From: Actinobacteria bacterium IMCC26077
GTDB taxonomy: Bacteria; Actinomycetota; Actinomycetes; Nanopelagicales; Nanopelagicaceae
Length of the DNA stretch: 64,000 nt
NCBI GenBank assembly: GCA_002284915.1
Contig: CP015606.1
Span: forward strand, 1,240,001-1,304,000
Direction: 5' to 3'
A program made the translations under genes and the position numbers. Shown piece after piece: positions 1-64,000 of the stretch (within the stretch, counting starts at the first letter, position 1; the number at the start of each line of letters is the position of its first letter). A model generated the notes under the pieces. The model saw only the letters and a list, made by a program, of their open reading frames with translations. It searched no databases and was not told where the DNA came from.

Positions 1-3000
1 CGCTTTTGGTGAGTAACGATGATGAGTTGGGAATCGGCGCGAAGTTCGGCAAGAACTTCGAGCAAGCGCCCCAAATTCACGTCATCGAGAGCTGCTTCTA
101 CCTCATCGAGGACATAGAAAGGACTTGGTCGCGCCTTGAAAATCGCTACCAAGAGCGCAACGGCAGTCAGTGATCGCTCACCACCGGAGAGCAAGGAAAG
201 GCGCTTGACCCGTTTTCCAGGTGGACGGGCTTCGACATCGACTCCGGTGGTCAACCAATCCTCAGGATTGGTGAGCAAGAGACGTCCATCGCCGCCAGGG
301 AAGAGCCTTGGGAAGATCTCTGCGAAGGCCTTTGCCGTATCGCGATACGCCTCTTTAAAAATAGTCTCCACTCGTTCGTCGACCTCGCGGACGATTTCGA
401 GAAGATCACGTCTGGTGTTCTTGAGATCCTCTAACTGATCTGCCAGATACTTCGATCTCTCCTCAAGTGCCGAAAATTCTTCGAGTGCGAGCGGGTTAAT
501 CTTGCCAAGCAGTGCGAGCGAACGTTCAGCAGCGGCCAATCGTTTCTCTTGTTGATCGCGGCGATAAGGAATCACTTCGGTCGAGATGACTTGCCCCTCA
601 TCATCAAGGATGAAAGTGGGCACATCGTTGGTAGGCCCGTACTCTGCCACGAGCGTCTGAGTATCGATTCCGAATTCGGTGCTGACTTTCTCTTCGAGCT
701 GTTCCATTCGAAGTCGCTGCTCGGCTCTAGCGATCTCGTCTTTATGAACGCTATCGGTCAACTGCTCCATCTCTGCGGTGAGCTCTCGACTCTTTCCACG
801 GACTGCGAGAATTTCACCTTCACGTTCCGTGCGAGCCGCCTCTAACGCATTTCGCTCGGCAAGGGCGCTATTTATCGATACTTCAATTTGAATCAACGCG
901 TCATAAGCAATCTCCGCAAGCTTTTGAGCGACGATTGCGGCGCTTGCTCGCGCCTCACGTTTAGTAATCGCCCGTACCCGTGAATCGCGTTCATTCTGCG
1001 CACCCCGTTCGAGCGCGCTCGCGCGCTCTGCCATGGCATTGACTCGTTCTTCACCAGTGCGCAACGTCAGACGCGCTTCCATCTCAACTGTTCGAGCTAA
1101 CGAGACGCGCTCACGCATGGGATCGATATCAAAGGAGCGCACATCAACTGAAGGAGTGATAGTCGCCGGCGTACTCTCTAGCTGCGCAAGCTCGCGTCGG
1201 TGGGTTGCGAGCAATTCGTTCGCTTCCGCTATCGACATCGTCAATCGATCAGCCTCCGCCTGGGCTGCCGAGCGAGTCTGACTAAATACTGCAATCTGTT
1301 CGGCCAAGGCCGCCATTCGGGCATCCGACTCATTAAGAGCCGCAACTAATCGATCCAACTCGCCCCGCTCGAGATTGACCTTTTCGAGCGCTTGCGAAAT
1401 CTCAAAACGAAGTCGTTCACCTTCATGAGTGAGTTCGCCAAGCTTCCGTTCGCTGATTTCGATCGCTGCATTGAGCTCAACGATGCTCGAGTCGCGCTTG
1501 GAACCTCCGCTGACTAAGTCGCGCCCCAAAACGTCGCCATCTTTAGTGACTACTCGAATCGTCGGATACTGCTGCAGAAGTGCGTGGGCAACATTGAGCG
1601 ATTCAGCAACGACCGTATTTCCCAAAATATGGGCGAGCGGTCGCTGCAATTGCGAGGTTTTAATCACATCTATTGCTCGATAGGCCCCTTGAGGCAATTG
1701 CTGATTGAAGATTGGTCCCTGGACATCATTGCCACCGATGACAACAATCTCGGCTCGGCCAGCGTTCTCACGTTTGAGCAGCGTGAGCGCATCGAGCGCA
1801 TCGGAGAGTCGACCTACGACCACTCCATCTGCCAACGTACCTAAAGCGGCGCTAATTGCCGCATCCCAACCGCTGGCAACTTCCATCAACGAGGCGAGCG
1901 TTCCGAGAACTGGAACCTCATTGCGCGCGGCGAGAAGTAAGGCGCTGCCATCTCGTGATGCGACGGAGAGTTTGAGCGCTTCGACCCGCGCTTGCGTTGA
2001 TGAACGTTCGCGTTCAACCGACCGTTCCCGATCCCGAAGGCTCTCTAACATCGCGTTCGCTGAATCGAGCGCCGCTTTCCGAGTTTGATAATCAGAGTCA
2101 AGCTTCTCTTCGCCCGCTCCGTGCCCAGCAATCTCTGCCTCTTTAGCAGCAAATTGTTGTTGCGCCTGCGCCGTCCTATTTAACGCATCATCGCGATTTC
2201 GAGTCAAACGCTCAATCTCAGATTCACCTGCCTGAATCCTCGATTTCAGGGAATTAATCTCACCTTCACGACGAGCATTTCCCTCACGTACATCTGCAGC
2301 TGCCTGAAGCGCCTGCGCTAATTCATTCTCGCGCGCCTTCAATTCAGCTTCGGCTTGCGCAACGGCTGCACTTGCATCGTGGAGCGAGCGCTCTTGGATT
2401 GCTAGCGAACTTCGAAGCTCGCTTTCTTGGGCGCGAATCCCGTGCGCCTCGCGTTCGAGCGCATCTGGATCAACCGTCGACGAAAGCACCTCCTCAGAAT
2501 CTGAGAGATATCGGGCGCGTTCGCTCGCCAAATTAGCGCTGCCACGGAACCGTTCGCGAAGTGAATTGAGTTGATAGAAAGTATCTTGCGCTTTGGTCAG
2601 AATTGGCGCTTGTGAAAAGGTGAGTTGCTCTAGCTCGCTCTCGCGGGCACGAACGCTTTCGAGCTCGCGTTCAACCTCATTCCGTCTGGCGCGAAGGGCA
2701 TTTTCATCGGCAACTTCAATGGTGAAATTCTCTTTGAGTTGCATCAAGTCATCGGCATAGAGACGTAATTTCGCATCGCGTACATCGGCCTGGATCGTCG
2801 CTGCTTTCTTCGCTACTTCAGCTTGCTTTCCAAGGGGCTTTAACTGTCGCCGCAGTTCGGTGAGGAGGTCTTGGATGCGCGCGAAGTTTGCTTGCATCGC
2901 CTCAAGCTTGCGCAGCGCCTTCTCTTTTCGCTTCCGATGTTTCAGGATTCCGGATGCCTCTTCGATAAATGCTCGTCGCTCCTCCGGGTTCGCCGAGAGA

Positions 3001-3446
3001 ATCGAATCGAGTTGGCCTTGTCCGACCACCACATGCATCTCTCGACCAATGCCACTGTCACTGAGCAACTCTTGGATATCTAGAAGACGTGATGTCTCGC
3101 CATTGATCTGATATTCACTTGTGCCATTGCGAAAGAGAATTCTCGAGATGGTTACTTCGGAGAATTCGATTGGGAGCGCACCATCACTGTTATCGATCGT
3201 CACCGAAACCTCGGCTCGACCTAGAGGCGCTCTTCCTGTTGTGCCGGCGAAGATGACATCTTCCATCTTGCCGCCACGAAGACTCTTCGCACCCTGCTCT
3301 CCCATTACCCAGGTGAGGGCGTCGATGATGTTTGATTTTCCCGATCCATTGGGGCCAACGACGCAGGTGATTCCTGGCTCAAAGCGGAGGGTCGTGGCGG
3401 AAGCGAAGGATTTAAACCCTTTCAAGGTCAACGCCTTGAGATACAT
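1..3446 (-). CDS. smc: Chromosome segregation ATPase SMC (3' end cut by window edge)
   Basis: Structural maintenance of chromosomes protein, the ATPase of condensin, which compacts and segregates the nucleoid. The start ATG is at 3446-3444 and gives MYLKALTLKGFKSF, the usual SMC opening, with a GGGGG ribosome site eight bases upstream. The N-terminal ATP-binding head has Walker A GPNGSGKSN (near 3332-3358). Long Ala/Glu/Arg-rich coiled coils follow, with a hinge-like Gly-rich middle around 1480-1960. The second half of the head has the ABC signature LLSGGERS (near 173-196) and Walker B YVLDEVEAALDD (near 85-120). The frame runs open to base 1, so only the last residues are missing. It lies 52 bases downstream of mutM, as in the actinobacterial rnc-mutM-smc order. 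Identification is secure. Confidence 0.96.
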   Translation of the reverse strand, partial: MYLKALTLKGFKSFASATTLRFEPGITCVVGPNGSGKSNIIDALTWVMGEQGAKSLRGGKMEDVIFAGTTGRAPLGRAEVSVTIDNSDGALPIEFSEVTISRILFRNGTSEYQINGETSRLLDIQELLSDSGIGREMHVVVGQGQLDSILSANPEERRAFIEEASGILKHRKRKEKALRKLEAMQANFARIQDLLTELRRQLKPLGKQAEVAKKAATIQADVRDAKLRLYADDLMQLKENFTIEVADENALRARRNEVERELESVRARESELEQLTFSQAPILTKAQDTFYQLNSLRERFRGSANLASERARYLSDSEEVLSSTVDPDALEREAHGIRAQESELRSSLAIQERSLHDASAAVAQAEAELKARENELAQALQAAADVREGNARREGEINSLKSRIQAGESEIERLTRNRDDALNRTAQAQQQFAAKEAEIAGHGAGEEKLDSDYQTRKAALDSANAMLESLRDRERSVERERSSTQARVEALKLSVASRDGSALLLAARNEVPVLGTLASLMEVASGWDAAISAALGTLADGVVVGRLSDALDALTLLKRENAGRAEIVVIGGNDVQGPIFNQQLPQGAYRAIDVIKTSQLQRPLAHILGNTVVAESLNVAHALLQQYPTIRVVTKDGDVLGRDLVSGGSKRDSSIVELNAAIEISERKLGELTHEGERLRFEISQALEKVNLERGELDRLVAALNESDARMAALAEQIAVFSQTRSAAQAEADRLTMSIAEANELLATHRRELAQLESTPATITPSVDVRSFDIDPMRERVSLARTVEMEARLTLRTGEERVNAMAERASALERGAQNERDSRVRAITKREARASAAIVAQKLAEIAYDALIQIEVSINSALAERNALEAARTEREGEILAVRGKSRELTAEMEQLTDSVHKDEIARAEQRLRMEQLEEKVSTEFGIDTQTLVAEYGPTNDVPTFILDDEGQVISTEVIPYRRDQQEKRLAAAERSLALLGKINPLALEEFSALEERSKYLADQLEDLKNTRRDLLEIVREVDERVETIFKEAYRDTAKAFAEIFPRLFPGGDGRLLLTNPEDWLTTGVDVEARPPGKRVKRLSLLSGGERSLTAVALLVAIFKARPSPFYVLDEVEAALDDVNLGRLLEVLAELRADSQLIIVTHQK

Positions 3447-3498
3447 CGCTCTAACCCCCTACATTCCATCGAGATTTCGTGAGTACCCTAACTATTTT

Positions 3499-4389
3499 TT
3501 ACCCCTTCTTCTGGCACTTAGGGCAGAGATGGCTTGAGCGATTCATAAACCTCAACCTTTGGATGAGGGTTCCACAACGCGAACAGGGCTCACCATCGCG
3601 ACCGTAGGCATCCAGTTCAACATCGAAGTAACCGCTCTCTCCATTGACTCGCTTATATTGCTCATCGATTGATGTTCCGCCGGCCTCAATTGCCCGCGCC
3701 ATGATGGTGGCGAGCGCGTTCAAAAGTCGGTCAACTTCGCGCTCGGTCAAATGATGAGCTCGGGTCTCGGGATGGATCTTCGCCGACCACAAACCTTCAT
3801 CGGCATAGATATTTCCAACGCCACTGACAACTTCTTGGTTGAGCAAGACCCGCTTGATCTCGCTCTTGCGAGAGCGAATCATCGCGTTGAGCTCCTTGTG
3901 AGAGCGCGCGAGAACTTTCCCATTCAAGACCTCTAGAAGGTCGGGTGCAATATGGGTTATCGAGCGCGGAATCTGCCCGTCGAACTCCGCTGAGGCGAAG
4001 GGATCTTCCACCAACTCTTCGAGCGCAAGATAGCCAAAGGTTCGCTGGTCGATGAAGTGGAGCTCCCGCTTCCCGTTGGTAAATTCAATCCGAGCGCGCA
4101 GGTGGGGCGAGAGCGCGGCGGGAGATTTGGGAAGTAGCACCTGTCCGCTCATCCCTAAGTGAATAATCAATGCATACGGTCGATCGAAGGTAAGCCAGAT
4201 AAATTTTCCACGGCGATTTACGGAGTTAATTTCTCCACCGATGATTGGGTTCTTTGCGCTACGTAACGAGGGGCCGGTATTTCTCCTCGTTGCGCGAGGG
4301 TGCAAAATCCTTATTGCCGCAACCTTCTTCTTCGGTAACCATGGAGCTAACTCACTCCGGACCGTCTCTACCTCAGGTAATTCAGGCAC
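3499..4389 (-). CDS. mutM: Formamidopyrimidine-DNA glycosylase (Fpg/MutM)
   Basis: Bifunctional DNA glycosylase/AP lyase that removes 8-oxoguanine and formamidopyrimidines. The 296-residue protein begins MPELPEVETVRSEL: after Met removal Pro becomes the N-terminal Schiff-base nucleophile, followed by the catalytic Glu. The middle carries the H2TH region (GVGNIYADEGLW). The C-terminus has a four-cysteine zinc finger (CSRCG...CPKC) that grips DNA. Length and all landmarks are normal. Its start overlaps the end of rnc by 8 bases, indicating translational coupling in the rnc-mutM-smc unit. Confidence 0.97.
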   Translation of the reverse strand: MPELPEVETVRSELAPWLPKKKVAAIRILHPRATRRNTGPSLRSAKNPIIGGEINSVNRRGKFIWLTFDRPYALIIHLGMSGQVLLPKSPAALSPHLRARIEFTNGKRELHFIDQRTFGYLALEELVEDPFASAEFDGQIPRSITHIAPDLLEVLNGKVLARSHKELNAMIRSRKSEIKRVLLNQEVVSGVGNIYADEGLWSAKIHPETRAHHLTEREVDRLLNALATIMARAIEAGGTSIDEQYKRVNGESGYFDVELDAYGRDGEPCSRCGTLIQRLRFMNRSSHLCPKCQKKG

Positions 4390-5059
4390 GTTCGTTTAAG
4401 GCGGTAAATGCCATAGTCGCTGCGATCTGCTCTGCCTCTCGCTTGCTCTTGCCTCGACCTTCGCCAAGAACTTTGCCGTACACGATGACATGCGCGACGA
4501 AGTCTTTATCGTGATCAGGGCCTGAATCAGTTACTGCATATTCAGGGACTCCCATGCTTCTTTCGGCAAGTAGCTCCTGAAGAGCCGTCTTACCATCGAG
4601 GCCAGCGCCTCGTTCCAGCGCGCTATCGATGACCGGAGAGATCAGCGGGAGGATGATGTTTTTTGTTACCTCGAAACCCTTCTCAAGGTAGAGCGCGCCA
4701 AAGAGCGCTTCGAGTGAATCGGCGAGAATCGATGCCTTCTCGCGACCGCCAGAGCTCTCTTCGCCTTTACCAATCTTGATGTGCGCACCTAAACCGAGAG
4801 CGCGGGCCACGTCGGCGAGCGCGACCGTATTGACGATTCCCGAACGCAATGGACTTAATCTGCTCTCTGGAAGATCGGGGTAGCGTTGATAGAGCTCGGC
4901 CGTAACGATTAATCCAAGAACGCTATCGCCCAAGAATTCCAAACGTTCATAGGTGGGTAAGCCACCTGATTCATAGGCGAACGAGCGGTGGGTAAGTGCG
5001 ATTTCGAGAAGTTGCTCGTTGAGCTCGGCACCGAGAGCCTGGGTGAGGTCGCGATGCAT
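4382..5059 (-). CDS. rnc: Ribonuclease III
   Basis: Double-strand-specific endoribonuclease that processes rRNA precursors and structured mRNAs. The 225-residue protein has the RNase III signature ERLEFLGDSVLGL (about residues 39-51) with the metal-binding acidic residues, and a C-terminal dsRNA-binding domain (TALQELLAERSMG to KREAEQIAATMAF). It sits between rpmF (8-base gap) and mutM (8-base overlap), the classical actinobacterial arrangement. Confidence 0.97.
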   Translation of the reverse strand: MHRDLTQALGAELNEQLLEIALTHRSFAYESGGLPTYERLEFLGDSVLGLIVTAELYQRYPDLPESRLSPLRSGIVNTVALADVARALGLGAHIKIGKGEESSGGREKASILADSLEALFGALYLEKGFEVTKNIILPLISPVIDSALERGAGLDGKTALQELLAERSMGVPEYAVTDSGPDHDKDFVAHVIVYGKVLGEGRGKSKREAEQIAATMAFTALNERA

Positions 5060-5067
5060 CGTCGTGC

Positions 5068-5241
5068 TTAAACCTCTAGCGCGTTACGGTCCCGATATGT
5101 GCCGCAGGTTGGGCAGGCAATGTGTTGTAGACGTGGTTGTCGGCACTGCTCGCAGAGAACGGTGTTCGCTGCGGTGGTGCGCCACATGCTCCGGCGCCAA
5201 CGAGTACGGGCGCGGGAGAGCTTTCGCTTGGGAACTGGCAT
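5068..5241 (-). CDS. rpmF: 50S ribosomal protein L32
   Basis: Large-subunit ribosomal protein, 57 residues, starting MPVPKRKLSRARTRWRRS at the ATG 5241-5239 and ending ...NALEV. Four cysteines in a CxxC...CxxC layout (residues 30, 33, 43, 46) make this the zinc-binding C+ paralogue type. It is preceded by the DUF177 gene, the usual companion of rpmF, and followed by rnc. At under 60 codons it is easily missed by automatic calling, but the reading frame and motif are unambiguous. Confidence 0.97.
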   Translation of the reverse strand: MPVPKRKLSRARTRWRRSMWRTTAANTVLCEQCRQPRLQHIACPTCGTYRDRNALEV

Positions 5242-5301
5242 GGGAGAACTATCCCTTATCTCTGCCTAATTTGCCAAAACATGGGCTTGCCCATCAGGGA
5301 G

Positions 5302-5844
5302 CTACTGCCCTGCCTCCTCGATTCCCGCGATATTCCGTAACTGAGCCCATCGAGGGTCAATCCGCTGGTGGTCGTGGCCGCTGGGATTTTCAGCCACCTT
5401 CTCACCGCAATCGGGGCATAAGCCAGGGCACTCCTCGGTGCAGTGCGGAGCTAATGGGAGATCCAGGATGACCGCATCGCGTATTGGTGGCAGAAGATCA
5501 ATCCGTTCTTCGGTGATCAGCTGCGGGAGTTCTTCATCCTCGTCCAGGTCGGGCGGCAGAGCGTAAAAGTAGAGCTCTTGAATTGTGGCGAGAATCGGCA
5601 GCGAAATCGGATCAAGACAGCGAACACACTCTCCTGTTGCCTCTGAGCGAAGGGTAAAGCTCGCCAATACCCCAGTCGATACTGATTCGACTTTTCCCTT
5701 GATGCTTAACGGCGTTTGCGGCTCAATAGCGATGACATCGATCCCAATTCGCTCTGGGTTAGGAAAACTCCGCTCAACCGCGAGCATCTCACCAGGTTGG
5801 CGCTTGAGATCGTGGACTGAGATAAGGAAATCCGAGGTGTTCAT
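5302..5844 (-). CDS. YceD/DUF177 family protein
   Basis: A 180-residue member of the DUF177 (YceD) family, which is almost always encoded just upstream of rpmF. In plants and some bacteria the family is linked to 23S rRNA accumulation. Visible landmarks are an N-terminal beta-rich region, the CVRCLDP pair near the middle, and a Cys-rich C-terminal segment (HCTEECPGLCPDCG) that resembles a zinc site. It is encoded 12 bases after the SepIVA-like gene and 60 bases before rpmF. The family assignment is firm; the biochemical role is not known from sequence. Confidence 0.9.
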   Translation of the reverse strand: MNTSDFLISVHDLKRQPGEMLAVERSFPNPERIGIDVIAIEPQTPLSIKGKVESVSTGVLASFTLRSEATGECVRCLDPISLPILATIQELYFYALPPDLDEDEELPQLITEERIDLLPPIRDAVILDLPLAPHCTEECPGLCPDCGEKVAENPSGHDHQRIDPRWAQLRNIAGIEEAGQ

Positions 5845-5856
5845 GATGGGTGTTTG

Positions 5857-6336
5857 CTACTCGTCAGAGAGTTGGGCGAGCACATCTTTCTCACTCGCAC
5901 CGGCGATTCGCTCTCTCCCCTTCACAACGGCATCCATCGTTTTAGTGAGAATCACTTCAAGCGTGGCTAATCGAGAGTCGATATACGAGTCAACCTCATC
6001 CCGTTGCTCCTGCGCACTTTGATGGGCTTGGCTCAAAATTCGATCGGCTTCACCGCGAGCGGCGATGACAATTTCAGTCTGCTCGACAAGGCGAGCAGCC
6101 TCTTCGCGCGCCATCGCGACAAGTTGTTCGGCGCTCGATCGACCTTCTTCCACGATGACATCACGATCGGTAAGAACCTGGGCGGCGGCATCAAGATCCG
6201 AGGGCAAGCTCAGACGGACTTCATCTAAAATTCCGAGGAGCTCTCCGCGGTTGACGACACATGATGCGCTCAACGGAACTGAGCGGGCCTCTTCGACCAT
6301 CGAAATCGCAAGTTGCAACTTCTCCAATGACTCCAT
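5857..6336 (-). CDS. SepIVA/DivIVA-like coiled-coil septation protein (short form)
   Basis: A 159-residue, Glu/Ala/Arg-rich, predicted cytoplasmic protein. A short N-terminal region (MESLEKLQLAISMVEEA) and a segment with VVNRGELLGILDEVRLSLP precede a long coiled coil from about residue 55 to 145. The position between coaD and the DUF177 gene matches Rv2927c (SepIVA) of mycobacteria, an essential DivIVA-domain septation factor, and the VxxxELLxxLDxxRxxLP segment fits that family. It is clearly shorter than the roughly 245-residue mycobacterial protein. It directly abuts coaD. The cell-division role is inferred from synteny and fold. Confidence 0.75.
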   Translation of the reverse strand: MESLEKLQLAISMVEEARSVPLSASCVVNRGELLGILDEVRLSLPSDLDAAAQVLTDRDVIVEEGRSSAEQLVAMAREEAARLVEQTEIVIAARGEADRILSQAHQSAQEQRDEVDSYIDSRLATLEVILTKTMDAVVKGRERIAGASEKDVLAQLSDE

Positions 6337-6822
6337 CTAGCTCTTCCCTCCCGACATCCGTTCGAGTAGCGAGGCATGTACCGGTGCCGGCACATACGTG
6401 GAGACATCTCCCCCGTAAGTTGCCAACTCTTTCACTAGTGAGGATGAGAGGAAGGAGTACTCCGGCCGGGTCGCCATAAATAATGTCTCAACACCGGACA
6501 ACTGTCGATTCATCTGCCCCATTTGCAGTTCGTAGTCGAAATCACTGACGGCGCGCAGACCTTTGACTATCGCTCGAATCTTCCGCTCTTTGCAGTAGTC
6601 GATGAGCAGACCACTCCATGAATCAACCTTGACATTGGCAAATTCTTTGACCGTTTCGCGAATCATCTCCATCCGCTCTTCTACCGTGAATAGCGATCCC
6701 TTGGTTCGATTGACTAGAACGGCAACGACAACTTCATCGAATTGTTCGCTGGCACGTTCGATCACATCGAGATGGCCATACGTGATGGGGTCAAAAGAGC
6801 CCGGGCAAACCACGCGCATCAT
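6337..6822 (-). CDS. coaD: Phosphopantetheine adenylyltransferase
   Basis: Converts 4'-phosphopantetheine and ATP to dephospho-CoA, the fourth step of CoA synthesis. The 161-residue protein has the nucleotidyltransferase entry CPGSFDPITYGHLDVI, with an HxGH-like YGHLD, and the second active-site region EYSFLSSSLVKELA. Two consecutive ATG codons exist; the first (6822) is placed 6 bases after a TANNNT box, which favours leaderless initiation there. The SepIVA-like gene follows with no gap. Confidence 0.96.
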   Translation of the reverse strand: MMRVVCPGSFDPITYGHLDVIERASEQFDEVVVAVLVNRTKGSLFTVEERMEMIRETVKEFANVKVDSWSGLLIDYCKERKIRAIVKGLRAVSDFDYELQMGQMNRQLSGVETLFMATRPEYSFLSSSLVKELATYGGDVSTYVPAPVHASLLERMSGGKS

Positions 6823-6828
6823 GGGGAC

Positions 6829-6834
6829 ACGGTA
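6829..6834 (-). promoter_or_regulatory. Candidate -10 box for leaderless coaD transcript
   Basis: TACCGT (TANNNT type) ends 6 bases before the coaD ATG, so transcription would start at or next to the start codon. No Shine-Dalgarno sequence lies between. It falls in the 27-base gap between rsmD and coaD. Called from geometry only; the -35 region is not recognisable. Confidence 0.45.
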
Positions 6835-6849
6835 GCAAGCATTCTGGTG

Positions 6850-7425
6850 CTACCGATACTCGGAATTAGCGAAATAGACGGTTCCCTCGCCATATTTCCG
6901 CTCTTTCAGCGCGCTGAGAGCCTCAGGCCAATGGAAAGGTTCGGTGCGCGAGGAGCGCTCCACGATCACCACTGCGCCAGCTTTGCGGATACCTATCGAA
7001 GAAATTTTCGTAAGCACCTTCTCGATCGTTGTATTGGGAAAGTCATAGGGAGGATCTAAATAGATAACATCGAATCGATAATCAGCTGCGCGGTCTAAAT
7101 CGAGATATCCATCAACACTCATTTTGATAACTGAGAAGTTCCCCGTTGTAGCGCTCTTAATTAGCTCATAATTCGCTTTGCACACGTTGGCTGCCTTCGC
7201 ATCCTTTTCAACAACCACCACATCCTTAGCTCCTCGCGAAAGCGCCTCTAGACCGACTGCACCAGTTCCACCATACAAATCGAGGAAGGAAATTCCCGCG
7301 CACGAGCCAATCTCAGATTCGAGCGCTGAGAAGATTCCTTCCCGCGTTCGATCCGAAGTAGGACGAGTTACGCCTGCAGGAGGAGTGAGGTTCCGACCCT
7401 TCGCGCTACCAGAGATGATTCGCAT
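6850..7425 (-). CDS. rsmD: 16S rRNA (guanine966-N2)-methyltransferase RsmD
   Basis: SAM-dependent methyltransferase that modifies G966 of 16S rRNA. The 191-residue protein starts MRIISGSAKGRNLTPP. It has the SAM-binding glycine motif FLDLYGGTGAVGLEAL (about residues 47-62) and the amino-methyltransferase catalytic motif DPPYDFP. It is encoded between recG (9-base gap) and coaD, as in mycobacteria. Confidence 0.96.
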   Translation of the reverse strand: MRIISGSAKGRNLTPPAGVTRPTSDRTREGIFSALESEIGSCAGISFLDLYGGTGAVGLEALSRGAKDVVVVEKDAKAANVCKANYELIKSATTGNFSVIKMSVDGYLDLDRAADYRFDVIYLDPPYDFPNTTIEKVLTKISSIGIRKAGAVVIVERSSRTEPFHWPEALSALKERKYGEGTVYFANSEYR

Positions 7426-7434
7426 GGAACCCCC

Positions 7435-9579
7435 TTATGCCTTTTCGATGAAGTCAGCGCGTTCATCACGTTCTAACTTCGATAACTCATCGCGAAGCGC
7501 GGGATTGGAAGTTAGCTCCGGATCCTCTGCAATGATACTGATTGCCACTTCGCGGGAATCTTCAATGATCTTCTCATCTCTCAAGACCCGAAGCAGTCGA
7601 AGTTGCGAGCGGGTACCTGATTGGGCTGTACCGAGGACATCACCTTCGCGACGTTGATCAAGATCCACTCGCGCTAATTCGAATCCATCTAGTGATTTCT
7701 CTACCGCTTTGAGTCGCTCCATGGCGCTGCTCTCTTCATCGACTTTCGTGAGAAGTAAGCAGAGACCGGGTTTACTTCCTCGACCAACTCGGCCGCGCAA
7801 TTGATGGAGTTGGGAGATACCAAATCGATCTGCATCTGCAATGACCATTACCGTTGCGTTAGGCACATCTACACCCACTTCGATAACCGTCGTGGCAATC
7901 AGGCAATCGATTTCACCTTGCGAGAATGAGCGCATAATGCGATCTTTCTCTTCGCTGGTTAACTTCCCATGGAGCACGCTCACTCGAATCGTAGATAGCG
8001 GGCCTGTTGATAGATATTCATAAAGAGATTCGACCGAGTGCGCCGATTCGCTCTCTTCGCTCGTATCCTGAGCTGCACTCTCAATACGTGGTGCTACGAC
8101 ATATGCCTGAGCACCGTTAGCGACCTCTTCGCGAATTCGCTCCCAGGCCCGCTCCACATAATGTGGCTTCGCACTCTCGTGAATCACATGGGTAGCAATA
8201 GGTGAACGCCCCTTGGGAAGTTCAGTGAGCGTAGAGATATCGAGATCCCCAAACACAGTCATCGCGACAGTCCGTGGAATCGGCGTGGCAGTCATAACGA
8301 GTAGATGGGGCGGCAGTTGGGCTTTCAATTTCAGCGCATCGCGCTGCTCAACACCGAAACGATGTTGTTCGTCGACAACAATGAGCCCTAGATCCGAAAA
8401 CTCCACACCTTCAGAGAGCAAGGCGTGTGTTCCTATGACAATTCCGGCAGAGCCATCTTTAATCTGCGCGAGAATTTCTCGGCGCGCTGCTGCAGGAGTG
8501 GAACCGGTAAGCAACACCACCCGCGTGGCTCGGTCGCTTCCACCAAGCATCCCAGCGGTGGCAAGGTCACCTAACGTTGAAGAGATAGATCGAAAGTGCT
8601 GCGCGGCAAGGACTTCCGTTGGCGCAAGGAGCGCTCCCTGGCCGCCGGTATCGACGACTGCAAGGAGTGCGCGAAGTGCGACGATGGTTTTACCCGATCC
8701 CACCTCACCTTGGAGTAATCGATGCATCGGATGGTGGGATTTCATATCGCTTTCAATCTCATTCCCAACCGATATCTGTCCTGCCGTTAATTCAAAGGGG
8801 AGATTCTCATCGAAAATCTCTAGCAAACCGCCGCTACGAAATAGTCGCGGAGTTGCATTAAGAGTTTCGAATTGATGTCGCCGGCGTGCAAGCAATAGTT
8901 GTAACGCGAGCGCTTCATCGAATGTAAGACGATGAAACGCTTGCTCTGCCGACAGTTGGGTCTCGGGTAGATGAATCTCCTTCAGCGCTTGGTGAGCAGA
9001 AGGCAGGTTGCCGCGATATTTCTCAGGCAGGGTTTCAGGGATTTCATCGATGACATCAAGAATCGTTCTGATGCATTGCCCAATCTTCCATGAAGGAAGC
9101 TTGGCTGTTGCTGGATAGACCGGAATCAATTTGCCAGCGAACTCTCCCGCTGCCTCATCGGCATCGCTGCCATCAGGGATCAATAGGTACTCCGGGTGCG
9201 CGAGCTGTCGAGCTCCTTTATAGGTGCCGATCTTTCCGGCAAATAGGCCTACCCGGCCTACTCGCAGCTCGCGCTCACGCCAAGCTTGGTTGAAGAAGGT
9301 AAGCGAGAGCTTCTTCTTTCCATCGCTAACTCGCACCTCAAGAATTGATCCCTTGCGCCCGCGCATCGGGCGATTGTTGGTATCCACAATTTCGGCAAGC
9401 ACTGTGACCACATCACCATCTTTGAGTTGGTCGATATCAGTGAGTTCGCCTCGTGCGACATATCTACGGGGGTAATGGCGAAGTAGATCTTCAATCGTCG
9501 TATAACCGAAAGCAGTATTGAGCGCTTTGGCCGTTCGATCACCTAATGCGCTGGAGAGTTTTCCGTTGAGCGCGACCAT
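7435..9579 (-). CDS. recG: ATP-dependent DNA helicase RecG
   Basis: Branch-migration helicase that reverses stalled replication forks and resolves recombination intermediates. The 714-residue protein has an N-terminal OB-fold wedge domain (GDVVTVLAEIVDT region). The helicase core follows with Walker A LQGEVGSGKT, the DEQH box VDEQHRFGVEQR, TATPIPRT, and the C-terminal helicase motif QLRGRVGRGSKPG. Length is typical. It abuts the FakA-like gene with no intervening base and leads into rsmD. Confidence 0.97.
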   Translation of the reverse strand: MVALNGKLSSALGDRTAKALNTAFGYTTIEDLLRHYPRRYVARGELTDIDQLKDGDVVTVLAEIVDTNNRPMRGRKGSILEVRVSDGKKKLSLTFFNQAWRERELRVGRVGLFAGKIGTYKGARQLAHPEYLLIPDGSDADEAAGEFAGKLIPVYPATAKLPSWKIGQCIRTILDVIDEIPETLPEKYRGNLPSAHQALKEIHLPETQLSAEQAFHRLTFDEALALQLLLARRRHQFETLNATPRLFRSGGLLEIFDENLPFELTAGQISVGNEIESDMKSHHPMHRLLQGEVGSGKTIVALRALLAVVDTGGQGALLAPTEVLAAQHFRSISSTLGDLATAGMLGGSDRATRVVLLTGSTPAAARREILAQIKDGSAGIVIGTHALLSEGVEFSDLGLIVVDEQHRFGVEQRDALKLKAQLPPHLLVMTATPIPRTVAMTVFGDLDISTLTELPKGRSPIATHVIHESAKPHYVERAWERIREEVANGAQAYVVAPRIESAAQDTSEESESAHSVESLYEYLSTGPLSTIRVSVLHGKLTSEEKDRIMRSFSQGEIDCLIATTVIEVGVDVPNATVMVIADADRFGISQLHQLRGRVGRGSKPGLCLLLTKVDEESSAMERLKAVEKSLDGFELARVDLDQRREGDVLGTAQSGTRSQLRLLRVLRDEKIIEDSREVAISIIAEDPELTSNPALRDELSKLERDERADFIEKA

Positions 9580-11151
9580 CTACTCGATTCCTATCAAGAG
9601 TGGATACCAGGCTTGCCCCCCAGAATAAGTTGTCACCTCGATTGATGGGATGGCTTGAGTAATGCGCGCTGCCAAATTGACTGCCAAATCCTCGGGCACA
9701 TCATCGCCAGTCACTAGCGTAATAAGTTCCGACGAATCAGCCACAGTGTGAAGAATCGCCTTGAGCGCGACTTCTGTGAGATCGCTCCCGAAAAAGAGGA
9801 CTACCCCCTCCTTAAGCGCAATTACTGATCCTTTTGCGACGAGTTCCAATCCACTTCGCATTTCTCGTGGCGCATAGGCAATGGTGATTGATGATGTTTG
9901 TTGCGATGCAGCTTCCATTCGAGCTATCTCGCTGGCGAAGTCAGCTTCAATATTCTCCGAGTGGGTTGAGATTGCAGCGAGCGCTTGAAGAGGTGAGGTT
10001 GAGTTAATGACTCGGATTTTCTTACCCATTCGCTCGAGCCGTTCGGCTGCGATGCGTGCGCTGGATTGGCCATGAGAATCATGAGGAATGAGTATCACTT
10101 CGTGTCCGGAAGCAGCAGATTGGACCCACTCTTCAGGGGCCACCCTGCGCGAATTGAAAGCCTCGATTACGGTCACGCCAGAGTCACGCATCAATTCGGC
10201 GAAACCACTGCCATTGGCCACAGTGATCAAGGTGCGTTCGCTTCTGCAGTTATCGACTTCAAGTGCGGTGATTCGAATGTTATCTGGTGAACCAATCTCT
10301 TTCGCAAAGGCGATTGACTCCTCTACGAAATCAGTATGGATGTGAACTTTCCAGAATTTCATATCGCCAACAACGAGGAGGCTCTCACCGATTCCGGCAA
10401 GGTTGGTGCGAAGTATTTCGATGTGGGCTTCAGAGATATTCGCTAAGTCGTACATGACTTCGAATGCGCCATCACTTTTTCTCGTTTGATTTGCAGTACC
10501 CGCACTTGTCCGCTCGTCCTCTGGTAAATCCTTCAAATCTTGAGCATCGCTATCCAAGACTGCGACAAGGGAGCGATAAATCAATTCGATACCGTGTGCG
10601 CCAGCATCGATTGTTCCCCGCGCGGCTTCACTAGGTGGATTGATTGCGCTATCTAATGTCGATGCTCGTGCTGCTTTCCACGCGGCGAGCGCTATCTCGC
10701 CATCGCGCCTGATCCCGCTTCCCCACTGAGTGACATTTGCGGCTGCATCTTTCGCCGCGCGCGCTACCGAGAGGATCGTTCCCTCTTTTGGATCTGCCAC
10801 CGCTTTGAGCGCGCGTTCATGTGCAAGCGCAAAGGCCTTCGGCAAGTTCTCGGGTAACCCATCTGCAAAGCCGCGCAAGATCTGACTGAGTAATACGCCG
10901 GAATTCCCCTGAGCGCCATGGAGCGCCCCGGTCGCTGCGGCCTCCGCCACCACCTGGAGCTCCGTAGAGCGTTCATGTTCGACGGCATCTGCCGCGGCTC
11001 GAATCGTTGCCTCCATATTGGAGCCGGTATCGGCATCGGCAACGGGATAGAGATTTTCGGAATTGAGGCGCTGGCGGGAACGCGAGATCTCCGTTCGCGC
11101 CCGCGCCAACCAGGCGCGAAACGAGGCGACATCCAGCTCCCGGTGGCCCAT
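9580..11151 (-). CDS. DAK2/FakA-type kinase domain protein
   Basis: A 523-residue protein of the DAK2-DegV (FakA, fatty acid kinase) family. The N-terminal Dak phosphatase/kinase domain has NLYPVADADTGSNM (about residues 31-44, metal/ATP site) and GAQGNSGVLLSQILRGF. The C-terminal half is the FakB-interacting and regulatory region. In the family, FakA phosphorylates a fatty acid carried by a DegV-family FakB protein; a degV gene occurs at 37115-37957 and could be the partner. Actinobacteria commonly place this gene between rpmB and recG. Substrate is inferred from the family only. Confidence 0.9.
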   Translation of the reverse strand: MGHRELDVASFRAWLARARTEISRSRQRLNSENLYPVADADTGSNMEATIRAAADAVEHERSTELQVVAEAAATGALHGAQGNSGVLLSQILRGFADGLPENLPKAFALAHERALKAVADPKEGTILSVARAAKDAAANVTQWGSGIRRDGEIALAAWKAARASTLDSAINPPSEAARGTIDAGAHGIELIYRSLVAVLDSDAQDLKDLPEDERTSAGTANQTRKSDGAFEVMYDLANISEAHIEILRTNLAGIGESLLVVGDMKFWKVHIHTDFVEESIAFAKEIGSPDNIRITALEVDNCRSERTLITVANGSGFAELMRDSGVTVIEAFNSRRVAPEEWVQSAASGHEVILIPHDSHGQSSARIAAERLERMGKKIRVINSTSPLQALAAISTHSENIEADFASEIARMEAASQQTSSITIAYAPREMRSGLELVAKGSVIALKEGVVLFFGSDLTEVALKAILHTVADSSELITLVTGDDVPEDLAVNLAARITQAIPSIEVTTYSGGQAWYPLLIGIE

Positions 11152-11272
11152 AGTTGAGGAGGTTACCGGCTGATTAGACCGAAAAGGCGGGTCCGCGCTA
11201 CCCTTCGGTGCTTCAATTTTGCTCGAGGGCCCGCACGCCCTGAAGATTCCTTAAGACCCACCGGAGGCGACC
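11152..11272. promoter_or_regulatory. Divergent promoter region for fakA-like gene and rpmB
   Basis: A 121-base gap between divergent genes. For the minus gene a TAACCT box sits 8 bases before the ATG, so that transcript may be leaderless. For rpmB a TACCCT box (11199-11204) lies about 70 bases upstream of the start, and a good Shine-Dalgarno (GGAGGCGACC) precedes the ATG, so rpmB has a real leader. Boxes were picked by eye. Confidence 0.4.
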
Positions 11273-11461
11273 ATGGCAGCCAAATGCGATATCTGTGGCA
11301 AAGGCCCACAGTTTGGAAACAGCATTTCGCACTCACACCGTCGTACCCGCCGACGTTGGAATCCAAACATTCAACGGATCCGCACCCTAGTTAATGGTGT
11401 GACGCCTAAGCGTCAAAACGTCTGTGCCGCCTGCCTTAAAGCCGGCAAAGTTTCACGCTAG
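11273..11461 (+). CDS. rpmB: 50S ribosomal protein L28
   Basis: Large-subunit ribosomal protein, 62 residues, beginning [16 protein letters not shown] and containing the L28 core [15 protein letters not shown]. Cysteine pairs CDIC and CAAC give a complete zinc ribbon, so like L32 at 5068-5241 this is the zinc-dependent C+ form. A strong ribosome site (GGAGGCGACC) precedes the ATG. It is the only plus-strand gene in the first 13 kb and is convergent with the FKBP gene. Confidence 0.97.
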
Positions 11462-11478
11462 TTCGCTACTTTCTTTAG

Positions 11479-12108
11479 CTAGCCAACCTTTACCAAATCA
11501 ACGACGAATACCAAAGTCTCGTTAGCTGCGATGGGGCCTTGTGCTGTCGCACCATACCCAAGTGCTGGTGGCACAATCAGCAAGCGTCGACCACCTTCGC
11601 GCATACCCGGAATCCCATCCTGCCAACCTTTAATCACACCGCTTAACGGGAAGGTCGCTGTCTGTCCGCTCGTCCACGAAGATTCGACAATCTTCCCAGT
11701 CGACCATGCCATCAATGTGTAATGAACAGTCACCGTTGCTCCGGCGCCGGCCGTTGCGCCGCCACCTTTGACGATATCGGCAGAGAAGAGCGATGTCGGT
11801 GGTTGTCCCTTCGGCTTACCCAAGACTGCACCACCGCTGGTGTCACCTGTAACTTTGATGTACTTCGAATCGAGATTCGCCGGAACAGTAATCTTGGTGA
11901 TGACCCAGAGATGCTTCTTACCAAGGCGACCACAGGTAAGGGTCTGCTGCCCCTCTTTGGCATCTTTGAAAGTCGCCTGCGATCCGATTTCACCGGGCTT
12001 ACAACTTTTACCTGGATTGGGGCTAGCGCCATATGCAGTGGGAGCTACTAGTAAGAGAGCGAGTAACGAAACTGTTGACGTTAGAACGATTGCGATTTTC
12101 TTCATCAT
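11479..12108 (-). CDS. Secreted FKBP-type peptidyl-prolyl isomerase
   Basis: Folding catalyst for exported proteins. The 209-residue protein has an N-terminal signal peptide (MMKKIAIVL, hydrophobic SLLALLLVAPTAYG, cleavage near AYG-AS). Next is a small two-cysteine segment (SCKPGEIGSQATF...LTCGRLGKKHLWVI). The FKBP domain covers about residues 120-209 (VTVHYTLMAW, GVIKGWQDGIPGM, LIVPPALGYG). The usual Phe-Asp of the pocket reads VESS here, so isomerase activity may be altered. No lipobox is visible. The Cys segment resembles short repeats seen in actinobacterial surface proteins; that link is inference. Confidence 0.88.
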   Translation of the reverse strand: MMKKIAIVLTSTVSLLALLLVAPTAYGASPNPGKSCKPGEIGSQATFKDAKEGQQTLTCGRLGKKHLWVITKITVPANLDSKYIKVTGDTSGGAVLGKPKGQPPTSLFSADIVKGGGATAGAGATVTVHYTLMAWSTGKIVESSWTSGQTATFPLSGVIKGWQDGIPGMREGGRRLLIVPPALGYGATAQGPIAANETLVFVVDLVKVG

Positions 12109-12132
12109 GCTGCTCTTGCTCCCTTGTAGTTA

Positions 12133-13071
12133 TTACTGCCAATGCCATGAAGTTGCAGATAATGGCAGTTGCGCACCGCGAAGTGTGATGCCACCACCTG
12201 AAGTTGCAACTCCAATCCTAATCCATTCATTCGGAACTTGGGCTAAGCCATCTTGCGGAATCACGACGATAAACGAGTGTTCCTCGCCACTCTTGAGGAA
12301 TAGTTCGAGCGCCGTACTGCCAGCTCTCTCAGCTAACTCGCGCAGCTCACTCAATATCGCTTCATCGAAGTCGAGATTAATTCCCACATTGCTTGAGCTA
12401 GCGATCTTGGCGAGATCACTTATCAATCCATCGCTGACATCCATAAGGGCTGACATGCGTGTAAAGCCGAAATCTACGAGAGCCTCCGGGCGGAAATCTG
12501 GTCGCTGGAACATGCGAGCTGCTACCGAATCGATGTTTGCTAATCCCTTACTCAAAAGCAGGAGACCACCCAAGGATTTTCCAGGTAGTTGGGTGACGAA
12601 AATATGATCACCAACCTTTGCTCCCGAGCGGAGCACAGGTGATTGAATTTCACCGAGGGCGGTGATTGAAATCATGAGTTGATCTGCCGCAACTACGTCG
12701 CCACCAACAATGCTCACGCCATGCGCTCGCGCCATCGTTTCGATACCGCGAGCAATCTCAAGGAGGTCGTCGACCTCTTCATCGCCAGAGCAGGCAAGTG
12801 CAACGGTGAAGTATCGTGGTAACGCACCCATCGCATAGACATCGGCAAGGTTTGCGATTGCGATCTTGGCGCCGACGTCTACCGGATGAGACCAGACTCG
12901 ATTGAAATGGACTCCATCGCTGGCGATATCAGTGGTGATAACTTGGCGTTGACTTCGAAGTTCGACAACCGCGCCATCATCTCCGATGCCGACCAACACT
13001 CCAGCGCGCGCCTGATAGATCTCGGCAAAGGCGGCGATGAGCGCATCTTCGCCCAATTCGCGCACCTTCAC
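12133..13071 (-). CDS. thiL: Thiamine-monophosphate kinase
   Basis: Phosphorylates thiamine monophosphate to the cofactor thiamine pyrophosphate. The 312-residue PurM/AIR-synthase-like protein starts at GTG (13071) with a good AGGGGAG ribosome site. Landmarks are VGIGDDGAVVE (N-terminal Mg/ATP site), TTDIASDGVHFN, GGDVVAADQLMIS and MDVSDGLISDLAKIA. It lies divergent from the RAM-domain gene, a neighbour common in actinobacteria. Confidence 0.94.
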   Translation of the reverse strand: MKVRELGEDALIAAFAEIYQARAGVLVGIGDDGAVVELRSQRQVITTDIASDGVHFNRVWSHPVDVGAKIAIANLADVYAMGALPRYFTVALACSGDEEVDDLLEIARGIETMARAHGVSIVGGDVVAADQLMISITALGEIQSPVLRSGAKVGDHIFVTQLPGKSLGGLLLLSKGLANIDSVAARMFQRPDFRPEALVDFGFTRMSALMDVSDGLISDLAKIASSSNVGINLDFDEAILSELRELAERAGSTALELFLKSGEEHSFIVVIPQDGLAQVPNEWIRIGVATSGGGITLRGAQLPLSATSWHWQ

Positions 13072-13169
13072 GGTCTCTCCCCTAGCTATTAGGCAATACC
13101 AACTTTCGGGCCGAGCCTATCCTGCGCTACCGTTGCCCTACATCCGCAGTAAAAGGGGGCGCGAATACT

Positions 13170-13406
13170 ATGTCGATCCAAACGTACATTCTTATTCAGA
13201 CGGAAGTTGGAAAGGCTGCAGCGGTTGCCAAAGCGGTGGGTGCTATTCCAGGGGTGAACATCGCTCAAGGAGTAGGTGGTCCGTACGATGTGATCATGCG
13301 AGCTGAAGCGGGTTCGATGGAGGAGTTCGGCCGAACCATCCTCGCCAAAGTTCAGGCAGTGCCCGGAATCACTCGCACTCTTACCTGTCCAGTCGTTAAC
13401 GACTAA
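13170..13406 (+). CDS. Stand-alone RAM (Lrp/AsnC ligand-binding) domain protein
   Basis: A 78-residue protein made only of the RAM effector-binding domain of Lrp/AsnC regulators (YILIQTEVGKAAAVAKAV...GPYDVIMRAEAG...CPVVND). The DNA-binding helix-turn-helix is absent and no upstream frame could supply it. Such single-domain proteins form dimers or higher oligomers that bind small molecules, often amino acids. It is encoded between thiL (divergent) and ddl (convergent). The ligand and target are unknown. Confidence 0.88.
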   Translation: MSIQTYILIQTEVGKAAAVAKAVGAIPGVNIAQGVGGPYDVIMRAEAGSMEEFGRTILAKVQAVPGITRTLTCPVVND

Positions 13407-13410
13407 TAGC

Positions 13411-14466
13411 TCAGCGGCTAGCCAATTCAATTAAGCGGGTAATTACTTCCTTATAAGCAACCCCGGTTGCTTCCCATAAACGTGGATACATAGATGTCGC
13501 AGTGAAGCCAGGCATCGTATTGAGCTCATTGAGGATGATCTCTCCATCATCTGTGAGGAAGAAGTCCACACGAGCGATTCCACGTCCATCAATTAGAGCA
13601 TAAGCATCAAGAGCCAATTGTTGGATTTCACTCTCAACATCAGCTGGGATCTTTGCGGGCACAATCAGCTCGGTTGAACCATCTAGGTACTTCGCTTCGA
13701 AATCATAGAACTCGTGATTACCGAGCACGCGAATCTCGCCCACACGAGATGCTTTATCTCCGAGAATTCCGCACTCCAATTCACGCCCAGGTGCGTAGGC
13801 CTCAACAATAATCTTCTCGTCGAAATCCTTCGCAAGTTCCACAGCAGCGTCTAACTCACTCCATGATTTCACTTTACTAATCCCATTGCTCGACCCAGCG
13901 CGTGAGGGTTTGACGAAAATAGGGAGCGCAAACTCTTCCCTCAAGCGCTTAGTGATTTCACTTTGGTACTCCTGCCACTCCTGCCAAAAGAAGAGATCAA
14001 ACTCGACGCTTGGGATTCCCGCCTCCATAAATAATCTTTTGCAGGTCGCTTTATCCATGCCAATTGCCGAGGCGAGCACACCGGCGCCAACGTATGGAAT
14101 ATCGAACATCTCGAGTAGACCTTGGATGGTGCCATCTTCACCGTAGGGACCATGGAGAACCGGGAAGATTAGGTCGACCTGAAGGTTCAAGCCATCGACG
14201 AATATGCCATCGCTATTTACGGTCACCGCTGGCGCATCATCAGGAATAACGGGCAACTCCCCCGCATTCATCGTCAATTTCTGAGTTAAACCCTCTAAGT
14301 AAACCCAATTCCCATTTCGAGTTATGCCTAGTGGAATGGGTTCAAACTTCTCTCGATCGATTGCCGCGAGCAGACTTACTCCTGAGAGGACTGAAATGGA
14401 GTGTTCGCTACTTCTTCCACCAGAGAGCACGCCAACCCGCAGTTTTCCCGTTGATTTGGCGCTCAT
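13411..14466 (-). CDS. ddl: D-alanine--D-alanine ligase
   Basis: ATP-grasp enzyme that joins two D-alanines for peptidoglycan precursors; cytoplasmic. The 351-residue protein has VLSGGRSSEHSISVLSG at the N-terminus, the HGPYGEDGTIQGLLE substrate loop, the ATP-grasp lysine in IFVKPSRAGSSNGI, and the C-terminal metal site LNELNTMPGFTATSMYP. The ATG at 14466 is 7 bases after a TACCCT box, consistent with a leaderless message. gpsA lies immediately upstream. Confidence 0.96.
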   Translation of the reverse strand: MSAKSTGKLRVGVLSGGRSSEHSISVLSGVSLLAAIDREKFEPIPLGITRNGNWVYLEGLTQKLTMNAGELPVIPDDAPAVTVNSDGIFVDGLNLQVDLIFPVLHGPYGEDGTIQGLLEMFDIPYVGAGVLASAIGMDKATCKRLFMEAGIPSVEFDLFFWQEWQEYQSEITKRLREEFALPIFVKPSRAGSSNGISKVKSWSELDAAVELAKDFDEKIIVEAYAPGRELECGILGDKASRVGEIRVLGNHEFYDFEAKYLDGSTELIVPAKIPADVESEIQQLALDAYALIDGRGIARVDFFLTDDGEIILNELNTMPGFTATSMYPRLWEATGVAYKEVITRLIELASR

Positions 14467-14473
14467 GCGAGTA

Positions 14474-14479
14474 AGGGTA
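14474..14479 (-). promoter_or_regulatory. Candidate -10 box for leaderless ddl transcript
   Basis: TACCCT placed 7 bases before the ddl ATG, without any Shine-Dalgarno in between. The same hexamer occurs at the same distance from leuS. It lies in the 32-base gap after gpsA. Confidence 0.45.
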
Positions 14480-14498
14480 CCGCCATCGTGACCCGAAA

Positions 14499-15506
14499 CT
14501 AATGTTCGGAACGGGTAGTTCGACTCATCAATCGACGTACTACTTCTTTTGGTGGCATGCCATTGACAACTACATCGACAACTGCTTCGACTATCGGCAT
14601 ATCCACGCCATGTTCCCGCGCGAGATCCAAGACGGCAGCAGCAGATGAGACTCCTTCGGCGGTGGTTTTCGTTTCACTTTGCGCCTGCGAAAGACCCAAT
14701 CCTCGCCCCAGTCGCTCACCAAAAGAGCGATTACGAGAGAGCGGCGATGAACAGGTGGCAACGAGATCTCCCATCCCAGCAAGCCCAGCAAAGGTCATCG
14801 GATCAGCGCCAAGCTCCACACCAAGTCGGGTCGTCTCTGCAAGGCCTCGAGTGATCACTGTTGCTTTGGTGTTATCTCCCATACCAAGTCCACTTGCCAT
14901 GCCCACCGCAAGTGCCATCACATTCTTGATTGTTCCGGCAACTTCACATCCCACGACATCGACCGATGTGTATGGACGAAAGTATGGCGTTGCGAAGGCA
15001 TCTTGAAGTTCCACGGCGTTCTCTTCTTTTCTGCAGGCAATGACTACAGCCGCTGGCTCGCGTTTGATAATTTCCCCGGCGAGATTCGGACCAGTCACGA
15101 CTGCAATGTGACCCGCATCAATATCAAGCTCCTCGGCGATAACCTCGCTCATTCGCGCATGAGTGCCACGCTCAAAACCCTTGAGCAAGCTCACGACGAT
15201 TGCCTGTTTAGGGATTAACGCTCCCCAACTTTTTAGATTGTCACGTAAGGTCTGTGCCGGCACTGCTAACACCACTACATCTGCTCCGCTGAGCGCAATT
15301 GCAGGATCTGTAGTTGCGGTGATTTTCTCTGGAAGAACGAATCCTGGGTGAAACTTGGAATTCGTGTGATAGGTAGCAAGTTCGTTTATTGTCTCTTTGT
15401 TGCGCCCCCAAATGCGGACCTGATGATTATGGGAATTGTCCGCGAGTATCTGAGCGAATGCCGTGCCCCATGAGCCTGATCCCATAACCGCAATAGTGAG
15501 CGACAT
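14499..15506 (-). CDS. gpsA: Glycerol-3-phosphate dehydrogenase [NAD(P)+]
   Basis: Reduces dihydroxyacetone phosphate to sn-glycerol 3-phosphate, the backbone of phospholipids. The 335-residue protein has the Rossmann GSGSWGTAFAQILADN, the catalytic-lysine region VAGTIKNVMALAVG, and the C-terminal GLAGMGDLVATCSSPLSRN. Its ATG overlaps the plsC stop as TGATG (1-base overlap), so the two first steps of phospholipid synthesis are translationally coupled. Confidence 0.97.
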   Translation of the reverse strand: MSLTIAVMGSGSWGTAFAQILADNSHNHQVRIWGRNKETINELATYHTNSKFHPGFVLPEKITATTDPAIALSGADVVVLAVPAQTLRDNLKSWGALIPKQAIVVSLLKGFERGTHARMSEVIAEELDIDAGHIAVVTGPNLAGEIIKREPAAVVIACRKEENAVELQDAFATPYFRPYTSVDVVGCEVAGTIKNVMALAVGMASGLGMGDNTKATVITRGLAETTRLGVELGADPMTFAGLAGMGDLVATCSSPLSRNRSFGERLGRGLGLSQAQSETKTTAEGVSSAAAVLDLAREHGVDMPIVEAVVDVVVNGMPPKEVVRRLMSRTTRSEH

Positions 15507-16291
15507 CAGCGTCGCTTCCGCTTCTTGTAATTTCCTACCCGCGGATGGCCAGTTGATGCCGGATCAAATCGCGTAGCGGGAGCGCTCTTGCCGCGAATCT
15601 CCTCCAAAATCGAGGTCAATGCCTGCATCACGTATTCAGTCGCCTCTCCGATAGCTATCGGGTCATCTTCTCGCCCGTACCACTTCGAAAAATCTAGCGG
15701 CTTACCCGCCCAAACATGGAATGTCTTCCGAGGAAAGAGTGAAATCTTTCGCCCATAAGGGGGCAGAACCGCTTCTGCGCCCCATTGAGCACAGGGCACC
15801 ACCTGAGTCTTCGTCATAATCGCAAGTCGGGCAACGCCACTCTTCGCCTTCATCGGCCACAAGTTGGGCTCGCGCGTCAGCGTTCCTTCAGGGTAGACGC
15901 CAAGTAAATGACCTGCTCTCAAGAATGCGATTGCATGCTCAAAAGCCTGACGAGCATTTGGACTCTCGCGTTCGACTGGCACTTGACCCGCACCTCGAAG
16001 AACAGTGCCAATAAATGGAATTCGAAAGAGCTCGGCTTTACCTAAGAATCGAGGCGCCCTCCCATTGTCGTGGAGGAAATGAGCGAAGACGAGGGGATCT
16101 AAATAGGAAATGTGGTTGGAAACGCAGATGATTGGGCCGCTCTCAGGGATGTTCTCCGCCCCTCGCCAATCTCTTTTAGCTATGAGGAAGAGCAGTGGGC
16201 GCAAGATCGATGCGCCAAAGCGAAACCAAGGAGTGATACCGAGAGGTTTTCCACTTGGTGCCGGATAAACGATCTCCAACGGTTCAGCCAT
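15506..16291 (-). CDS. plsC: 1-acyl-sn-glycerol-3-phosphate acyltransferase (PlsC family)
   Basis: Acylates lysophosphatidic acid to phosphatidic acid at the membrane. The 261-residue protein has the acyltransferase motif NHISYLDPL (HxxxxD), the phosphate-binding GAGQVPVERES and the PEGTLTREP motif, plus a basic C-terminal tail (GNYKKRKRR). It is coupled to gpsA by a 1-base overlap. Acyl-donor and position specificity cannot be told from sequence. Confidence 0.92.
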   Translation of the reverse strand: MAEPLEIVYPAPSGKPLGITPWFRFGASILRPLLFLIAKRDWRGAENIPESGPIICVSNHISYLDPLVFAHFLHDNGRAPRFLGKAELFRIPFIGTVLRGAGQVPVERESPNARQAFEHAIAFLRAGHLLGVYPEGTLTREPNLWPMKAKSGVARLAIMTKTQVVPCAQWGAEAVLPPYGRKISLFPRKTFHVWAGKPLDFSKWYGREDDPIAIGEATEYVMQALTSILEEIRGKSAPATRFDPASTGHPRVGNYKKRKRR

Positions 16292-16307
16292 ATCGCCACC
16301 TTACTAG

Positions 16308-16346
16308 CAGAAATGGAAACGGGGGCCGCGAAAATTCGCGACCCCC
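16308..16346 (-). terminator. Probable Rho-independent terminator after hup
   Basis: A 12-base-pair stem (GGGGGTCGCGAA paired with TTCGCGGCCCCC, 2-base loop, 16321-16346) lies 28 bases past the hup stop. A T-rich but interrupted tract follows on the minus strand. The strong stem and its position between hup and plsC fit a terminator or an attenuating structure; the imperfect T-run lowers confidence. Confidence 0.6.
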
Positions 16347-16373
16347 GCCCCGACTACAACGTGGGAAAAAGAA

Positions 16374-16811
16374 TTACTTCTTCTTCTTAGCGGCTTTCTT
16401 TGCGGCCTTCTTCGGAGCAGCCTTCTTGGCGCCCTTCTTTGCAGCCTTCTTCGGAGCAGCTTTCTTTGCAGCCTTCTTCGGAGCTGCTTTCACTACTGGC
16501 TTGGGAGCTGGCTTGGGAGCTGGCTCCATCTTCCGAGTACCAGCAACGATCTCCTTGAGAACTTTTGCCGGAGTAAAGCGCGCAACTGTCTTCGCCTTAA
16601 CCTTTACTGGCTCACCAGTGAATGGGTTGCGAGCAACGCGTGCTTTACGTTGAATCTTGCGGAACTTGCCGAAGCCAGCGATGCTGACATCTTCGCCTTT
16701 TGCCATGTTGCGGGTGATTGCGTCAATGACGATCTCCACTGCATGGGTCGCTTCTTTCTTGCTGTCGTTGAAGTGTGGCACCAACGACTTGATGAACTGG
16801 GCCTTATTCAT
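16374..16811 (-). CDS. hup: HU-family nucleoid protein with lysine-rich tail (HupB type)
   Basis: DNA-bending nucleoid protein of 145 residues. Residues 1-91 are a standard HU fold, with the minor-groove arm RKARVARNPFTGEPV. Residues about 95-145 form a Pro/Ala/Lys tail of repeated AAPKKAAKK units ending AKKKK, like mycobacterial HupB or eukaryotic H1 tails, which adds nonspecific DNA compaction. A strong ribosome site (AAAGGGG) precedes the ATG, and a perfect hairpin lies in the leader. It sits between plsC and leuD, near leuCD as in mycobacteria. Confidence 0.95.
   Translation of the reverse strand: MNKAQFIKSLVPHFNDSKKEATHAVEIVIDAITRNMAKGEDVSIAGFGKFRKIQRKARVARNPFTGEPVKVKAKTVARFTPAKVLKEIVAGTRKMEPAPKPAPKPVVKAAPKKAAKKAAPKKAAKKGAKKAAPKKAAKKAAKKKK
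16377..16487 (-). repeat. Imperfect tandem repeats encoding the HU lysine/alanine tail
   Basis: Units of about 27-33 bases, built around GCAGCCTTCTTCGGAGC on the plus strand, recur three to four times and encode the AAPKKAAKK units of HU residues 109-145. Such repeats let tail length vary by slippage or recombination. They are coding repeats, not a CRISPR or mobile element. Confidence 0.75.
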
Positions 16812-16853
16812 GAATTCCCCTTTTTTTAAGTTTTCTTACCTTTACAGCAAGCG

Positions 16854-16871
16854 TTGGAGTGAAAACTCCAA
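16854..16871 (-). promoter_or_regulatory. Perfect hairpin in the hup leader
   Basis: TTGGAGT and ACTCCAA arms (7 base pairs, 4-base loop) lie about 45 bases upstream of the hup ATG. There is no T-run on the hup strand, so it is unlikely to be a terminator. It could be an operator dyad or an mRNA-stabilising leader hairpin. Confidence 0.4.
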
Positions 16872-16935
16872 CATTGGGCGCAAAATTACGTACCTAACTC
16901 CACCTCGTCCAATACCTGCTGGGCGTGTCGGAAAA

Positions 16936-16986
16936 GAAAAAAAGCGAATTTTTCCCACTCTCAACGACTAGTTGAGGGAAAATTCC
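16936..16986 (-). terminator. Rho-independent terminator of the leuCD operon
   Basis: Just past the leuD stop, the minus strand folds as TTTTCCC-TCAAC, loop TAGTC, GTTGA-gagt-GGGAAAA, an imperfect two-part stem, followed after a short spacer by a run of T interrupted by one C. Position and T-run fit a terminator separating leuCD from hup. Confidence 0.65.
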
Positions 16987-16991
16987 CCCGG

Positions 16992-17591
16992 CTAGCTCCG
17001 AGCTGGAAGAGTTTTTACCTTGAAATCGGGGCGTTTTTCCTCGTATCGAGCGATAGCGTCGGCGTTGCGGAGAGTTAGCCCAATATCGTCTAAACCTTCC
17101 ATAAGGCGCCAGCGGGTGTAATCATCGAGCTCAAAACTCGCCTTTTTTCCGGCAAAACGCACCTCACGGGCCTCGAGATCAACCGTGATTTCCATCGTTG
17201 GGTCTCCTTCAATCAGATCCCAGAGCTCTTCAATAACCTCCTGCGGCAAAATCACCGTGAGCAATCCCCCTTTCAGGGAGTTATTCCGGAAGATATCGGC
17301 AAACCGATTCGAAAGAACCGCTTCGAAGCCGTAGTTCTGTAACGCCCAAACCGCGTGTTCGCGCGAGGAGCCTGTCCCAAAATCAGGCCCAGCAACCAAG
17401 ATTGTTGCAGCCTTGTACTGCGGTTGATTTAGGACAAAATCAGGATCTTGTCGCCACGCATTGAACAGGCCATCTTCGAAGCCAGAGCGAGTCACTCGCT
17501 TGAGATATTGCGCAGGGATGATTTGGTCGGTATCGACATTGCTCCGGCGAAGTGGAATTGCGGTGCCGGTATGCGAGATAAATGCTTTCAT
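16992..17591 (-). CDS. leuD: 3-isopropylmalate dehydratase small subunit
   Basis: Small subunit of isopropylmalate isomerase, the second leucine-specific step. The 199-residue protein has the swivel-domain signatures [16 protein letters not shown] and [17 protein letters not shown]. It follows leuC by 26 bases with an AGGAGAT ribosome site and is followed by a terminator. Confidence 0.97.
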
Positions 17592-17617
17592 CGAGATCTC
17601 CTACCTTTCACTTTCTG

Positions 17618-19015
17618 CTACAGATCATCTGGACTTGAGAGCGTTCCGCGAATTGCCGTTGCAGCCGCCACCAGCGGACTAACAAGGTGAGTGCGCCCAC
17701 CCTTTCCTTGGCGACCTTCAAAGTTTCGATTACTCGTCGAAGCGCTTCGTTCGCCTGGCTTGAGTTGATCAGGATTCATTCCCAAGCACATCGAACATCC
17801 CGCTTCACGCCACTCGGCGCCTGCTTCGAGGAATACTTGATTCAAGCCCTCTTTTTGAGCTTGTTCACGTACCCTTGCCGATCCCGGCACCACCAGCATC
17901 CGCAGACCCGATGCAATCTTCTTACCTTTCAATACTTCAGCAGCAGCGCGAAGATCTTCGATGCGGCCATTGGTGCAAGAGCCAAGGAAGACGGTATCGA
18001 TCTTCACAGACTTCAGCGGTGTGCGTGGTTTCAAATCCATATATTCCAAAGCACGCTCGGCTGCATTGCGCGAACCCTCGTCGGCAAAATCATCTGGCGC
18101 CGGAATCAGTGAATCCAACGGTGCGCCCTGTCCGGGATTGGTACCCCAAGTAACGAATGGCGAGAGGGTGTTTGCATCGAGATCAACCTGCACATCAAAG
18201 TGAGCATCGCTATCGGAGTACAAGCTCTGCCAATATGCAAGCGCTCGTTCCCACGCTTGACCTTCGGGGGCATGAGGTCGACCCTTGATGTAGTCGAAAG
18301 TTATCTGATCAGGAGCGATCAATCCTGCCCGCGCACCAGCCTCAATGGACATATTGCAGATAGTCATTCGCGCTTCCATCGATAGTGCGCGAATTGCACT
18401 TCCTCGATATTCAATGACGTAACCCTGGCCACCGCCAGTTCCGATTTTGGCAATCAACGCGAGAATGATGTCCTTACTAGTAACGCCTTTTCGTAAAGTG
18501 CCCTCGACATTTACCGCCATCATCTTCGGTTTGCCTTGCGGAAGCGTCTGAGTAGCGAGGACATGTTCGACCTCGCTGGTACCGATGCCGAATGCAAGGG
18601 CTCCGAACGCGCCATGGGTCGAGGTATGCGAGTCACCACAGACAATCGTCATTCCAGGTTGGGTGATTCCCAATTGCGGTCCAACCACGTGGACGATTCC
18701 TTGCTCGATATCCCCAAGTGAATGGAGCCGAATTCCAAACTCCGCGGCGTTCTTCCGCAAGGTATCTACTTGCAGCTTCGAAATGGGATCGGCGATTGGT
18801 TTATTGATATCGATAGTGGGTGTGTTGTGGTCTTCAGTAGCGATGGTGAGCTCTGGTCGCCGCACGGTGCGCCCAGTAAGGCGAAGGCCGTCAAAGGCTT
18901 GTGGGCTGGTGACCTCGTGAATCAAATGGAGATCGATGTACAACAGATCTGGCTCACCTGGAGCGCTATGAACGACATGGTCGTTCCAGATTTTCTCAGC
19001 TAATGTCTTTCCCAT
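17618..19015 (-). CDS. leuC: 3-isopropylmalate dehydratase large subunit
   Basis: Catalytic [4Fe-4S] subunit of isopropylmalate isomerase; with LeuD converts 2- to 3-isopropylmalate. The 465-residue protein has [19 protein letters not shown], the cluster cysteines in [14 protein letters not shown] and [13 protein letters not shown], and the C-terminal [15 protein letters not shown]. Its ATG has an AGGGAG ribosome site. It is divergent from the IclR regulator, with shared promoter DNA at 19016-19062. Confidence 0.97.
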
Positions 19016-19032
19016 TACATCACTCCCTGGCG

Positions 19033-19060
19033 TCTCACCATTTGAGATGCTAATATCATA
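19033..19060. promoter_or_regulatory. Operator and overlapping divergent promoters of leuC and the IclR gene
   Basis: Within the 47-base gap, TCTCA-CCATT-TGAGA (19033-19047) is a perfect 5-bp inverted repeat. On plus, TAATAT (19051-19056) lies 6 bases before the IclR-gene ATG, giving a leaderless message. On minus, TATGAT (19055-19060) would start leuC near 19048, with the palindrome at the initiation point. The two -10 boxes overlap by 2 bases, so one protein bound at the palindrome could control both. IclR proteins of this type (NdgR/LtbR) regulate leuCD and themselves; the operator assignment is inference. Confidence 0.65.
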
Positions 19061-19062
19061 TC

Positions 19063-19785
19063 ATGAAAAGCACGAATGGCGGCAGCGGGGTTGGCGTTCT
19101 CGATAAAGCAATCGCGATTCTCAATGCGCTCGAACCTGGCCCGCTTACTCTTGCCGAACTCGTCGCGGCGACAAAGATTGCGCGCCCTACATGTCATCGT
19201 CTCGCTGTCGCGCTCGAACATCATCGTTTTATCGCCCGCGATCTCCACGGTCGATTTACCATCGGTGCACGTGAGGGCGAGTTAGCCCAAAGCGCTGGCG
19301 AAGATAGATTGTTGGTGATTGCTGCACCCGCATTAACTGCACTTCGTGATGCAACTGGCGAGAGCGCGCAAATCTATCGTCGACAAGGTGATCTCCGACT
19401 CTGCGTCGCCGTCGCCGATCGCCTCTCTGGTCTTCGAGATAGCGTTCCCGTTGGATCTGCACTTACTATGAATGCAGGTTCTGCTGCACAAGTACTACTT
19501 GCATGGGAAGAACCAGATCGAATCAACAAGACGTTAAAGAACGCTCGTTTCGATGCAGCCACCCTTACTGCTGTTCGGCGCAGAGGCTGGGCACAGAGCG
19601 TCGGCGAGCGCGAAGCTGGAGTGGCGAGCGTCTCGGCACCTATTCGTGGGCCGCACAATCGAGTGATTGCTGCCGTGAGTTTAAGTGGGCCGATTGAGCG
19701 ATTGGGCCGACAGCCAGGTCGGACTCATGCCGCAGCAGTGATAGCCACCGCTGCTCGGATCTCAGAGTTCTTAGCGAAGAACTGA
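19063..19785 (+). CDS. ndgR: IclR-family regulator of leucine synthesis (NdgR/LtbR type)
   Basis: DNA-binding regulator of 240 residues. The N-terminal winged helix-turn-helix (GVLDKAIAILNALEPGPLTLAELVAATKIARPTCHRL split over residues 7-44) is followed by the IclR effector domain (residues about 70-235). Divergence from leuC is the hallmark of actinobacterial NdgR/LtbR, which repress leuCD and other amino acid genes. The ATG is likely leaderless, 6 bases after TAATAT. Confidence 0.87.
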   Translation: MKSTNGGSGVGVLDKAIAILNALEPGPLTLAELVAATKIARPTCHRLAVALEHHRFIARDLHGRFTIGAREGELAQSAGEDRLLVIAAPALTALRDATGESAQIYRRQGDLRLCVAVADRLSGLRDSVPVGSALTMNAGSAAQVLLAWEEPDRINKTLKNARFDAATLTAVRRRGWAQSVGEREAGVASVSAPIRGPHNRVIAAVSLSGPIERLGRQPGRTHAAAVIATAARISEFLAKN

Positions 19786-19805
19786 TAACACTAGATTTCT
19801 AGGAG

Positions 19806-19878
19806 TAGCCCCGAAGGGATTCGAACCCTCGTAGCTGGCTTGAGAAGCCAGAGTCCTAGGCCGCTAGACGACGGGGCC
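19806..19878 (-). tRNA. tRNA-Glu (anticodon CTC)
   Basis: A 73-base cloverleaf. The acceptor GGCCCCG pairs with CGGGGCT (G1-U72 wobble, usual in actinobacterial tRNA-Glu), the D arm has TCTAGCGGCCTAGGAC, the anticodon stem CTGGC/GCCAG encloses TTCTCAA, and the T loop is TTCGAAT. Discriminator A; CCA is not encoded. gltX follows in the same direction after tRNA-Gln. Confidence 0.96.
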
Positions 19879-19927
19879 ATGTTCTTAATAGGTACTTAAC
19901 AAGTATTCAGTTCTTTTCGTGCTTTCG

Positions 19928-19999
19928 CTGGGGTACCAGGATTCGAACCTAGACTAACGGAATCAGAATCCGTTGGGCTGCCAGTTACCCCATACCCCA
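19928..19999 (-). tRNA. tRNA-Gln (anticodon CTG)
   Basis: A 72-base cloverleaf. The 5' end TGGGGTA pairs with TACCCCA, as in bacterial tRNA-Gln, the anticodon stem ACGGA/TCCGT encloses TTCTGAT, and the T loop is TTCGAAT. Discriminator G; CCA is not encoded. No glutaminyl-tRNA synthetase is in the window; many actinobacteria charge this tRNA through GltX plus the GatCAB amidotransferase. Confidence 0.96.
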
Positions 20000-20038
20000 C
20001 TAGCAAGCACCCAAGGATACCGGTTCTTTTCGCCCGTC

Positions 20039-21496
20039 CTACACCGCTGCGAGCCGGGCTAGGACGCGCTCTCTCCCAAGAATCTCCATCGACTCGAAGA
20101 GCGGTGGCGAGATGTGGCTGCCAGTGATGGCGACCCGAATAGCGCTGAAGGCTAAGCGCGGCTTCAAACCCATCTCGTCGATCAGTGCGCTCCGGAGCGC
20201 GCTATCGATACTTGCGTGATCCCAAGAAGTTAGCGGAGTCAACACTTCAAGCGCTCGGGCGATGATCTTCTTGGAATCGCCATCGAGATATTTCGCAACT
20301 GATTCTGGGTCGAGATCTACCTTTTCGGTGAATAGGAAGGCGAGCATTTCTGGAATCTCTCCGAGTTTGATGATTCGCTCTTGGATAATTGGTAGCGCTT
20401 CTTTGATAATCTTCTCTTGGTCGGCCGTTACTGGCGTAGCAACAACTTTTGAGCGCTGGAGAAATGGCAACGACCAGGAATAGAACTCTTCCAGCGAGAG
20501 CGCTCTGATCTTGTCACCATTGATATTCTCAAGTTTCTTCATATCAAATCGAGCCGGATTCGAGTTAACTCGTTCAATCGTGAAGAGCTCGCTTAATTCT
20601 TTCAGGGAGAGATTCTCGCGATCATCTCCGGGCGACCAACCAAGTAGCGCCAAGTAATTGCAGATAGCTTCCGGCAAGAATCCCGCTTCTCGGTACCAAG
20701 CTATCGAGGTCTCACCATTTCGCTTCGAGAGTTTGGCATTATCCGTGCCCATCACAAAGGGCAAGTGCGCGAAGAGCGGATAATCCTCAGGTTTCACTCC
20801 CATCGCTTGATAAACCCGAATCTGGCGTGGAGTAGAAGAGAGGAGATCCTCGCCTCTGAGGATGTGCGTGACCTCCATGAGGACATCATCAACAGCGACT
20901 GCGAGCGTATATAGAGGTGAACCATCTGCTCGGACCAAGACGAAATCTGGGACGAAGTTATGGTCGAAGGTGCAATCCCCACGAATTACGTCGTTGAAGG
21001 TGGTGCTTCCATCGGGCATTCGCATCCGAATGACTGGTTCACGTCCCTCACTTCGATAACGCGCAAGAACGGCATCGCTAATCGATCGACATTTCCCGTC
21101 GTAACCAGGAGCTTGACCCGACTCTTTCTGCTCTTCTCGTCGCGCTTCGAGCTCTTCGGGTGTGCAATAACAGTGGTACGCGTCGCCCTGCTTGATAAAA
21201 CGCTCTGCCCATTCGGCATAAATCGCTAAGCGTTCAGATTGGAGATACGGCCCATGCGCCCCACCCACTTCAGGACCCTCATCCCAATTGAGTCCAAGCC
21301 ATTTCAAGGTATCGATAGCGGCGGCTATGTACTCATCGGTGACTCGAGAGCGATCGGTATCTTCGATGCGAAAGAGGAAGATTCCTCCCGTATGTCTGGC
21401 GTATGCCCAATCGAAGAGCGCAGTCCGAATGTTCCCCACGTGCAGATCGCCTGTAGGCGATGGCGCAAAGCGAACTTTGATCGGTCGGTTAGCCAT
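20039..21496 (-). CDS. gltX: Glutamyl-tRNA synthetase
   Basis: Class I aminoacyl-tRNA synthetase that charges tRNA-Glu, located directly upstream of the tRNA-Glu and tRNA-Gln genes. The 485-residue form starts MANRPIKVRFAPSPTGDLHVGN; the HIGH motif reads HVGN and the KMSKS motif KLSKR. An upstream in-frame start would add 13 residues inside the FAH gene. The ATG at 21496 is preferred because it begins right before the conserved sequence and overlaps the FAH stop by 8 bases. Confidence 0.96.
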   Translation of the reverse strand: MANRPIKVRFAPSPTGDLHVGNIRTALFDWAYARHTGGIFLFRIEDTDRSRVTDEYIAAAIDTLKWLGLNWDEGPEVGGAHGPYLQSERLAIYAEWAERFIKQGDAYHCYCTPEELEARREEQKESGQAPGYDGKCRSISDAVLARYRSEGREPVIRMRMPDGSTTFNDVIRGDCTFDHNFVPDFVLVRADGSPLYTLAVAVDDVLMEVTHILRGEDLLSSTPRQIRVYQAMGVKPEDYPLFAHLPFVMGTDNAKLSKRNGETSIAWYREAGFLPEAICNYLALLGWSPGDDRENLSLKELSELFTIERVNSNPARFDMKKLENINGDKIRALSLEEFYSWSLPFLQRSKVVATPVTADQEKIIKEALPIIQERIIKLGEIPEMLAFLFTEKVDLDPESVAKYLDGDSKKIIARALEVLTPLTSWDHASIDSALRSALIDEMGLKPRLAFSAIRVAITGSHISPPLFESMEILGRERVLARLAAV

Positions 21497-22268
21497 GTGC
21501 CACCGCGCGATTTGAGAGCGTGCCGATCTGCTCAATGGTCACTGAAACGGTGCTTCCGACCGGAATCACACCAACGCCGGCAGGTGTTCCAGTAAGGATC
21601 ACATCTCCAGGCAAGAGCGTGTAGACCTGCGTGATGAAATGGATGATGGTGGGAATGTCGAAGATCATTGATGAGGTTCGATCGTTCTGACGCAGTTCAC
21701 CATCAACTTCAGCAGAAATTGCAAGATCACTGGGATCAAGTTCAGTCTCAATCCAAGGTCCAAGCGGACAGAAAGTATCAAATCCCTTGGCGCGCGACCA
21801 TTGACCATCGACCTTCTGGAGGTCACGAGCGGTCACGTCGTTTCCGATCGTGTAACCGAAAATCACATCCTGCACCCGCTCTTTCGGAACATCTTTACAA
21901 ATCTTCCCGATGACTATCGCCAACTCTGCTTCGTGGTCGACCTTCTTGCTCATCGATGGCCAGACGATGGCATCATCAGGTCCAATCACCGAAGTATTTG
22001 GCTTGATAAAGATCACTGGCTGCTCAGGTACTGCGCTTTCCATCTCTTTAGCATGGTCGGCATAGTTCTTACCCACACAGACAACTTTGCTCCGCGGAAT
22101 TACCGGGGCCAATAGTTTGACGGAGTCGAGAGCGACTTTCTCTCCAGTTTTGGTGATACCTGAATAGAGGGGATCTCCAGCGAGAATCTCGATTTCATTA
22201 CCCGAAACCACACCGAAGAGCGGAGATGCTGAGATTTCCTTGGGTGGTGTGAATCGTGCGATGCGCAT
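21489..22268 (-). CDS. Fumarylacetoacetate hydrolase family protein
   Basis: A 259-residue FAH-fold enzyme that hydrolyses or decarboxylates beta-diketo or oxo acids. The core from about residue 60 has KVVCVGKNYADHAKEM, the metal ligands around DHEAELAIVIGK and YTIGNDVTARDLQ, and GDVILTGTPAGVGV. In mycobacteria the homologue (Rv2993c) also precedes gltX. The exact substrate cannot be told; the family includes oxaloacetate decarboxylases and acylpyruvases. gltX begins inside its last codons. Confidence 0.9.
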   Translation of the reverse strand: MRIARFTPPKEISASPLFGVVSGNEIEILAGDPLYSGITKTGEKVALDSVKLLAPVIPRSKVVCVGKNYADHAKEMESAVPEQPVIFIKPNTSVIGPDDAIVWPSMSKKVDHEAELAIVIGKICKDVPKERVQDVIFGYTIGNDVTARDLQKVDGQWSRAKGFDTFCPLGPWIETELDPSDLAISAEVDGELRQNDRTSSMIFDIPTIIHFITQVYTLLPGDVILTGTPAGVGVIPVGSTVSVTIEQIGTLSNRAVAHG

Positions 22269-22284
22269 TGGCTAATGCTAGCTC

Positions 22285-22608
22285 CTAGAGCCCTGCTCGC
22301 CTTCCATCCGCGTGTACGAACCAAATCGCGGCCGACCCAGAAACCTCACGAATATTCGCTAACGCCGCTTCGCTTGGAGTCGTTCCGACGATCACTGCCG
22401 CTTCTACTTGCTCTGCGCCACTTGAAAGCGCCATCGCAAGCGCTACTTGAAGCGCATCAAGGCGGAGTGAATCGAGATCCATTGCGTTACCAACATGAGT
22501 ACGTCCAGTGCCATCGCGAAGCGCTGCAGATTGCTTTACGTTATTTCGTTGCAGGGATGCTTTGGCAAGCGTAAACAGCTTTTCATCTTCACTATTGGTG
22601 AATGTCAT
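22285..22608 (-). CDS. Cytidine deaminase-like protein lacking catalytic motifs
   Basis: A 107-residue protein that follows the cytidine-deaminase fold (LFTLAKASLQRNN, AALRDGTGRTHVGN, LDALQVALAMALSSGAEQVEAAVIV). However the zinc-binding H/CAE motif reads LDALQ and the PCxxC pair is absent, so it cannot coordinate the catalytic zinc. Related inactive proteins sit next to the CBS/CorC gene and era in other actinobacteria. The start ATG overlaps the CBS gene stop by 4 bases. The role is unknown; a structural or ligand-binding function is possible. Confidence 0.75.
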   Translation of the reverse strand: MTFTNSEDEKLFTLAKASLQRNNVKQSAALRDGTGRTHVGNAMDLDSLRLDALQVALAMALSSGAEQVEAAVIVGTTPSEAALANIREVSGSAAIWFVHADGRRAGL

Positions 22609-23903
22609 CGAATTCCTCCAACTTCATCAGCAATTGTCCCCTCGTTCTCTATCAGAACCGTGCCAACGCGCTTCCTTCTGCCCACCGGACGTTCTGCAGT
22701 AAAGCGCCAATTGCCAATCGTAATCTCGCTACCAGGAATTGGTACTTGCCCGATATGTTTCCCAAGCAGTCCGCCGAGAGTATCGACGGATTCCTTGTCC
22801 TCAGCTGCGAATTCGATACCGAGCTCACTTTCAAGATCCTCAAGATGAATTCGAGATTTGGCCCGATACTTTCGCTCACTAAGTTGTTCAAGTTGCTCAT
22901 CATCTTCATCGTCAAACTCATCGGAGATCTCGCCGACGATCTCTTCCAGGATATCCTCGATAGTTACCAAGCCGGCGGTGCCACCATATTCATCGACAAC
23001 TATTGCTAGGTGAATCTGCTCTGATTGCATCTCTTTGAGTAACTCATCGGCCATCTTATTCTCAGGAACAAAGTTTGCTGGGCGCATCAATTCGCTTACC
23101 GTCTCGCTCTGCTCTGCCTCCCGAAAATCGTGACTTCGCTTTGCGAGGTCTTTGATGTACGCGATACCCACGATGTCATCGAGATCATCACCAATCACAG
23201 GAATTCTCGAGTATCCAGATCGCAAAGCGAGCGAGAGCGCTTGACGTAACGTCTTGTTCCGTTCGATGAAGACCATCTCAGTGCGCGGGACCATTACCTC
23301 CCGAACGAGCGTGTCGCCCAATTCGAATACGGAGTGAATCATCTCGTGTTCACCCTCTTCGACAAAGCCTCGTTCTCGCGCTTGATCGACTAAATCGCGG
23401 AATTCAGCTTCGGTAGAGAAAGGCCCTTCTTTAAATCCTTTTCCTGGAGTAAGCGCATTTCCGACCGCAATGAGTAATCGCGTTACTGGCGAGAGTACGC
23501 GCGCCAGTAGAACGGCAATTACTGCGCCTGGTAACGCCCATTTCTCAGGGTGCTGCTTACCCAATGTTCGTGGCCCAACTCCTACCAACACGTATGAGGC
23601 AACCACCATGATTAATACCGTGAGCGCTAAAGCTTCGCGTTGATTGTTGATTTGATTGAGCGCAACCTGGGCCACCAAAGCTGCAGCGCCAAACTCTGCA
23701 GTTTTGCGTACTAAGAGGACAACATTTAAGAATCGTGAAGGCTCTGATGAGAATTTCACCAGCGCACGAGCGCCTCTTCGTTTGCTCGAACTTTGGGTTT
23801 CAACGAAGATTCTCGAAAGTGAACTAAGCGCACTCTCGGTGCCCGCAAGGAAGCCAGCAAAAAATAAGAGCGCAACGATAAGTACGACCTCAGCGACGCT
23901 CAC
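22605..23903 (-). CDS. CNNM/HlyC-CorC family membrane protein with CBS domains
   Basis: A 432-residue membrane protein. The N-terminal DUF21/CNNM transmembrane domain (residues about 1-180) is followed by a pair of CBS domains (about 205-325, with VMVPRTEMVFI and IPVIGDDLDDIVGI, and DEYGGTAGLVTIEDILEEIVGEI) and a C-terminal CorC_HlyC domain (about 345-425). The family is linked to Mg or Co efflux. It is coupled at both ends: it abuts ybeY and overlaps the deaminase-like gene by 4 bases. The transport substrate is inferred. Confidence 0.92.
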   Translation of the reverse strand: MSVAEVVLIVALLFFAGFLAGTESALSSLSRIFVETQSSSKRRGARALVKFSSEPSRFLNVVLLVRKTAEFGAAALVAQVALNQINNQREALALTVLIMVVASYVLVGVGPRTLGKQHPEKWALPGAVIAVLLARVLSPVTRLLIAVGNALTPGKGFKEGPFSTEAEFRDLVDQARERGFVEEGEHEMIHSVFELGDTLVREVMVPRTEMVFIERNKTLRQALSLALRSGYSRIPVIGDDLDDIVGIAYIKDLAKRSHDFREAEQSETVSELMRPANFVPENKMADELLKEMQSEQIHLAIVVDEYGGTAGLVTIEDILEEIVGEISDEFDDEDDEQLEQLSERKYRAKSRIHLEDLESELGIEFAAEDKESVDTLGGLLGKHIGQVPIPGSEITIGNWRFTAERPVGRRKRVGTVLIENEGTIADEVGGIR

Positions 23904-24350
23904 CTAGGAAGCCTTCCAGTGCTCGATGATCTCGCCTTGTAAGGCAAACATCTCCGCTTCTTCAGCTGGCTCAGCATGATCAAAACCCATGAGATGCAAA
24001 ATGCCGTGCACGAGCAGAATCTGCAGTTCCACATCAAATCCGTGGCCCGCGCGTTCTGCCTGACGCTGCGCCACGTTTGGACAGATGACGATATCCCCTA
24101 GCGTCGACCTACCCTCGACGAAAGCCTCGCCTGAACGAAGTTCATCAATCGGAAAGGAGAGCACGTCAGTTGGCCCCTCTTCATCCATCCACTCAATATG
24201 TAGCCGCTCCATCTCATCTTCGTTCACCGCGAGAATCGAGAGCTCTACCCGTTCATCAAGTTTCATGTACTTGATTGCGTGCGCCGCCAACGCCCGCAAT
24301 TCACCCTCAGGACAGGCGAGATCGCTCTCATTTTCAAAAAGGATAGGCAC
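23904..24350 (-). CDS. ybeY: Endoribonuclease YbeY
   Basis: Metal-dependent RNase for 16S rRNA 3'-end maturation and ribosome quality control. The 148-residue protein has the signature LVHGILHLMGFDH (three histidines binding zinc, about residues 113-125). It lies between phoH and the CBS gene with no spacer on either side, the standard order in many bacteria. Confidence 0.96.
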   Translation of the reverse strand: MPILFENESDLACPEGELRALAAHAIKYMKLDERVELSILAVNEDEMERLHIEWMDEEGPTDVLSFPIDELRSGEAFVEGRSTLGDIVICPNVAQRQAERAGHGFDVELQILLVHGILHLMGFDHAEPAEEAEMFALQGEIIEHWKAS

Positions 24351-25343
24351 CTATCGATCCTTATGTAACGGTCTTGGGCTGATCGAAACAGAGCTATTTT
24401 TCACATCGAATTTCTCGTATGCCTCGACGATGTCGGCGACGATTTTGTGCCGGACGACATCTTCGCTGGTCAGCTCGATGAACTCGAGATCTACTACCTC
24501 GCCAAGGATGTCGCGGACCACTCGCAGTCCAGATTTCATGCCACTGGGAAGATCTACTTGGGTGATATCGCCGGTGATGACCATCTTCGAACCAAAGCCC
24601 AGACGAGTGAGGAACATCTTCATCTGTTCTGGTGAGGTGTTCTGCGCTTCATCGAGAATGATGAAGGAATCATTAAGAGTCCGACCGCGCATGTATGCCA
24701 AAGGAGCGATTTCGATTGTGCCGTTCGTAACAAGTTTGGGGATTGAATCTGGATCCATCATGTCGTGTAGCGCATCGAAGAGCGGACGAAGGTATGGGTC
24801 AATCTTCTCGTGAAGCGTTCCAGGTAAGAAACCTAAGCGCTCTCCCGCTTCGACAGCAGGACGCGTAAGAATAATCCGACTTACCTGTTTTGACAGGAGC
24901 GCTTGCACCGCTTTTGCAACTGCTAGATAGGTCTTTCCACTACCCGCTGGGCCGATTCCAAAAACGATGGTGTTCTTATCTATAGCGTCGACATAATGTT
25001 TTTGATTAAGGGTCTTAGGTCTAATGGTTCGCCCACGATTACTTAAGATGTTCAGCGAGAGCACCTCTCCAGGAAGAGAATTTCCTCGAAGCATCTTTAG
25101 ACTCTGGTGCAGCCCTTCACTGGTTACCTCTTGCCCGCGTTCGACAAGAAGAATCAACTGCCCCATCAATTTCTCAAGCGCTGTGAGATCAGTGCGCTCA
25201 CCGCGAGCATGGAGCTCTTGGCCACGGAAGGTGATCTCAAGGGTCGGAAATGCGCGCTCAAGCGCCCGAAGGTTGGTATCTGCAGGACCAAATAGCGCCA
25301 CAGGTGAGAGCCCCTTGGGGAGCGAAATCGTGACTTTGTCCAT
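24351..25343 (-). CDS. phoH: PhoH-family ATPase
   Basis: Cytoplasmic P-loop ATPase; in this operon it is associated with YbeY and RNA metabolism. The 330-residue form starts MDKVTISLPKG at ATG 25343. A TTG six codons upstream (25361) would add MARLRV but has no better ribosome site. An N-terminal KH-like region (residues 1-105) is followed by Walker A GPAGSGKTYLA (131-141), the LDEAQNTSPEQMKMFLTR Walker B region and VITGDITQVDLP. It abuts ybeY. Confidence 0.94.
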   Translation of the reverse strand: MDKVTISLPKGLSPVALFGPADTNLRALERAFPTLEITFRGQELHARGERTDLTALEKLMGQLILLVERGQEVTSEGLHQSLKMLRGNSLPGEVLSLNILSNRGRTIRPKTLNQKHYVDAIDKNTIVFGIGPAGSGKTYLAVAKAVQALLSKQVSRIILTRPAVEAGERLGFLPGTLHEKIDPYLRPLFDALHDMMDPDSIPKLVTNGTIEIAPLAYMRGRTLNDSFIILDEAQNTSPEQMKMFLTRLGFGSKMVITGDITQVDLPSGMKSGLRVVRDILGEVVDLEFIELTSEDVVRHKIVADIVEAYEKFDVKNSSVSISPRPLHKDR

Positions 25344-25373
25344 TACCCGAAGTCTAGCCAAACCAAGCCATTT

Positions 25374-25718
25374 TTAGCCTGGCGGCCAGGTAAAGGCTCT
25401 GCCCGCTAAGAGGTGGAGGTGGGCATGAAAGACGCTCTGCCCCGCCCCCGCCCCGGTGTTGAAAACGAGTCGATAGTCGTTGATCGCTTCACGTTGAGTG
25501 AGCTCGTCGACGAGTGCGAAGAGGGCGCTCAACTCGGTTGGGTTACTGCGGTGGAGCGCCACTGCATTCGCTTCATGTGTACGCGGGAGAATCAAATAGT
25601 GGGTAGGTGCCACTGGTGAGATGTCAGCAATAGCAATCGCTTCTGAGTTGGAAGCCAAATGTGGAGCAGGGATTTCTCCCGCCACGATCTTACAAAAGAT
25701 GCATTCGGTCGCTGACAT
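25374..25718 (-). CDS. HIT-family nucleotide hydrolase
   Basis: Histidine-triad hydrolase of 114 residues, acting on adenosine phosphoramidates or related nucleotides. The N-terminus CIFCKIVAGEIPA and the triad HAHLHLL near the C-terminus are diagnostic of the Hint/HinT branch. It lies 3 bases after rsmE and just before phoH, as in other actinobacteria. Confidence 0.94.
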   Translation of the reverse strand: MSATECIFCKIVAGEIPAPHLASNSEAIAIADISPVAPTHYLILPRTHEANAVALHRSNPTELSALFALVDELTQREAINDYRLVFNTGAGAGQSVFHAHLHLLAGRAFTWPPG

Positions 25719-25721
25719 GGT

Positions 25722-26435
25722 TCACCACTCCTTCGTAATTACCTGCAGTGCACCCAATGCAATCGCGCCAGCGAGATCAGCGCGAATAACTGGATCACCC
25801 AATTTAGCTGTTGGAATTCCCGCCTGAGTGAACTCATTGAGTTCATCCTCGCTCAAGCCACCTTCTGGACCAACAATCACCAGCAGGTTCGATGCCCCGA
25901 ACAGGTTAGCAATCCCCGTCAAGGAAAGGTGCGCACTCTCATGTAAGGCAACGACCGCGTCGAATTGTGATGCGCGAGCGATGACTCCAGAAATATCTGT
26001 CATCGGAACGAGCTGTGGGATGCGCGCTCGACGTGATTGGCGAGCAGCGGCCAGTATCACCTCGCGCCATTTCGCGCTCTTATCAAGAGCGCCAACCGAA
26101 CGTTGCGCTTGCCACGGAATAATCTCTTCAGCTCCTGCTTGCACCAATTGATCGAGCGCTGCCTTTTGGTTATCGCCTTTGAGTACCGCTTGCGCAACTG
26201 CGATAGAAGTTGCGGGAATTCGATCTGCGCCCCGAGTGCGCACCTGCACCTTAAGTTTCTCTTTACCTAATTCGGTGATGACCCCTTCAACCCACGTGCC
26301 CAGACCATCTGCCAAGCGAATACTTTCATTCCTCTGAACTCGGAGTACTGAGATAGCGTGATGAGCTTGGGTTCCAGTAAGGCTGATTTCCGCATTGTCG
26401 ATTTCCTCGGGAGTGACGAAGAAAAGCGTGAACAT
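25722..26435 (-). CDS. rsmE: 16S rRNA (uracil1498-N3)-methyltransferase RsmE
   Basis: SPOUT-class methyltransferase that modifies U1498 in the 16S rRNA decoding region. The 237-residue protein has an N-terminal PUA-like domain (ISLTGTQAHHAISVLRVQRN) and a C-terminal SPOUT knot with LLVIVGPEGGLSEDELNEF and VIRADLAGAIALGAL. It is encoded 2 bases after dnaJ in the hrcA heat-shock operon. Confidence 0.96.
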   Translation of the reverse strand: MFTLFFVTPEEIDNAEISLTGTQAHHAISVLRVQRNESIRLADGLGTWVEGVITELGKEKLKVQVRTRGADRIPATSIAVAQAVLKGDNQKAALDQLVQAGAEEIIPWQAQRSVGALDKSAKWREVILAAARQSRRARIPQLVPMTDISGVIARASQFDAVVALHESAHLSLTGIANLFGASNLLVIVGPEGGLSEDELNEFTQAGIPTAKLGDPVIRADLAGAIALGALQVITKEW

Positions 26436-26437
26436 CG

Positions 26438-27553
26438 CTAGCGACCGAGCGCATCTTTCAAGCGAGAGAAGAACCCAGTCTCACCGCCTTGAGTGCTGTT
26501 TACGGAGACTCGCTCTTTATCACCACGGAGCGCAGCGAAAGAGCGGAGTATCTCACTCTCTTTTTCAGAGAGTTTGGTCGGGATGACAACTTCGATGTGG
26601 ACGAAGAGATCACCACGACCGGAGCCACGTAATCGGGTGATTCCCTTTCCGCGGATAGGAATGGTTGTCCCACTTTGAGTTCCCTGCGGAATGTTTAATT
26701 CCAATACGCCATCGAGGCTCTCGATTTCTACTTGTGTACCCAGCGCAGCATCGACCATAGAGATCACCAACGGCGTATGGAGATCATCGCCATCACGAAC
26801 AAGACTTGGATGGCTTTCGATATGCACCTCAACGTAGAGATCACCGCTTGGCCCGCCACCGGGACCTACTTCACCTCTGCCCGCGAGTTGTATCCGATTG
26901 CCATCATCGATTCCTGCCGGGACATTAATTTGGAGGGTCGAACGCGAACGTACCCGACCATCCCCGGCGCATTCGCCACAAGGTTGCTTGATCGTCGTTC
27001 CATATCCTTGGCAATTTGCGCAGGGACGAGAGGTCATCATCTGTCCGAGTATCGAACGAGTCACCTGCTGCACCTCACCTCTACCGCGACAAAGTTCACA
27101 GGTAGTAGGTGAAGTTCCTGGAGCGCATCCAGTACCAGTGCAAATTTCGCACGTAACTGCGGTTTCAACGGTGAGCTCGCGTTCTGTACCAAATGCTGCC
27201 TCGTCAAGGGTGATATCGATTCGAATGAGCGCATCTTGCCCGCGCCGCACGCGCGCTCGTGGACCACGCGATCCACCACCACCGAAAAATGCATCCATGA
27301 TGTCGCCGAAACCAAACCCACCACCGAAACCACCACCGAATGCGCCATCGCCACCCATGTCGTAACTGCGCCGTTTCTCAGGATCGCTCAAGATCTCATA
27401 GGCATGTGTGACTTCTTTGAACCGCTCCTGCGAACGTGGATCGGGATTGACATCTGGATGGAGTTCCCGCGCCAATTTTCGATATGCGCGCTTGATCTCA
27501 TCGGATGACGCCTCCTTTGCGATGCCCAAGGCAGCGTAATGATCTTGCGCCAC
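26438..27553 (-). CDS. dnaJ: Chaperone DnaJ (DnaJ2 type)
   Basis: Hsp40 co-chaperone that stimulates DnaK. The 371-residue protein has the J domain with the HPD tripeptide (residues 1-70), a Gly/Phe-rich linker (GGDGAFGGGFGGG), a zinc-binding domain with four CxxCxGxG-like repeats (CEICTGTG, CELCRGRG, CANCQGYG, CGECAGDG), and C-terminal substrate domains. Pairing with hrcA is the actinobacterial dnaJ2 arrangement. It overlaps hrcA by 1 base. Confidence 0.97.
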   Translation of the reverse strand: MAQDHYAALGIAKEASSDEIKRAYRKLARELHPDVNPDPRSQERFKEVTHAYEILSDPEKRRSYDMGGDGAFGGGFGGGFGFGDIMDAFFGGGGSRGPRARVRRGQDALIRIDITLDEAAFGTERELTVETAVTCEICTGTGCAPGTSPTTCELCRGRGEVQQVTRSILGQMMTSRPCANCQGYGTTIKQPCGECAGDGRVRSRSTLQINVPAGIDDGNRIQLAGRGEVGPGGGPSGDLYVEVHIESHPSLVRDGDDLHTPLVISMVDAALGTQVEIESLDGVLELNIPQGTQSGTTIPIRGKGITRLRGSGRGDLFVHIEVVIPTKLSEKESEILRSFAALRGDKERVSVNSTQGGETGFFSRLKDALGR

Positions 27554-28563
27554 TAGATCTCCTCTTGCAGGAAGCGACTGACGTACCGCGCAACTGCGCC
27601 GACTGCGCTCATTGATGTGGCGTAATCCATGCGAGTTGGACCAATAATTCCCAGAGTGGCAACGGCGTCGCCCGTAGGACCGTAGCCCGTAGTGATTACG
27701 CTTGTGGATTGCAGCTTCTTATCTTCCTGCTCATGCCCAATCCGTACCTTCATCTCATCTACCGCTTCACCCAGCAGACGAAGTAGCACGACTTGCTCTT
27801 CGAGGGCCTCTAAAACCGGGTGGACGCTCTCATTGAAATCTGGGGCATGGCGGGCGAGATTTGAGGTGCCGGAGATAACAACGCGCTCTTCATTCCTCTC
27901 AATAGCCATCTCGAGGACTACCGAAATCACATTTCGTACATTCACTTGCGCAGGTTGCGCGAAATTACCTTCGAATGCTTCTAGGAGTGTTGGTAACGAA
28001 GCCAATTTCTTGCCTTGCGCTTGGGCATTTAACTTGCTGCGCAGTTCGGAGAGCGTGCTCTCACTCATCTCTGAAGCGAGATCAAGAATTCGCTGTTCTA
28101 CTCGCCCGGTATCTGCAATCAGAATAAGCATCAATCGAGTGGGCATCAGGGAGATGACTTCAATGTGGCGAACCGAGGATCGCTTGAGCGATGGATATTG
28201 CACAATCGCAACTTGATGAGTGACCTGTGCCAATAAACGAACAGTACGAGCAACGACATCATCGAGATCCACTGCGCCTTCGAGGAACTTATCGATAGCT
28301 CGTTTCTCAGGAGCTGATAACGGTTTCACGGTAGAGAGTCGATCGACGAAGACTCGATAACCCAAATCAGTCGGAATTCGGCCGGCGCTAGTGTGCGGTT
28401 GGATGATGAGCCCCTCATCCTCCAGGGCAGCCATCTCGTTACGAATAGTGGCCGGAGAGATACTCAACCCATGGCGCGCAGCGAGCACCTTGGAGCCAAC
28501 GGGTTCATGGGTGGCCACATAGTCTTCGACTATGGCGCGCAAGATTTCCATCCGACGCTCCAT
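27553..28563 (-). CDS. hrcA: Heat-inducible transcription repressor HrcA
   Basis: Repressor of class I heat-shock genes through CIRCE. The 336-residue protein has the N-terminal winged helix ([25 protein letters not shown] and [21 protein letters not shown] in parts over residues 1-55) and a GAF-like C-terminal domain. A strong AGGGGG ribosome site precedes the ATG. A CIRCE element 28 bases upstream shows autoregulation. Confidence 0.97.
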
Positions 28564-28591
28564 GTAACACCCCCTGGGACACAGACCTGAG

Positions 28592-28618
28592 TTGGCACTA
28601 ACTGATTGAGAGTGCCAA
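28592..28618. promoter_or_regulatory. CIRCE operator upstream of hrcA
   Basis: TTGGCACTA, nine bases, then GAGTGCCAA. This matches the CIRCE pattern TTAGCACTC-N9-GAGTGCTAA with compensatory changes that keep the inverted repeat. It lies 28-55 bases upstream of the hrcA ATG, so HrcA should repress hrcA-dnaJ-rsmE and possibly the genes that follow. Confidence 0.93.
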
Positions 28619-28632
28619 TTTTAGGGGGAAAA

Positions 28633-28983
28633 TCAGATAGTTACGAGCGCAATCGACGCGCAGGTGAGAAGGATGAATGCTGGAAGGCCGGAAGCTGCCT
28701 TCTTGGCGCGAAAGTGCAGGATCAGAGCCACTGCCATCGTGCACCAGACGCCAACGAGGGATAGCCACTGGATTGCATTGGTGAACCAAGAGTCGTACAA
28801 CCCAATCACCAAACCCAACGCCAACAAGACTTCGAAGAAGCCAACAAGTCGAGCGATCCCATCGGGAACATTGACCTCGCGCGTACCTGAGAGGCCTTTA
28901 TCGCTGCCGCTTGCTTTCGAAATTCCTGACGCCAAGAAAATCAACGCAAGGAGGCTAGTAAGTATGAGATTGAGGGTATGCAT
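28633..28983 (-). CDS. DoxX-family membrane protein
   Basis: A 116-residue integral membrane protein with four predicted helices (LILTSLLALIFLASGISK, VGFFEVLLALGLVIGLY, WLSLVGVWCTMAVALILHF, FILLTCASIALVTI). The first helix GISK and the FFE of helix two match DoxX-like proteins. Some relatives act with thiosulfate or redox systems, but most are uncharacterised. It lies 22 bases after hemW and just ahead of the hrcA regulatory region. Confidence 0.75.
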   Translation of the reverse strand: MHTLNLILTSLLALIFLASGISKASGSDKGLSGTREVNVPDGIARLVGFFEVLLALGLVIGLYDSWFTNAIQWLSLVGVWCTMAVALILHFRAKKAASGLPAFILLTCASIALVTI

Positions 28984-29005
28984 GAGCAGATACTACCGAG
29001 AAGCC

Positions 29006-30151
29006 TCAGGAAATCACTTCACGTACTACCTGATCGGCGAGAAGTCGGCCCTCGAGTGAGAGGACGGCCCGCCCGGACTTCCAGCTATCTGGAAGAAATA
29101 ATCCACGTTGGTAGAAATCTTCAAGTACAGTGAGTTGATTTTTCTCGAATCTATTTAATTCAATTCCCGAGCGCATTCGAATGCGCAACATCAAATCCTC
29201 GATGGCTTGGTCCTTTTGCGACAAAGTTTCGCTTGCTGCCGCAGGCGAGCCACCCGCTTTTATCGACTCGATATAGCTCTTTGGGTGCTTGATATTCCAC
29301 CAACGTTTACCCGAAAGATGTGAATGAGCGCCAGCACCAAATCCCCACCAATCAGCGCTCAGCCAGTACGCCTCATTATGTCTGCATTGGTGGCCAGCTT
29401 TCGACCAATTGCTCAATTCATACCACTCGAAACCAGCGGTACTTACTTTCCGATCGAGCAAAAGATATTTCTCTGCACTCTCATCATCGTCGGGCATTAC
29501 TACTTCACCACGACGTACAGCCGCGCCGAACTTTGTACCTTCTTCCACGATAAGCGCGTACGCGCTGAGGTGATCTATCGGCAACGAGAGCGCAAAATCG
29601 AGTGATTCGCTGAAATCTGTAACGCTCTCGCTTGGCGTACCATAAATCAGATCCACGCTGATGGAATCAAAACCTGCCGAGCGAGCATCATTCACCACTT
29701 CGCCAACCCGATTCGAGTTATGAGTTCGGTCGAGAACCGCAAGTACGTGGGGTTTCACGGATTGGACGCCGAAGGAAATTCGGTTAAAGCCAACTTCGCG
29801 AAGCTCCTTTAGTGAACTCGCGTCGACCGAATCAGGATTAGCCTCCGTGGTAATTTCACAATTCTCGGTCAGCCCAAATCTCTCATTGAGCCGGTTGAGC
29901 ACGCGAGCCAGCTGCTTGGCTGGAAGGAGCGTTGGCGTGCCGCCGCCAAAGAAGATGGTAGAGATCGCCTGCTCCCCTGTTTGCTCGCGAGCAATTTCGA
30001 TTTCATCTAAGAGCGCATCGATATACCCCTCGGCGACGCTTGCGACTGAATCACTACCTTGCCTGAGCTCTCCTGGGGTATACGTGTTGAAATCGCAGTA
30101 GCCACATCGTTTTACACAATAAGGAATATGGACGTAGACCGATAACGACAC
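29006..30151 (-). CDS. hemW: Heme chaperone HemW (radical SAM, HemN-like)
   Basis: Radical-SAM family protein that delivers heme or acts near coproporphyrinogen metabolism. The GTG at 30151 gives a 381-residue protein starting MSLSVYVHIPYCVKRCGYC, with the [4Fe-4S] motif CxxxCxxC. FFGGGTPTLL and the C-terminal HemN domain follow. HemW lacks the extra cysteine of true HemN, as here. An upstream ATG (30262) would run through the divergent gene and is rejected. A TAAACT box 7 bases before the GTG suggests a leaderless message. Confidence 0.9.
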   Translation of the reverse strand: MSLSVYVHIPYCVKRCGYCDFNTYTPGELRQGSDSVASVAEGYIDALLDEIEIAREQTGEQAISTIFFGGGTPTLLPAKQLARVLNRLNERFGLTENCEITTEANPDSVDASSLKELREVGFNRISFGVQSVKPHVLAVLDRTHNSNRVGEVVNDARSAGFDSISVDLIYGTPSESVTDFSESLDFALSLPIDHLSAYALIVEEGTKFGAAVRRGEVVMPDDDESAEKYLLLDRKVSTAGFEWYELSNWSKAGHQCRHNEAYWLSADWWGFGAGAHSHLSGKRWWNIKHPKSYIESIKAGGSPAAASETLSQKDQAIEDLMLRIRMRSGIELNRFEKNQLTVLEDFYQRGLFLPDSWKSGRAVLSLEGRLLADQVVREVIS

Positions 30152-30175
30152 AGATAGAAGTTTATACTCATCGAT
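30152..30175. promoter_or_regulatory. 24-base divergent leaderless promoter pair (hemW / acyltransferase-like gene)
   Basis: Two GTG starts face away from each other with only 24 bases between. On plus, TATACT (30163-30168) lies 7 bases before the GTG at 30176. On minus, TAAACT (30159-30164) lies 7 bases before the GTG at 30151. The boxes overlap by 2 bases, so the two promoters should compete for polymerase. Any -35 elements lie inside the opposite coding region. Confidence 0.55.
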
Positions 30176-30811
30176 GTGTCCGGCTCCCTGCCCTCGAAAG
30201 TGCGAATTGGTGCGCTCGACGCGATGCGCGGCATGGCAATTCTTCTCATGATCTTCGACCATGCGCTCTCAGCGCTGGAATCAACAGGTATCAATAACAG
30301 CATCGTCGAATACGCTCGCCTCTCAATCACTCGATTTTCGATGCCACTTTTCATGATCGCATCCGGAGTTGTTTGGGGCCGCTACGGACTTCGTTTCAAA
30401 CGATGGGCGCAAGTAGTCGCATGGGCGATCATCATCAACGCGATGACCCGATTGCTCTGGCCCGACTTTAACTTCCCTGAAATCTTGATGGTCTGGGCGT
30501 TGATTGCGATATGTTGGCAAATCGTCGCGCGCTTTCCCATTATCGTCATGATCATTGGTTATACCCAAACCACCTATTGGCAAATTCCTTGGCAGGGCTT
30601 CCAACCTGGTGAACTTTTGATCTTCCTCGGCGCTGGAGTAATCCTCTCACGTGCGCCACTGGACGGACTCTGGCGCGAACGGAGAACTTCTCGATTGCTC
30701 GAACCGCTTAGCGTCGTTGGACGATATCCACTAACAATCTATGGAATACATCTAATCGCGTTCGCGGTGATCGTTGCGACTGTTAACAATCGATTCACTT
30801 CTTTGTTTTAG
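30176..30811 (+). CDS. Acyltransferase-like membrane protein (DUF1624/HGSNAT-like)
   Basis: A 211-residue multi-pass membrane protein. The N-terminal [23 protein letters not shown], where an Arg-Gly follows the first helix, and the late [16 protein letters not shown] match DUF1624/heparan-glucosaminide acetyltransferase-like and acyltransferase-3 proteins that modify sugars or lipids in the membrane. It is short for the family. The substrate is unknown. Its 3' end overlaps the convergent lepA by 17 bases. Confidence 0.7.
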
Positions 30812-32657
30812 CTTTATCGCCTTCATCGCTTGTGGATAGTGCAGCGATAAAGGCCTCTTGTGGCACCTCTACCCGCCCCACCATCTTCATCCGCTTCTTT
30901 CCCTCTTTCTGCTTCTCCAGAAGTTTTCGTTTCCGAGTGATGTCACCGCCATAGCATTTCGCTAGAACATCTTTCCGAATAGCGCGAATGTTCTCGCGAG
31001 CGATGATCCGTGCCCCGATTGCCGCCTGAATGGGCACCTCAAATTGCTGTCGTGGAATCAATTCGCGGAGCTTGCCGGTCATCATGACACCGTAGGCGTA
31101 TGCCTTCTCTCGATGGATAACAGCGCTAAATGCATCGACTTTCTCGCCCTGAAGCAAGATGTCGACCTTTACCAAATCACCTTCAGCTTCGCCGATTGGT
31201 TCGTAATCAAGTGAGGCATAACCTCGAGTCCGTGATTTCAAGTTATCGAAGAAATCAAAGACAATCTCACCAAGCGGCAAGGTGTAGCGAATCTCTACAC
31301 GATCCTCGGAAAGATAATCCATTCCCTGAAGGATGCCTCTTCGGCCTTGGCAGAGTTCCATGATCGATCCGATAAATTCGCTAGGCGCCAGAATCGTCGC
31401 GCGCACGATTGGTTCGCGTACTTCAGCGATCTTTCCATCCGGGAACTCACTCGGATTCGTCACTTCAACTTCGCGACCATCTTCTAAGGTGAGGTGATAA
31501 ACCACGTTTGGTGCCGTGGAAATAAGGGAGAGACTAGCCTCGCGCTCGAGTCGCTCCCGCACAATCTCCATATGAAGGAGTCCAAGAAAGCCACAACGGA
31601 ATCCAAATCCAAGCGCAGCAGAGGTCTCGGGTTCGAAGACCAGCGCGGCATCATTGAGCTGGAGTTTTTCCAGCGCTTCGCGAAGAGTTGGATACTCCGA
31701 AGCATCTAGTGGATAGAGGCCAGAGAAGACCATCGGAATCGGATCTTTATAGCCAGCAAGCGCAACTTGTGCTGGCTTCGTTGCCGTAGTCACCGTGTCA
31801 CCTACACGAGATTGGCGTACATCTTTTACACCAGTAATGAGATAACCCACTTCACCCACACCTAAACCTTTACTCGGGATTGGTTCGGGAGAAATCACGC
31901 CCACTTCTAACATCTCGTGTTTCACGCCGGTGGAGAACATCTGAATCTGGTCGTGATCACGAAGGCGCCCGTCAATCACTCGAACGTAAGTAACTACTCC
32001 TCGATAAACGTCATAGACCGAGTCAAAAATCAAAGCGCGGGCAGGAGCGCTCGCATCGCCTTGTGGAGCAGGAATTCGTCGCACAATCTCATCGAGAAGA
32101 TGTTCGACGCCATCTCCAGTCTTACCTGAAACTTTGATGCAGTCGCTTGGATCGCAGCCGATCAATCGCGCTAACTCATCGGCGAACTTCTCCGGTTGTG
32201 CGGCAGGTAGATCAATCTTGTTAAGTACCGGAATGATGGTTAAGTCATTCTCCATCGCCAGATATAGGTTCGCTAAAGTTTGGGCTTCGATTCCCTGCGC
32301 GCAATCGACTAGAAGCAATGCACCTTCGCACGCGGCAAGCGATCGGGATACTTCGTAGGTAAAGTCGACGTGACCGGGCGTATCAATCATATTCAAGATG
32401 TAATCCGAGCCATCCGTGCGCCACGGAAGTCGAACTGCTTGGGATTTGATCGTGATTCCGCGTTCACGCTCAATATCCATTCGGTCGAGATACTGCGCAC
32501 GCATATTGCGCGCTTCGACTACACCGGTGATACCCAGCATCCGATCTGCAAGGGTAGATTTACCATGATCGATATGCGCGATGATCGAGAAGTTACGAAT
32601 GAGCGCCGGATTGGTTTCGGCAGGTTGTGGCGCGCTACTTAACGGGATGGCAGGCAT
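30795..32657 (-). CDS. lepA: Elongation factor 4 (LepA)
   Basis: Translational GTPase that binds the ribosome and affects initiation and back-translocation. The 620-residue protein has the G1 [14 protein letters not shown], the switch [11 protein letters not shown]3 DTPGHVDF and G4 NKIDLP, the LepA-specific C-terminal domain, and a Lys-rich tail ([11 protein letters not shown]). It lies after rpsT and overlaps the convergent acyltransferase-like gene at its end. Confidence 0.97.
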
Positions 32658-32677
32658 TTATGCCGCACTGAATTTCG

Positions 32678-32950
32678 TTATCGAGCTGAAACAGATGATC
32701 CAGCAGCCTTAGCCATTGCTGACTTCTTGTTGGCTGCTTGATTCTTATGGATGACACCCTTGGATACCGCGACATCAAGGGCTCGAGAGGCAGCGCGGAG
32801 CTCCTTGGTTACTACCGAGGCATCGCCAGCTGAGACGGCATCACGGAAACGTCGGATAGCGGTCTTGAGCGAGGAACGAACAGCTTTGTTCCGCTCTTGC
32901 GCCTTCGCGTTGGTCTTAATCCGCTTGATCTGCGACTTGATGTTTGCCAT
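32678..32950 (-). CDS. rpsT: 30S ribosomal protein S20
   Basis: Small-subunit protein of 90 residues starting [14 protein letters not shown], with basic helices and the C-terminal [18 protein letters not shown] that are standard for S20. The 117-base gap upstream is G+C-rich, holds a small hairpin (CACC...GGTG) and has a GGGG-type ribosome site; no confident promoter is picked. lepA follows 20 bases downstream. Confidence 0.97.
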
Positions 32951-33067
32951 CTGCTTGTGAACCCCTTGCCCACCGTCGTTGGTGGAAATCGTTGGAAGCC
33001 AGAGCGCTGGAGGGCGCCAAGTGGCTTGTTCTGCGGCCCTGAGGGTATCAGCAGGGCAGCGGCTCGC

Positions 33068-34018
33068 TCAAACTGAGAGCGCTGCTGACGCTCGCGCAGC
33101 GGCGATAGCCATCAGGGCCTGCTCGCAGGCGTAGGCCGGGTCGCTGCCGCCCCCTTTGACTTGGCTATCTGCTCGAGCAATGGCATTGATTGCCTGAGTG
33201 ATGCCCGCCCCGTTCCACCCGGTGAGCTGTCGTCGAGCCTTATCCACCTGCCATGGCGCCATTCCAAGGACTGGAGCCAACTCTGCCGCCCGAGCTGAGC
33301 GCGGCGCCGAACCAACCTTTGCCAAAGTTCGCAACGAGGTGGCCAGTGAATTGACGATGACGACTGGATCAACACCCGTGTCAAGGGCTTGGCGTAGCGT
33401 CACGAGCGCATCACCCAGTGAGCTCTCTAAAATCGCATCGGCAACAGCGAACGAGGTGGTTTCTACCCGTCCTGCAAATAGCGCATTGACATCCTTAATC
33501 TCAATTACGCCGTGGGTATCACTAATGAGTTGATGAAGGGTGCTAATCATTTCACGAGCATCTGCTCCTGCAGCATCAACCAACGCTCGAGCGGCATCGT
33601 TACTTATCTTGCGTCCGCGATCAAGCGCCTCAGCTTTTACCAATTCAATCTTTTCGCCATCTTTCTTAATTGCATCGCACGCGATAAAAGTAACCTTTGC
33701 TTTCTTCAATTTCTCGATGAAAGCCTTCCCTTTCACGCCGCCAGGGTGAACAAGTACCAACGTGATATCACCAGGTTGATCGGAGAGAAAATGGAGAATC
33801 TCGGCTTGCGCCTCCTCGGGTATATCTTGCAATTCTCGTAAGACCACCAAACGCTCTTGCCCAAACAACGAAGGCGCGGTCTCGTTAGTAAAGTCCCCCG
33901 GCGCAATCTCGCTGCCATCTAGCGTTACCTTCTCTGCGCCTACCTTTTCTTGTTCAATCCGACTCAAGGCGCGATCCGCTAAGACCTCTTCACTGCCCAT
34001 AAGTAGATAAGCAGCCAC
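33068..34018 (-). CDS. holA: DNA polymerase III subunit delta
   Basis: Clamp-loader subunit that opens the beta clamp. The 316-residue protein has the divergent AAA+ fold (MAAYLLMGSEEVLADRALSRIE, SLFGQERLVVLRELQ) and the C-terminal collar domain (LGMAPWQVDKARRQLTGW, DPAYACEQALMAIA). The GTG start gives a normal N-terminus. It follows comEC by 46 bases, the usual comEA-comEC-holA order. Confidence 0.94.
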   Translation of the reverse strand: MAAYLLMGSEEVLADRALSRIEQEKVGAEKVTLDGSEIAPGDFTNETAPSLFGQERLVVLRELQDIPEEAQAEILHFLSDQPGDITLVLVHPGGVKGKAFIEKLKKAKVTFIACDAIKKDGEKIELVKAEALDRGRKISNDAARALVDAAGADAREMISTLHQLISDTHGVIEIKDVNALFAGRVETTSFAVADAILESSLGDALVTLRQALDTGVDPVVIVNSLATSLRTLAKVGSAPRSARAAELAPVLGMAPWQVDKARRQLTGWNGAGITQAINAIARADSQVKGGGSDPAYACEQALMAIAAARASAALSV

Positions 34019-34064
34019 AGCGCCCCCAATCTCCGAGATGCTTACACGTACAAAAACAGAACCA

Positions 34065-36359
34065 TCAGAGCGCCCATGGCGTATTCGGTGCTGTTACGAC
34101 TAGGAGATTACCTTGCCGCTTGGCTAATGCAATGCTCCGATCTTGATCTGTTCGAAAAACCTCGCCAAATCTTCCATAGAGCTCGAGGGCTGACTGGCTG
34201 GGATGACCGTAAGGATTGCCCGAGCCGACGCTAAAGATGCTCACCTTAGGTCGCAGATACCCAATCAACTCTGGATCTTGAAGCGCTGAACCATGGTGGA
34301 TAGCTTTCATAAGATCAATAGGCATCCGATTCCATTGTGAGGTCATCGGTAATTGCTTGAGCGCCGCAAGCGCTCGCGCCTGCCCCTCAAGCTCTAAGTC
34401 GCCTGCAGCAAAGATCGTCAAACCTTCAATCGAGGCCAGAATGGAGATGCTCGAATCATTAGGAGTGGTGTGGGCTGCGACGGCTACCACTTTGATTGCC
34501 ACTTGATCCCGCTGATAACTCTCACCCACCTTGGGTACCTGCACGGTCAGCCCATCGAGTAACCGCTCAACGCGCTCGGCCTCAACTTCTGGTTCTCGGG
34601 TGGGTGATATCCAAACTCGACTTACCGCGCGACCGTTTATAGCACCTGCTAATCCAGATACATGGTCGGCGTGGAAGTGGGTAAGGATGAGTAGTTCTAT
34701 CTTCTTGATCTCCAGCGCATCAAGACACCTATCAATGGCTCGTTCATCGGGGCCGACATCAATCACTAGAGCTTGATGTACTCCGGTTTTGATGATCATT
34801 CCATCGCCTTGGCCGACATCGCATTGAAACACCCGCCAATCGGAAGGAATCCACGAACTCGCAAATGGGTTGAGGCTGAGCGCTACTCCGACTGAGAGAA
34901 CAATTACGACTCCAATAAGATATTTTCGGGCTCTTCTCCGAAGCATGTGAGCGACGGCAAGAGTTGCCGCGATAACTAGCAGCGAACCAATCCAGGATTG
35001 CGGCCATTTCAAAGCAGCGAACGGAAGTGTTGAAAGCGCTCGAGCAACCGTTGTAATCCATAACGCAAATGGAGTCATGATCCAACCAATCAACGTACCC
35101 GCGCTGGAATTAATTGGAGCTAGCACCATGAGTGCTACGCCGAAGATTGTGATCATAGATATCACCGGCGCCACGAGAAAGTTGGCAAATATTGAAATCA
35201 AACTCAACTCACCAGATAGCGCCACAATCACAGGTAGGCACGAGATGGTGGCGGAAATCGGAATCGCTAACGCTTCCGCAAGTAGGTGATGGACTCTCCG
35301 GGCTGCCAACCAGCGAGTAATTACCGGCGATAAAAATAACAATCCAGCGGTGGCGAAGACTGAGAGGGCAAATCCTGCATCACGAACATAGAACGGGTTG
35401 AGCAAGAGCAAAGTCGAAATTGCCGCTGCAAGTGCAGGGATAGGTGATGCTCGAACGCCGCGAGATTTAGCAACCAACAACACCCCCGTCATGACCGCGG
35501 CTCGCAACACCGATGAGCTGGGCCGGACCAGAAATATAAAAACTAGTAGGAAGAGCGCAATCCCGATCCACAACGTACGTCCGCGCACTCGTAGCCCGCG
35601 CCCAATGAGAAGTAGCAGCGAGGCAACAATCGCAAAATTCGCTCCGCTGACTGCGGTGAGATGAGTCAAGCCGCTTCGGCGCATCGCAGTCGTGAGATCA
35701 ATACTCTGCCCCGACCGGTCGCCCATGACTAATCCAGGAATCAATCCCCGCGCATCATCTGGAAGAACACGCAATGAGTCTTTAATCTCACTTCGAATTG
35801 AACTCGTCAATTGCCAGAGTAATGAAGCTCGTCTTGTTCGCTTGACATCACCTATTTGAGTAAGTGACCCAGCAACAGTCGTATATCCTGAGAAAATCTG
35901 GACTCTTACTAAAAGTTGTACCTGATCTCCTGGAATGAATTCTGTGAGAGTGCGATCTCCAAAGAGAAGTAGGGGCACGGAAATATCAGTATCGTCAATT
36001 TTTATGCTCTTTACCTCTACGAGGAAAAGATTACGTTGACGATAATCCCCACGAATTTGACCGGGAATCTCGCGGACATCACTGGTCAGTTTTGCTTGGG
36101 CCCAAACTATTTCGCCAACCCGCTCAGCAAAGAAATCGCGCTGTAGCGCGCTCTGGTGAATAGCGAGGATGATGGCACCGACCAGGAATGCGGCCAAGAA
36201 AATGCCAAAAGTCCTACGCCAAAAAAATCCCACAAGGATGAGCAATAAGATGGCGAGAATGAATCTCTTGCCAGAAGTTTGACCAAAGAGCAGTGATTGA
36301 CCGAAGGCGCCACACCAGATACCGACTGCTGGAATGAGTAATCGAAAATCGCGCTTCAC
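34065..36359 (-). CDS. comEC: ComEC/Rec2 competence DNA channel
   Basis: Membrane channel for uptake of single-stranded DNA in natural transformation. The 764-residue protein has N-terminal helices, an OB-like segment, the Competence domain (SGLTHLTAVSGANFAIV at about residues 230-246, then multiple helices), and a C-terminal metallo-beta-lactamase domain with LTHFHADHVSGL and IHHGS that may degrade the non-transforming strand. All three regions are intact. It overlaps comEA by 4 bases. Confidence 0.95.
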   Translation of the reverse strand: MKRDFRLLIPAVGIWCGAFGQSLLFGQTSGKRFILAILLLILVGFFWRRTFGIFLAAFLVGAIILAIHQSALQRDFFAERVGEIVWAQAKLTSDVREIPGQIRGDYRQRNLFLVEVKSIKIDDTDISVPLLLFGDRTLTEFIPGDQVQLLVRVQIFSGYTTVAGSLTQIGDVKRTRRASLLWQLTSSIRSEIKDSLRVLPDDARGLIPGLVMGDRSGQSIDLTTAMRRSGLTHLTAVSGANFAIVASLLLLIGRGLRVRGRTLWIGIALFLLVFIFLVRPSSSVLRAAVMTGVLLVAKSRGVRASPIPALAAAISTLLLLNPFYVRDAGFALSVFATAGLLFLSPVITRWLAARRVHHLLAEALAIPISATISCLPVIVALSGELSLISIFANFLVAPVISMITIFGVALMVLAPINSSAGTLIGWIMTPFALWITTVARALSTLPFAALKWPQSWIGSLLVIAATLAVAHMLRRRARKYLIGVVIVLSVGVALSLNPFASSWIPSDWRVFQCDVGQGDGMIIKTGVHQALVIDVGPDERAIDRCLDALEIKKIELLILTHFHADHVSGLAGAINGRAVSRVWISPTREPEVEAERVERLLDGLTVQVPKVGESYQRDQVAIKVVAVAAHTTPNDSSISILASIEGLTIFAAGDLELEGQARALAALKQLPMTSQWNRMPIDLMKAIHHGSALQDPELIGYLRPKVSIFSVGSGNPYGHPSQSALELYGRFGEVFRTDQDRSIALAKRQGNLLVVTAPNTPWAL

Positions 36360-37039
36360 GTCGTGACAAATTTACGCAATTCACTAAATTTGGATGGGCC
36401 TATCCCAGCGACCTTCTGTAATTCGTCGATTGAGGTAAAACTTCCATTGGATGCGCGATACTCAACTATTCGTTTAGCCAGAACTGGACCGACTCCAGGC
36501 AGTCCATCTAATTCACTTGTCGAAGCGCGATTGATATTTAGCTTCCCACCCATACTGGCATTAGCTGGAAAATCTCCCCCAACTGCAGCTCCGGTGCCAG
36601 TTTCTGGATTCGTTCCCGCAACAAAAACTTGTTCTCCATCCTCGAGGAAACGAGCCAAATTGACCGATGATGTGCTCTGACCTTTGCGAACTCCGCCTGC
36701 TGACTTGATGGCATCGGCAACTCGTGCACCTAGCGGCAATTGGTAGATTCCCGGATTTACAACTTCACCCTGCACATCAACGACTAACGTTGAGAGTGGC
36801 GCACTGACGCTATTGCTCGGAGTGGGTTCTGTGGAGATAACCCTCGCATCGGGTCGAGCTTGCGCAGAGAGAAAAAGCGCCGAGGCAATTGCTACGGCAG
36901 CGAGTGCGACAAATAACAACGCTCGCTTATGTCCTGCGGAGAAGGAGAACTCGACTCCTTTCAGAGTAGCGGGCAACCTGAATCTTCCTTGTGATTGGGC
37001 ATTTATTCGCTCGATGATCTCTGACGCATTTGGGGGCAT
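36356..37039 (-). CDS. comEA: ComEA competence DNA receptor
   Basis: Membrane-anchored DNA-binding protein for transformation. The 227-residue protein has a cytoplasmic N-terminus, one transmembrane helix (ALLFVALAAVAIASALFL), a SLBB-like domain (VVDVQGEVVNPGIYQLPLG) and a C-terminal helix-hairpin-helix pair (LNINRASTSELDGLPGVGPVLA, LQKVAGIGPSKFSELRKFV in parts). TACGCT (37046-37051) ends 6 bases before the ATG, suggesting a leaderless comEA-comEC-holA message. Confidence 0.94.
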   Translation of the reverse strand: MPPNASEIIERINAQSQGRFRLPATLKGVEFSFSAGHKRALLFVALAAVAIASALFLSAQARPDARVISTEPTPSNSVSAPLSTLVVDVQGEVVNPGIYQLPLGARVADAIKSAGGVRKGQSTSSVNLARFLEDGEQVFVAGTNPETGTGAAVGGDFPANASMGGKLNINRASTSELDGLPGVGPVLAKRIVEYRASNGSFTSIDELQKVAGIGPSKFSELRKFVTT

Positions 37040-37114
37040 CTGCCCAGCGTAAATCTCACGTTCCTGCGAGGTTTTGGAATTTTCGAATTCTGTGGATGGC
37101 TAGCGGGGTGGGAG

Positions 37115-37957
37115 CTAAACGCGTGGTGCGACAACTACTGCAATCGCACCTGGACCGACGTGCGTGCCGACAACTGCGCCCACTTCGGTGATGATCACCT
37201 GCCCCACTCCTGAGATGACTTCACGAAGGTCTGCCGCGAACTTTTCCGCAAGTTCTGCCGCTCCCAAGTGGTGGATGGCAACGTCTACGGCGCGACTCTT
37301 CGTAGCTTCCAGCGCCATCTCTTCCAAACGCTTGATTGCCCCAGCTTGAGTTCGCACTCGCTCTTGTGCAACTACGTGTCCATCATCGACCGTGAGGATA
37401 GGTTTAATGGCCAGCGCCGTAGCTAAGAGTGAAGCGCCGCGACTAATTCGGCCACTACGTCGCAAGTTCTCAAGTTTTGCGACGGAGAAAAAGATGCTCG
37501 TCGCCGCGATTCGCCGCTGCGCTAGAGCAACAACTTCAATTCCACTCATTCCCTCATCCGCAGCTAATGCAGCAGCGATTACGCCATATCCCATCGCCAT
37601 GCCCACGGTTCGAGAATCGACGACATGCACTGGCACTGAGGCGCCTTGCGCGGCGAGCCTCGCCGCCTCACTAGTGCCAGACATTGAAGACGAGATGTGA
37701 ATACTGACAATCTCCTTAGCGCCAGCAGCTGCTAGTTTCTCGTAGAGAGCAGAGAATCGCTCAGGGCTCGGTCGCGATGTGGTGGCTAATTCTCCTCGAC
37801 GGAGCGCTTCTAATACTTCAACAGCATGTGGATCGGCTTCGTCATAGACTGCATCGTTCCACTGGACATTGAGCGGAACGACTGAAATACCGTACTTCTT
37901 CGATAGCTCCGGAGGAATATAAGCAGTTGAATCGGTAACGACTGCCACTTGCGCCAT
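37115..37957 (-). CDS. DegV family fatty-acid-binding protein
   Basis: A 280-residue DegV protein, a fold that binds a single fatty acid. The N-terminus VAVVTDSTAYIPPELSKKY and the HISSSMSGTSEAARLAA ligand-carboxylate region are diagnostic. In the FakAB system such proteins present fatty acids to the kinase; a FakA-like gene lies at 9580-11151 here. A GAGGGGAG ribosome site precedes the ATG. It lies between leuS and comEA. Confidence 0.92.
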   Translation of the reverse strand: MAQVAVVTDSTAYIPPELSKKYGISVVPLNVQWNDAVYDEADPHAVEVLEALRRGELATTSRPSPERFSALYEKLAAAGAKEIVSIHISSSMSGTSEAARLAAQGASVPVHVVDSRTVGMAMGYGVIAAALAADEGMSGIEVVALAQRRIAATSIFFSVAKLENLRRSGRISRGASLLATALAIKPILTVDDGHVVAQERVRTQAGAIKRLEEMALEATKSRAVDVAIHHLGAAELAEKFAADLREVISGVGQVIITEVGAVVGTHVGPGAIAVVVAPRV

Positions 37958-38004
37958 TACCGCTCCCCTCTAATTCATTTTCCTCGTATTACTCGTCGAT
38001 TCAT

Positions 38005-40479
38005 TTACTCTTGGATAACTATATTGACAAGCTTCGGCGCGCGCGCGATGACTTTCACAACCTTCTTACCTGCTAATACTTCTCGAATCGCAGGTTCTGC
38101 CAGTGCGATTTCCTCAAATTGTGCATCGGTAATCTCGGGGTCAATCTCAATTCGCGCTTTTATCTTGCCATTAATTTGAACTACGGCAGTCACGCTCTCT
38201 GCTTTGACTAATTCTGGATTCACATTTGGCCACCCCGCGAGTGCAACGCTTGGTTGATGGCCAAGTCGCTCCCACATCTCCTCTGCAGTAAAGGGGGCAA
38301 CGAGCGAGAGCATAATCGCGACGGCTTCAGCGGCTTCGCGCACCGCTGGGTCTGCAGCGCCACATCCACTATCAATCGCCTTTCGCGTTGCATTGACTAG
38401 CTCCATCATTCGTGCGACCGCAACATTGAATCTAAATGACTCAACAGCGAATGCGCCATCATGAAGCGCTTTATGTGTTACTCGTCGGAGCGAGAGATCG
38501 CCGGTTGCGAAATCAACTCCAGGTTGTGAAGTGACATCACCAGCTAGACGCCAGGCTCGGGAGAGGAATTTGACCGATCCCGATGGCGAGACATCAGCCC
38601 AATCAACATCATCTTCTGGAGGTCCTGCAAAGACCATCGTCAATCGGATTGCATCAACGCCATGATTGGCTAACTCGTCGGAGAGACGGACCAAGTTCCC
38701 ACGGCTCTTGCTCATCGCCGATCCATCCATGACGACCATCCCCTGATTGAGTAAGCGGGTAAATGGTTCGGTGAAATCTAGAAGTCCCATGTCATGGAGC
38801 GCCTTGGTAAAAAATCGGCTGTAAAGCAGGTGCAAGATGGCGTGGGTTACCCCACCGACATATTGATCTACAGGTAGCCAGGTTTTTACATCAGCTTCGT
38901 TGAACGCGCGCGCACTCTCATGAGGACTTGCATACCGTAAGAAATACCACGAGGAATCTACGAAGGTATCCATCGTGTCTGCATCGCGTTGAGCTACTGC
39001 CCCACAACGTGGGCACGGAACATTGATCCAATCCGTCGCAGCTCCTAACGGAGATTTCCCCTTAGGAGATAGATCAAGACTTCCAGCTGGAGGGAGTTTT
39101 ACAGGGAGTTCGCTCTCAGGGACGGGAACTTCGCCGCACTTCTCACAATGCACGATGGGGATTGGGGTGCCCCAGTATCTCTGACGAGAGATGAGCCAAT
39201 CACGAAGTCGATAATTTCGCGCTGCTTTACCTAGTCCATCGCGCTCAAGTTGCTTGATGATGCTTGCGATTGCGCCCTCTTTATTCATTCCGTTCAGTGG
39301 GCCCGAGTTGATGAGCGTGCCATCGCCACTGGTTGCGATTCCAGTCGAAGCTGGATCCTCTTCACTCGTCTCCACAACAACTCGCACTGGAAGCTTCATT
39401 GCCATCGCGAAATCTAAGTCACGTTGGTCATGCGCCGGCACGGCCATGATTGCACCAGTGCCATAGTCAGCAAGCACATAATCACTCGCCCAGATCGGCA
39501 ATTTCTCTCCATTGACTGGATTGATAGCGAAGCGCTCCAAAAAGATGCCAGTTTTTGGTCGATCCGTTGCGAGTCGATCGATATCGCTAGCGGACTTCAC
39601 GCTTTCAAGATATTCATGGAATCGGCGTGCAACATCGGGCGTGCTCGATGATGCTAATTCCTCGGCTAATGGACTATCTGCAGCAACAACGAAGAAGGTG
39701 GCGCCAAAGAGCGTGTCTGGGCGGGTGGTATAGATAGTCACTGGATCGCTCTTGCCCTCGATGACGAATTGGACATTTGCGCCGGTAGAGCGTCCAATCC
39801 AATTTCGTTGCATCGTCAGGACTTTCTCTGGCCACTTACCTTCGAGCTGTGCCATGTCATCAAGGAGACGATCGGCATACTCAGTGATTTTGAAGTACCA
39901 CTGGTTTAATTTCTTCTTCGTTACTTGAGTGTCACATCGCTCGCAAAGTCCTGCGACTACCTGCTCGTTAGCAAGAACAGTCTGGCAACTTGGACACCAA
40001 TTGACGGCAAAATCCTTTCGGTATGCCAATCCGTTCTCATATAGTTTGAGGAAGATCCATTGATTCCACTTGTAGTACTCGGGATCACAGGTGTTAAAAG
40101 TACGATCCCAATCGAATGAACATGCAAATCTACGCATCGATGCCTTTTGGACTGCGATGTTCTCGTATGTCCACGCTGCTGGATCGACGCCACGTTTAAT
40201 CGCCGCATTCTCCGCCGGTAACCCAAATGCATCCCAGCCAATCGGGTGCATCACGTTGAAACCCTTTTGCACCCAATATCGAGCGATCACATCGCCGAGC
40301 GCGTACGCCTCGGCATGGCCCATATGTAGGTCGCCCGATGGGTAGGGAAACATATCTAAGACATATTTCTTGGGGCGATTATCGTCGGGGCGACCAGAGC
40401 GGAAGGGAGCAATCTCGTCCCACACGGGCAGCCATTTCTCCTGGACTGCCTGGATGTCGTAGCTATCTCGCTCCTGCAT
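38005..40479 (-). CDS. leuS: Leucyl-tRNA synthetase
   Basis: Class I synthetase with editing domain. The 824-residue protein has [21 protein letters not shown] (HIGH variant HMGH), the CP1 editing domain ([34 protein letters not shown]), zinc-type cysteines in [10 protein letters not shown] and CPRCGAV, and the KMSKS-like MSKSRGN. The ATG is 6 bases after TACCCT. Complete and normal. Confidence 0.97.
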
Positions 40480-40485
40480 GCGCTA

Positions 40486-40491
40486 AGGGTA
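40486..40491 (-). promoter_or_regulatory. Candidate -10 box for leaderless leuS transcript
   Basis: TACCCT ending 6 bases before the leuS ATG, with no ribosome-binding sequence between. It uses the same hexamer as ddl. It lies in the 31-base gap after the SDR gene. Confidence 0.45.
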
Positions 40492-40510
40492 CCGGTTACT
40501 CAACTTCGAA

Positions 40511-41464
40511 TTAACTCCAGGATGAGCCGGTCAGTTCGCAGCTAATGTCCCAAAGTCGCTCAGCCAATGATTGATCATAAGCGGCGCTACTTGCACGGGT
40601 GAGTTTGGGGTAACCCCGCATCTCCAAGAATCCATCAGGTCCGAGATAACTTCCACTCGGCAGCTCTGGAAAAGTTGCGGCACAGAGAATCGGAAGCGCA
40701 CCCTGCTTCGCGCTCTGCGCAAAGAGCGTGTTCACAACATTACTGCCGCGCTCCATGAGTGGTTGGTTCTTCATCTGGGCGCCAACAGCTTGCAAGTTTG
40801 TCGCCGACCAACCTGGGTGCGCTGCCATCGGTTCGATTCGCTTACCACCCGGCAACTTGCCCTGCGAAGATAACCGATGTAGTTGGAGTGTGAAAAGTAA
40901 ATTGGCGAGCTTGCTCCGTCCATAAGCGCTCCAGGGTTGATATTCCCCTCGACCTAAACATTGATCGATAATCTTCTCAGCTTGAAAAGAACCCATTCGA
41001 TGTGCCTGGCTAGACACGTTGACTAGTCGCGCGCCCTCCGTAAGCAGCGGGAAGAGCGCAGCTGCAAATGCAAAATGACCTAGATGATTAGTGCCCATTT
41101 GTAATTCAAATCCATCTTCAGTGTGTCGCAATGGAGTTGCCATGACTCCTGCGTTGAGAATCAAAATATCAATCGCCTGAGAGCGCTCTATCAATGTTGT
41201 TGCTGCGCTCTTAACGCTCTTAAGGCTCGTTAGATCAAGAGGAAGGAGGTCGATAGATCCCGATGCACCTACTTTGAGCTGTGGGATAAGCGCTGAAGTC
41301 TTTTCAAGATTACGAACAGCCATCGTGACATCTGCACCTGCTGCAACACAGGCGCGGGCAACTTCGAGACCAAGACCACTGCTTGCGCCAGTGACTACAA
41401 CATGTTTGCCGACTAATGATGGAGGCTTTCGCCATTGTTTGGGAATTGTCGGAGGAGTTGCCAC
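40511..41464 (-). CDS. Short-chain dehydrogenase/reductase
   Basis: NAD(P)-dependent oxidoreductase of 317 residues with the Rossmann VVVTGASSGLGLEVARA, LNAGVMATP and catalytic YGRSKLANLL (YxxxK), resembling retinol-dehydrogenase/WWOX-like SDRs common in actinobacteria. The GTG at 41464 is the only usable start before the Rossmann motif. It begins two bases after the mature 3' base of tRNA-Ala, leaving no room for a promoter or leader. Substrate unknown. Confidence 0.88.
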   Translation of the reverse strand: MATPPTIPKQWRKPPSLVGKHVVVTGASSGLGLEVARACVAAGADVTMAVRNLEKTSALIPQLKVGASGSIDLLPLDLTSLKSVKSAATTLIERSQAIDILILNAGVMATPLRHTEDGFELQMGTNHLGHFAFAAALFPLLTEGARLVNVSSQAHRMGSFQAEKIIDQCLGRGEYQPWSAYGRSKLANLLFTLQLHRLSSQGKLPGGKRIEPMAAHPGWSATNLQAVGAQMKNQPLMERGSNVVNTLFAQSAKQGALPILCAATFPELPSGSYLGPDGFLEMRGYPKLTRASSAAYDQSLAERLWDISCELTGSSWS

Positions 41465-41465
41465 G

Positions 41466-41538
41466 TGGAGCTGAGGGGACTTGAACCCCTGACCCCCTGC
41501 ATGCCATGCAGGTGCGCTACCAGCTGCGCCACAGCCCC
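41466..41538 (-). tRNA. tRNA-Ala (anticodon GGC)
   Basis: A 73-base cloverleaf: acceptor GGGGCTG / CAGCTCC, D arm GCGCAGCTGGTAGCGC, anticodon stem CCTGC/GCAGG around ATGGCAT, T loop TTCAAGT. Discriminator A; CCA is not encoded. The base after the discriminator is C, followed directly by the GTG of the SDR gene. A TAGAGT box lies 11 bases upstream. Confidence 0.96.
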
Positions 41539-41574
41539 GAACTCGGAGAACTCTAGCGCAAACTCACGCGCTCG

Positions 41575-42216
41575 CTATTGGGAGGATTCCTGACCAAGAA
41601 TCGGCTCGGGCAGGACGCCAGAATTGTGTTCGATTAATCGCCACCGAGCGTTGCGCTCTTCAACGATCGACCACGATGCATTGGCGAGTCCACCGATCGC
41701 GACCCAATCGCTTATTGCCAATCCCAAGAGCGCACCAATTGCTCCACGCGCTGCACCACCATGTGTAACCACTAACAAAGTCTCGCCCGATTGCCGCTCA
41801 CTTAATCCGCGTTCGATAGCAGCCATCATTCTCTTGACAACGTCGCTACGTCGTTCGCCATCACCGCCTGCCGGCAAATCGTCTCCGGCAAACCAGCGCG
41901 CAAGGTTCTCGCCATCGCTCGCTTCGATATCAGGGCCAGTACGCCCCTCCCAACTGCCACAGTGGGTCTCTCGCAGTTGCGGATCTGCGACTACTTTTAA
42001 TTGTTTGACCGCGGCTACCGCAGCTGCTGTTTCGTAGGCTCGCTGGAGATCGCTTGAGATGATGTGATCGATATCTTGTGTGCTTAGAATCGATGCCGCC
42101 CGTGCAACTTGAGCGCGACCCACTGCATTGAGCGGAATATCTGTGTGGCCTTGGAATCTATTCTCAACATTCCAATCGGTTTGGCCGTGTCGCATGATGA
42201 TCAGACGCTTACTCAT
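41575..42216 (-). CDS. Histidine phosphatase (GpgP/phosphoglycerate-mutase-like)
   Basis: A 213-residue phosphatase of the RHG superfamily with the catalytic IMRHGQTDWN at residues 6-15, an R-x-x-E/E region SDLQRAYETA, and the second histidine in VVTHGGAARG. The order nadD-rsfS-this gene matches Rv2421c-Rv2420c-Rv2419c, where Rv2419c (GpgP) dephosphorylates glucosyl-3-phosphoglycerate for methylglucose polysaccharide synthesis. Whether that substrate applies here is inference; a general phosphatase is also possible. Confidence 0.88.
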   Translation of the reverse strand: MSKRLIIMRHGQTDWNVENRFQGHTDIPLNAVGRAQVARAASILSTQDIDHIISSDLQRAYETAAAVAAVKQLKVVADPQLRETHCGSWEGRTGPDIEASDGENLARWFAGDDLPAGGDGERRSDVVKRMMAAIERGLSERQSGETLLVVTHGGAARGAIGALLGLAISDWVAIGGLANASWSIVEERNARWRLIEHNSGVLPEPILGQESSQ

Positions 42217-42222
42217 GCTTGC

Positions 42223-42591
42223 TCACTGCCCTCCCAATTGCAATGGAATCTTTGGGCAATCACTCCACAATCTCTCGAGCGCGTAGTAAGTGCGAACCTC
42301 AGGATGCTGAATGTGTACGATCAAATCGCCATAATCCAAAAGAATCCATTGAGAAGAGCCACCAGTACCTTCGCGGTGGATCGGTTTCTCCCCCACCTTC
42401 TGTAACTGCATTTGAATCTCCGTGGAAATAGCCTCAAGTTGGGGGTCGTTCGCTCCCGTAACGATGAGGAAGACATCGGCGAGGATTCCTTGGTTCGATA
42501 GATCCAGCGCAACGATATCTCTTGCCAACTTCTCTTCCGCTGCAGCAACTGCTCGTTGGGTCAGCGAGATCGTCTCAGGTTTAAGCGCCAT
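42223..42591 (-). CDS. rsfS: Ribosomal silencing factor RsfS
   Basis: Binds L14 and blocks subunit joining during starvation. The ATG at 42591 (MALKPETISL) gives 122 residues with the DUF143 core ALDLSNQGILADVFLIVTGAND and WILLDYGDLIVHIQHPEVRTYYALERLW in parts. A longer open frame upstream runs through nadD in another frame and is rejected. It overlaps the end of nadD by 11 bases. Confidence 0.95.
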   Translation of the reverse strand: MALKPETISLTQRAVAAAEEKLARDIVALDLSNQGILADVFLIVTGANDPQLEAISTEIQMQLQKVGEKPIHREGTGGSSQWILLDYGDLIVHIQHPEVRTYYALERLWSDCPKIPLQLGGQ

Positions 42592-43174
42592 AAATCTGCC
42601 GAACATCATCAACAATCTCTGTAGGAACGAATTGCGATAAATCTGCGTCAGTGCGAGCCGCTTCCCGAATCTCAGTTGAAGAGATTGTAAACATCTCGGA
42701 CTCGATGATTCGCACGTGTGCTCCCGGAACGCGTTGAAGTTCGACACCTGGACGAATTGCTACGACGATATCAATCAATTTCACAAGCTCTTCGTGCTCC
42801 CTCCATGTTGGGATTCCATTGAAAGCATCGCTCCCCAGAAGAAGTACAAAATGATCGAGTGGCTGTGCACTCATGAATTCACGAACCGAGTCAATGGTGA
42901 AAGTTGGTCCACTTCGCTCAATTTCACGAGTAGAGAGTTCGAAGTGCTCGTGTGGTGCGATTGCCTTAGCGACCATTCGCGCCCTTGCTAGCGCGCTTGC
43001 CGTAATGGAAGAACTCTTTTGCCAAGGAGAGCCTGCTGGAATAAAGATAACTTTCTGCGCAATCTTCTTGGTAATAACTTCGCTGGCTAAGTGGAGGTGG
43101 CCCCGGTGAATGGGGTCGAATGTCCCGCCATAGAGCGCTATCGGAAGGGTGGGCTCGAGAACAGAAGAGTGAAT
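42581..43174 (-). CDS. nadD: Nicotinate-nucleotide adenylyltransferase with apparent ATT start
   Basis: Adenylates nicotinate mononucleotide in NAD synthesis. The frame contains LPIALYGGTFDPIHRGHLHLAS, the canonical nucleotidyltransferase entry, and the late MFTISSTEIREAAR. No ATG, GTG or TTG exists between the upstream in-frame stop and this motif; the first ATG in frame lies 66 codons in and would remove the active site. An ATT (43174) overlaps the stop of the 39-residue gene as TAATT and has AAGGA six bases upstream, giving 197 residues, a normal family length. A sequencing change of ATG to ATT cannot be excluded. Confidence 0.88.
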   Translation of the reverse strand: MHSSVLEPTLPIALYGGTFDPIHRGHLHLASEVITKKIAQKVIFIPAGSPWQKSSSITASALARARMVAKAIAPHEHFELSTREIERSGPTFTIDSVREFMSAQPLDHFVLLLGSDAFNGIPTWREHEELVKLIDIVVAIRPGVELQRVPGAHVRIIESEMFTISSTEIREAARTDADLSQFVPTEIVDDVRQIYGA

Positions 43175-43293
43175 TAGTGATCCTTATCGATTCGAAGTGC
43201 GAGATAGAGCAAGAAGGAGAGGATGGCGAAGGAAATCAAGCCAAAAAAGACCGGTGGGGCTGGAAGTTCGCGACCTTCGGAGAGAATCAACAT
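43174..43293 (-). CDS. Small single-pass membrane protein (39 residues)
   Basis: ATG 43293 to TAA 43174 encodes 39 residues: a short N-terminus MLILSEGRELPAPP, one hydrophobic helix (VFFGLISFAILSFLLYLA) and a charged tail (LRIDKDH). An AGGA lies 9 bases upstream. The LPxPPxxFG-helix layout is like the small membrane proteins encoded next to nadD in streptomycetes (from memory). Its stop overlaps the proposed nadD start. ligA lies upstream with a 14-base gap. Function unknown. Confidence 0.72.
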   Translation of the reverse strand: MLILSEGRELPAPPVFFGLISFAILSFLLYLALRIDKDH

Positions 43294-43307
43294 AGGAGCA
43301 TCCTAAT

Positions 43308-46389
<3,082 letters not shown>

Positions 46390-46393
<4 letters not shown>

Positions 46394-47568
46394 TTCGCAC
46401 CTGCAGCTCGAGCACGCACAACCACTTCTCCAATGACGGAGATGGCCCGATCTATCTCTGCCTCTGTTGTGGAGGGGCCGATCGAGAAGCGAATCGAGGA
46501 GCGAGCGATTTTCGGCGCCATCCCCATCGCTATAAGTACGTGGCTGGGTTGGGCAATCCCGGCGCTACATGCAGATCCCGTGGAGCATTGCACACCTTGA
46601 GCATCGAGCAGGAGCAAGAGCGCATCACCTTCGGCGCCGTCGAAGGTGAAATGTGCGATACCAGGGAGGGTGTTCGCACCGCCATTTAATCGAACATCGC
46701 TCACGGTTTGAGTGATTCCTGCAATCAAGCGCGCACGAAGTGATCTGATGCGTTCGCTATTTGAGTTCAACTTTGCCTGGGAAATCTCGGCTGCAGTGGC
46801 AAAAGCAGCGATTGCTGGCGTGTGCAAAGTACCGCTACGAACCTCGCGCTCTTGCCCGCCACCATGTAATAGTGGAGTCAGCTCCAAAGTCTTCTTCGCA
46901 ATCAACGCTGCAACACCTAACGGTCCACCAATCTTATGGCCGCTGATTGTCATCGCATCGACACCAAGATCTGCAAAATGAAGTGGAACCTTTCCAAAAC
47001 TCTGCACTGCGTCGGTATGGATAGGTATCTGATGCTCTCGAGCGATGTCAGCGAGCTCGGCAACTGGTTGGAGGGCGCCGACCTCGTTATTGGAATGCAT
47101 GAACGTTGCAAAGGAGATTGTTGCGCCATGTTCGCTCATGATTTCAGTGATGCTTTCGGGATTGATTACCCCGTTGACATCCACCTGCGCAAGATGAAGT
47201 TGAGCGCCGCTCTCACGCTCTAACCACTCCAGCGGATCCAAGATCGCATGATGTTCTACCGGCGAAGAGCTAATCCCAGTTTTCGCTTCACCATCATTTT
47301 GGGCCTGCCAGAACATCCCTTTGACTGCGAGATTATTCGCCTCTGTTCCCGACGCAGTGAAAATTACCTCTTGTGGTTTTGCGCCGACAGCAGCAGCAAT
47401 TCGCTCCCGAGATTCTTCGACGATTTTGCGAGCTCGGCGCCCGGCACCATGCAGGCTCGATGCATTTCCCACCGTTGCCGCTTCTTGGTACAGCACCTCG
47501 AGGGCCTCAGGAAGGATTGCAGTAGTGGCAGCGTTATCTAAATAGGCTGCCTTTTCCGAAACGCTCAC
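46390..47568 (-). CDS. iscS: Cysteine desulfurase (IscS/NifS type)
   Basis: PLP enzyme releasing sulfur from cysteine for tRNA thiolation and Fe-S clusters. The 392-residue protein has YLDNAATT, the PLP lysine in SGHKIGGPLG (K212) and the persulfide cysteine in TGSACSAG (C334). It starts at GTG 47568. TAGAAT ends 6 bases upstream of the start, giving a leaderless promoter. Coupled to mnmA. Confidence 0.95.
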
Positions 47569-47574
47569 CCTCTA

Positions 47575-47580
47575 ATTCTA
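47575..47580 (-). promoter_or_regulatory. Candidate -10 box for leaderless iscS transcript
   Basis: TAGAAT, 6 bases before the iscS GTG. The intervening TAGAGG could also serve as a weak ribosome site, so the call is not exclusive. It lies in the 27-base gap after etfA. Confidence 0.45.
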
Positions 47581-47595
47581 GGGTGCCAGGCAGAA

Positions 47596-48546
47596 TCAGC
47601 CTTTTCGCGCCTTAATCCCCGCAGTTGCCTGCGGTGCTACCGCGAATAGGTCGCCGACGACTCCAAAATCAGCGATATCGAAGATGGGCGCCTCAGGATC
47701 TTTATTGACCACGACGATGGTTTTACTGGTTTGCATTCCAGCGCGATGTTGGATTGCTCCAGAGATTCCACATGCAATGTAGAGCTGAGGGCTAACTGTC
47801 TTACCGGTCTGCCCCACCTGATGAGAGTGTGGATACCAGCCGGCATCTGTTGCAGCGCGAGATGCGCCCACTGCCGCACCGAGCACATCTGCCAACTCTT
47901 CGATTGGCGCGAAGTTTCCATCTGTCCCTCGACCTCCAGAGACGATGATGTTCGCCTCAGAGAGCTCTGGACGTGCACCTCGTACTGCAGGTTCGCGCGC
48001 GGTGATCTTCGCAGTTATCGAGGCGCTTACTGGAATTGAATTGATATCTGCGCTCGCCGGCGCGGGAGCTGCCTCGATGGAATTAGGTCGGATGGTGACG
48101 ATTGCGCACCCCTTTGTCACTTGGGAGTGCACAACGGTCGAACCACCAAATACCGATTGCGTGGCGACGAGCTCCGAAGAGAGCGCAATAGCGTCAGTGA
48201 TGATTCCAGCCTCTAGTCGAACTGCGAGCCGACCGGCAATCTCCTTACCACGTGCAGTGGATGGCAGCAAGATTGCGCGAGGGTTCTTTGTCGATGCAAG
48301 ATCAGCGAGGGCGCGCGCAATAGCTGAACTAGGATGATTATTAATCTCACTTGATTCCAAGAGAGTTATTGACTTGGCGCCGAAATCGCTGAGCGTCGAC
48401 TTCGCCAATTCAAAATCTCCAGCGCTACCAGCGATGATTGCGTGTGGCTCACCGAGTGAGCGGGCAAGCGTGAGCAGTTCCGATGCAGTTTTTGCAACTG
48501 TGCCATTGCTGTGGTCGACAAAAACGAAGATATCGCTCCCGCTCAT
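47596..48546 (-). CDS. etfA: Electron transfer flavoprotein alpha subunit
   Basis: FAD-binding subunit of ETF, which carries electrons from acyl-CoA and other dehydrogenases. The 316-residue protein has the C-terminal FAD domain signature with VSGGRGTDGNF, VGASRAATDAGWYPHSHQVGQTGK in parts, and LYIACGISGAIQHRAGM, ending VGDLFAVAPQ. Its ATG overlaps the etfB stop as TGATG. The ETF oxidoreductase partner is not in the window. Confidence 0.95.
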   Translation of the reverse strand: MSGSDIFVFVDHSNGTVAKTASELLTLARSLGEPHAIIAGSAGDFELAKSTLSDFGAKSITLLESSEINNHPSSAIARALADLASTKNPRAILLPSTARGKEIAGRLAVRLEAGIITDAIALSSELVATQSVFGGSTVVHSQVTKGCAIVTIRPNSIEAAPAPASADINSIPVSASITAKITAREPAVRGARPELSEANIIVSGGRGTDGNFAPIEELADVLGAAVGASRAATDAGWYPHSHQVGQTGKTVSPQLYIACGISGAIQHRAGMQTSKTIVVVNKDPEAPIFDIADFGVVGDLFAVAPQATAGIKARKG

Positions 48547-49343
48547 CAGATCAACCTCTTTTCTGCAAGAAATTCCACAAGCGCTCCGCCACCATTTCCG
48601 TCATCGGTGACTTTGACACCAGCGCCACGCGCCGGTGCAAGCGCAAAGTCATTGACAGCGCTCCAGGCACCGCTACTGCCAACTTCGCTTGGCGCCACGC
48701 CTAAGTCAGCGAGTGAAAGCTCGCTAATGCTCTTCTTCTTCGCTGCCATGATTCCTTTAAATGAGGGGTAGCGCGGTTCATTAATCTTCTCAATAACCGT
48801 AACAATTGCAGGCATAGGCGACTCCATTGCCTCAACGCCTTCGTCAGTCATCCGCTTGCTTTTAATCGTTCGAGCGTTTACATCAACATGTACTTCGCCA
48901 GCGAAAGATAGATGCGGTAGATCCAGTCGCTCCGAGAGCATTGCGGGAATGACGCTCATCCGCGCATCAGTTGATTCAGTTCCCGTAAGAATGAGATCGG
49001 GATTCTCCCGCTTAATTGCCTCGGCAAGAATTCGAGAGGTTGTTAGCGCATCTGATCCAGCTAGTGCATCATCTTTCACATGGAGCGCGTTATCTGCGCC
49101 CATCGATAGCCCCTTGCGCAGCGCCTCTTGAGCTCGCTCAGGACCCATCGAGAGCAGAGTGATGGTGTGACCTGCTTCAGCGCCACCATTAGCTTCGACA
49201 ATTCGTAACGCCTCTTCAACCGCGTACTCATCGAGATCATTGAGAACCGCATCGGCGCTCTCGCGATCGAGAACTTTGGCAGGGGTGAGTTTCTTCTCAG
49301 CCCATGAATCGGGGACCTGCTTAACGCAGACAAGGATCTTCAC
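48546..49343 (-). CDS. etfB: Electron transfer flavoprotein beta subunit
   Basis: AMP-binding partner of EtfA. The GTG at 49343 gives MKILVCVKQVPDSW, the standard EtfB start, and 265 residues. A TTG three codons upstream is also open. Landmarks are NDLDEYAVEEALRI and ILTGTESTDARMSVIPAMLSERLD in parts. TAACAT lies 8 bases before the GTG, so it is probably leaderless. Coupled to etfA by a 1-base overlap and divergent from fabD. Confidence 0.93.
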   Translation of the reverse strand: MKILVCVKQVPDSWAEKKLTPAKVLDRESADAVLNDLDEYAVEEALRIVEANGGAEAGHTITLLSMGPERAQEALRKGLSMGADNALHVKDDALAGSDALTTSRILAEAIKRENPDLILTGTESTDARMSVIPAMLSERLDLPHLSFAGEVHVDVNARTIKSKRMTDEGVEAMESPMPAIVTVIEKINEPRYPSFKGIMAAKKKSISELSLADLGVAPSEVGSSGAWSAVNDFALAPARGAGVKVTDDGNGGGALVEFLAEKRLI

Positions 49344-49426
49344 GAGGGGCAATGTTACCCATCAGTAACTCAAATGACGCGGTGAATTACTACTAAGTAA
49401 CCGATTTCACCCCCTACTCTGAACCA
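49344..49426. promoter_or_regulatory. Divergent promoter region of etfBA and the fab operon with two inverted repeats
   Basis: The 83-base gap has GTTAC-CCATCA-GTAAC (49354-49369) and TTACT-ACTA-AGTAA (49387-49400), two related dyads. TACTCT (49415-49420) ends 6 bases before the fabD ATG, giving a leaderless fab operon. TAACAT on minus sits before etfB and overlaps the first dyad. The dyads are candidate operators for a shared lipid-metabolism regulator; the binding protein is unknown. Confidence 0.45.
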
Positions 49427-50614
49427 ATGCTCGCTCTCGTTGCCCCAGGTCAAGGTGCACAGACGCCCGGCTTCCTCAACCCTTGGCTCGAACTTACCCG
49501 GGCCCATCAACTACTCACCTGGTGGGGCGCGGTCGCCGATATCGACCTCATCCACCTCGGGAGTAACGCCGATGGCGAAGAGATCAAAGATACGTCCAAT
49601 GCCCAACCGCTACTGGTCGCTGCCGGACTCCTCGGCGCGCTCTCGCTCTTTCCGCACCCATCTGATGCATTTGGAAAAGTTGGCGTCGTCGCTGGCCACT
49701 CGGTCGGTGAGTTCACTGCTGCTGCTGGCGCGCGAGCAATCACCGCAGAGTCAGCGATGGTCTTGGTGAAAGAACGCGGCATCGCCATGGCAGCAGCCTC
49801 CAATCGGGCCGCTACTGGAATGTCTGCGCTATTAGGCGGCGAGCGCGATGCCGTTCTTGCCGCAATCACTGCACATAATCTTTATGCCGCAAATGAAAAT
49901 GGGGCGGGGCAGATCGTCGCCGCTGGACTCCTTTCCGATCTCCAAGCGCTCGAAAGTGCGCCACCTGAAGGAACGCGCGTTCGTCCACTCGCAGTCGCTG
50001 GCGCATTTCATACTCCTTATATGGAGAGCGCTCGAGAGCGGCTATCGATGCTCGCTGGGCAGGTCAGCGTCCGCGACCCCCGGACCAAGGTGTTATCGAA
50101 TAACGATGGCGCGGTGATTCATTCCGGGCGCGAGATTCTCACTCGGATGGTCAATCAAATTGCCTCCCCCGTTCGTTGGGATCTGTGCATGAGAACTTTA
50201 GGAGAGCTTGGCGTTACTGCAGTCATTGAAGTTCCACCAGCGGGAACTTTGGTGGGATTAATCAAGCGCGCTCTTCCAGGTGTCGAGACGTTAGCTTTAA
50301 AAACGCCTGACGATATTCCGGCAGCGCTCGACATCATCGCTCGTCATGGTTTTCCCAGCGAAATCAGTGATCAACCAACATGGCGAATGATTGTTGCGCC
50401 GTTCTCAGGAACCTTCACTCATGTTGGAATCGAAGTCGGCACGGAGCTTCACGCTGGCACAGTTGTTGGCGCTATCGCTAATCGTCGAGAGAGTATCGAG
50501 CTCACAACAGATCACGATGGCATGCTCATTGAATTTATGGTGGAGGATGGCGATCCAGTTTCGCCTGGACAACCCATTGCGCGACTTCATCCTCTTGGGC
50601 AAGGAGCGCACTAA
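49427..50614 (+). CDS. fabD: Malonyl-CoA:ACP transacylase fused to a biotinyl/lipoyl-like domain
   Basis: Transfers malonyl groups from CoA to ACP for FAS II. Residues 1-305 are a complete FabD: VAPGQGAQTPGF, the nucleophile Ser92 in GHSVGEF, and His195 in AGAFHTP. The protein is 395 residues, some 80 longer than usual. Residues about 319-388 read as a biotinyl/lipoyl-like barrel (VAPFSGTF, GTELHAGTVVGAI, DHDGMLIEFMVEDGDPVSPGQPI). At the modified-lysine position the sequence is ANRRES, with Arg354 replacing Lys, so it is unlikely to be biotinylated. First gene of fabD-fabH-acpP-fabF-accD; its stop overlaps fabH by 1 base. Confidence 0.93.
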   Translation: MLALVAPGQGAQTPGFLNPWLELTRAHQLLTWWGAVADIDLIHLGSNADGEEIKDTSNAQPLLVAAGLLGALSLFPHPSDAFGKVGVVAGHSVGEFTAAAGARAITAESAMVLVKERGIAMAAASNRAATGMSALLGGERDAVLAAITAHNLYAANENGAGQIVAAGLLSDLQALESAPPEGTRVRPLAVAGAFHTPYMESARERLSMLAGQVSVRDPRTKVLSNNDGAVIHSGREILTRMVNQIASPVRWDLCMRTLGELGVTAVIEVPPAGTLVGLIKRALPGVETLALKTPDDIPAALDIIARHGFPSEISDQPTWRMIVAPFSGTFTHVGIEVGTELHAGTVVGAIANRRESIELTTDHDGMLIEFMVEDGDPVSPGQPIARLHPLGQGAH

Positions 50615-51615
50615 TGGCCAACATAAAAGATCGCGAATTTGCGCGTCACTCTCGGATCATGAGCGTCGGTGTCTATCGGCCAAAGCGTGTAGTCCCTAAT
50701 AGTGAGATCATTGCGGCTATCGATTCAAGCGATGAATGGATTAAGGAACGAAGTGGAATCCACTCTCGGCGAATTGCAGGTGATGATGAGAGCGTCATTA
50801 GCATGTCGGTCGCAGCGGCAAAGAGTGCGCTCGAACGAGCCGGGATCACTGCAGAACAGTTAGGCGCGGTCATCTGCGCCACCGTCACCTATCCTTTTCA
50901 AACTCCGAGCGCTGCTACCGATATCGCCCTCCAACTTGGCGCCCCTAAAGTCCCAGCATTCGATATCTCTGCAGCCTGCGCCGGCTTCTGCTACGGGGTA
51001 GGACTTGCTAGCGACATGGTTCGTGGCGCAAGCGCCGAATACGTCCTACTAATAGGTGTAGAGAAACTCTCTGACTTCACCGACCCCACCGACCGGGGAA
51101 CAGCTTTTATCTTTGCCGATGGCGCCGGCGCGGTGATCATTGGTCCATCAGCAGAACCTGGGATTGGGCCGACTATTTGGGGATCCGATGCCACCGCCCG
51201 CGAGGCAATCATGATGGAACCTTCCTGGGTTGATCTCCGTGATCCCGAATCACTTGGCTGGCCAGATATCAAGATGCAAGGGCAAACGGTTTTTCGTTGG
51301 GCGGTCTATCAAATGGCGCCAGTTGCCCTTGAGGCGCTCGCTGCCGCAGGAATCGCTCCTGAGGATCTCGATGCATTTATCCCCCATCAAGCAAATGAAC
51401 GAATCATCGATGCGATGGCGAAGGCGATGAACTTGCCAGAGCGAGTAGCAATCGCGCGCGATATCAGGACATCCGGAAATACCTCCGCCGCATCGATACC
51501 ACTAGCTATGGATGCCCTGTATCAAGAGGGAAGGATTCGCAGCGGTGATGTCGCATTACTCATTGGGTTTGGTGCCGGGCTTGTCTATGCCGCCCAAGTT
51601 GTTCAACTGCCGTAA
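50614..51615 (+). CDS. fabH: 3-oxoacyl-ACP synthase III
   Basis: Starts fatty acid chains by condensing acyl-CoA with malonyl-ACP. The 333-residue protein has the catalytic Cys122 in ISAACAGFCYG, His258 in IPHQANERI and Asn289 in TSGNTSAAS, the complete FabH triad. Primer preference (acetyl or branched) is not evident. Overlaps fabD by one base (TAATG). Confidence 0.96.
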   Translation: MANIKDREFARHSRIMSVGVYRPKRVVPNSEIIAAIDSSDEWIKERSGIHSRRIAGDDESVISMSVAAAKSALERAGITAEQLGAVICATVTYPFQTPSAATDIALQLGAPKVPAFDISAACAGFCYGVGLASDMVRGASAEYVLLIGVEKLSDFTDPTDRGTAFIFADGAGAVIIGPSAEPGIGPTIWGSDATAREAIMMEPSWVDLRDPESLGWPDIKMQGQTVFRWAVYQMAPVALEALAAAGIAPEDLDAFIPHQANERIIDAMAKAMNLPERVAIARDIRTSGNTSAASIPLAMDALYQEGRIRSGDVALLIGFGAGLVYAAQVVQLP

Positions 51616-51661
51616 TACTAGAGAGATAACCAATAGCTAACGGAAAGGAAGTACCCGAAAG

Positions 51662-51910
51662 ATGGCGCTAACACATAATGAAGTCCTCGCAGGAATTCGA
51701 GAGATTGTCGAAGAGGTTGCCGGAGTCTCCCCTGATCAAATCGAAATGGATAAGAGTTTTACCGATGATCTCGATGTCGATTCACTGAGCATGGTTGAAG
51801 TGGTCGTTGCCGCTGAAGAGCGTTTTGGTGTCAAGATTCCTGATGACGAAGTAACCAACATGGCTACCGTAGGCGATGCTGTGAACTTCATCGTCCGCGC
51901 AGCTTCATAG
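51662..51910 (+). CDS. acpP: Acyl carrier protein
   Basis: Carries growing acyl chains on phosphopantetheine. The 82-residue acidic protein has DLDVDSLSMVEVVV, with Ser41 as the modification site. A GGAAAGGAAG ribosome site precedes the ATG. It lies between fabH and fabF. Confidence 0.97.
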   Translation: MALTHNEVLAGIREIVEEVAGVSPDQIEMDKSFTDDLDVDSLSMVEVVVAAEERFGVKIPDDEVTNMATVGDAVNFIVRAAS

Positions 51911-51925
51911 AAGGCTGAAAATCTC

Positions 51926-53173
51926 ATGACAACTCGTCGAGTAGTGATAACCGGTTTGGGAGCGCTCTCACCTCTTGGTGCAGACGTTGCCACAACGTGG
52001 AGTTCACTACTGGCGGGCAAGAGTGGCGTGGTCCGAATGGCTGCTGATTGGGCTCCGGATATCCCAGCTCAGATTGCAGCGCCGGTTGCCAAAGACCCGA
52101 GTGAATTGATGGATCGAGTCGAGATCCGAAAGCTCGATAGATCCGAGGCATTTGCTCTTATTGCAGCGCGAGAGGCTTGGAGCGACTCTGGTAAACCAGA
52201 GGTTGAGAGCGAGCGATTGGGCGTGGTCATCGCCTCTGGTATTGGTGGCGTACTTACCTTGCTCGGCGCATACGATGTATTGAAAGAGAAAGGCGCGCGC
52301 CTTGTCTCACCGCACACTGTTCCGATGTTGATGCCTAACGGCCCCGCAGCGCATGTAGGTATCGAGATCGGAGCTCGGGCCGGTGTGCATACCCCAGTTA
52401 GCGCCTGCGCATCTGGCGCTGAAGCTATTGGTTATGCGCTCGAGATGATCCGTAATAATCGCGCTGATGTTGTTGTCGCAGGTGGTACTGAAGCAGCGAT
52501 TCATCCGCTACCCATGGCCGGTTTTGCGAATATGAAAGCGCTCTCCACGCGCAATGACGATCCAATTAGAGCATCTCGACCGTACGATCGAGATCGCGAT
52601 GGTTTTGTTCTTGGCGAAGGCGCTGGTGTTCTTGTGCTCGAGCTGTTAGAACATGCCACTGCTCGTGGCGCAAAGATCTACGGAGAGATTGTTGGTCAGG
52701 GGCTTACTTCAGATGGTTTTCATATCGCTGCACCTGATCCAGCAGGAACAGGTGCGACCCGTGCTATGCGAGCTGCCATGGAAAGTTCTGGCATCTCGCC
52801 GAAAGATATCGTCCACCTAAACGCGCACGCTACCTCTACGCCCGTAGGTGATATCGCTGAGGCGGGAGCGATCACGCATGCGCTCGGTAGCGATGCAGAA
52901 CATGTCGCGATCTCTGCCACGAAATCGATGACTGGACACTTGCTCGGTGGCGCCGGAGCGCTGGAATCTATTTTCACCGTTCTTGCTCTCCATCATCGGT
53001 TAGCTCCACCTACAATCAATGTTGAGAATCTCGACGAGCAGATCACTCTTGATGTTGTTCGAGATACACCTCGCCCACTTCCGCAGGGTGATATTGGCGC
53101 GCTCAATAATTCTTTTGGCTTTGGTGGCCACAATGTCGCCCTCGTCTTCACCTCATTTGGTGCTCCTGCATGA
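51926..53173 (+). CDS. fabF: 3-oxoacyl-ACP synthase II
   Basis: Elongating condensing enzyme of FAS II. The 415-residue protein has Cys161 in TPVSACASGAEAIGY and histidines in LNAHATSTPVGD and KSMTGHLLGGAGA, the Cys-His-His triad. It overlaps accD by 4 bases (ATGA), coupling chain elongation to malonyl-CoA supply. Confidence 0.97.
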   Translation: MTTRRVVITGLGALSPLGADVATTWSSLLAGKSGVVRMAADWAPDIPAQIAAPVAKDPSELMDRVEIRKLDRSEAFALIAAREAWSDSGKPEVESERLGVVIASGIGGVLTLLGAYDVLKEKGARLVSPHTVPMLMPNGPAAHVGIEIGARAGVHTPVSACASGAEAIGYALEMIRNNRADVVVAGGTEAAIHPLPMAGFANMKALSTRNDDPIRASRPYDRDRDGFVLGEGAGVLVLELLEHATARGAKIYGEIVGQGLTSDGFHIAAPDPAGTGATRAMRAAMESSGISPKDIVHLNAHATSTPVGDIAEAGAITHALGSDAEHVAISATKSMTGHLLGGAGALESIFTVLALHHRLAPPTINVENLDEQITLDVVRDTPRPLPQGDIGALNNSFGFGGHNVALVFTSFGAPA

Positions 53174-54552
53174 GCGTCGATCCCAAGGATCCACAACTTC
53201 GAATCGAAAAGATTATCGATTCTGGAAGTTTCACTCCCTTAACTGAGCGCGATGAGTCAGGGATGCTAGCCGCCTCCGGAACCATCTCTGGTACTCGAGT
53301 GACCCTCTTCGCTACCGATGCCACAATCCAAGGTGGCGCGATGGGCGAAGCGGGTGCCCATGTAATCCTCTCCGCTTATGCAGATGCGATGAAACATCAG
53401 AACCCGATTGTTGGAATCTGGCACTCAGGTGGTGCTCGCCTCCGCGAAGGAGTGAAATCTCTCCACGCATTCGGGTTGGTCTTTAATGCAATCACTCAAG
53501 CAAGTGGAAAGATTCCGCAACTCTCGTTGGTGCTTGGACCTGCTGCTGGTGGCGGCGCTTATGGACCTGCGCTCACCGATGTGATTGTGCTCGCCCCTGA
53601 AGGTCGGATCTTCGTCACCGGACCAGATGTCGTTCGAAGCGTCACCGGAGAATCTGTCGATATGGCTCGCCTTGGCGGCCCTGAACCTCATGGTCGTCGT
53701 AGTGGCGTCGTACACGTCATCGCTGAGAGTGACGAGGACTCCTTCGAATCCATTCGCCGCTTAGTGCGTCTCTTGGGAGACCAAGGAGAATTCACAAACA
53801 CGGGCAGCGATCTCGATCTTGCGCAATTTCTTCCCGATTCGAATAAACGCGCCTACGATGTTCATCCATTGATTGCAGGGTTGCTCGATGAGGGCTCTGA
53901 TCGTCAGGAACTCCATCCAAAATGGGCGCCAAATATTGTTACCACTCTTGGACGACTCAACGGCCGGACTGTTGGCGTCGTTGCGAACAATCCCCTTCGT
54001 TTAGGTGGTTGTCTTGATTCCTCATCTGCTGAGAAGGCAGCGCGCTTTGTTCGGATGTGTGACTCTTTTGGCGTACCTCTCGTGGTACTCGTCGATGTAC
54101 CTGGTTATCTGCCAGGTGTAGGGCAAGAGTGGGATGGAGTCGTCCGACGCGGCGCAAAATTACTCCATGCTTTTAGCGAAGCTGTCGTGCCACGAGTCAC
54201 ACTCATCACACGCAAAGCTTATGGCGGTGCCTATATCGCTATGAATTCACGATCACTTGGCGCCACCAAAGTCTTTGCCTGGCCAAACGCTGAAGTTGCC
54301 GTGATGGGGGCAGTCGCTGCAATTCGCGTGCTGCATCGGAGAATTCTTGCCGACTTGCCCGATGATCAACGAGCAGCGATGGAGTTAGAGCTCGCTGCCG
54401 AACACGAGAAGATCTCTGGCGGTGTTGCTCGGGCGATTGAAATTGGTGTCGTTGATGAAATCATCGAACCAAATCTGTCACGGAGCGCTATCGCCAGTGC
54501 AATAGCTGCGGCTCCGGCGCGACGCGGAGCACACAGCAATATCCCGCTGTAA
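53170..54552 (+). CDS. accD: Acyl-CoA carboxylase carboxyltransferase (beta) subunit
   Basis: Carboxyltransferase of the AccD/PccB type that moves CO2 from biotin to acetyl- or propionyl-CoA. The 460-residue protein has both crotonase-like halves: GIWHSGGARLREGVKSL and GPAAGGGAYGPALTD in the N half, and VDVPGYLPGVGQEWDGVVRRGAKLL in parts and TRKAYGGAYIAMNSRSLGA in parts in the C half. No zinc finger is seen, as in actinobacterial forms. The biotinylated alpha subunit is not in the window. Confidence 0.93.
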   Translation: MSVDPKDPQLRIEKIIDSGSFTPLTERDESGMLAASGTISGTRVTLFATDATIQGGAMGEAGAHVILSAYADAMKHQNPIVGIWHSGGARLREGVKSLHAFGLVFNAITQASGKIPQLSLVLGPAAGGGAYGPALTDVIVLAPEGRIFVTGPDVVRSVTGESVDMARLGGPEPHGRRSGVVHVIAESDEDSFESIRRLVRLLGDQGEFTNTGSDLDLAQFLPDSNKRAYDVHPLIAGLLDEGSDRQELHPKWAPNIVTTLGRLNGRTVGVVANNPLRLGGCLDSSSAEKAARFVRMCDSFGVPLVVLVDVPGYLPGVGQEWDGVVRRGAKLLHAFSEAVVPRVTLITRKAYGGAYIAMNSRSLGATKVFAWPNAEVAVMGAVAAIRVLHRRILADLPDDQRAAMELELAAEHEKISGGVARAIEIGVVDEIIEPNLSRSAIASAIAAAPARRGAHSNIPL

Positions 54553-54557
54553 AAAAA

Positions 54558-55070
54558 TTATCCCGTTGCATGGAGCCAGCGCATTCCCTCTTGTCCGATT
54601 CGAAATGGGAGTAACTCCTCTTCCCACGGGCGCCCGAGCGCTTCTTCAAGTGCGCTTTCGACATCACGACCATTACGTAACGCGGTATCTACTACTGCAC
54701 GAATTCGATTCTCCGAGAGATAGATATCTCCACTTCCACCGACGCAGCCATGGAAGAGGCCCAGCGATGGGGTTGCTAGATAACGAGAGCCATCACACCC
54801 TTTACTCGCCTCTTCGCTGATATCAAAGCGGAGGTAATGCCAGCCAGCGAGTGCATCGGCGATTCGACCTGAAATTCCGGGAGCGCCAGAGAAGCGCAAC
54901 CGACATTGGCCGCTCCCAGGAGCAAGTGGTTGGTTATTCCATTGGAGCGCAATATCGACACCTAAGATTTGGCTGAGCGACCATTGAATATGTTGCTGCA
55001 GCGCATTAGGCGCAGAGAAGATCTCGAGCCACCCGCCAACGCGAGCGCCCGATGCACGGTATTCCTTCAT
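54558..55070 (-). CDS. DUF3145 family protein
   Basis: A 170-residue actinobacterial protein of unknown function. The ATG at 55070 has a perfect GGAGG six bases upstream; a TTG two codons earlier overlaps that site and is rejected. The family core is visible: ALQQHIQWSLSQILG, LAPGSGQCRLRFSGAPG, LAGWHYLRFDISEEAS and GLFHGCVGGSGDIYLSENRIR in parts. It lies convergent to the fab operon, where streptomycetes also keep it. A link to fatty acid synthesis is suggested only by position. Confidence 0.85.
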   Translation of the reverse strand: MKEYRASGARVGGWLEIFSAPNALQQHIQWSLSQILGVDIALQWNNQPLAPGSGQCRLRFSGAPGISGRIADALAGWHYLRFDISEEASKGCDGSRYLATPSLGLFHGCVGGSGDIYLSENRIRAVVDTALRNGRDVESALEEALGRPWEEELLPFRIGQEGMRWLHATG

Positions 55071-55389
55071 TCCCAACCTCCGAGTAGGTGCACCATGTGC
55101 CTTGGTGATGCGACCTTCCCCAGCCCATCACGCGCTACTTCAGAGGTGGAACAGCGCGAAAATCTACTTCACCAGAACGATATTTCGCTACTGGCTGGTA
55201 TTTACCGCGCTCAGGCCAGAGCCTTCTTTCGATTTCAGGAGTACCCGCTAGGGGCGGTACCCTTCTCGTAGTCCGATTCTTTGCAGGGCCCGTTTCGCCA
55301 GTTCGTGTAGGTGTTTCGTCAGGCTGTAGCAGGTGAAGACTGACGAACGAGGAATTCTCGATCGTTTCCTAAAAAACGAAGGAAGTTCA
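55071..55389. other. 319-base gap between DUF3145 and cspA, with two competing open frames
   Basis: On plus, an ATG at 55095 opens 58 codons to 55271 with no ribosome site. On minus, a stop-free frame from about 55350 to 55135 ends with the plausible protein-like stretches LWPERGKYQPVAKY and GEVDFRAVPPLK but has no ATG, GTG or TTG. TACCCT (55258-55263) on plus could be the cspA -10, giving a leader of about 120 bases. No known RNA gene is recognised. Neither frame is called as a gene. Confidence 0.4.
55301..55348 (+). promoter_or_regulatory. Structured cspA 5' leader with alternative hairpins
   Basis: TTCGTCAG (55315-55322) pairs with CTGACGAA (55340-55347) across 17 bases. GTTCGT (55301-55306) can instead pair with ACGAAC (55343-55348), which uses the same 3' segment. 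The two folds exclude each other. Cold-shock mRNAs often have long, temperature-sensing leaders; that role here is inference. Confidence 0.45.
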
Positions 55390-55593
55390 ATGGCAACAGG
55401 TACAGTGAAGTGGTTCAACTCTGAAAAGGGTTTCGGTTTTATTGCAGTAGATGGTGGCGGACAAGATGTGTTCGTTCACTACTCAGCAATCGCCGGAAAT
55501 GGCTACAAGACCCTCAATGAAGGTCAAGCAGTCGATTTCGAAATCGTTCAGGGTCCAAAGGGACCACAAGCTGACAAGGTAATCGGTAAGTAA
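55390..55593 (+). CDS. cspA: Cold shock protein (CspA family)
   Basis: Single-stranded nucleic-acid-binding RNA chaperone, 67 residues, with RNP1 KGFGFIAV and RNP2 [17 protein letters not shown] ribosome site precedes the ATG at 55390. A longer in-frame GTG form (55333) would add 19 unconserved residues and is rejected. It is followed by a strong terminator, so it is monocistronic. Confidence 0.96.
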
Positions 55594-55610
55594 TTACTCG
55601 ATACTTTAGG

Positions 55611-55645
55611 AACCGCCCAAGCCTCGACGGTTTGGGCGGTTTTTT
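55611..55645 (+). terminator. Rho-independent terminator after cspA
   Basis: AACCGCCCAA and TTGGGCGGTT form a perfect 10-base-pair stem with an 11-base loop, followed by a T-run (55640-55645). It lies 18 bases past the cspA stop. It insulates cspA from ppx. Confidence 0.93.
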
Positions 55646-55669
55646 AATGGCCCTGCCTATACTGGGAGA

Positions 55670-56581
55670 ATGCGCCTTGGAGTTCTGGATGTTGGCTCCA
55701 ACTCGGTTCATCTCGAGGTAATCGATGGCCATCGCAGTGGTCCTCCCAGCGCTTTCAAAAGTTTCAAACATGAAATCAGGCTCACCGACTTCATCGATGA
55801 CTCTGGAAATCTCTCTAACCTTGGAATAGCTACCCTCCTTAGAGCAGTTACCGAATCGACCACCGAAGCGGCGGAGCTTCAGCTCGATGAGTTACTCGCC
55901 TTCGCAACGTCCGCTATTCGAGAAGCCAATAACTGCGACGATGTTCTGCGACAAGTTCAACGAGAAACTGGAATAGAACTCCAGGTGTTATCTGGTACCG
56001 AAGAGGCTCAATTTACTTTCTTGGCAGCACGGCGATGGCTTGGGTGGTCAGCAGGAGATCTTTTGGTCTTTGATATCGGAGGCGGCTCCCTTGAAATAGC
56101 GCGCGGACGTGAAGAAGCTGCGAGTTTCACCAGTTCTGTTCTCCTTGGCGCAGGTCGCCTAACCAGGGGGTTTCTCCAAGGCGATCCTTTCTCAGAAAAG
56201 ACCTTGAATAAACTTCGAAACTTCATTGATGAAACGTTAGAACCGCTGAAGCTAGAACTTGCTGATTACAAAAGTGGACATGCGGTGGGCACCAGTAAGA
56301 CTTTTCGAACTCTAGAGAAACTATGCTTTAGTTTTCACTCTAAGAAAGCCCAAGGAATCACTCGGGATGGAATCGATGCGATTGCATCGGGATTGATCCG
56401 AATGTCAACGAAGGAGCGGCGAGATCTACCTGGAGTATCTGAGACCCGAGCCCACCAAATAGTAGCGGGAGCTTTAGTTGCTCAACATGTCATGAAGAAC
56501 TTTTCTCTCGATGTGATTCACACTTGCCCATGGGCACTTCGCGAAGGAATCGTCCTTCGTAGAATGGATTGGATCAGCTAA
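55670..56581 (+). CDS. ppx: Exopolyphosphatase / Ppx-GppA family phosphatase
   Basis: Hydrolyses polyphosphate or pppGpp. The 303-residue protein has the actin-like ATPase motifs VLDVGSNSVHLEVID, FATSAIREANN and LLVFDIGGGSLEIARG, typical of the short two-domain actinobacterial Ppx. TATACT lies 6 bases before the ATG, and the GGGAGA between may also act as a ribosome site. Its end overlaps mutT1 (convergent) by 4 bases, close to ppk. Confidence 0.93.
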   Translation: MRLGVLDVGSNSVHLEVIDGHRSGPPSAFKSFKHEIRLTDFIDDSGNLSNLGIATLLRAVTESTTEAAELQLDELLAFATSAIREANNCDDVLRQVQRETGIELQVLSGTEEAQFTFLAARRWLGWSAGDLLVFDIGGGSLEIARGREEAASFTSSVLLGAGRLTRGFLQGDPFSEKTLNKLRNFIDETLEPLKLELADYKSGHAVGTSKTFRTLEKLCFSFHSKKAQGITRDGIDAIASGLIRMSTKERRDLPGVSETRAHQIVAGALVAQHVMKNFSLDVIHTCPWALREGIVLRRMDWIS

Positions 56582-57480
56582 TCGAGCTCCAAACTCTTCT
56601 CGACTACGGGAGCCGGCAGAGCCTCCGCTGAAAATACTTTCGCGCCTCGATGGTGAATCACCCAAGCATCTGCAGGGGAAAGATTCGGCAAATGACGCGT
56701 TAATTCTCGATGGTTCTCGAAAGCTAGGAGCATCTCTCGAAAAATTGGATTATGGCTACAAACTATCTGATTAGAATTGAACTTCAGGATCTGTATGACA
56801 TATTCAAGCGCCGCATTATCGTCTTTTTCGAAAATATCCTCACTGAGTAGTGAGCTTTGCTTTAAGGCAACGTTTAAACTCGCAGCTATTGGAGCGGCGG
56901 TTTCGATACACCTCTGTGCATCAGAGGAGTGCACCTCTTTGATTCCATAGACCGAATACAAGTGCGGAAGTTTAAGGCTCTGAAGTTGGCCTTTGTGAGC
57001 GAGCGGGCGATCGCAATCCTCGCCGAACCAATCTTCACGCTTAACCGCTTTTGCGTGACGAAGGAGAATTAACACATTGAGATGCCGCTCCATCCTGAAG
57101 AATTTTGAGAGTAGTGAACGGTCATCCTCGTAAGTCAGAAAGTGACGCGCTTGTTTTACTGAAGTCCAAGAGAGATCATCAACCTCATCATTAGGCGTGA
57201 ATTCGTGAGCTTGACCGTCAGCGCGCGCCATCCAATAGTCAATTCGCTTCTTCTCGCCTGCAACCTTGTAAACGATCTCTCCAAGGTAGGGGCCCAACAC
57301 CGGGAGGTAACCGGTCTCTTCGATACATTCACGGTAGGCAGTCAATAGTGGATTCTCGCCGGGCTCGACTCCCCCTTTGGGAAAAGACCAATCGCCATAT
57401 TTAGGTCTATGAACAAGGGCCACTTCTAGCTTCAATGGTTCCCGCTCGCGCCACAGGATCACGCCTGCTCCTCTAATCAT
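56578..57480 (-). CDS. mutT1: MutT1-type NUDIX hydrolase with histidine phosphatase domain
   Basis: Two-domain nucleotide-sanitising enzyme of 300 residues. The N-terminal NUDIX box GGVEPGENPLLTAYRECIEE is followed by TGY (about residues 36-58), and the C-terminal histidine-phosphatase domain starts LILLRHAKAVKREDW. In mycobacteria MutT1 removes 8-oxo-GTP and diadenosine polyphosphates and lies next to ppk1. The ATG at 57480 is chosen because it forms an ATGA overlap with the ppk stop and has AAGGAG eight bases upstream; the ATG two codons earlier is too close to that site. Confidence 0.92.
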   Translation of the reverse strand: MIRGAGVILWREREPLKLEVALVHRPKYGDWSFPKGGVEPGENPLLTAYRECIEETGYLPVLGPYLGEIVYKVAGEKKRIDYWMARADGQAHEFTPNDEVDDLSWTSVKQARHFLTYEDDRSLLSKFFRMERHLNVLILLRHAKAVKREDWFGEDCDRPLAHKGQLQSLKLPHLYSVYGIKEVHSSDAQRCIETAAPIAASLNVALKQSSLLSEDIFEKDDNAALEYVIQILKFNSNQIVCSHNPIFREMLLAFENHRELTRHLPNLSPADAWVIHHRGAKVFSAEALPAPVVEKSLELD

Positions 57481-59549
57481 GGACATATCTCCTTCATGAA
57501 GAACTCTTGATAGCTCTTCCTTCGCCCTCCGCGATCATCAAAATCATTGAATTTCCAATGATTGTCATCCTCTAGGCTCCATGACGCGTACTCATCAGAG
57601 AAGGCGCTGGTGAGGATTTTGTCGAGCTCTCGAACGTGCTCGAGGTCGGTCGCCGCGACAAGCGTCTCGACTCGACGATTGAGGTTTCGATCCATCATGT
57701 CGGCGCTGCCAATCCAATACTCCTCTTGACCATCGTTGTGAAAGTTGTAAATCCGAGAATGTTCGAGGAAGCGACCAAGGATTGATCTAATTTTTACCCG
57801 AGCAGAATTCTCGACAGAGAGCATGTTAAATGAACATATGCCCCGAACATTTAATTCGATTGGTACACCTGCGTTGGCCGCTTCGTACAGGGCCCGTAGT
57901 ATTTGCTGGTCCATGATGGCATTGAGTTTCATCCTAATTCTCGAACTCTTTCCCATGAGATGATTTTCTCGCTCTCGTTCGATTTTCTGCTGAATCTCGT
58001 CACGGAGGAATTTCGGAGCAACCAGCAATCTCGAATATCGAGAGTCGGGCGCGTAGCCTGAGAGTTGATTGAATAATGTCGAAAGGTCGATGCCTAGGGA
58101 TTCGTCAGAGCTCAGGATCCCAAGATCCTCATACATGCGCGCTGTTCGAGGATGATAATTTCCTGTCCCTATGTGCGAGTATCTTCGTAGATGATCTCCT
58201 TCCTCGCGCAGGACGAGCGAGGCTTTTGCATGTGTTTTCAATCCAAGCAGTCCATAGACCACATGTACTCCGGCTTCTTCAAGCTTCTGCGCCCAACGAA
58301 GGTTTGCGGTCTCATCAAAACGGGCACGGATTTCAATCACCGCAAGAACTTGTTTACCATTCTTAGCCGCTTCGATAAGTGACCGCATAATGGGAGAGTC
58401 ACCTGATGTGCGATAAAGGGTTTGTTTTATCGCTAAAACTCTAGGATCGCGCGCTGCGAGCTCGACAAATTTAGCTACCGACGACGAGAATGAGTGATAA
58501 GGATGATGCAGTAAGACTTCCCCACCTCTGATTCGCTCGAAAAATTCATCGAAATCCTCTACATCTTCCGCCTCAGGTAGGTCGAGGAATCGTGGATGGG
58601 TACATGGCTGGAATGGCTGATACTTCAGAGCTGGAGCCTCGAAATTAGCAAGCTCCATCAGAGCGGCGAGATCCAAAGGGGTACCAACCCGATAAATCTG
58701 GATCTTCTTAATCTCGAATTCCTCGATGAGCTTGAGAAGTAGAGTCTCATTCTCAAGATTTTCAACCTCAAGGCGCACTACATCGCCAAAACGCCTTCGT
58801 TCGAGCTCTTCTTGCATCGACGCGAGCAAATCCTCGTTCTCATCGTCCTCATCGAGTTCTAGATCTTGATTCCTTGTCACTCGAAAAAGGAAGAACTCTT
58901 CTACTTTAGCTCCAGGGAACAACTTCCCAAGATTTGCAGCAATGACCTCTTCGATTCTGACAAATTGATTGCTGTCTAGTGTATGGACTGCAAGAAATCT
59001 GCTGAAGTTCCCAGGGATCTTGAGCCGGATAAATTGCTTCTGACCAGCAGCCTTGCTCACGTAAATACCAAAATTGAGGGATAACCCAGAGATATGTGGA
59101 AAAGGATGCGATGGATCTACCGCTAATGGAGTGAGCACTGGCAAAATTTTCTCATCAAAGAACAGTTCTAACTTTCTTTGGCTAGCATCGGCAAGTTCGG
59201 AGTACTCGACAATACGAATCTCATTACGTGACAGCTCAGGGATTAACTCATTGAAGTAGAGCCTCTCGATTCGCAAAATGAACTCATTCACGCGGATAGA
59301 AATCTCGTGCGAAATCTGAGAGTTGGAGAGCGTACTTCCCTCCTCAAACTCATAGCCCAACTCAATTCTTCGAATTAAATTTGCCACGCGTACCATAAAG
59401 AACTCATCAAGATTAGAGTGGAATATTGCGAGAAATTTGATGCGCTCTAGCAGAGGCAGTTCTTTCGATTCAGCAAGCGAGAGAACTCGTGCGTTGAAAT
59501 CTAACCAGCTTAGTTCTCGGTTTGTGAATACGGGTTCGAGTTTTCCCAT
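57477..59549 (-). CDS. ppk: Polyphosphate kinase 1
   Basis: Makes polyphosphate from ATP and the reverse. The 690-residue protein has NRELSWLDFNARVL at the start, LTPLAVDPSHPFPHIS, the phospho-histidine region TGNYHPRTARMYEDLG, and SADMMDRNLNRRVETL. All four PPK1 domains are present. Its first 40 bases lie inside the end of the upstream membrane-protein gene; mutT1 follows with an ATGA overlap. ppx is convergent just beyond. Confidence 0.96.
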   Translation of the reverse strand: MGKLEPVFTNRELSWLDFNARVLSLAESKELPLLERIKFLAIFHSNLDEFFMVRVANLIRRIELGYEFEEGSTLSNSQISHEISIRVNEFILRIERLYFNELIPELSRNEIRIVEYSELADASQRKLELFFDEKILPVLTPLAVDPSHPFPHISGLSLNFGIYVSKAAGQKQFIRLKIPGNFSRFLAVHTLDSNQFVRIEEVIAANLGKLFPGAKVEEFFLFRVTRNQDLELDEDDENEDLLASMQEELERRRFGDVVRLEVENLENETLLLKLIEEFEIKKIQIYRVGTPLDLAALMELANFEAPALKYQPFQPCTHPRFLDLPEAEDVEDFDEFFERIRGGEVLLHHPYHSFSSSVAKFVELAARDPRVLAIKQTLYRTSGDSPIMRSLIEAAKNGKQVLAVIEIRARFDETANLRWAQKLEEAGVHVVYGLLGLKTHAKASLVLREEGDHLRRYSHIGTGNYHPRTARMYEDLGILSSDESLGIDLSTLFNQLSGYAPDSRYSRLLVAPKFLRDEIQQKIERERENHLMGKSSRIRMKLNAIMDQQILRALYEAANAGVPIELNVRGICSFNMLSVENSARVKIRSILGRFLEHSRIYNFHNDGQEEYWIGSADMMDRNLNRRVETLVAATDLEHVRELDKILTSAFSDEYASWSLEDDNHWKFNDFDDRGGRRKSYQEFFMKEICP

Positions 59550-60361
59550 AATGTCACGCTCCCATCTGGAGGTGAATTCTTGGTTACGCGGACCGTACTA
59601 AGGGATGAATTCACGAGCGCCCGAGCATGTCTCATCAACCCAGTAGCCAATGAATTGAGATTTGCCCCAATCATCCGAACCGCAAAGAAAGATATAACAG
59701 CATTGGGAGTCGTGACCCACCCCTGATGATGAAAAGCTATTAAAGCAATCAATGTGCCCACCATGATTGTGCCAGTCACCAAACTTCCGATCTCACCTCC
59801 ACGAACCCGCACCAACGTTCGAGCACCGGCTGGAATGCTTTGCCTGCGGTAATGAGATTGAAAGATATTCCTCTGGAATATCTCTTGTTTGCCGTATAGC
59901 TGGCTTAAGACTATGCCTGCTATCACGATGCATCCGAGGATAAGTAAACCGAAATAGATCGACAATGTCGCCAAGAAAATCGAGATGATCAAGATTTGAA
60001 ATGCGCAACCAAGAATGTTTGCGACCTCAATCGCAAGGGAAAGGTTCCAAGAATTGTCCGCGTTCTTCAGTTGGGAATTCCGGATAATCTTATCTAGCAC
60101 AGTGATTCGCTTCACGCGCTGAAAATAATGAGCAATGCGAGCCATTACGGTAAACCCTACAAAGAGCGCCGTTAGTAGGTAAGGGAACTGCTTACTGGAA
60201 TCCATTTGGAAAATCACTTCGGTAAAGACCTTCGCGATACCCAACTCCGAAATTGATATGCAGGACGCGGCAAACGTAATTACCATCAATTTAAGTCGAT
60301 CAGAGGTCTGGGGAAATAGTCCTCGAATAGAGCTTCCTAGGAGGCGAAGCGACTTAGACAA
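59510..60361 (-). CDS. ABC-exporter-type transmembrane protein without ATPase domain
   Basis: A 283-residue membrane protein with about six helices (LMVITFAASCISISELG, YLLTALFVGFTVMARIA, FQILIISIFLATLSIYFGLLIL in parts, LVTGTIMVGTLIALIAF). Spacing and the late NAVISFFAVRMIGANLNSL resemble the membrane half of type-1 ABC exporters. No nucleotide-binding domain follows and none is nearby. The C-terminal 13 codons overlap ppk. It lies 5 bases after the glycan-enzyme gene. Function unknown; a truncated exporter or a component that borrows an ATPase are both possible. Confidence 0.6.
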   Translation of the reverse strand: MSKSLRLLGSSIRGLFPQTSDRLKLMVITFAASCISISELGIAKVFTEVIFQMDSSKQFPYLLTALFVGFTVMARIAHYFQRVKRITVLDKIIRNSQLKNADNSWNLSLAIEVANILGCAFQILIISIFLATLSIYFGLLILGCIVIAGIVLSQLYGKQEIFQRNIFQSHYRRQSIPAGARTLVRVRGGEIGSLVTGTIMVGTLIALIAFHHQGWVTTPNAVISFFAVRMIGANLNSLATGLMRHARALVNSSLSTVRVTKNSPPDGSVTLWENSNPYSQTEN

Positions 60362-60366
60362 TGTTT

Positions 60367-62217
60367 TTAGTAATCTGCGCTCTGGAAATTCTCGATAAAC
60401 GTCGGCGCCGCCGGAGGTGTCCTGAATCGTTTTGCAGTTCGAGTAGCGGTTAGTTCGCGATACTTGGAAATTGCCGTCAGAAGGCTGAGCTCCACCTCAT
60501 TGATTTTTTCCTTCGATATCACTTGGTGGGTGATGAGGTTATCAAAATCAACTCTTCGTAGATCAAGCGGAATTGCCTCTGGATTTATCGCTTCGACACC
60601 CGCCCCTTCGGCATAGTCAAGGTATTTGATTCCATCCCCGTGAACCGCACTTTCGAACCCTTTGAAAGTGACGAGAGCCACTGGAATCCCATACGACTGG
60701 CATGTGATGTAGACATGCATTGCACTAGTGATCACGGCATCGTAATTATTTAAAGCTACGAAGAACTCCTCAATCTTGGAATGATGTGATCTAAGGACCG
60801 ATAGCTCATCGATGTGCTCGGGTAGCTTTACGGGTAACGCCAAATGAGAATGGTGTCGAACTAAGGCTATGCGCCCATTGGTTGCTTGTCGGATAATCGG
60901 AAAAATTTGCGAGACTAAAATTCCTGGATCACCAAAAGACTCAATTCTCGGTCCACCAGAGCGTTTGAGAATTCGCGCGGTACGTGGCCCTCGTACGGAT
61001 ATATATTTTGCTCCTGGCTCAATCGGATAATCCTGCGAACTAATCCCGGTGCCTATCACAACTGAACTTTTTTTGATGAAACGCCCAATCGAACCCACGG
61101 CAACCAAATGAACAGAACGATCAGCATCTTGAAGGGGCTGAAATCGAATCTTGCTATCGGAGTACTTTTGAACGATGTACGGTGAAAGCCAGTCTCCAAA
61201 GTTTCCTGGATGAGGATAACTCCACCAAGAGAGATTTATCGAACTCTCGGAATTCTTTGATGCGTATCCTAGAAAGCTTATCGCGGAAGAGATTGCTCTA
61301 TTTTCTGACGAGGTCGGTACTTTTTCCTTTCGAAAGGCATCGAATCTCTCATTAAATTCCTCTGCCTTGCCTTGCTTTGCCAAATTCAGCATTAATTTTA
61401 CATCTGTATGCATGGTGCCTACATGCTTATCTCCGGTCAATGCTCCCGTCAATCCTGATTTATCTGAAATCCCGCGAAGTGAAGTTCGAAGACCTTCCGG
61501 CAACCAGCTTTGGATCCGCTTTGCTCCCTTGAGTAGTTTCCGCCTGGCCAGCAATTTCCAGTTTTTATTAGCCAATGTGTGTTGTTCCACTTGATTCTTG
61601 AACTCGGCGACTTTGCCACTCGATCCAAATTTGAAGAAAACTGAACGTGAGTTCTCAATTTCATCCCCACGATTTGCGACGGCATTCGATGGAATGAGCT
61701 GAAATGTCAGGTTGTGAAGATTGGCACGCCAGCCTTCTTCGAAGAAGAAATCATCTGTAGCCTTGAGTTGAGAATTTTGTTCAAATAGATAGGCATCTTC
61801 GATCATCTTCCGCGCCTGCGGGGTGGTATTGACTCCCCAAAAGCATGGCTCCCAGAAGCGAGTGCGATTCTGATAACCAATGTTGAGTGGTGAGCCGAAG
61901 CTCCGCTGGAATCCGATGATGTCCGCGGTCGAGTCCAAAATGTATCCCGGGATATCGAGCAATTCACAGTCGATATCGATCCAAAAAACTTTTTTATCTG
62001 GATTCTGTGAGCATACCTTTGCCAAAAATCCAACTTTCTTCCGGCAAATATCAGCCCAGTCTTCCCCAGGATTCTTCGCCATCACCTCAATCTGAAAAGC
62101 CACGCCCAGTTTTTTGAGATTCTCTTCGAGTCTTCGAGCATGATTGGAGTAGTACTCGTCTTCGGTATAAAACGAACAGACGATTATTTGGGAATTCGGC
62201 GTCGCACTCATTTCCAT
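60367..62217 (-). CDS. Glycosyltransferase-polysaccharide pyruvyltransferase fusion protein
   Basis: A 616-residue protein with two enzymes. Residues about 5-210 look like a nucleotide-sugar glycosyltransferase, with IVCSFYTEDEYY and a DxD-type FWIDIDCELLD metal motif. Residues about 320-560 match polysaccharide pyruvyltransferase: HPGNFGDWLSPYIV, VGTGISS-like VVIGTGISSQD, SVRGPRTARIL and FGDPGIL. Together they could make a pyruvylated glycan. The start is uncertain: ATG 62217 is used; GTG 62241 or ATG 62211 are alternatives, all with poor ribosome sites. More A+T-rich than its neighbours; accessory-like. Confidence 0.72.
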   Translation of the reverse strand: MEMSATPNSQIIVCSFYTEDEYYSNHARRLEENLKKLGVAFQIEVMAKNPGEDWADICRKKVGFLAKVCSQNPDKKVFWIDIDCELLDIPGYILDSTADIIGFQRSFGSPLNIGYQNRTRFWEPCFWGVNTTPQARKMIEDAYLFEQNSQLKATDDFFFEEGWRANLHNLTFQLIPSNAVANRGDEIENSRSVFFKFGSSGKVAEFKNQVEQHTLANKNWKLLARRKLLKGAKRIQSWLPEGLRTSLRGISDKSGLTGALTGDKHVGTMHTDVKLMLNLAKQGKAEEFNERFDAFRKEKVPTSSENRAISSAISFLGYASKNSESSINLSWWSYPHPGNFGDWLSPYIVQKYSDSKIRFQPLQDADRSVHLVAVGSIGRFIKKSSVVIGTGISSQDYPIEPGAKYISVRGPRTARILKRSGGPRIESFGDPGILVSQIFPIIRQATNGRIALVRHHSHLALPVKLPEHIDELSVLRSHHSKIEEFFVALNNYDAVITSAMHVYITCQSYGIPVALVTFKGFESAVHGDGIKYLDYAEGAGVEAINPEAIPLDLRRVDFDNLITHQVISKEKINEVELSLLTAISKYRELTATRTAKRFRTPPAAPTFIENFQSADY

Positions 62218-62289
62218 AACGATGCAGGCAGCAGGTTGCACCCTTGGAAATCTCAGGTGAACCGCAGGAATACTCTCTGTGAATTCACA

Positions 62290-62892
62290 TCATGAATACG
62301 CACCTTGGTCATACTCCGATTTGATTTTGGCCATCGCCTTCGCCGGTGAAAGGTTTCCCCCTTTTTGCCAAGACTTAAGATATTTATACGGTAGCAATGC
62401 CCCCCTACGAATTCTCCAATCACCTTTTCCGGTGGGCCATGACAATCCAAAGTGCAGGTGTGGTGAGGTGCCGCGAGCCGATCCGGAGGTGCCCACCTTG
62501 CCCAAGGTCTGCCCAGCGGTAACCGCAACGCCTGATTCGATTCCATCCGCGACTTCCATCAGGTGGGAGCCGTAATAACGCACACCATCGACTCCGATGA
62601 CTGAGACGAATAAGCCGCCACGATCTGCGCCGCGATTACTTTTGCCGCTCCACCGATCCACTCTGCTCACCTCATCGACGACCCCATCTACCGGAGAGAG
62701 GAATGCGCACCCCTTCTTGGTGATGATGTCGGTAGCCGGGTAATCATGGTGGTACCGCGCAAACTTCACGGCGCATCCTTTGCTCTGCTCGATTGGAAAT
62801 ACTCGAGGGCTCTCACCGTGGGCAGGAATCAACCCACTGCCAACGGCGAGGAGAAGCGAGATGATCGAAATCGATAACGAGCGGCGCGACAT
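62290..62892 (-). CDS. Secreted M23 (LytM) family metallopeptidase
   Basis: Peptidoglycan endopeptidase or related factor outside the membrane. The ATG at 62892 gives 200 residues starting with a signal peptide (MSRRSLSISIISLLLAVGSG, cleavage near AHG-ES). The LytM domain has the zinc ligands in YHHDYPATDI and SPHLHFGLSW, with GTSGSARG. A longer frame upstream adds an unconserved 51 residues before the signal peptide and is rejected. GATACT lies 7 bases before the ATG, a leaderless geometry. Confidence 0.87.
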   Translation of the reverse strand: MSRRSLSISIISLLLAVGSGLIPAHGESPRVFPIEQSKGCAVKFARYHHDYPATDIITKKGCAFLSPVDGVVDEVSRVDRWSGKSNRGADRGGLFVSVIGVDGVRYYGSHLMEVADGIESGVAVTAGQTLGKVGTSGSARGTSPHLHFGLSWPTGKGDWRIRRGALLPYKYLKSWQKGGNLSPAKAMAKIKSEYDQGAYS

Positions 62893-62995
62893 AGCCTCGA
62901 GTATCCCCCAGGCTCTGCCGAAAATGACGGAAATGACTGCTAGCGCCGTCGGGTGAGATTTTTTGGGCAGAGTGGAAAAGAGCCTCGCAATATGG

Positions 62996-63025
62996 CTGAC
63001 TATTGATAATCCGGACATATAGGCT
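62996..63025 (+). promoter_or_regulatory. Candidate promoter of the mannonate-dehydratase-like gene
   Basis: CTGACT (62996-63001) and TAGGCT (63020-63025) with an 18-base spacer; the -10 ends 7 bases before the ATG, so the message may be leaderless. This is the only leaderless site in the window where a -35-like element is also visible. Confidence 0.45.
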
Positions 63026-63032
63026 CGCCGCC

Positions 63033-64000
63033 ATGTCGAAACCAATAACTATTACCAATATCAAAACCATCCTCACCGCTCCTGAGACCATTCCGCTGGT
63101 CGTGGTCAAAATCGAGACCTCAGAGCCTGGCCTCTATGGATTGGGATGTGCGACCTTTACTCAGCGCTATCTCGCAGTAGCAACTGCGATTGATCAATAT
63201 CTCAAGCCCTATTTGATTGGTAAAGATGTTGCCAATATTGAGGATATTTGGCAGACCTGTCAGGTCAATGGTTATTGGCGCAATGGTCCTATTACTAACA
63301 ATGCGCTCTCTGGCGTAGATATGGCTCTCTGGGATATCAAGGGCAAGGTCGCCGGGATGCCGGTCTATGACTTACTCGGTGGCAAGGCGCGCGCCGGCGC
63401 TGCCGTCTATCGCCATGCCGATGGCAAGTCCTTAAGTGAAGTCGAAGAGAATGTCCGTAAATATATGGAGCAAGGTCTGCTCTATATCCGATGCCAATGG
63501 GGCGGGTATGGCGGACGGATCGATCAGATCAAGGCGCCGGAGAACGCTCCGGAGGGAACCTATTTCGATCCTCATGGATATGCTCGCAATACCATCAAGC
63601 TCTTTGATCACATCCGTAACGCCGTCGGTGATGACATTGAATTACTCCATGATGTCCATGAACGCTTAGCGCCGATTGAAGCGGTGCGACTATCAAAAAA
63701 CCTTGAGCCCTATCGACTCTTCTTTCTCGAAGATGCGCTCTCTCCTGAAGCGGTGGACTGGTTTGCCATCATGCGTCAACAAAGCTCAACGCCAATTGCC
63801 ATGGGTGAGCTCTTTACCCATCCGCAAGAGTGGTTGCCGTTGATTCAAAACCGCTTGATCGATTTCATCCGCTGCCATATCAGCACCATTGGTGGCATCA
63901 CTCCGGCGAAGAAGCTTGCTCATCTCTGTGAGGCGTTCGGTATTCGAACTGCTTGGCATGGACCAGGAGATGTCTCCCCCGTCGGCCATGCAGCGAACCT
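63033..64000 (+). CDS. Mannonate dehydratase/RspA-family enolase (3' end cut by window edge)
   Basis: Enolase-superfamily sugar acid dehydratase. The frame from ATG 63033 is open to the window end, giving 322 residues of about 400. It starts MSKPITITNIKTIL. It has the lid and MLE domains, ALSGVDMALWDIKGKVAGMP, the metal/base motif LLHDVHERLAP, FFLEDALSPE, GELFTHPQEW, and HISTIGGITPAKKLAHLCE, matching the ManD/RspA branch that dehydrates D-mannonate or D-gluconate. Substrate cannot be fixed from sequence. Divergent from the LytM peptidase gene. Confidence 0.88.
   Translation, partial: MSKPITITNIKTILTAPETIPLVVVKIETSEPGLYGLGCATFTQRYLAVATAIDQYLKPYLIGKDVANIEDIWQTCQVNGYWRNGPITNNALSGVDMALWDIKGKVAGMPVYDLLGGKARAGAAVYRHADGKSLSEVEENVRKYMEQGLLYIRCQWGGYGGRIDQIKAPENAPEGTYFDPHGYARNTIKLFDHIRNAVGDDIELLHDVHERLAPIEAVRLSKNLEPYRLFFLEDALSPEAVDWFAIMRQQSSTPIAMGELFTHPQEWLPLIQNRLIDFIRCHISTIGGITPAKKLAHLCEAFGIRTAWHGPGDVSPVGHAAN

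Follow-up and report, generated by a model that had tools for sequence, protein, structure and literature searches.

Maturation of tRNA 3′ ends probably creates leaderless mRNAs in the freshwater actinobacterium IMCC26077

Introduction

Punctuation of transcripts by tRNAs is taught as a feature of mitochondria, where the tRNAs are excised by RNase P and RNase Z (ELAC2). In the model of Montoya, Ojala and Attardi, the tRNAs adjoin protein genes, their excision is proposed to form the 5′ ends of the mRNAs, and these are leaderless or nearly so. In actinobacteria, leaderless mRNAs made directly at promoters have been described (Shell 2015, PMC4633059; S. lividans, PMC8079986), with RTG at or near the 5′ end and no Shine-Dalgarno (SD) sequence. 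RTG at +1 is necessary and sufficient for leaderless initiation in mycobacteria, and the mycobacterial data suggest that starts 2–3 nt into the transcript initiate less efficiently than those at +1 (PMC4633059). As for tRNA 3′ ends, cuts by an endonuclease between C74 and C75 are reported for Cutibacterium acnes, a species said to lack an obvious tRNase Z (PMC3848588), and those reported for Streptomyces coelicolor likewise lie between the two Cs of the encoded CCA (PMC4681348).

Actinobacteria bacterium IMCC26077 belongs to the family Nanopelagicaceae in the order Nanopelagicales (freshwater acI actinobacteria) and has a 1.55-Mb single-contig genome (99.93% complete) with short intergenic gaps. 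The acI-type lineage is among the most abundant in freshwater. Here, we analyse a window of 64,000 nt of this genome, meaning the whole stretch of DNA under study, in which a short-chain dehydrogenase/reductase (SDR) gene abuts tRNA-Ala(GGC). A preliminary description of this junction had proposed that tRNase Z cuts after the discriminator base of the tRNA and leaves an almost leaderless SDR mRNA beginning with C-GUG. Bacterial leaderless mRNAs made by tRNA processing were not found described in the literature searched, which does not prove their absence.

Results

Anatomy of the tRNA-Ala/SDR junction

The elements of the junction are given in Table 1; the minus strand reads ...CAGCTCCA-C-GTG-GCA. 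One base separates the discriminator A73 from the SDR start codon, so that the order A, C, GTG given previously is confirmed. The statement that no CCA is encoded is right for the full CCA, with the refinement that the intervening C is C74, the encoded first C of CCA. The SDR frame extends open for 33 codons into tRNA-Ala, with no ATG, GTG or TTG there, and besides the junction GTG none occurs in frame before the TGASSG (Rossmann) motif; hence the claim of a single usable start stands. An alternative SDR start further upstream within the tRNA was rejected, being absent in the window and present in some relatives only.

The SDR protein matches PF00106 (E 2.7e-26) and reaches 282.4 bits with NCBIfam PRK06197 (NF004846; cut-off 268) over residues 15–316, which places it in this subfamily. 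leuS possibly shares the SDR transcript.

Table 1. Features of the junction and related loci. Coordinates are those of the window unless a contig (C1) or locus (L) is named; tRNA position 73 is the discriminator.
Feature	Coordinates	Strand	Evidence and remarks
tRNA-Ala(GGC), positions 1–73	41466..41538	-	ARAGORN; Rfam RF00005 64.9 bits at C1:1281466-1281538; no variation in five congeneric species
tRNA-Ala(GGC) including C74	41465..41538	-	ARAGORN call
Discriminator A73	41466	-	acceptor pairing
C74, first base of CCA, encoded	41465..41465	-	ARAGORN tRNA calls, acceptor pairing; cut proposed 3′ of C74, which the tRNA would keep
SDR GTG start codon at tRNA position 75, predicted mRNA 5′ end	41462..41464	-	sole in-frame start; acceptor pairing; C-GTG in 5/5 congeners
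SDR gene, PRK06197-type oxidoreductase, 317 aa	40511..41464	-	PF00106, NF004846 above cut-off
TAGAGT, probable -10 box of tRNA-Ala promoter	41550..41555	-	inferred; inside conserved TAGAGTTC block; 11 nt before tRNA 5′ end; fits TAnnnT
Histidine-phosphatase-superfamily gene, upstream	41575..42216	-	36 nt before tRNA-Ala; PF00300 E 6.7e-56
leuS, downstream	38005..40479	-	31 nt after SDR stop; TIGR00396 964.5 bits
tRNA-Ala(GGC) to SDR	start at position 75
tRNA-Arg(TCT) to orn (oligoribonuclease)	start at position 75
tRNA-Arg(TCG) to Sbt_1 transporter	start at position 75
tRNA-Pro(GGG) to CDP-alcohol phosphatidyltransferase	start at position 75
tRNA-Leu(CAA) to ANTAR response regulator (pdtaR-like)	start at position 75
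NIF3/DUF34 gene, GTG start, directly after tRNA-Val(TAC)	L262:630-1502	-	another family of the class (f28)
Atypical tRNA-like genes	L108:3849-3923, 4526-4600, 5468-5541	-	outside the window; genome locations of all five C1 ~193–195 kb and 146.7–148.3 kb
Atypical tRNA-like genes	L112:1531-1605, 2963-3038	+	as above

Signals for transcription and translation

No terminator-like site and no sigma-70-type promoter were found in 41300–41700, and no terminator was found between tRNA-Ala and SDR; a conserved -10-like box precedes the tRNA only. The five congeneric species agree throughout the TAGAGTTC block in which this box lies. Folded by MFE, the precursor did not surpass shuffled sequences and the cloverleaf was not recovered, which makes the fold uninformative.

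Genome-wide, TAnnnT boxes peak 6–7 nt before start candidates (27/298 against about 2 expected per position), and this peak is the mark of leaderless promoters in the IMCC26077 genome. At the six tRNA-abutting genes checked, neither TAnnnT nor NAnnnT was present 3–9 nt before the start; the TAnnnT about 6–7 nt upstream that characterises promoter-made leaderless mRNAs is thus missing at 6/6 junctions. The same six genes have no SD, the GGGG in the acceptor stem of Leu(CAA) being tRNA sequence and not counted as such. The SDR falls outside the class led by an SD 5–14 nt upstream, for which the single base after A73 leaves no leader. Without box or SD at the junction, the earlier remark that there is no room for a separate promoter or ribosome site is borne out.

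These data bear on the possibility that a separate promoter within the tRNA gene yields a primary leaderless SDR mRNA. Actinobacteria often have leaderless promoters, and the TAnnnT peak reveals them in this genome too, but the box is missing at all six tRNA-abutting starts, the tRNA sequence is constrained and the conserved TAGAGT sits before the tRNA instead. We therefore regard such a promoter as very improbable.

The SDR junction in relatives

As a check, the preliminary description had suggested looking for the same junction in relatives. All congeneric species (5/5) have C-GTG exactly. In this comparison 0/74 tRNA columns vary, while codon positions 1, 2 and 3 vary at 7, 5 and 17 of the first 20 codons, respectively; because the tRNA bases are invariant and the variation in these codons is of the codon type, coding constraint begins directly after GTG.

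The gene order tRNA-Ala(GGC)-SDR is common to the Nanopelagicaceae. In the loci examined, homologs further removed from the SDR (about 40% identity) have no adjoining tRNA-Ala. For 66 family orthologs with an upstream tRNA-Ala, the SDR start follows C74 at an offset of 0 nt (n=11), 2 nt (n=7), 3 nt (n=13) or 6 nt (n=1), together 32 species, or lies at least 20 nt away (34/66), mostly with an SD-like motif in the long leader. None of the 66 starts 7–19 nt past C74. The bimodal distribution, with leaders of either SD size or leaderless size, is as expected if the RNA end is the tRNA end. A point against tRNA punctuation is that many family SDR genes start 2–3 nt after C74 and not at +1. On the maximum-likelihood SDR tree the zero-leader state requires 5 changes (branches with good support impose 4 or more of them), the long-leader state 9 (7 or more). 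Judged from this tree, the zero-leader junction arose repeatedly and independently.

The same junction at other tRNAs of the genome

ARAGORN was run on the neighbourhoods of all Rfam tRNA matches in the genome and returned 47 tRNAs, five of them atypical. C74 is encoded in all 47: 12 have CCA, 34 have C only and one has CC. Taking as a junction an RTG exactly at position 75 that opens an ORF of at least 150 aa, 5/35 CCA-less tRNAs are directly followed by a real gene (Table 1), against at most 0.1 at each of the other positions (Poisson P ~8e-8). After the CCA-encoding tRNAs there is no gene start at position 75 (0/12). Behind tRNA-Phe, an old-yellow-enzyme gene lies at +3. Since five of five congeners share the SDR junction and five of 35 CCA-less tRNAs show the exact offset, the junction is beyond chance. 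The preliminary description, by implying a single locus, had a real junction in hand but understated the scope of what is a family-wide pattern.

Two alternatives have to be weighed against these counts. In a 1.55-Mb genome with short intergenic gaps, close packing could arise without any function; packing alone does not explain the exact offset, and the P of ~8e-8 within one genome, the exact conservation in the genus and the repeated independent origins leave chance packing with very little probability. Alternatively, the ribosome might initiate at the GTG of an uncut tRNA-SDR transcript, with the folded tRNA as a structured leader and no need for processing. tRNA and mRNA are indeed co-transcribed in other bacteria. 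This would, however, leave unexplained why five unrelated tRNAs have the exact offset and why the range of 7–19 nt is empty, and tRNA maturation should cleave the transcript anyway, which makes uncut initiation improbable.

Processing enzyme and cut site

A canonical RNase Z was not found in the complete IMCC26077 contig. The best TIGR02651 match (24.6 bits) falls inside a 768-aa open frame that, by its sequence, is probably ComEC. PF12706 matched only this frame and, as we read the sequences, RNase J and a glyoxalase-II-like protein. RNase Z was therefore rejected as the tRNA 3′ enzyme, and with it the tRNase Z of the preliminary description. RNase E/G is present at 502.9 bits, and there is one enzyme of the CCA-adding type. 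In a survey of the class, only some families had RNase Z matches of full length (E below 1e-70); many sampled Actinomycetes families lack a detectable full-length canonical enzyme. Because it is undetectable there, tRNA 3′ processing in such Actinomycetes would rest on another enzyme.

Actinomycete tRNA genes without CCA keep C74, as do all tRNAs sampled from three outgroup genomes (loci L164-L193). Going by these genes, C74 is a partial CCA kept class-wide. It was rejected as a marker of RNase Z-less genomes, as the outgroup genome G136 has both RNase Z and encoded C74. Being class-wide and found in an RNase Z-bearing genome, C74 alone neither names the enzyme nor proves the cut position.

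The cut may fall between A73 and C74, by tRNase Z as in the preliminary description or by RNase E 5′ of the cytidine, in which case the mRNA would begin with C-GUG. In other systems RNase Z cleaves 3′ of the discriminator (PMC10673834), and mycobacterial RNase E cleaves immediately 5′ of cytidines (PMC10641625), with RNase E/G available in this genome. On the other hand, the published actinobacterial cuts in CCA tRNAs fall after C74 (PMC3848588, PMC4681348), the -2 base is C72 and not the purine of the RN↓CNU motif, and position 75, where the starts pile up, would be +2 instead of +1. This alternative is therefore possible but doubtful. A cut after C74 is more likely than one after the discriminator, contrary to the preliminary description. 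As every tRNA encodes C74 and the published cuts lie after it, the SDR mRNA probably begins exactly at GUG. Such a cut would explain the constant encoding of C74 and sets RTG at +1.

Junctions across the family and beyond

Scanning of 61 family genomes with a DNA pattern gave 273 matches against 168 in the reversed control, and is thus noisy; class-wide counting was swamped by matches in GC-rich coding sequence. Many of the family matches were confirmed by ARAGORN on the loci, including the Leu(CAA)-pdtaR junction in further family genomes. Additional pairs identified with ARAGORN and Pfam are Leu(CAG)-GDPD, Met(CAT)-homocysteine methyltransferase, Asn-ACT protein and Ala(TGC)-cyclophilin.

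In some members of the family (loci L265, L213 and L272), the gene directly after tRNA-Met(CAT) encodes the homocysteine S-methyltransferase (PF02574). Maturation of a methionine tRNA would here release the message for an enzyme that makes methionine. The Val(TAC)-NIF3 junction of the unrelated family f28 (Table 1) is apparently an independent case.

Punctuated pdtaR as a class-wide arrangement was rejected, the homologs outside the family being mostly without an adjoining tRNA. Read by eye, several of them have TAnnnT, 6 nt and RTG, and locus L247 has tRNA-Leu(CAA) 67 nt upstream with a TAnnnT box in between. These homologs suggest a route by which a leaderless gene 3′ of a tRNA may have shed spacer and promoter and then lived on the processed end.

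Atypical tRNA-like genes

Some of the five atypical tRNA-like genes have unusually large anticodon loops. Behind every one of the five lies a terminator-like hairpin, the loop of which holds a perfect 6–7 nt reverse complement of the gene's own anticodon loop. The pairs (anticodon loop/hairpin loop) are TAACGA/TCGTTA, TCACGA/TCGTGA, TAACGAA/TTCGTTA, CGACTAA/TTAGTCG and TGGCTAA/TTAGCCA. Because the matches change in step between copies, they suggest a kissing interaction of the two loops. We know of no family with a hairpin loop complementary to its own anticodon loop.

Discussion

We consider it quite probable that tRNA 3′ maturation creates leaderless mRNAs in IMCC26077, that of the SDR included. 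This reading is supported by the genus-exact junction, by four other tRNAs with the same arrangement, by the repeated origins and by the absence of promoter and SD. The comparisons thus favour the earlier idea that tRNA 3′ maturation forms the 5′ end of a near-leaderless SDR mRNA, although its proposed start, C-GUG, is probably off by one and GUG is preferred.

From the arrangement of the genes we infer a cut, its exact site and type of enzyme, translation of the cut product and a coupling of SDR to tRNA-Ala transcription. Transcription would start from the promoter of tRNA-Ala, or from a site still further upstream, and read through tRNA-Ala into SDR. An endonuclease, most likely other than canonical RNase Z, would cut just 3′ of the encoded C74. 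This would free a tRNA ending in C74, to be finished by the CCA-adding enzyme, together with an SDR mRNA whose 5′ end coincides with the start codon GUG or lies no more than a single base ahead of this codon. The latter would be translated in the manner of actinobacterial leaderless mRNAs.

For a wider proposal the balance is even: that the family, having no detectable canonical RNase Z, uses another endonuclease cutting after C74, and that start codons were repeatedly placed there, rendering housekeeping mRNAs leaderless and tying their output to tRNA synthesis. If true, processing of stable RNA can form mRNA 5′ ends in bacteria, in an abundant freshwater lineage, and tRNA synthesis is linked to how much is made of particular enzymes, among them a 3′ exonuclease (orn) and one for the synthesis of membrane lipids. 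The junctions also offer a handle on which enzyme forms tRNA 3′ ends in RNase Z-less actinobacteria, since the start codon, by its place at the tRNA end, predicts with single-base precision where the cut falls.

Comparison with known systems

RNA cleavage also yields leaderless mRNAs in E. coli, where the agent is MazF (cited in PMC3848588); this is a stress toxin cutting its own motif, whereas the IMCC26077 case would be constitutive tRNA maturation. The promoter-made leaderless mRNAs of actinobacteria share with the SDR the RTG at or near the 5′ end and the missing SD, but their 5′ ends come from initiation and not, as proposed here, from RNA processing. C. acnes and S. coelicolor are likewise Actinobacteria, with cleavage after C74 as proposed here, and C. 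acnes is without an obvious tRNase Z; the passages of the respective papers considered here map tRNA cuts and do not link them to mRNA starts (PMC3848588, PMC4681348).

The mitochondrial arrangement of a tRNA abutting a gene with almost no leader is found in IMCC26077, where C74 is followed by GTG and five genes lie at offset 0. The mitochondrial 3′ cut by RNase Z has no counterpart, as the genome holds no canonical RNase Z. Furthermore, IMCC26077 is a free-living bacterium in which few genes are so arranged and promoters are otherwise ordinary, and its genes start after C74, whereas the mitochondrial ones start after the discriminator.
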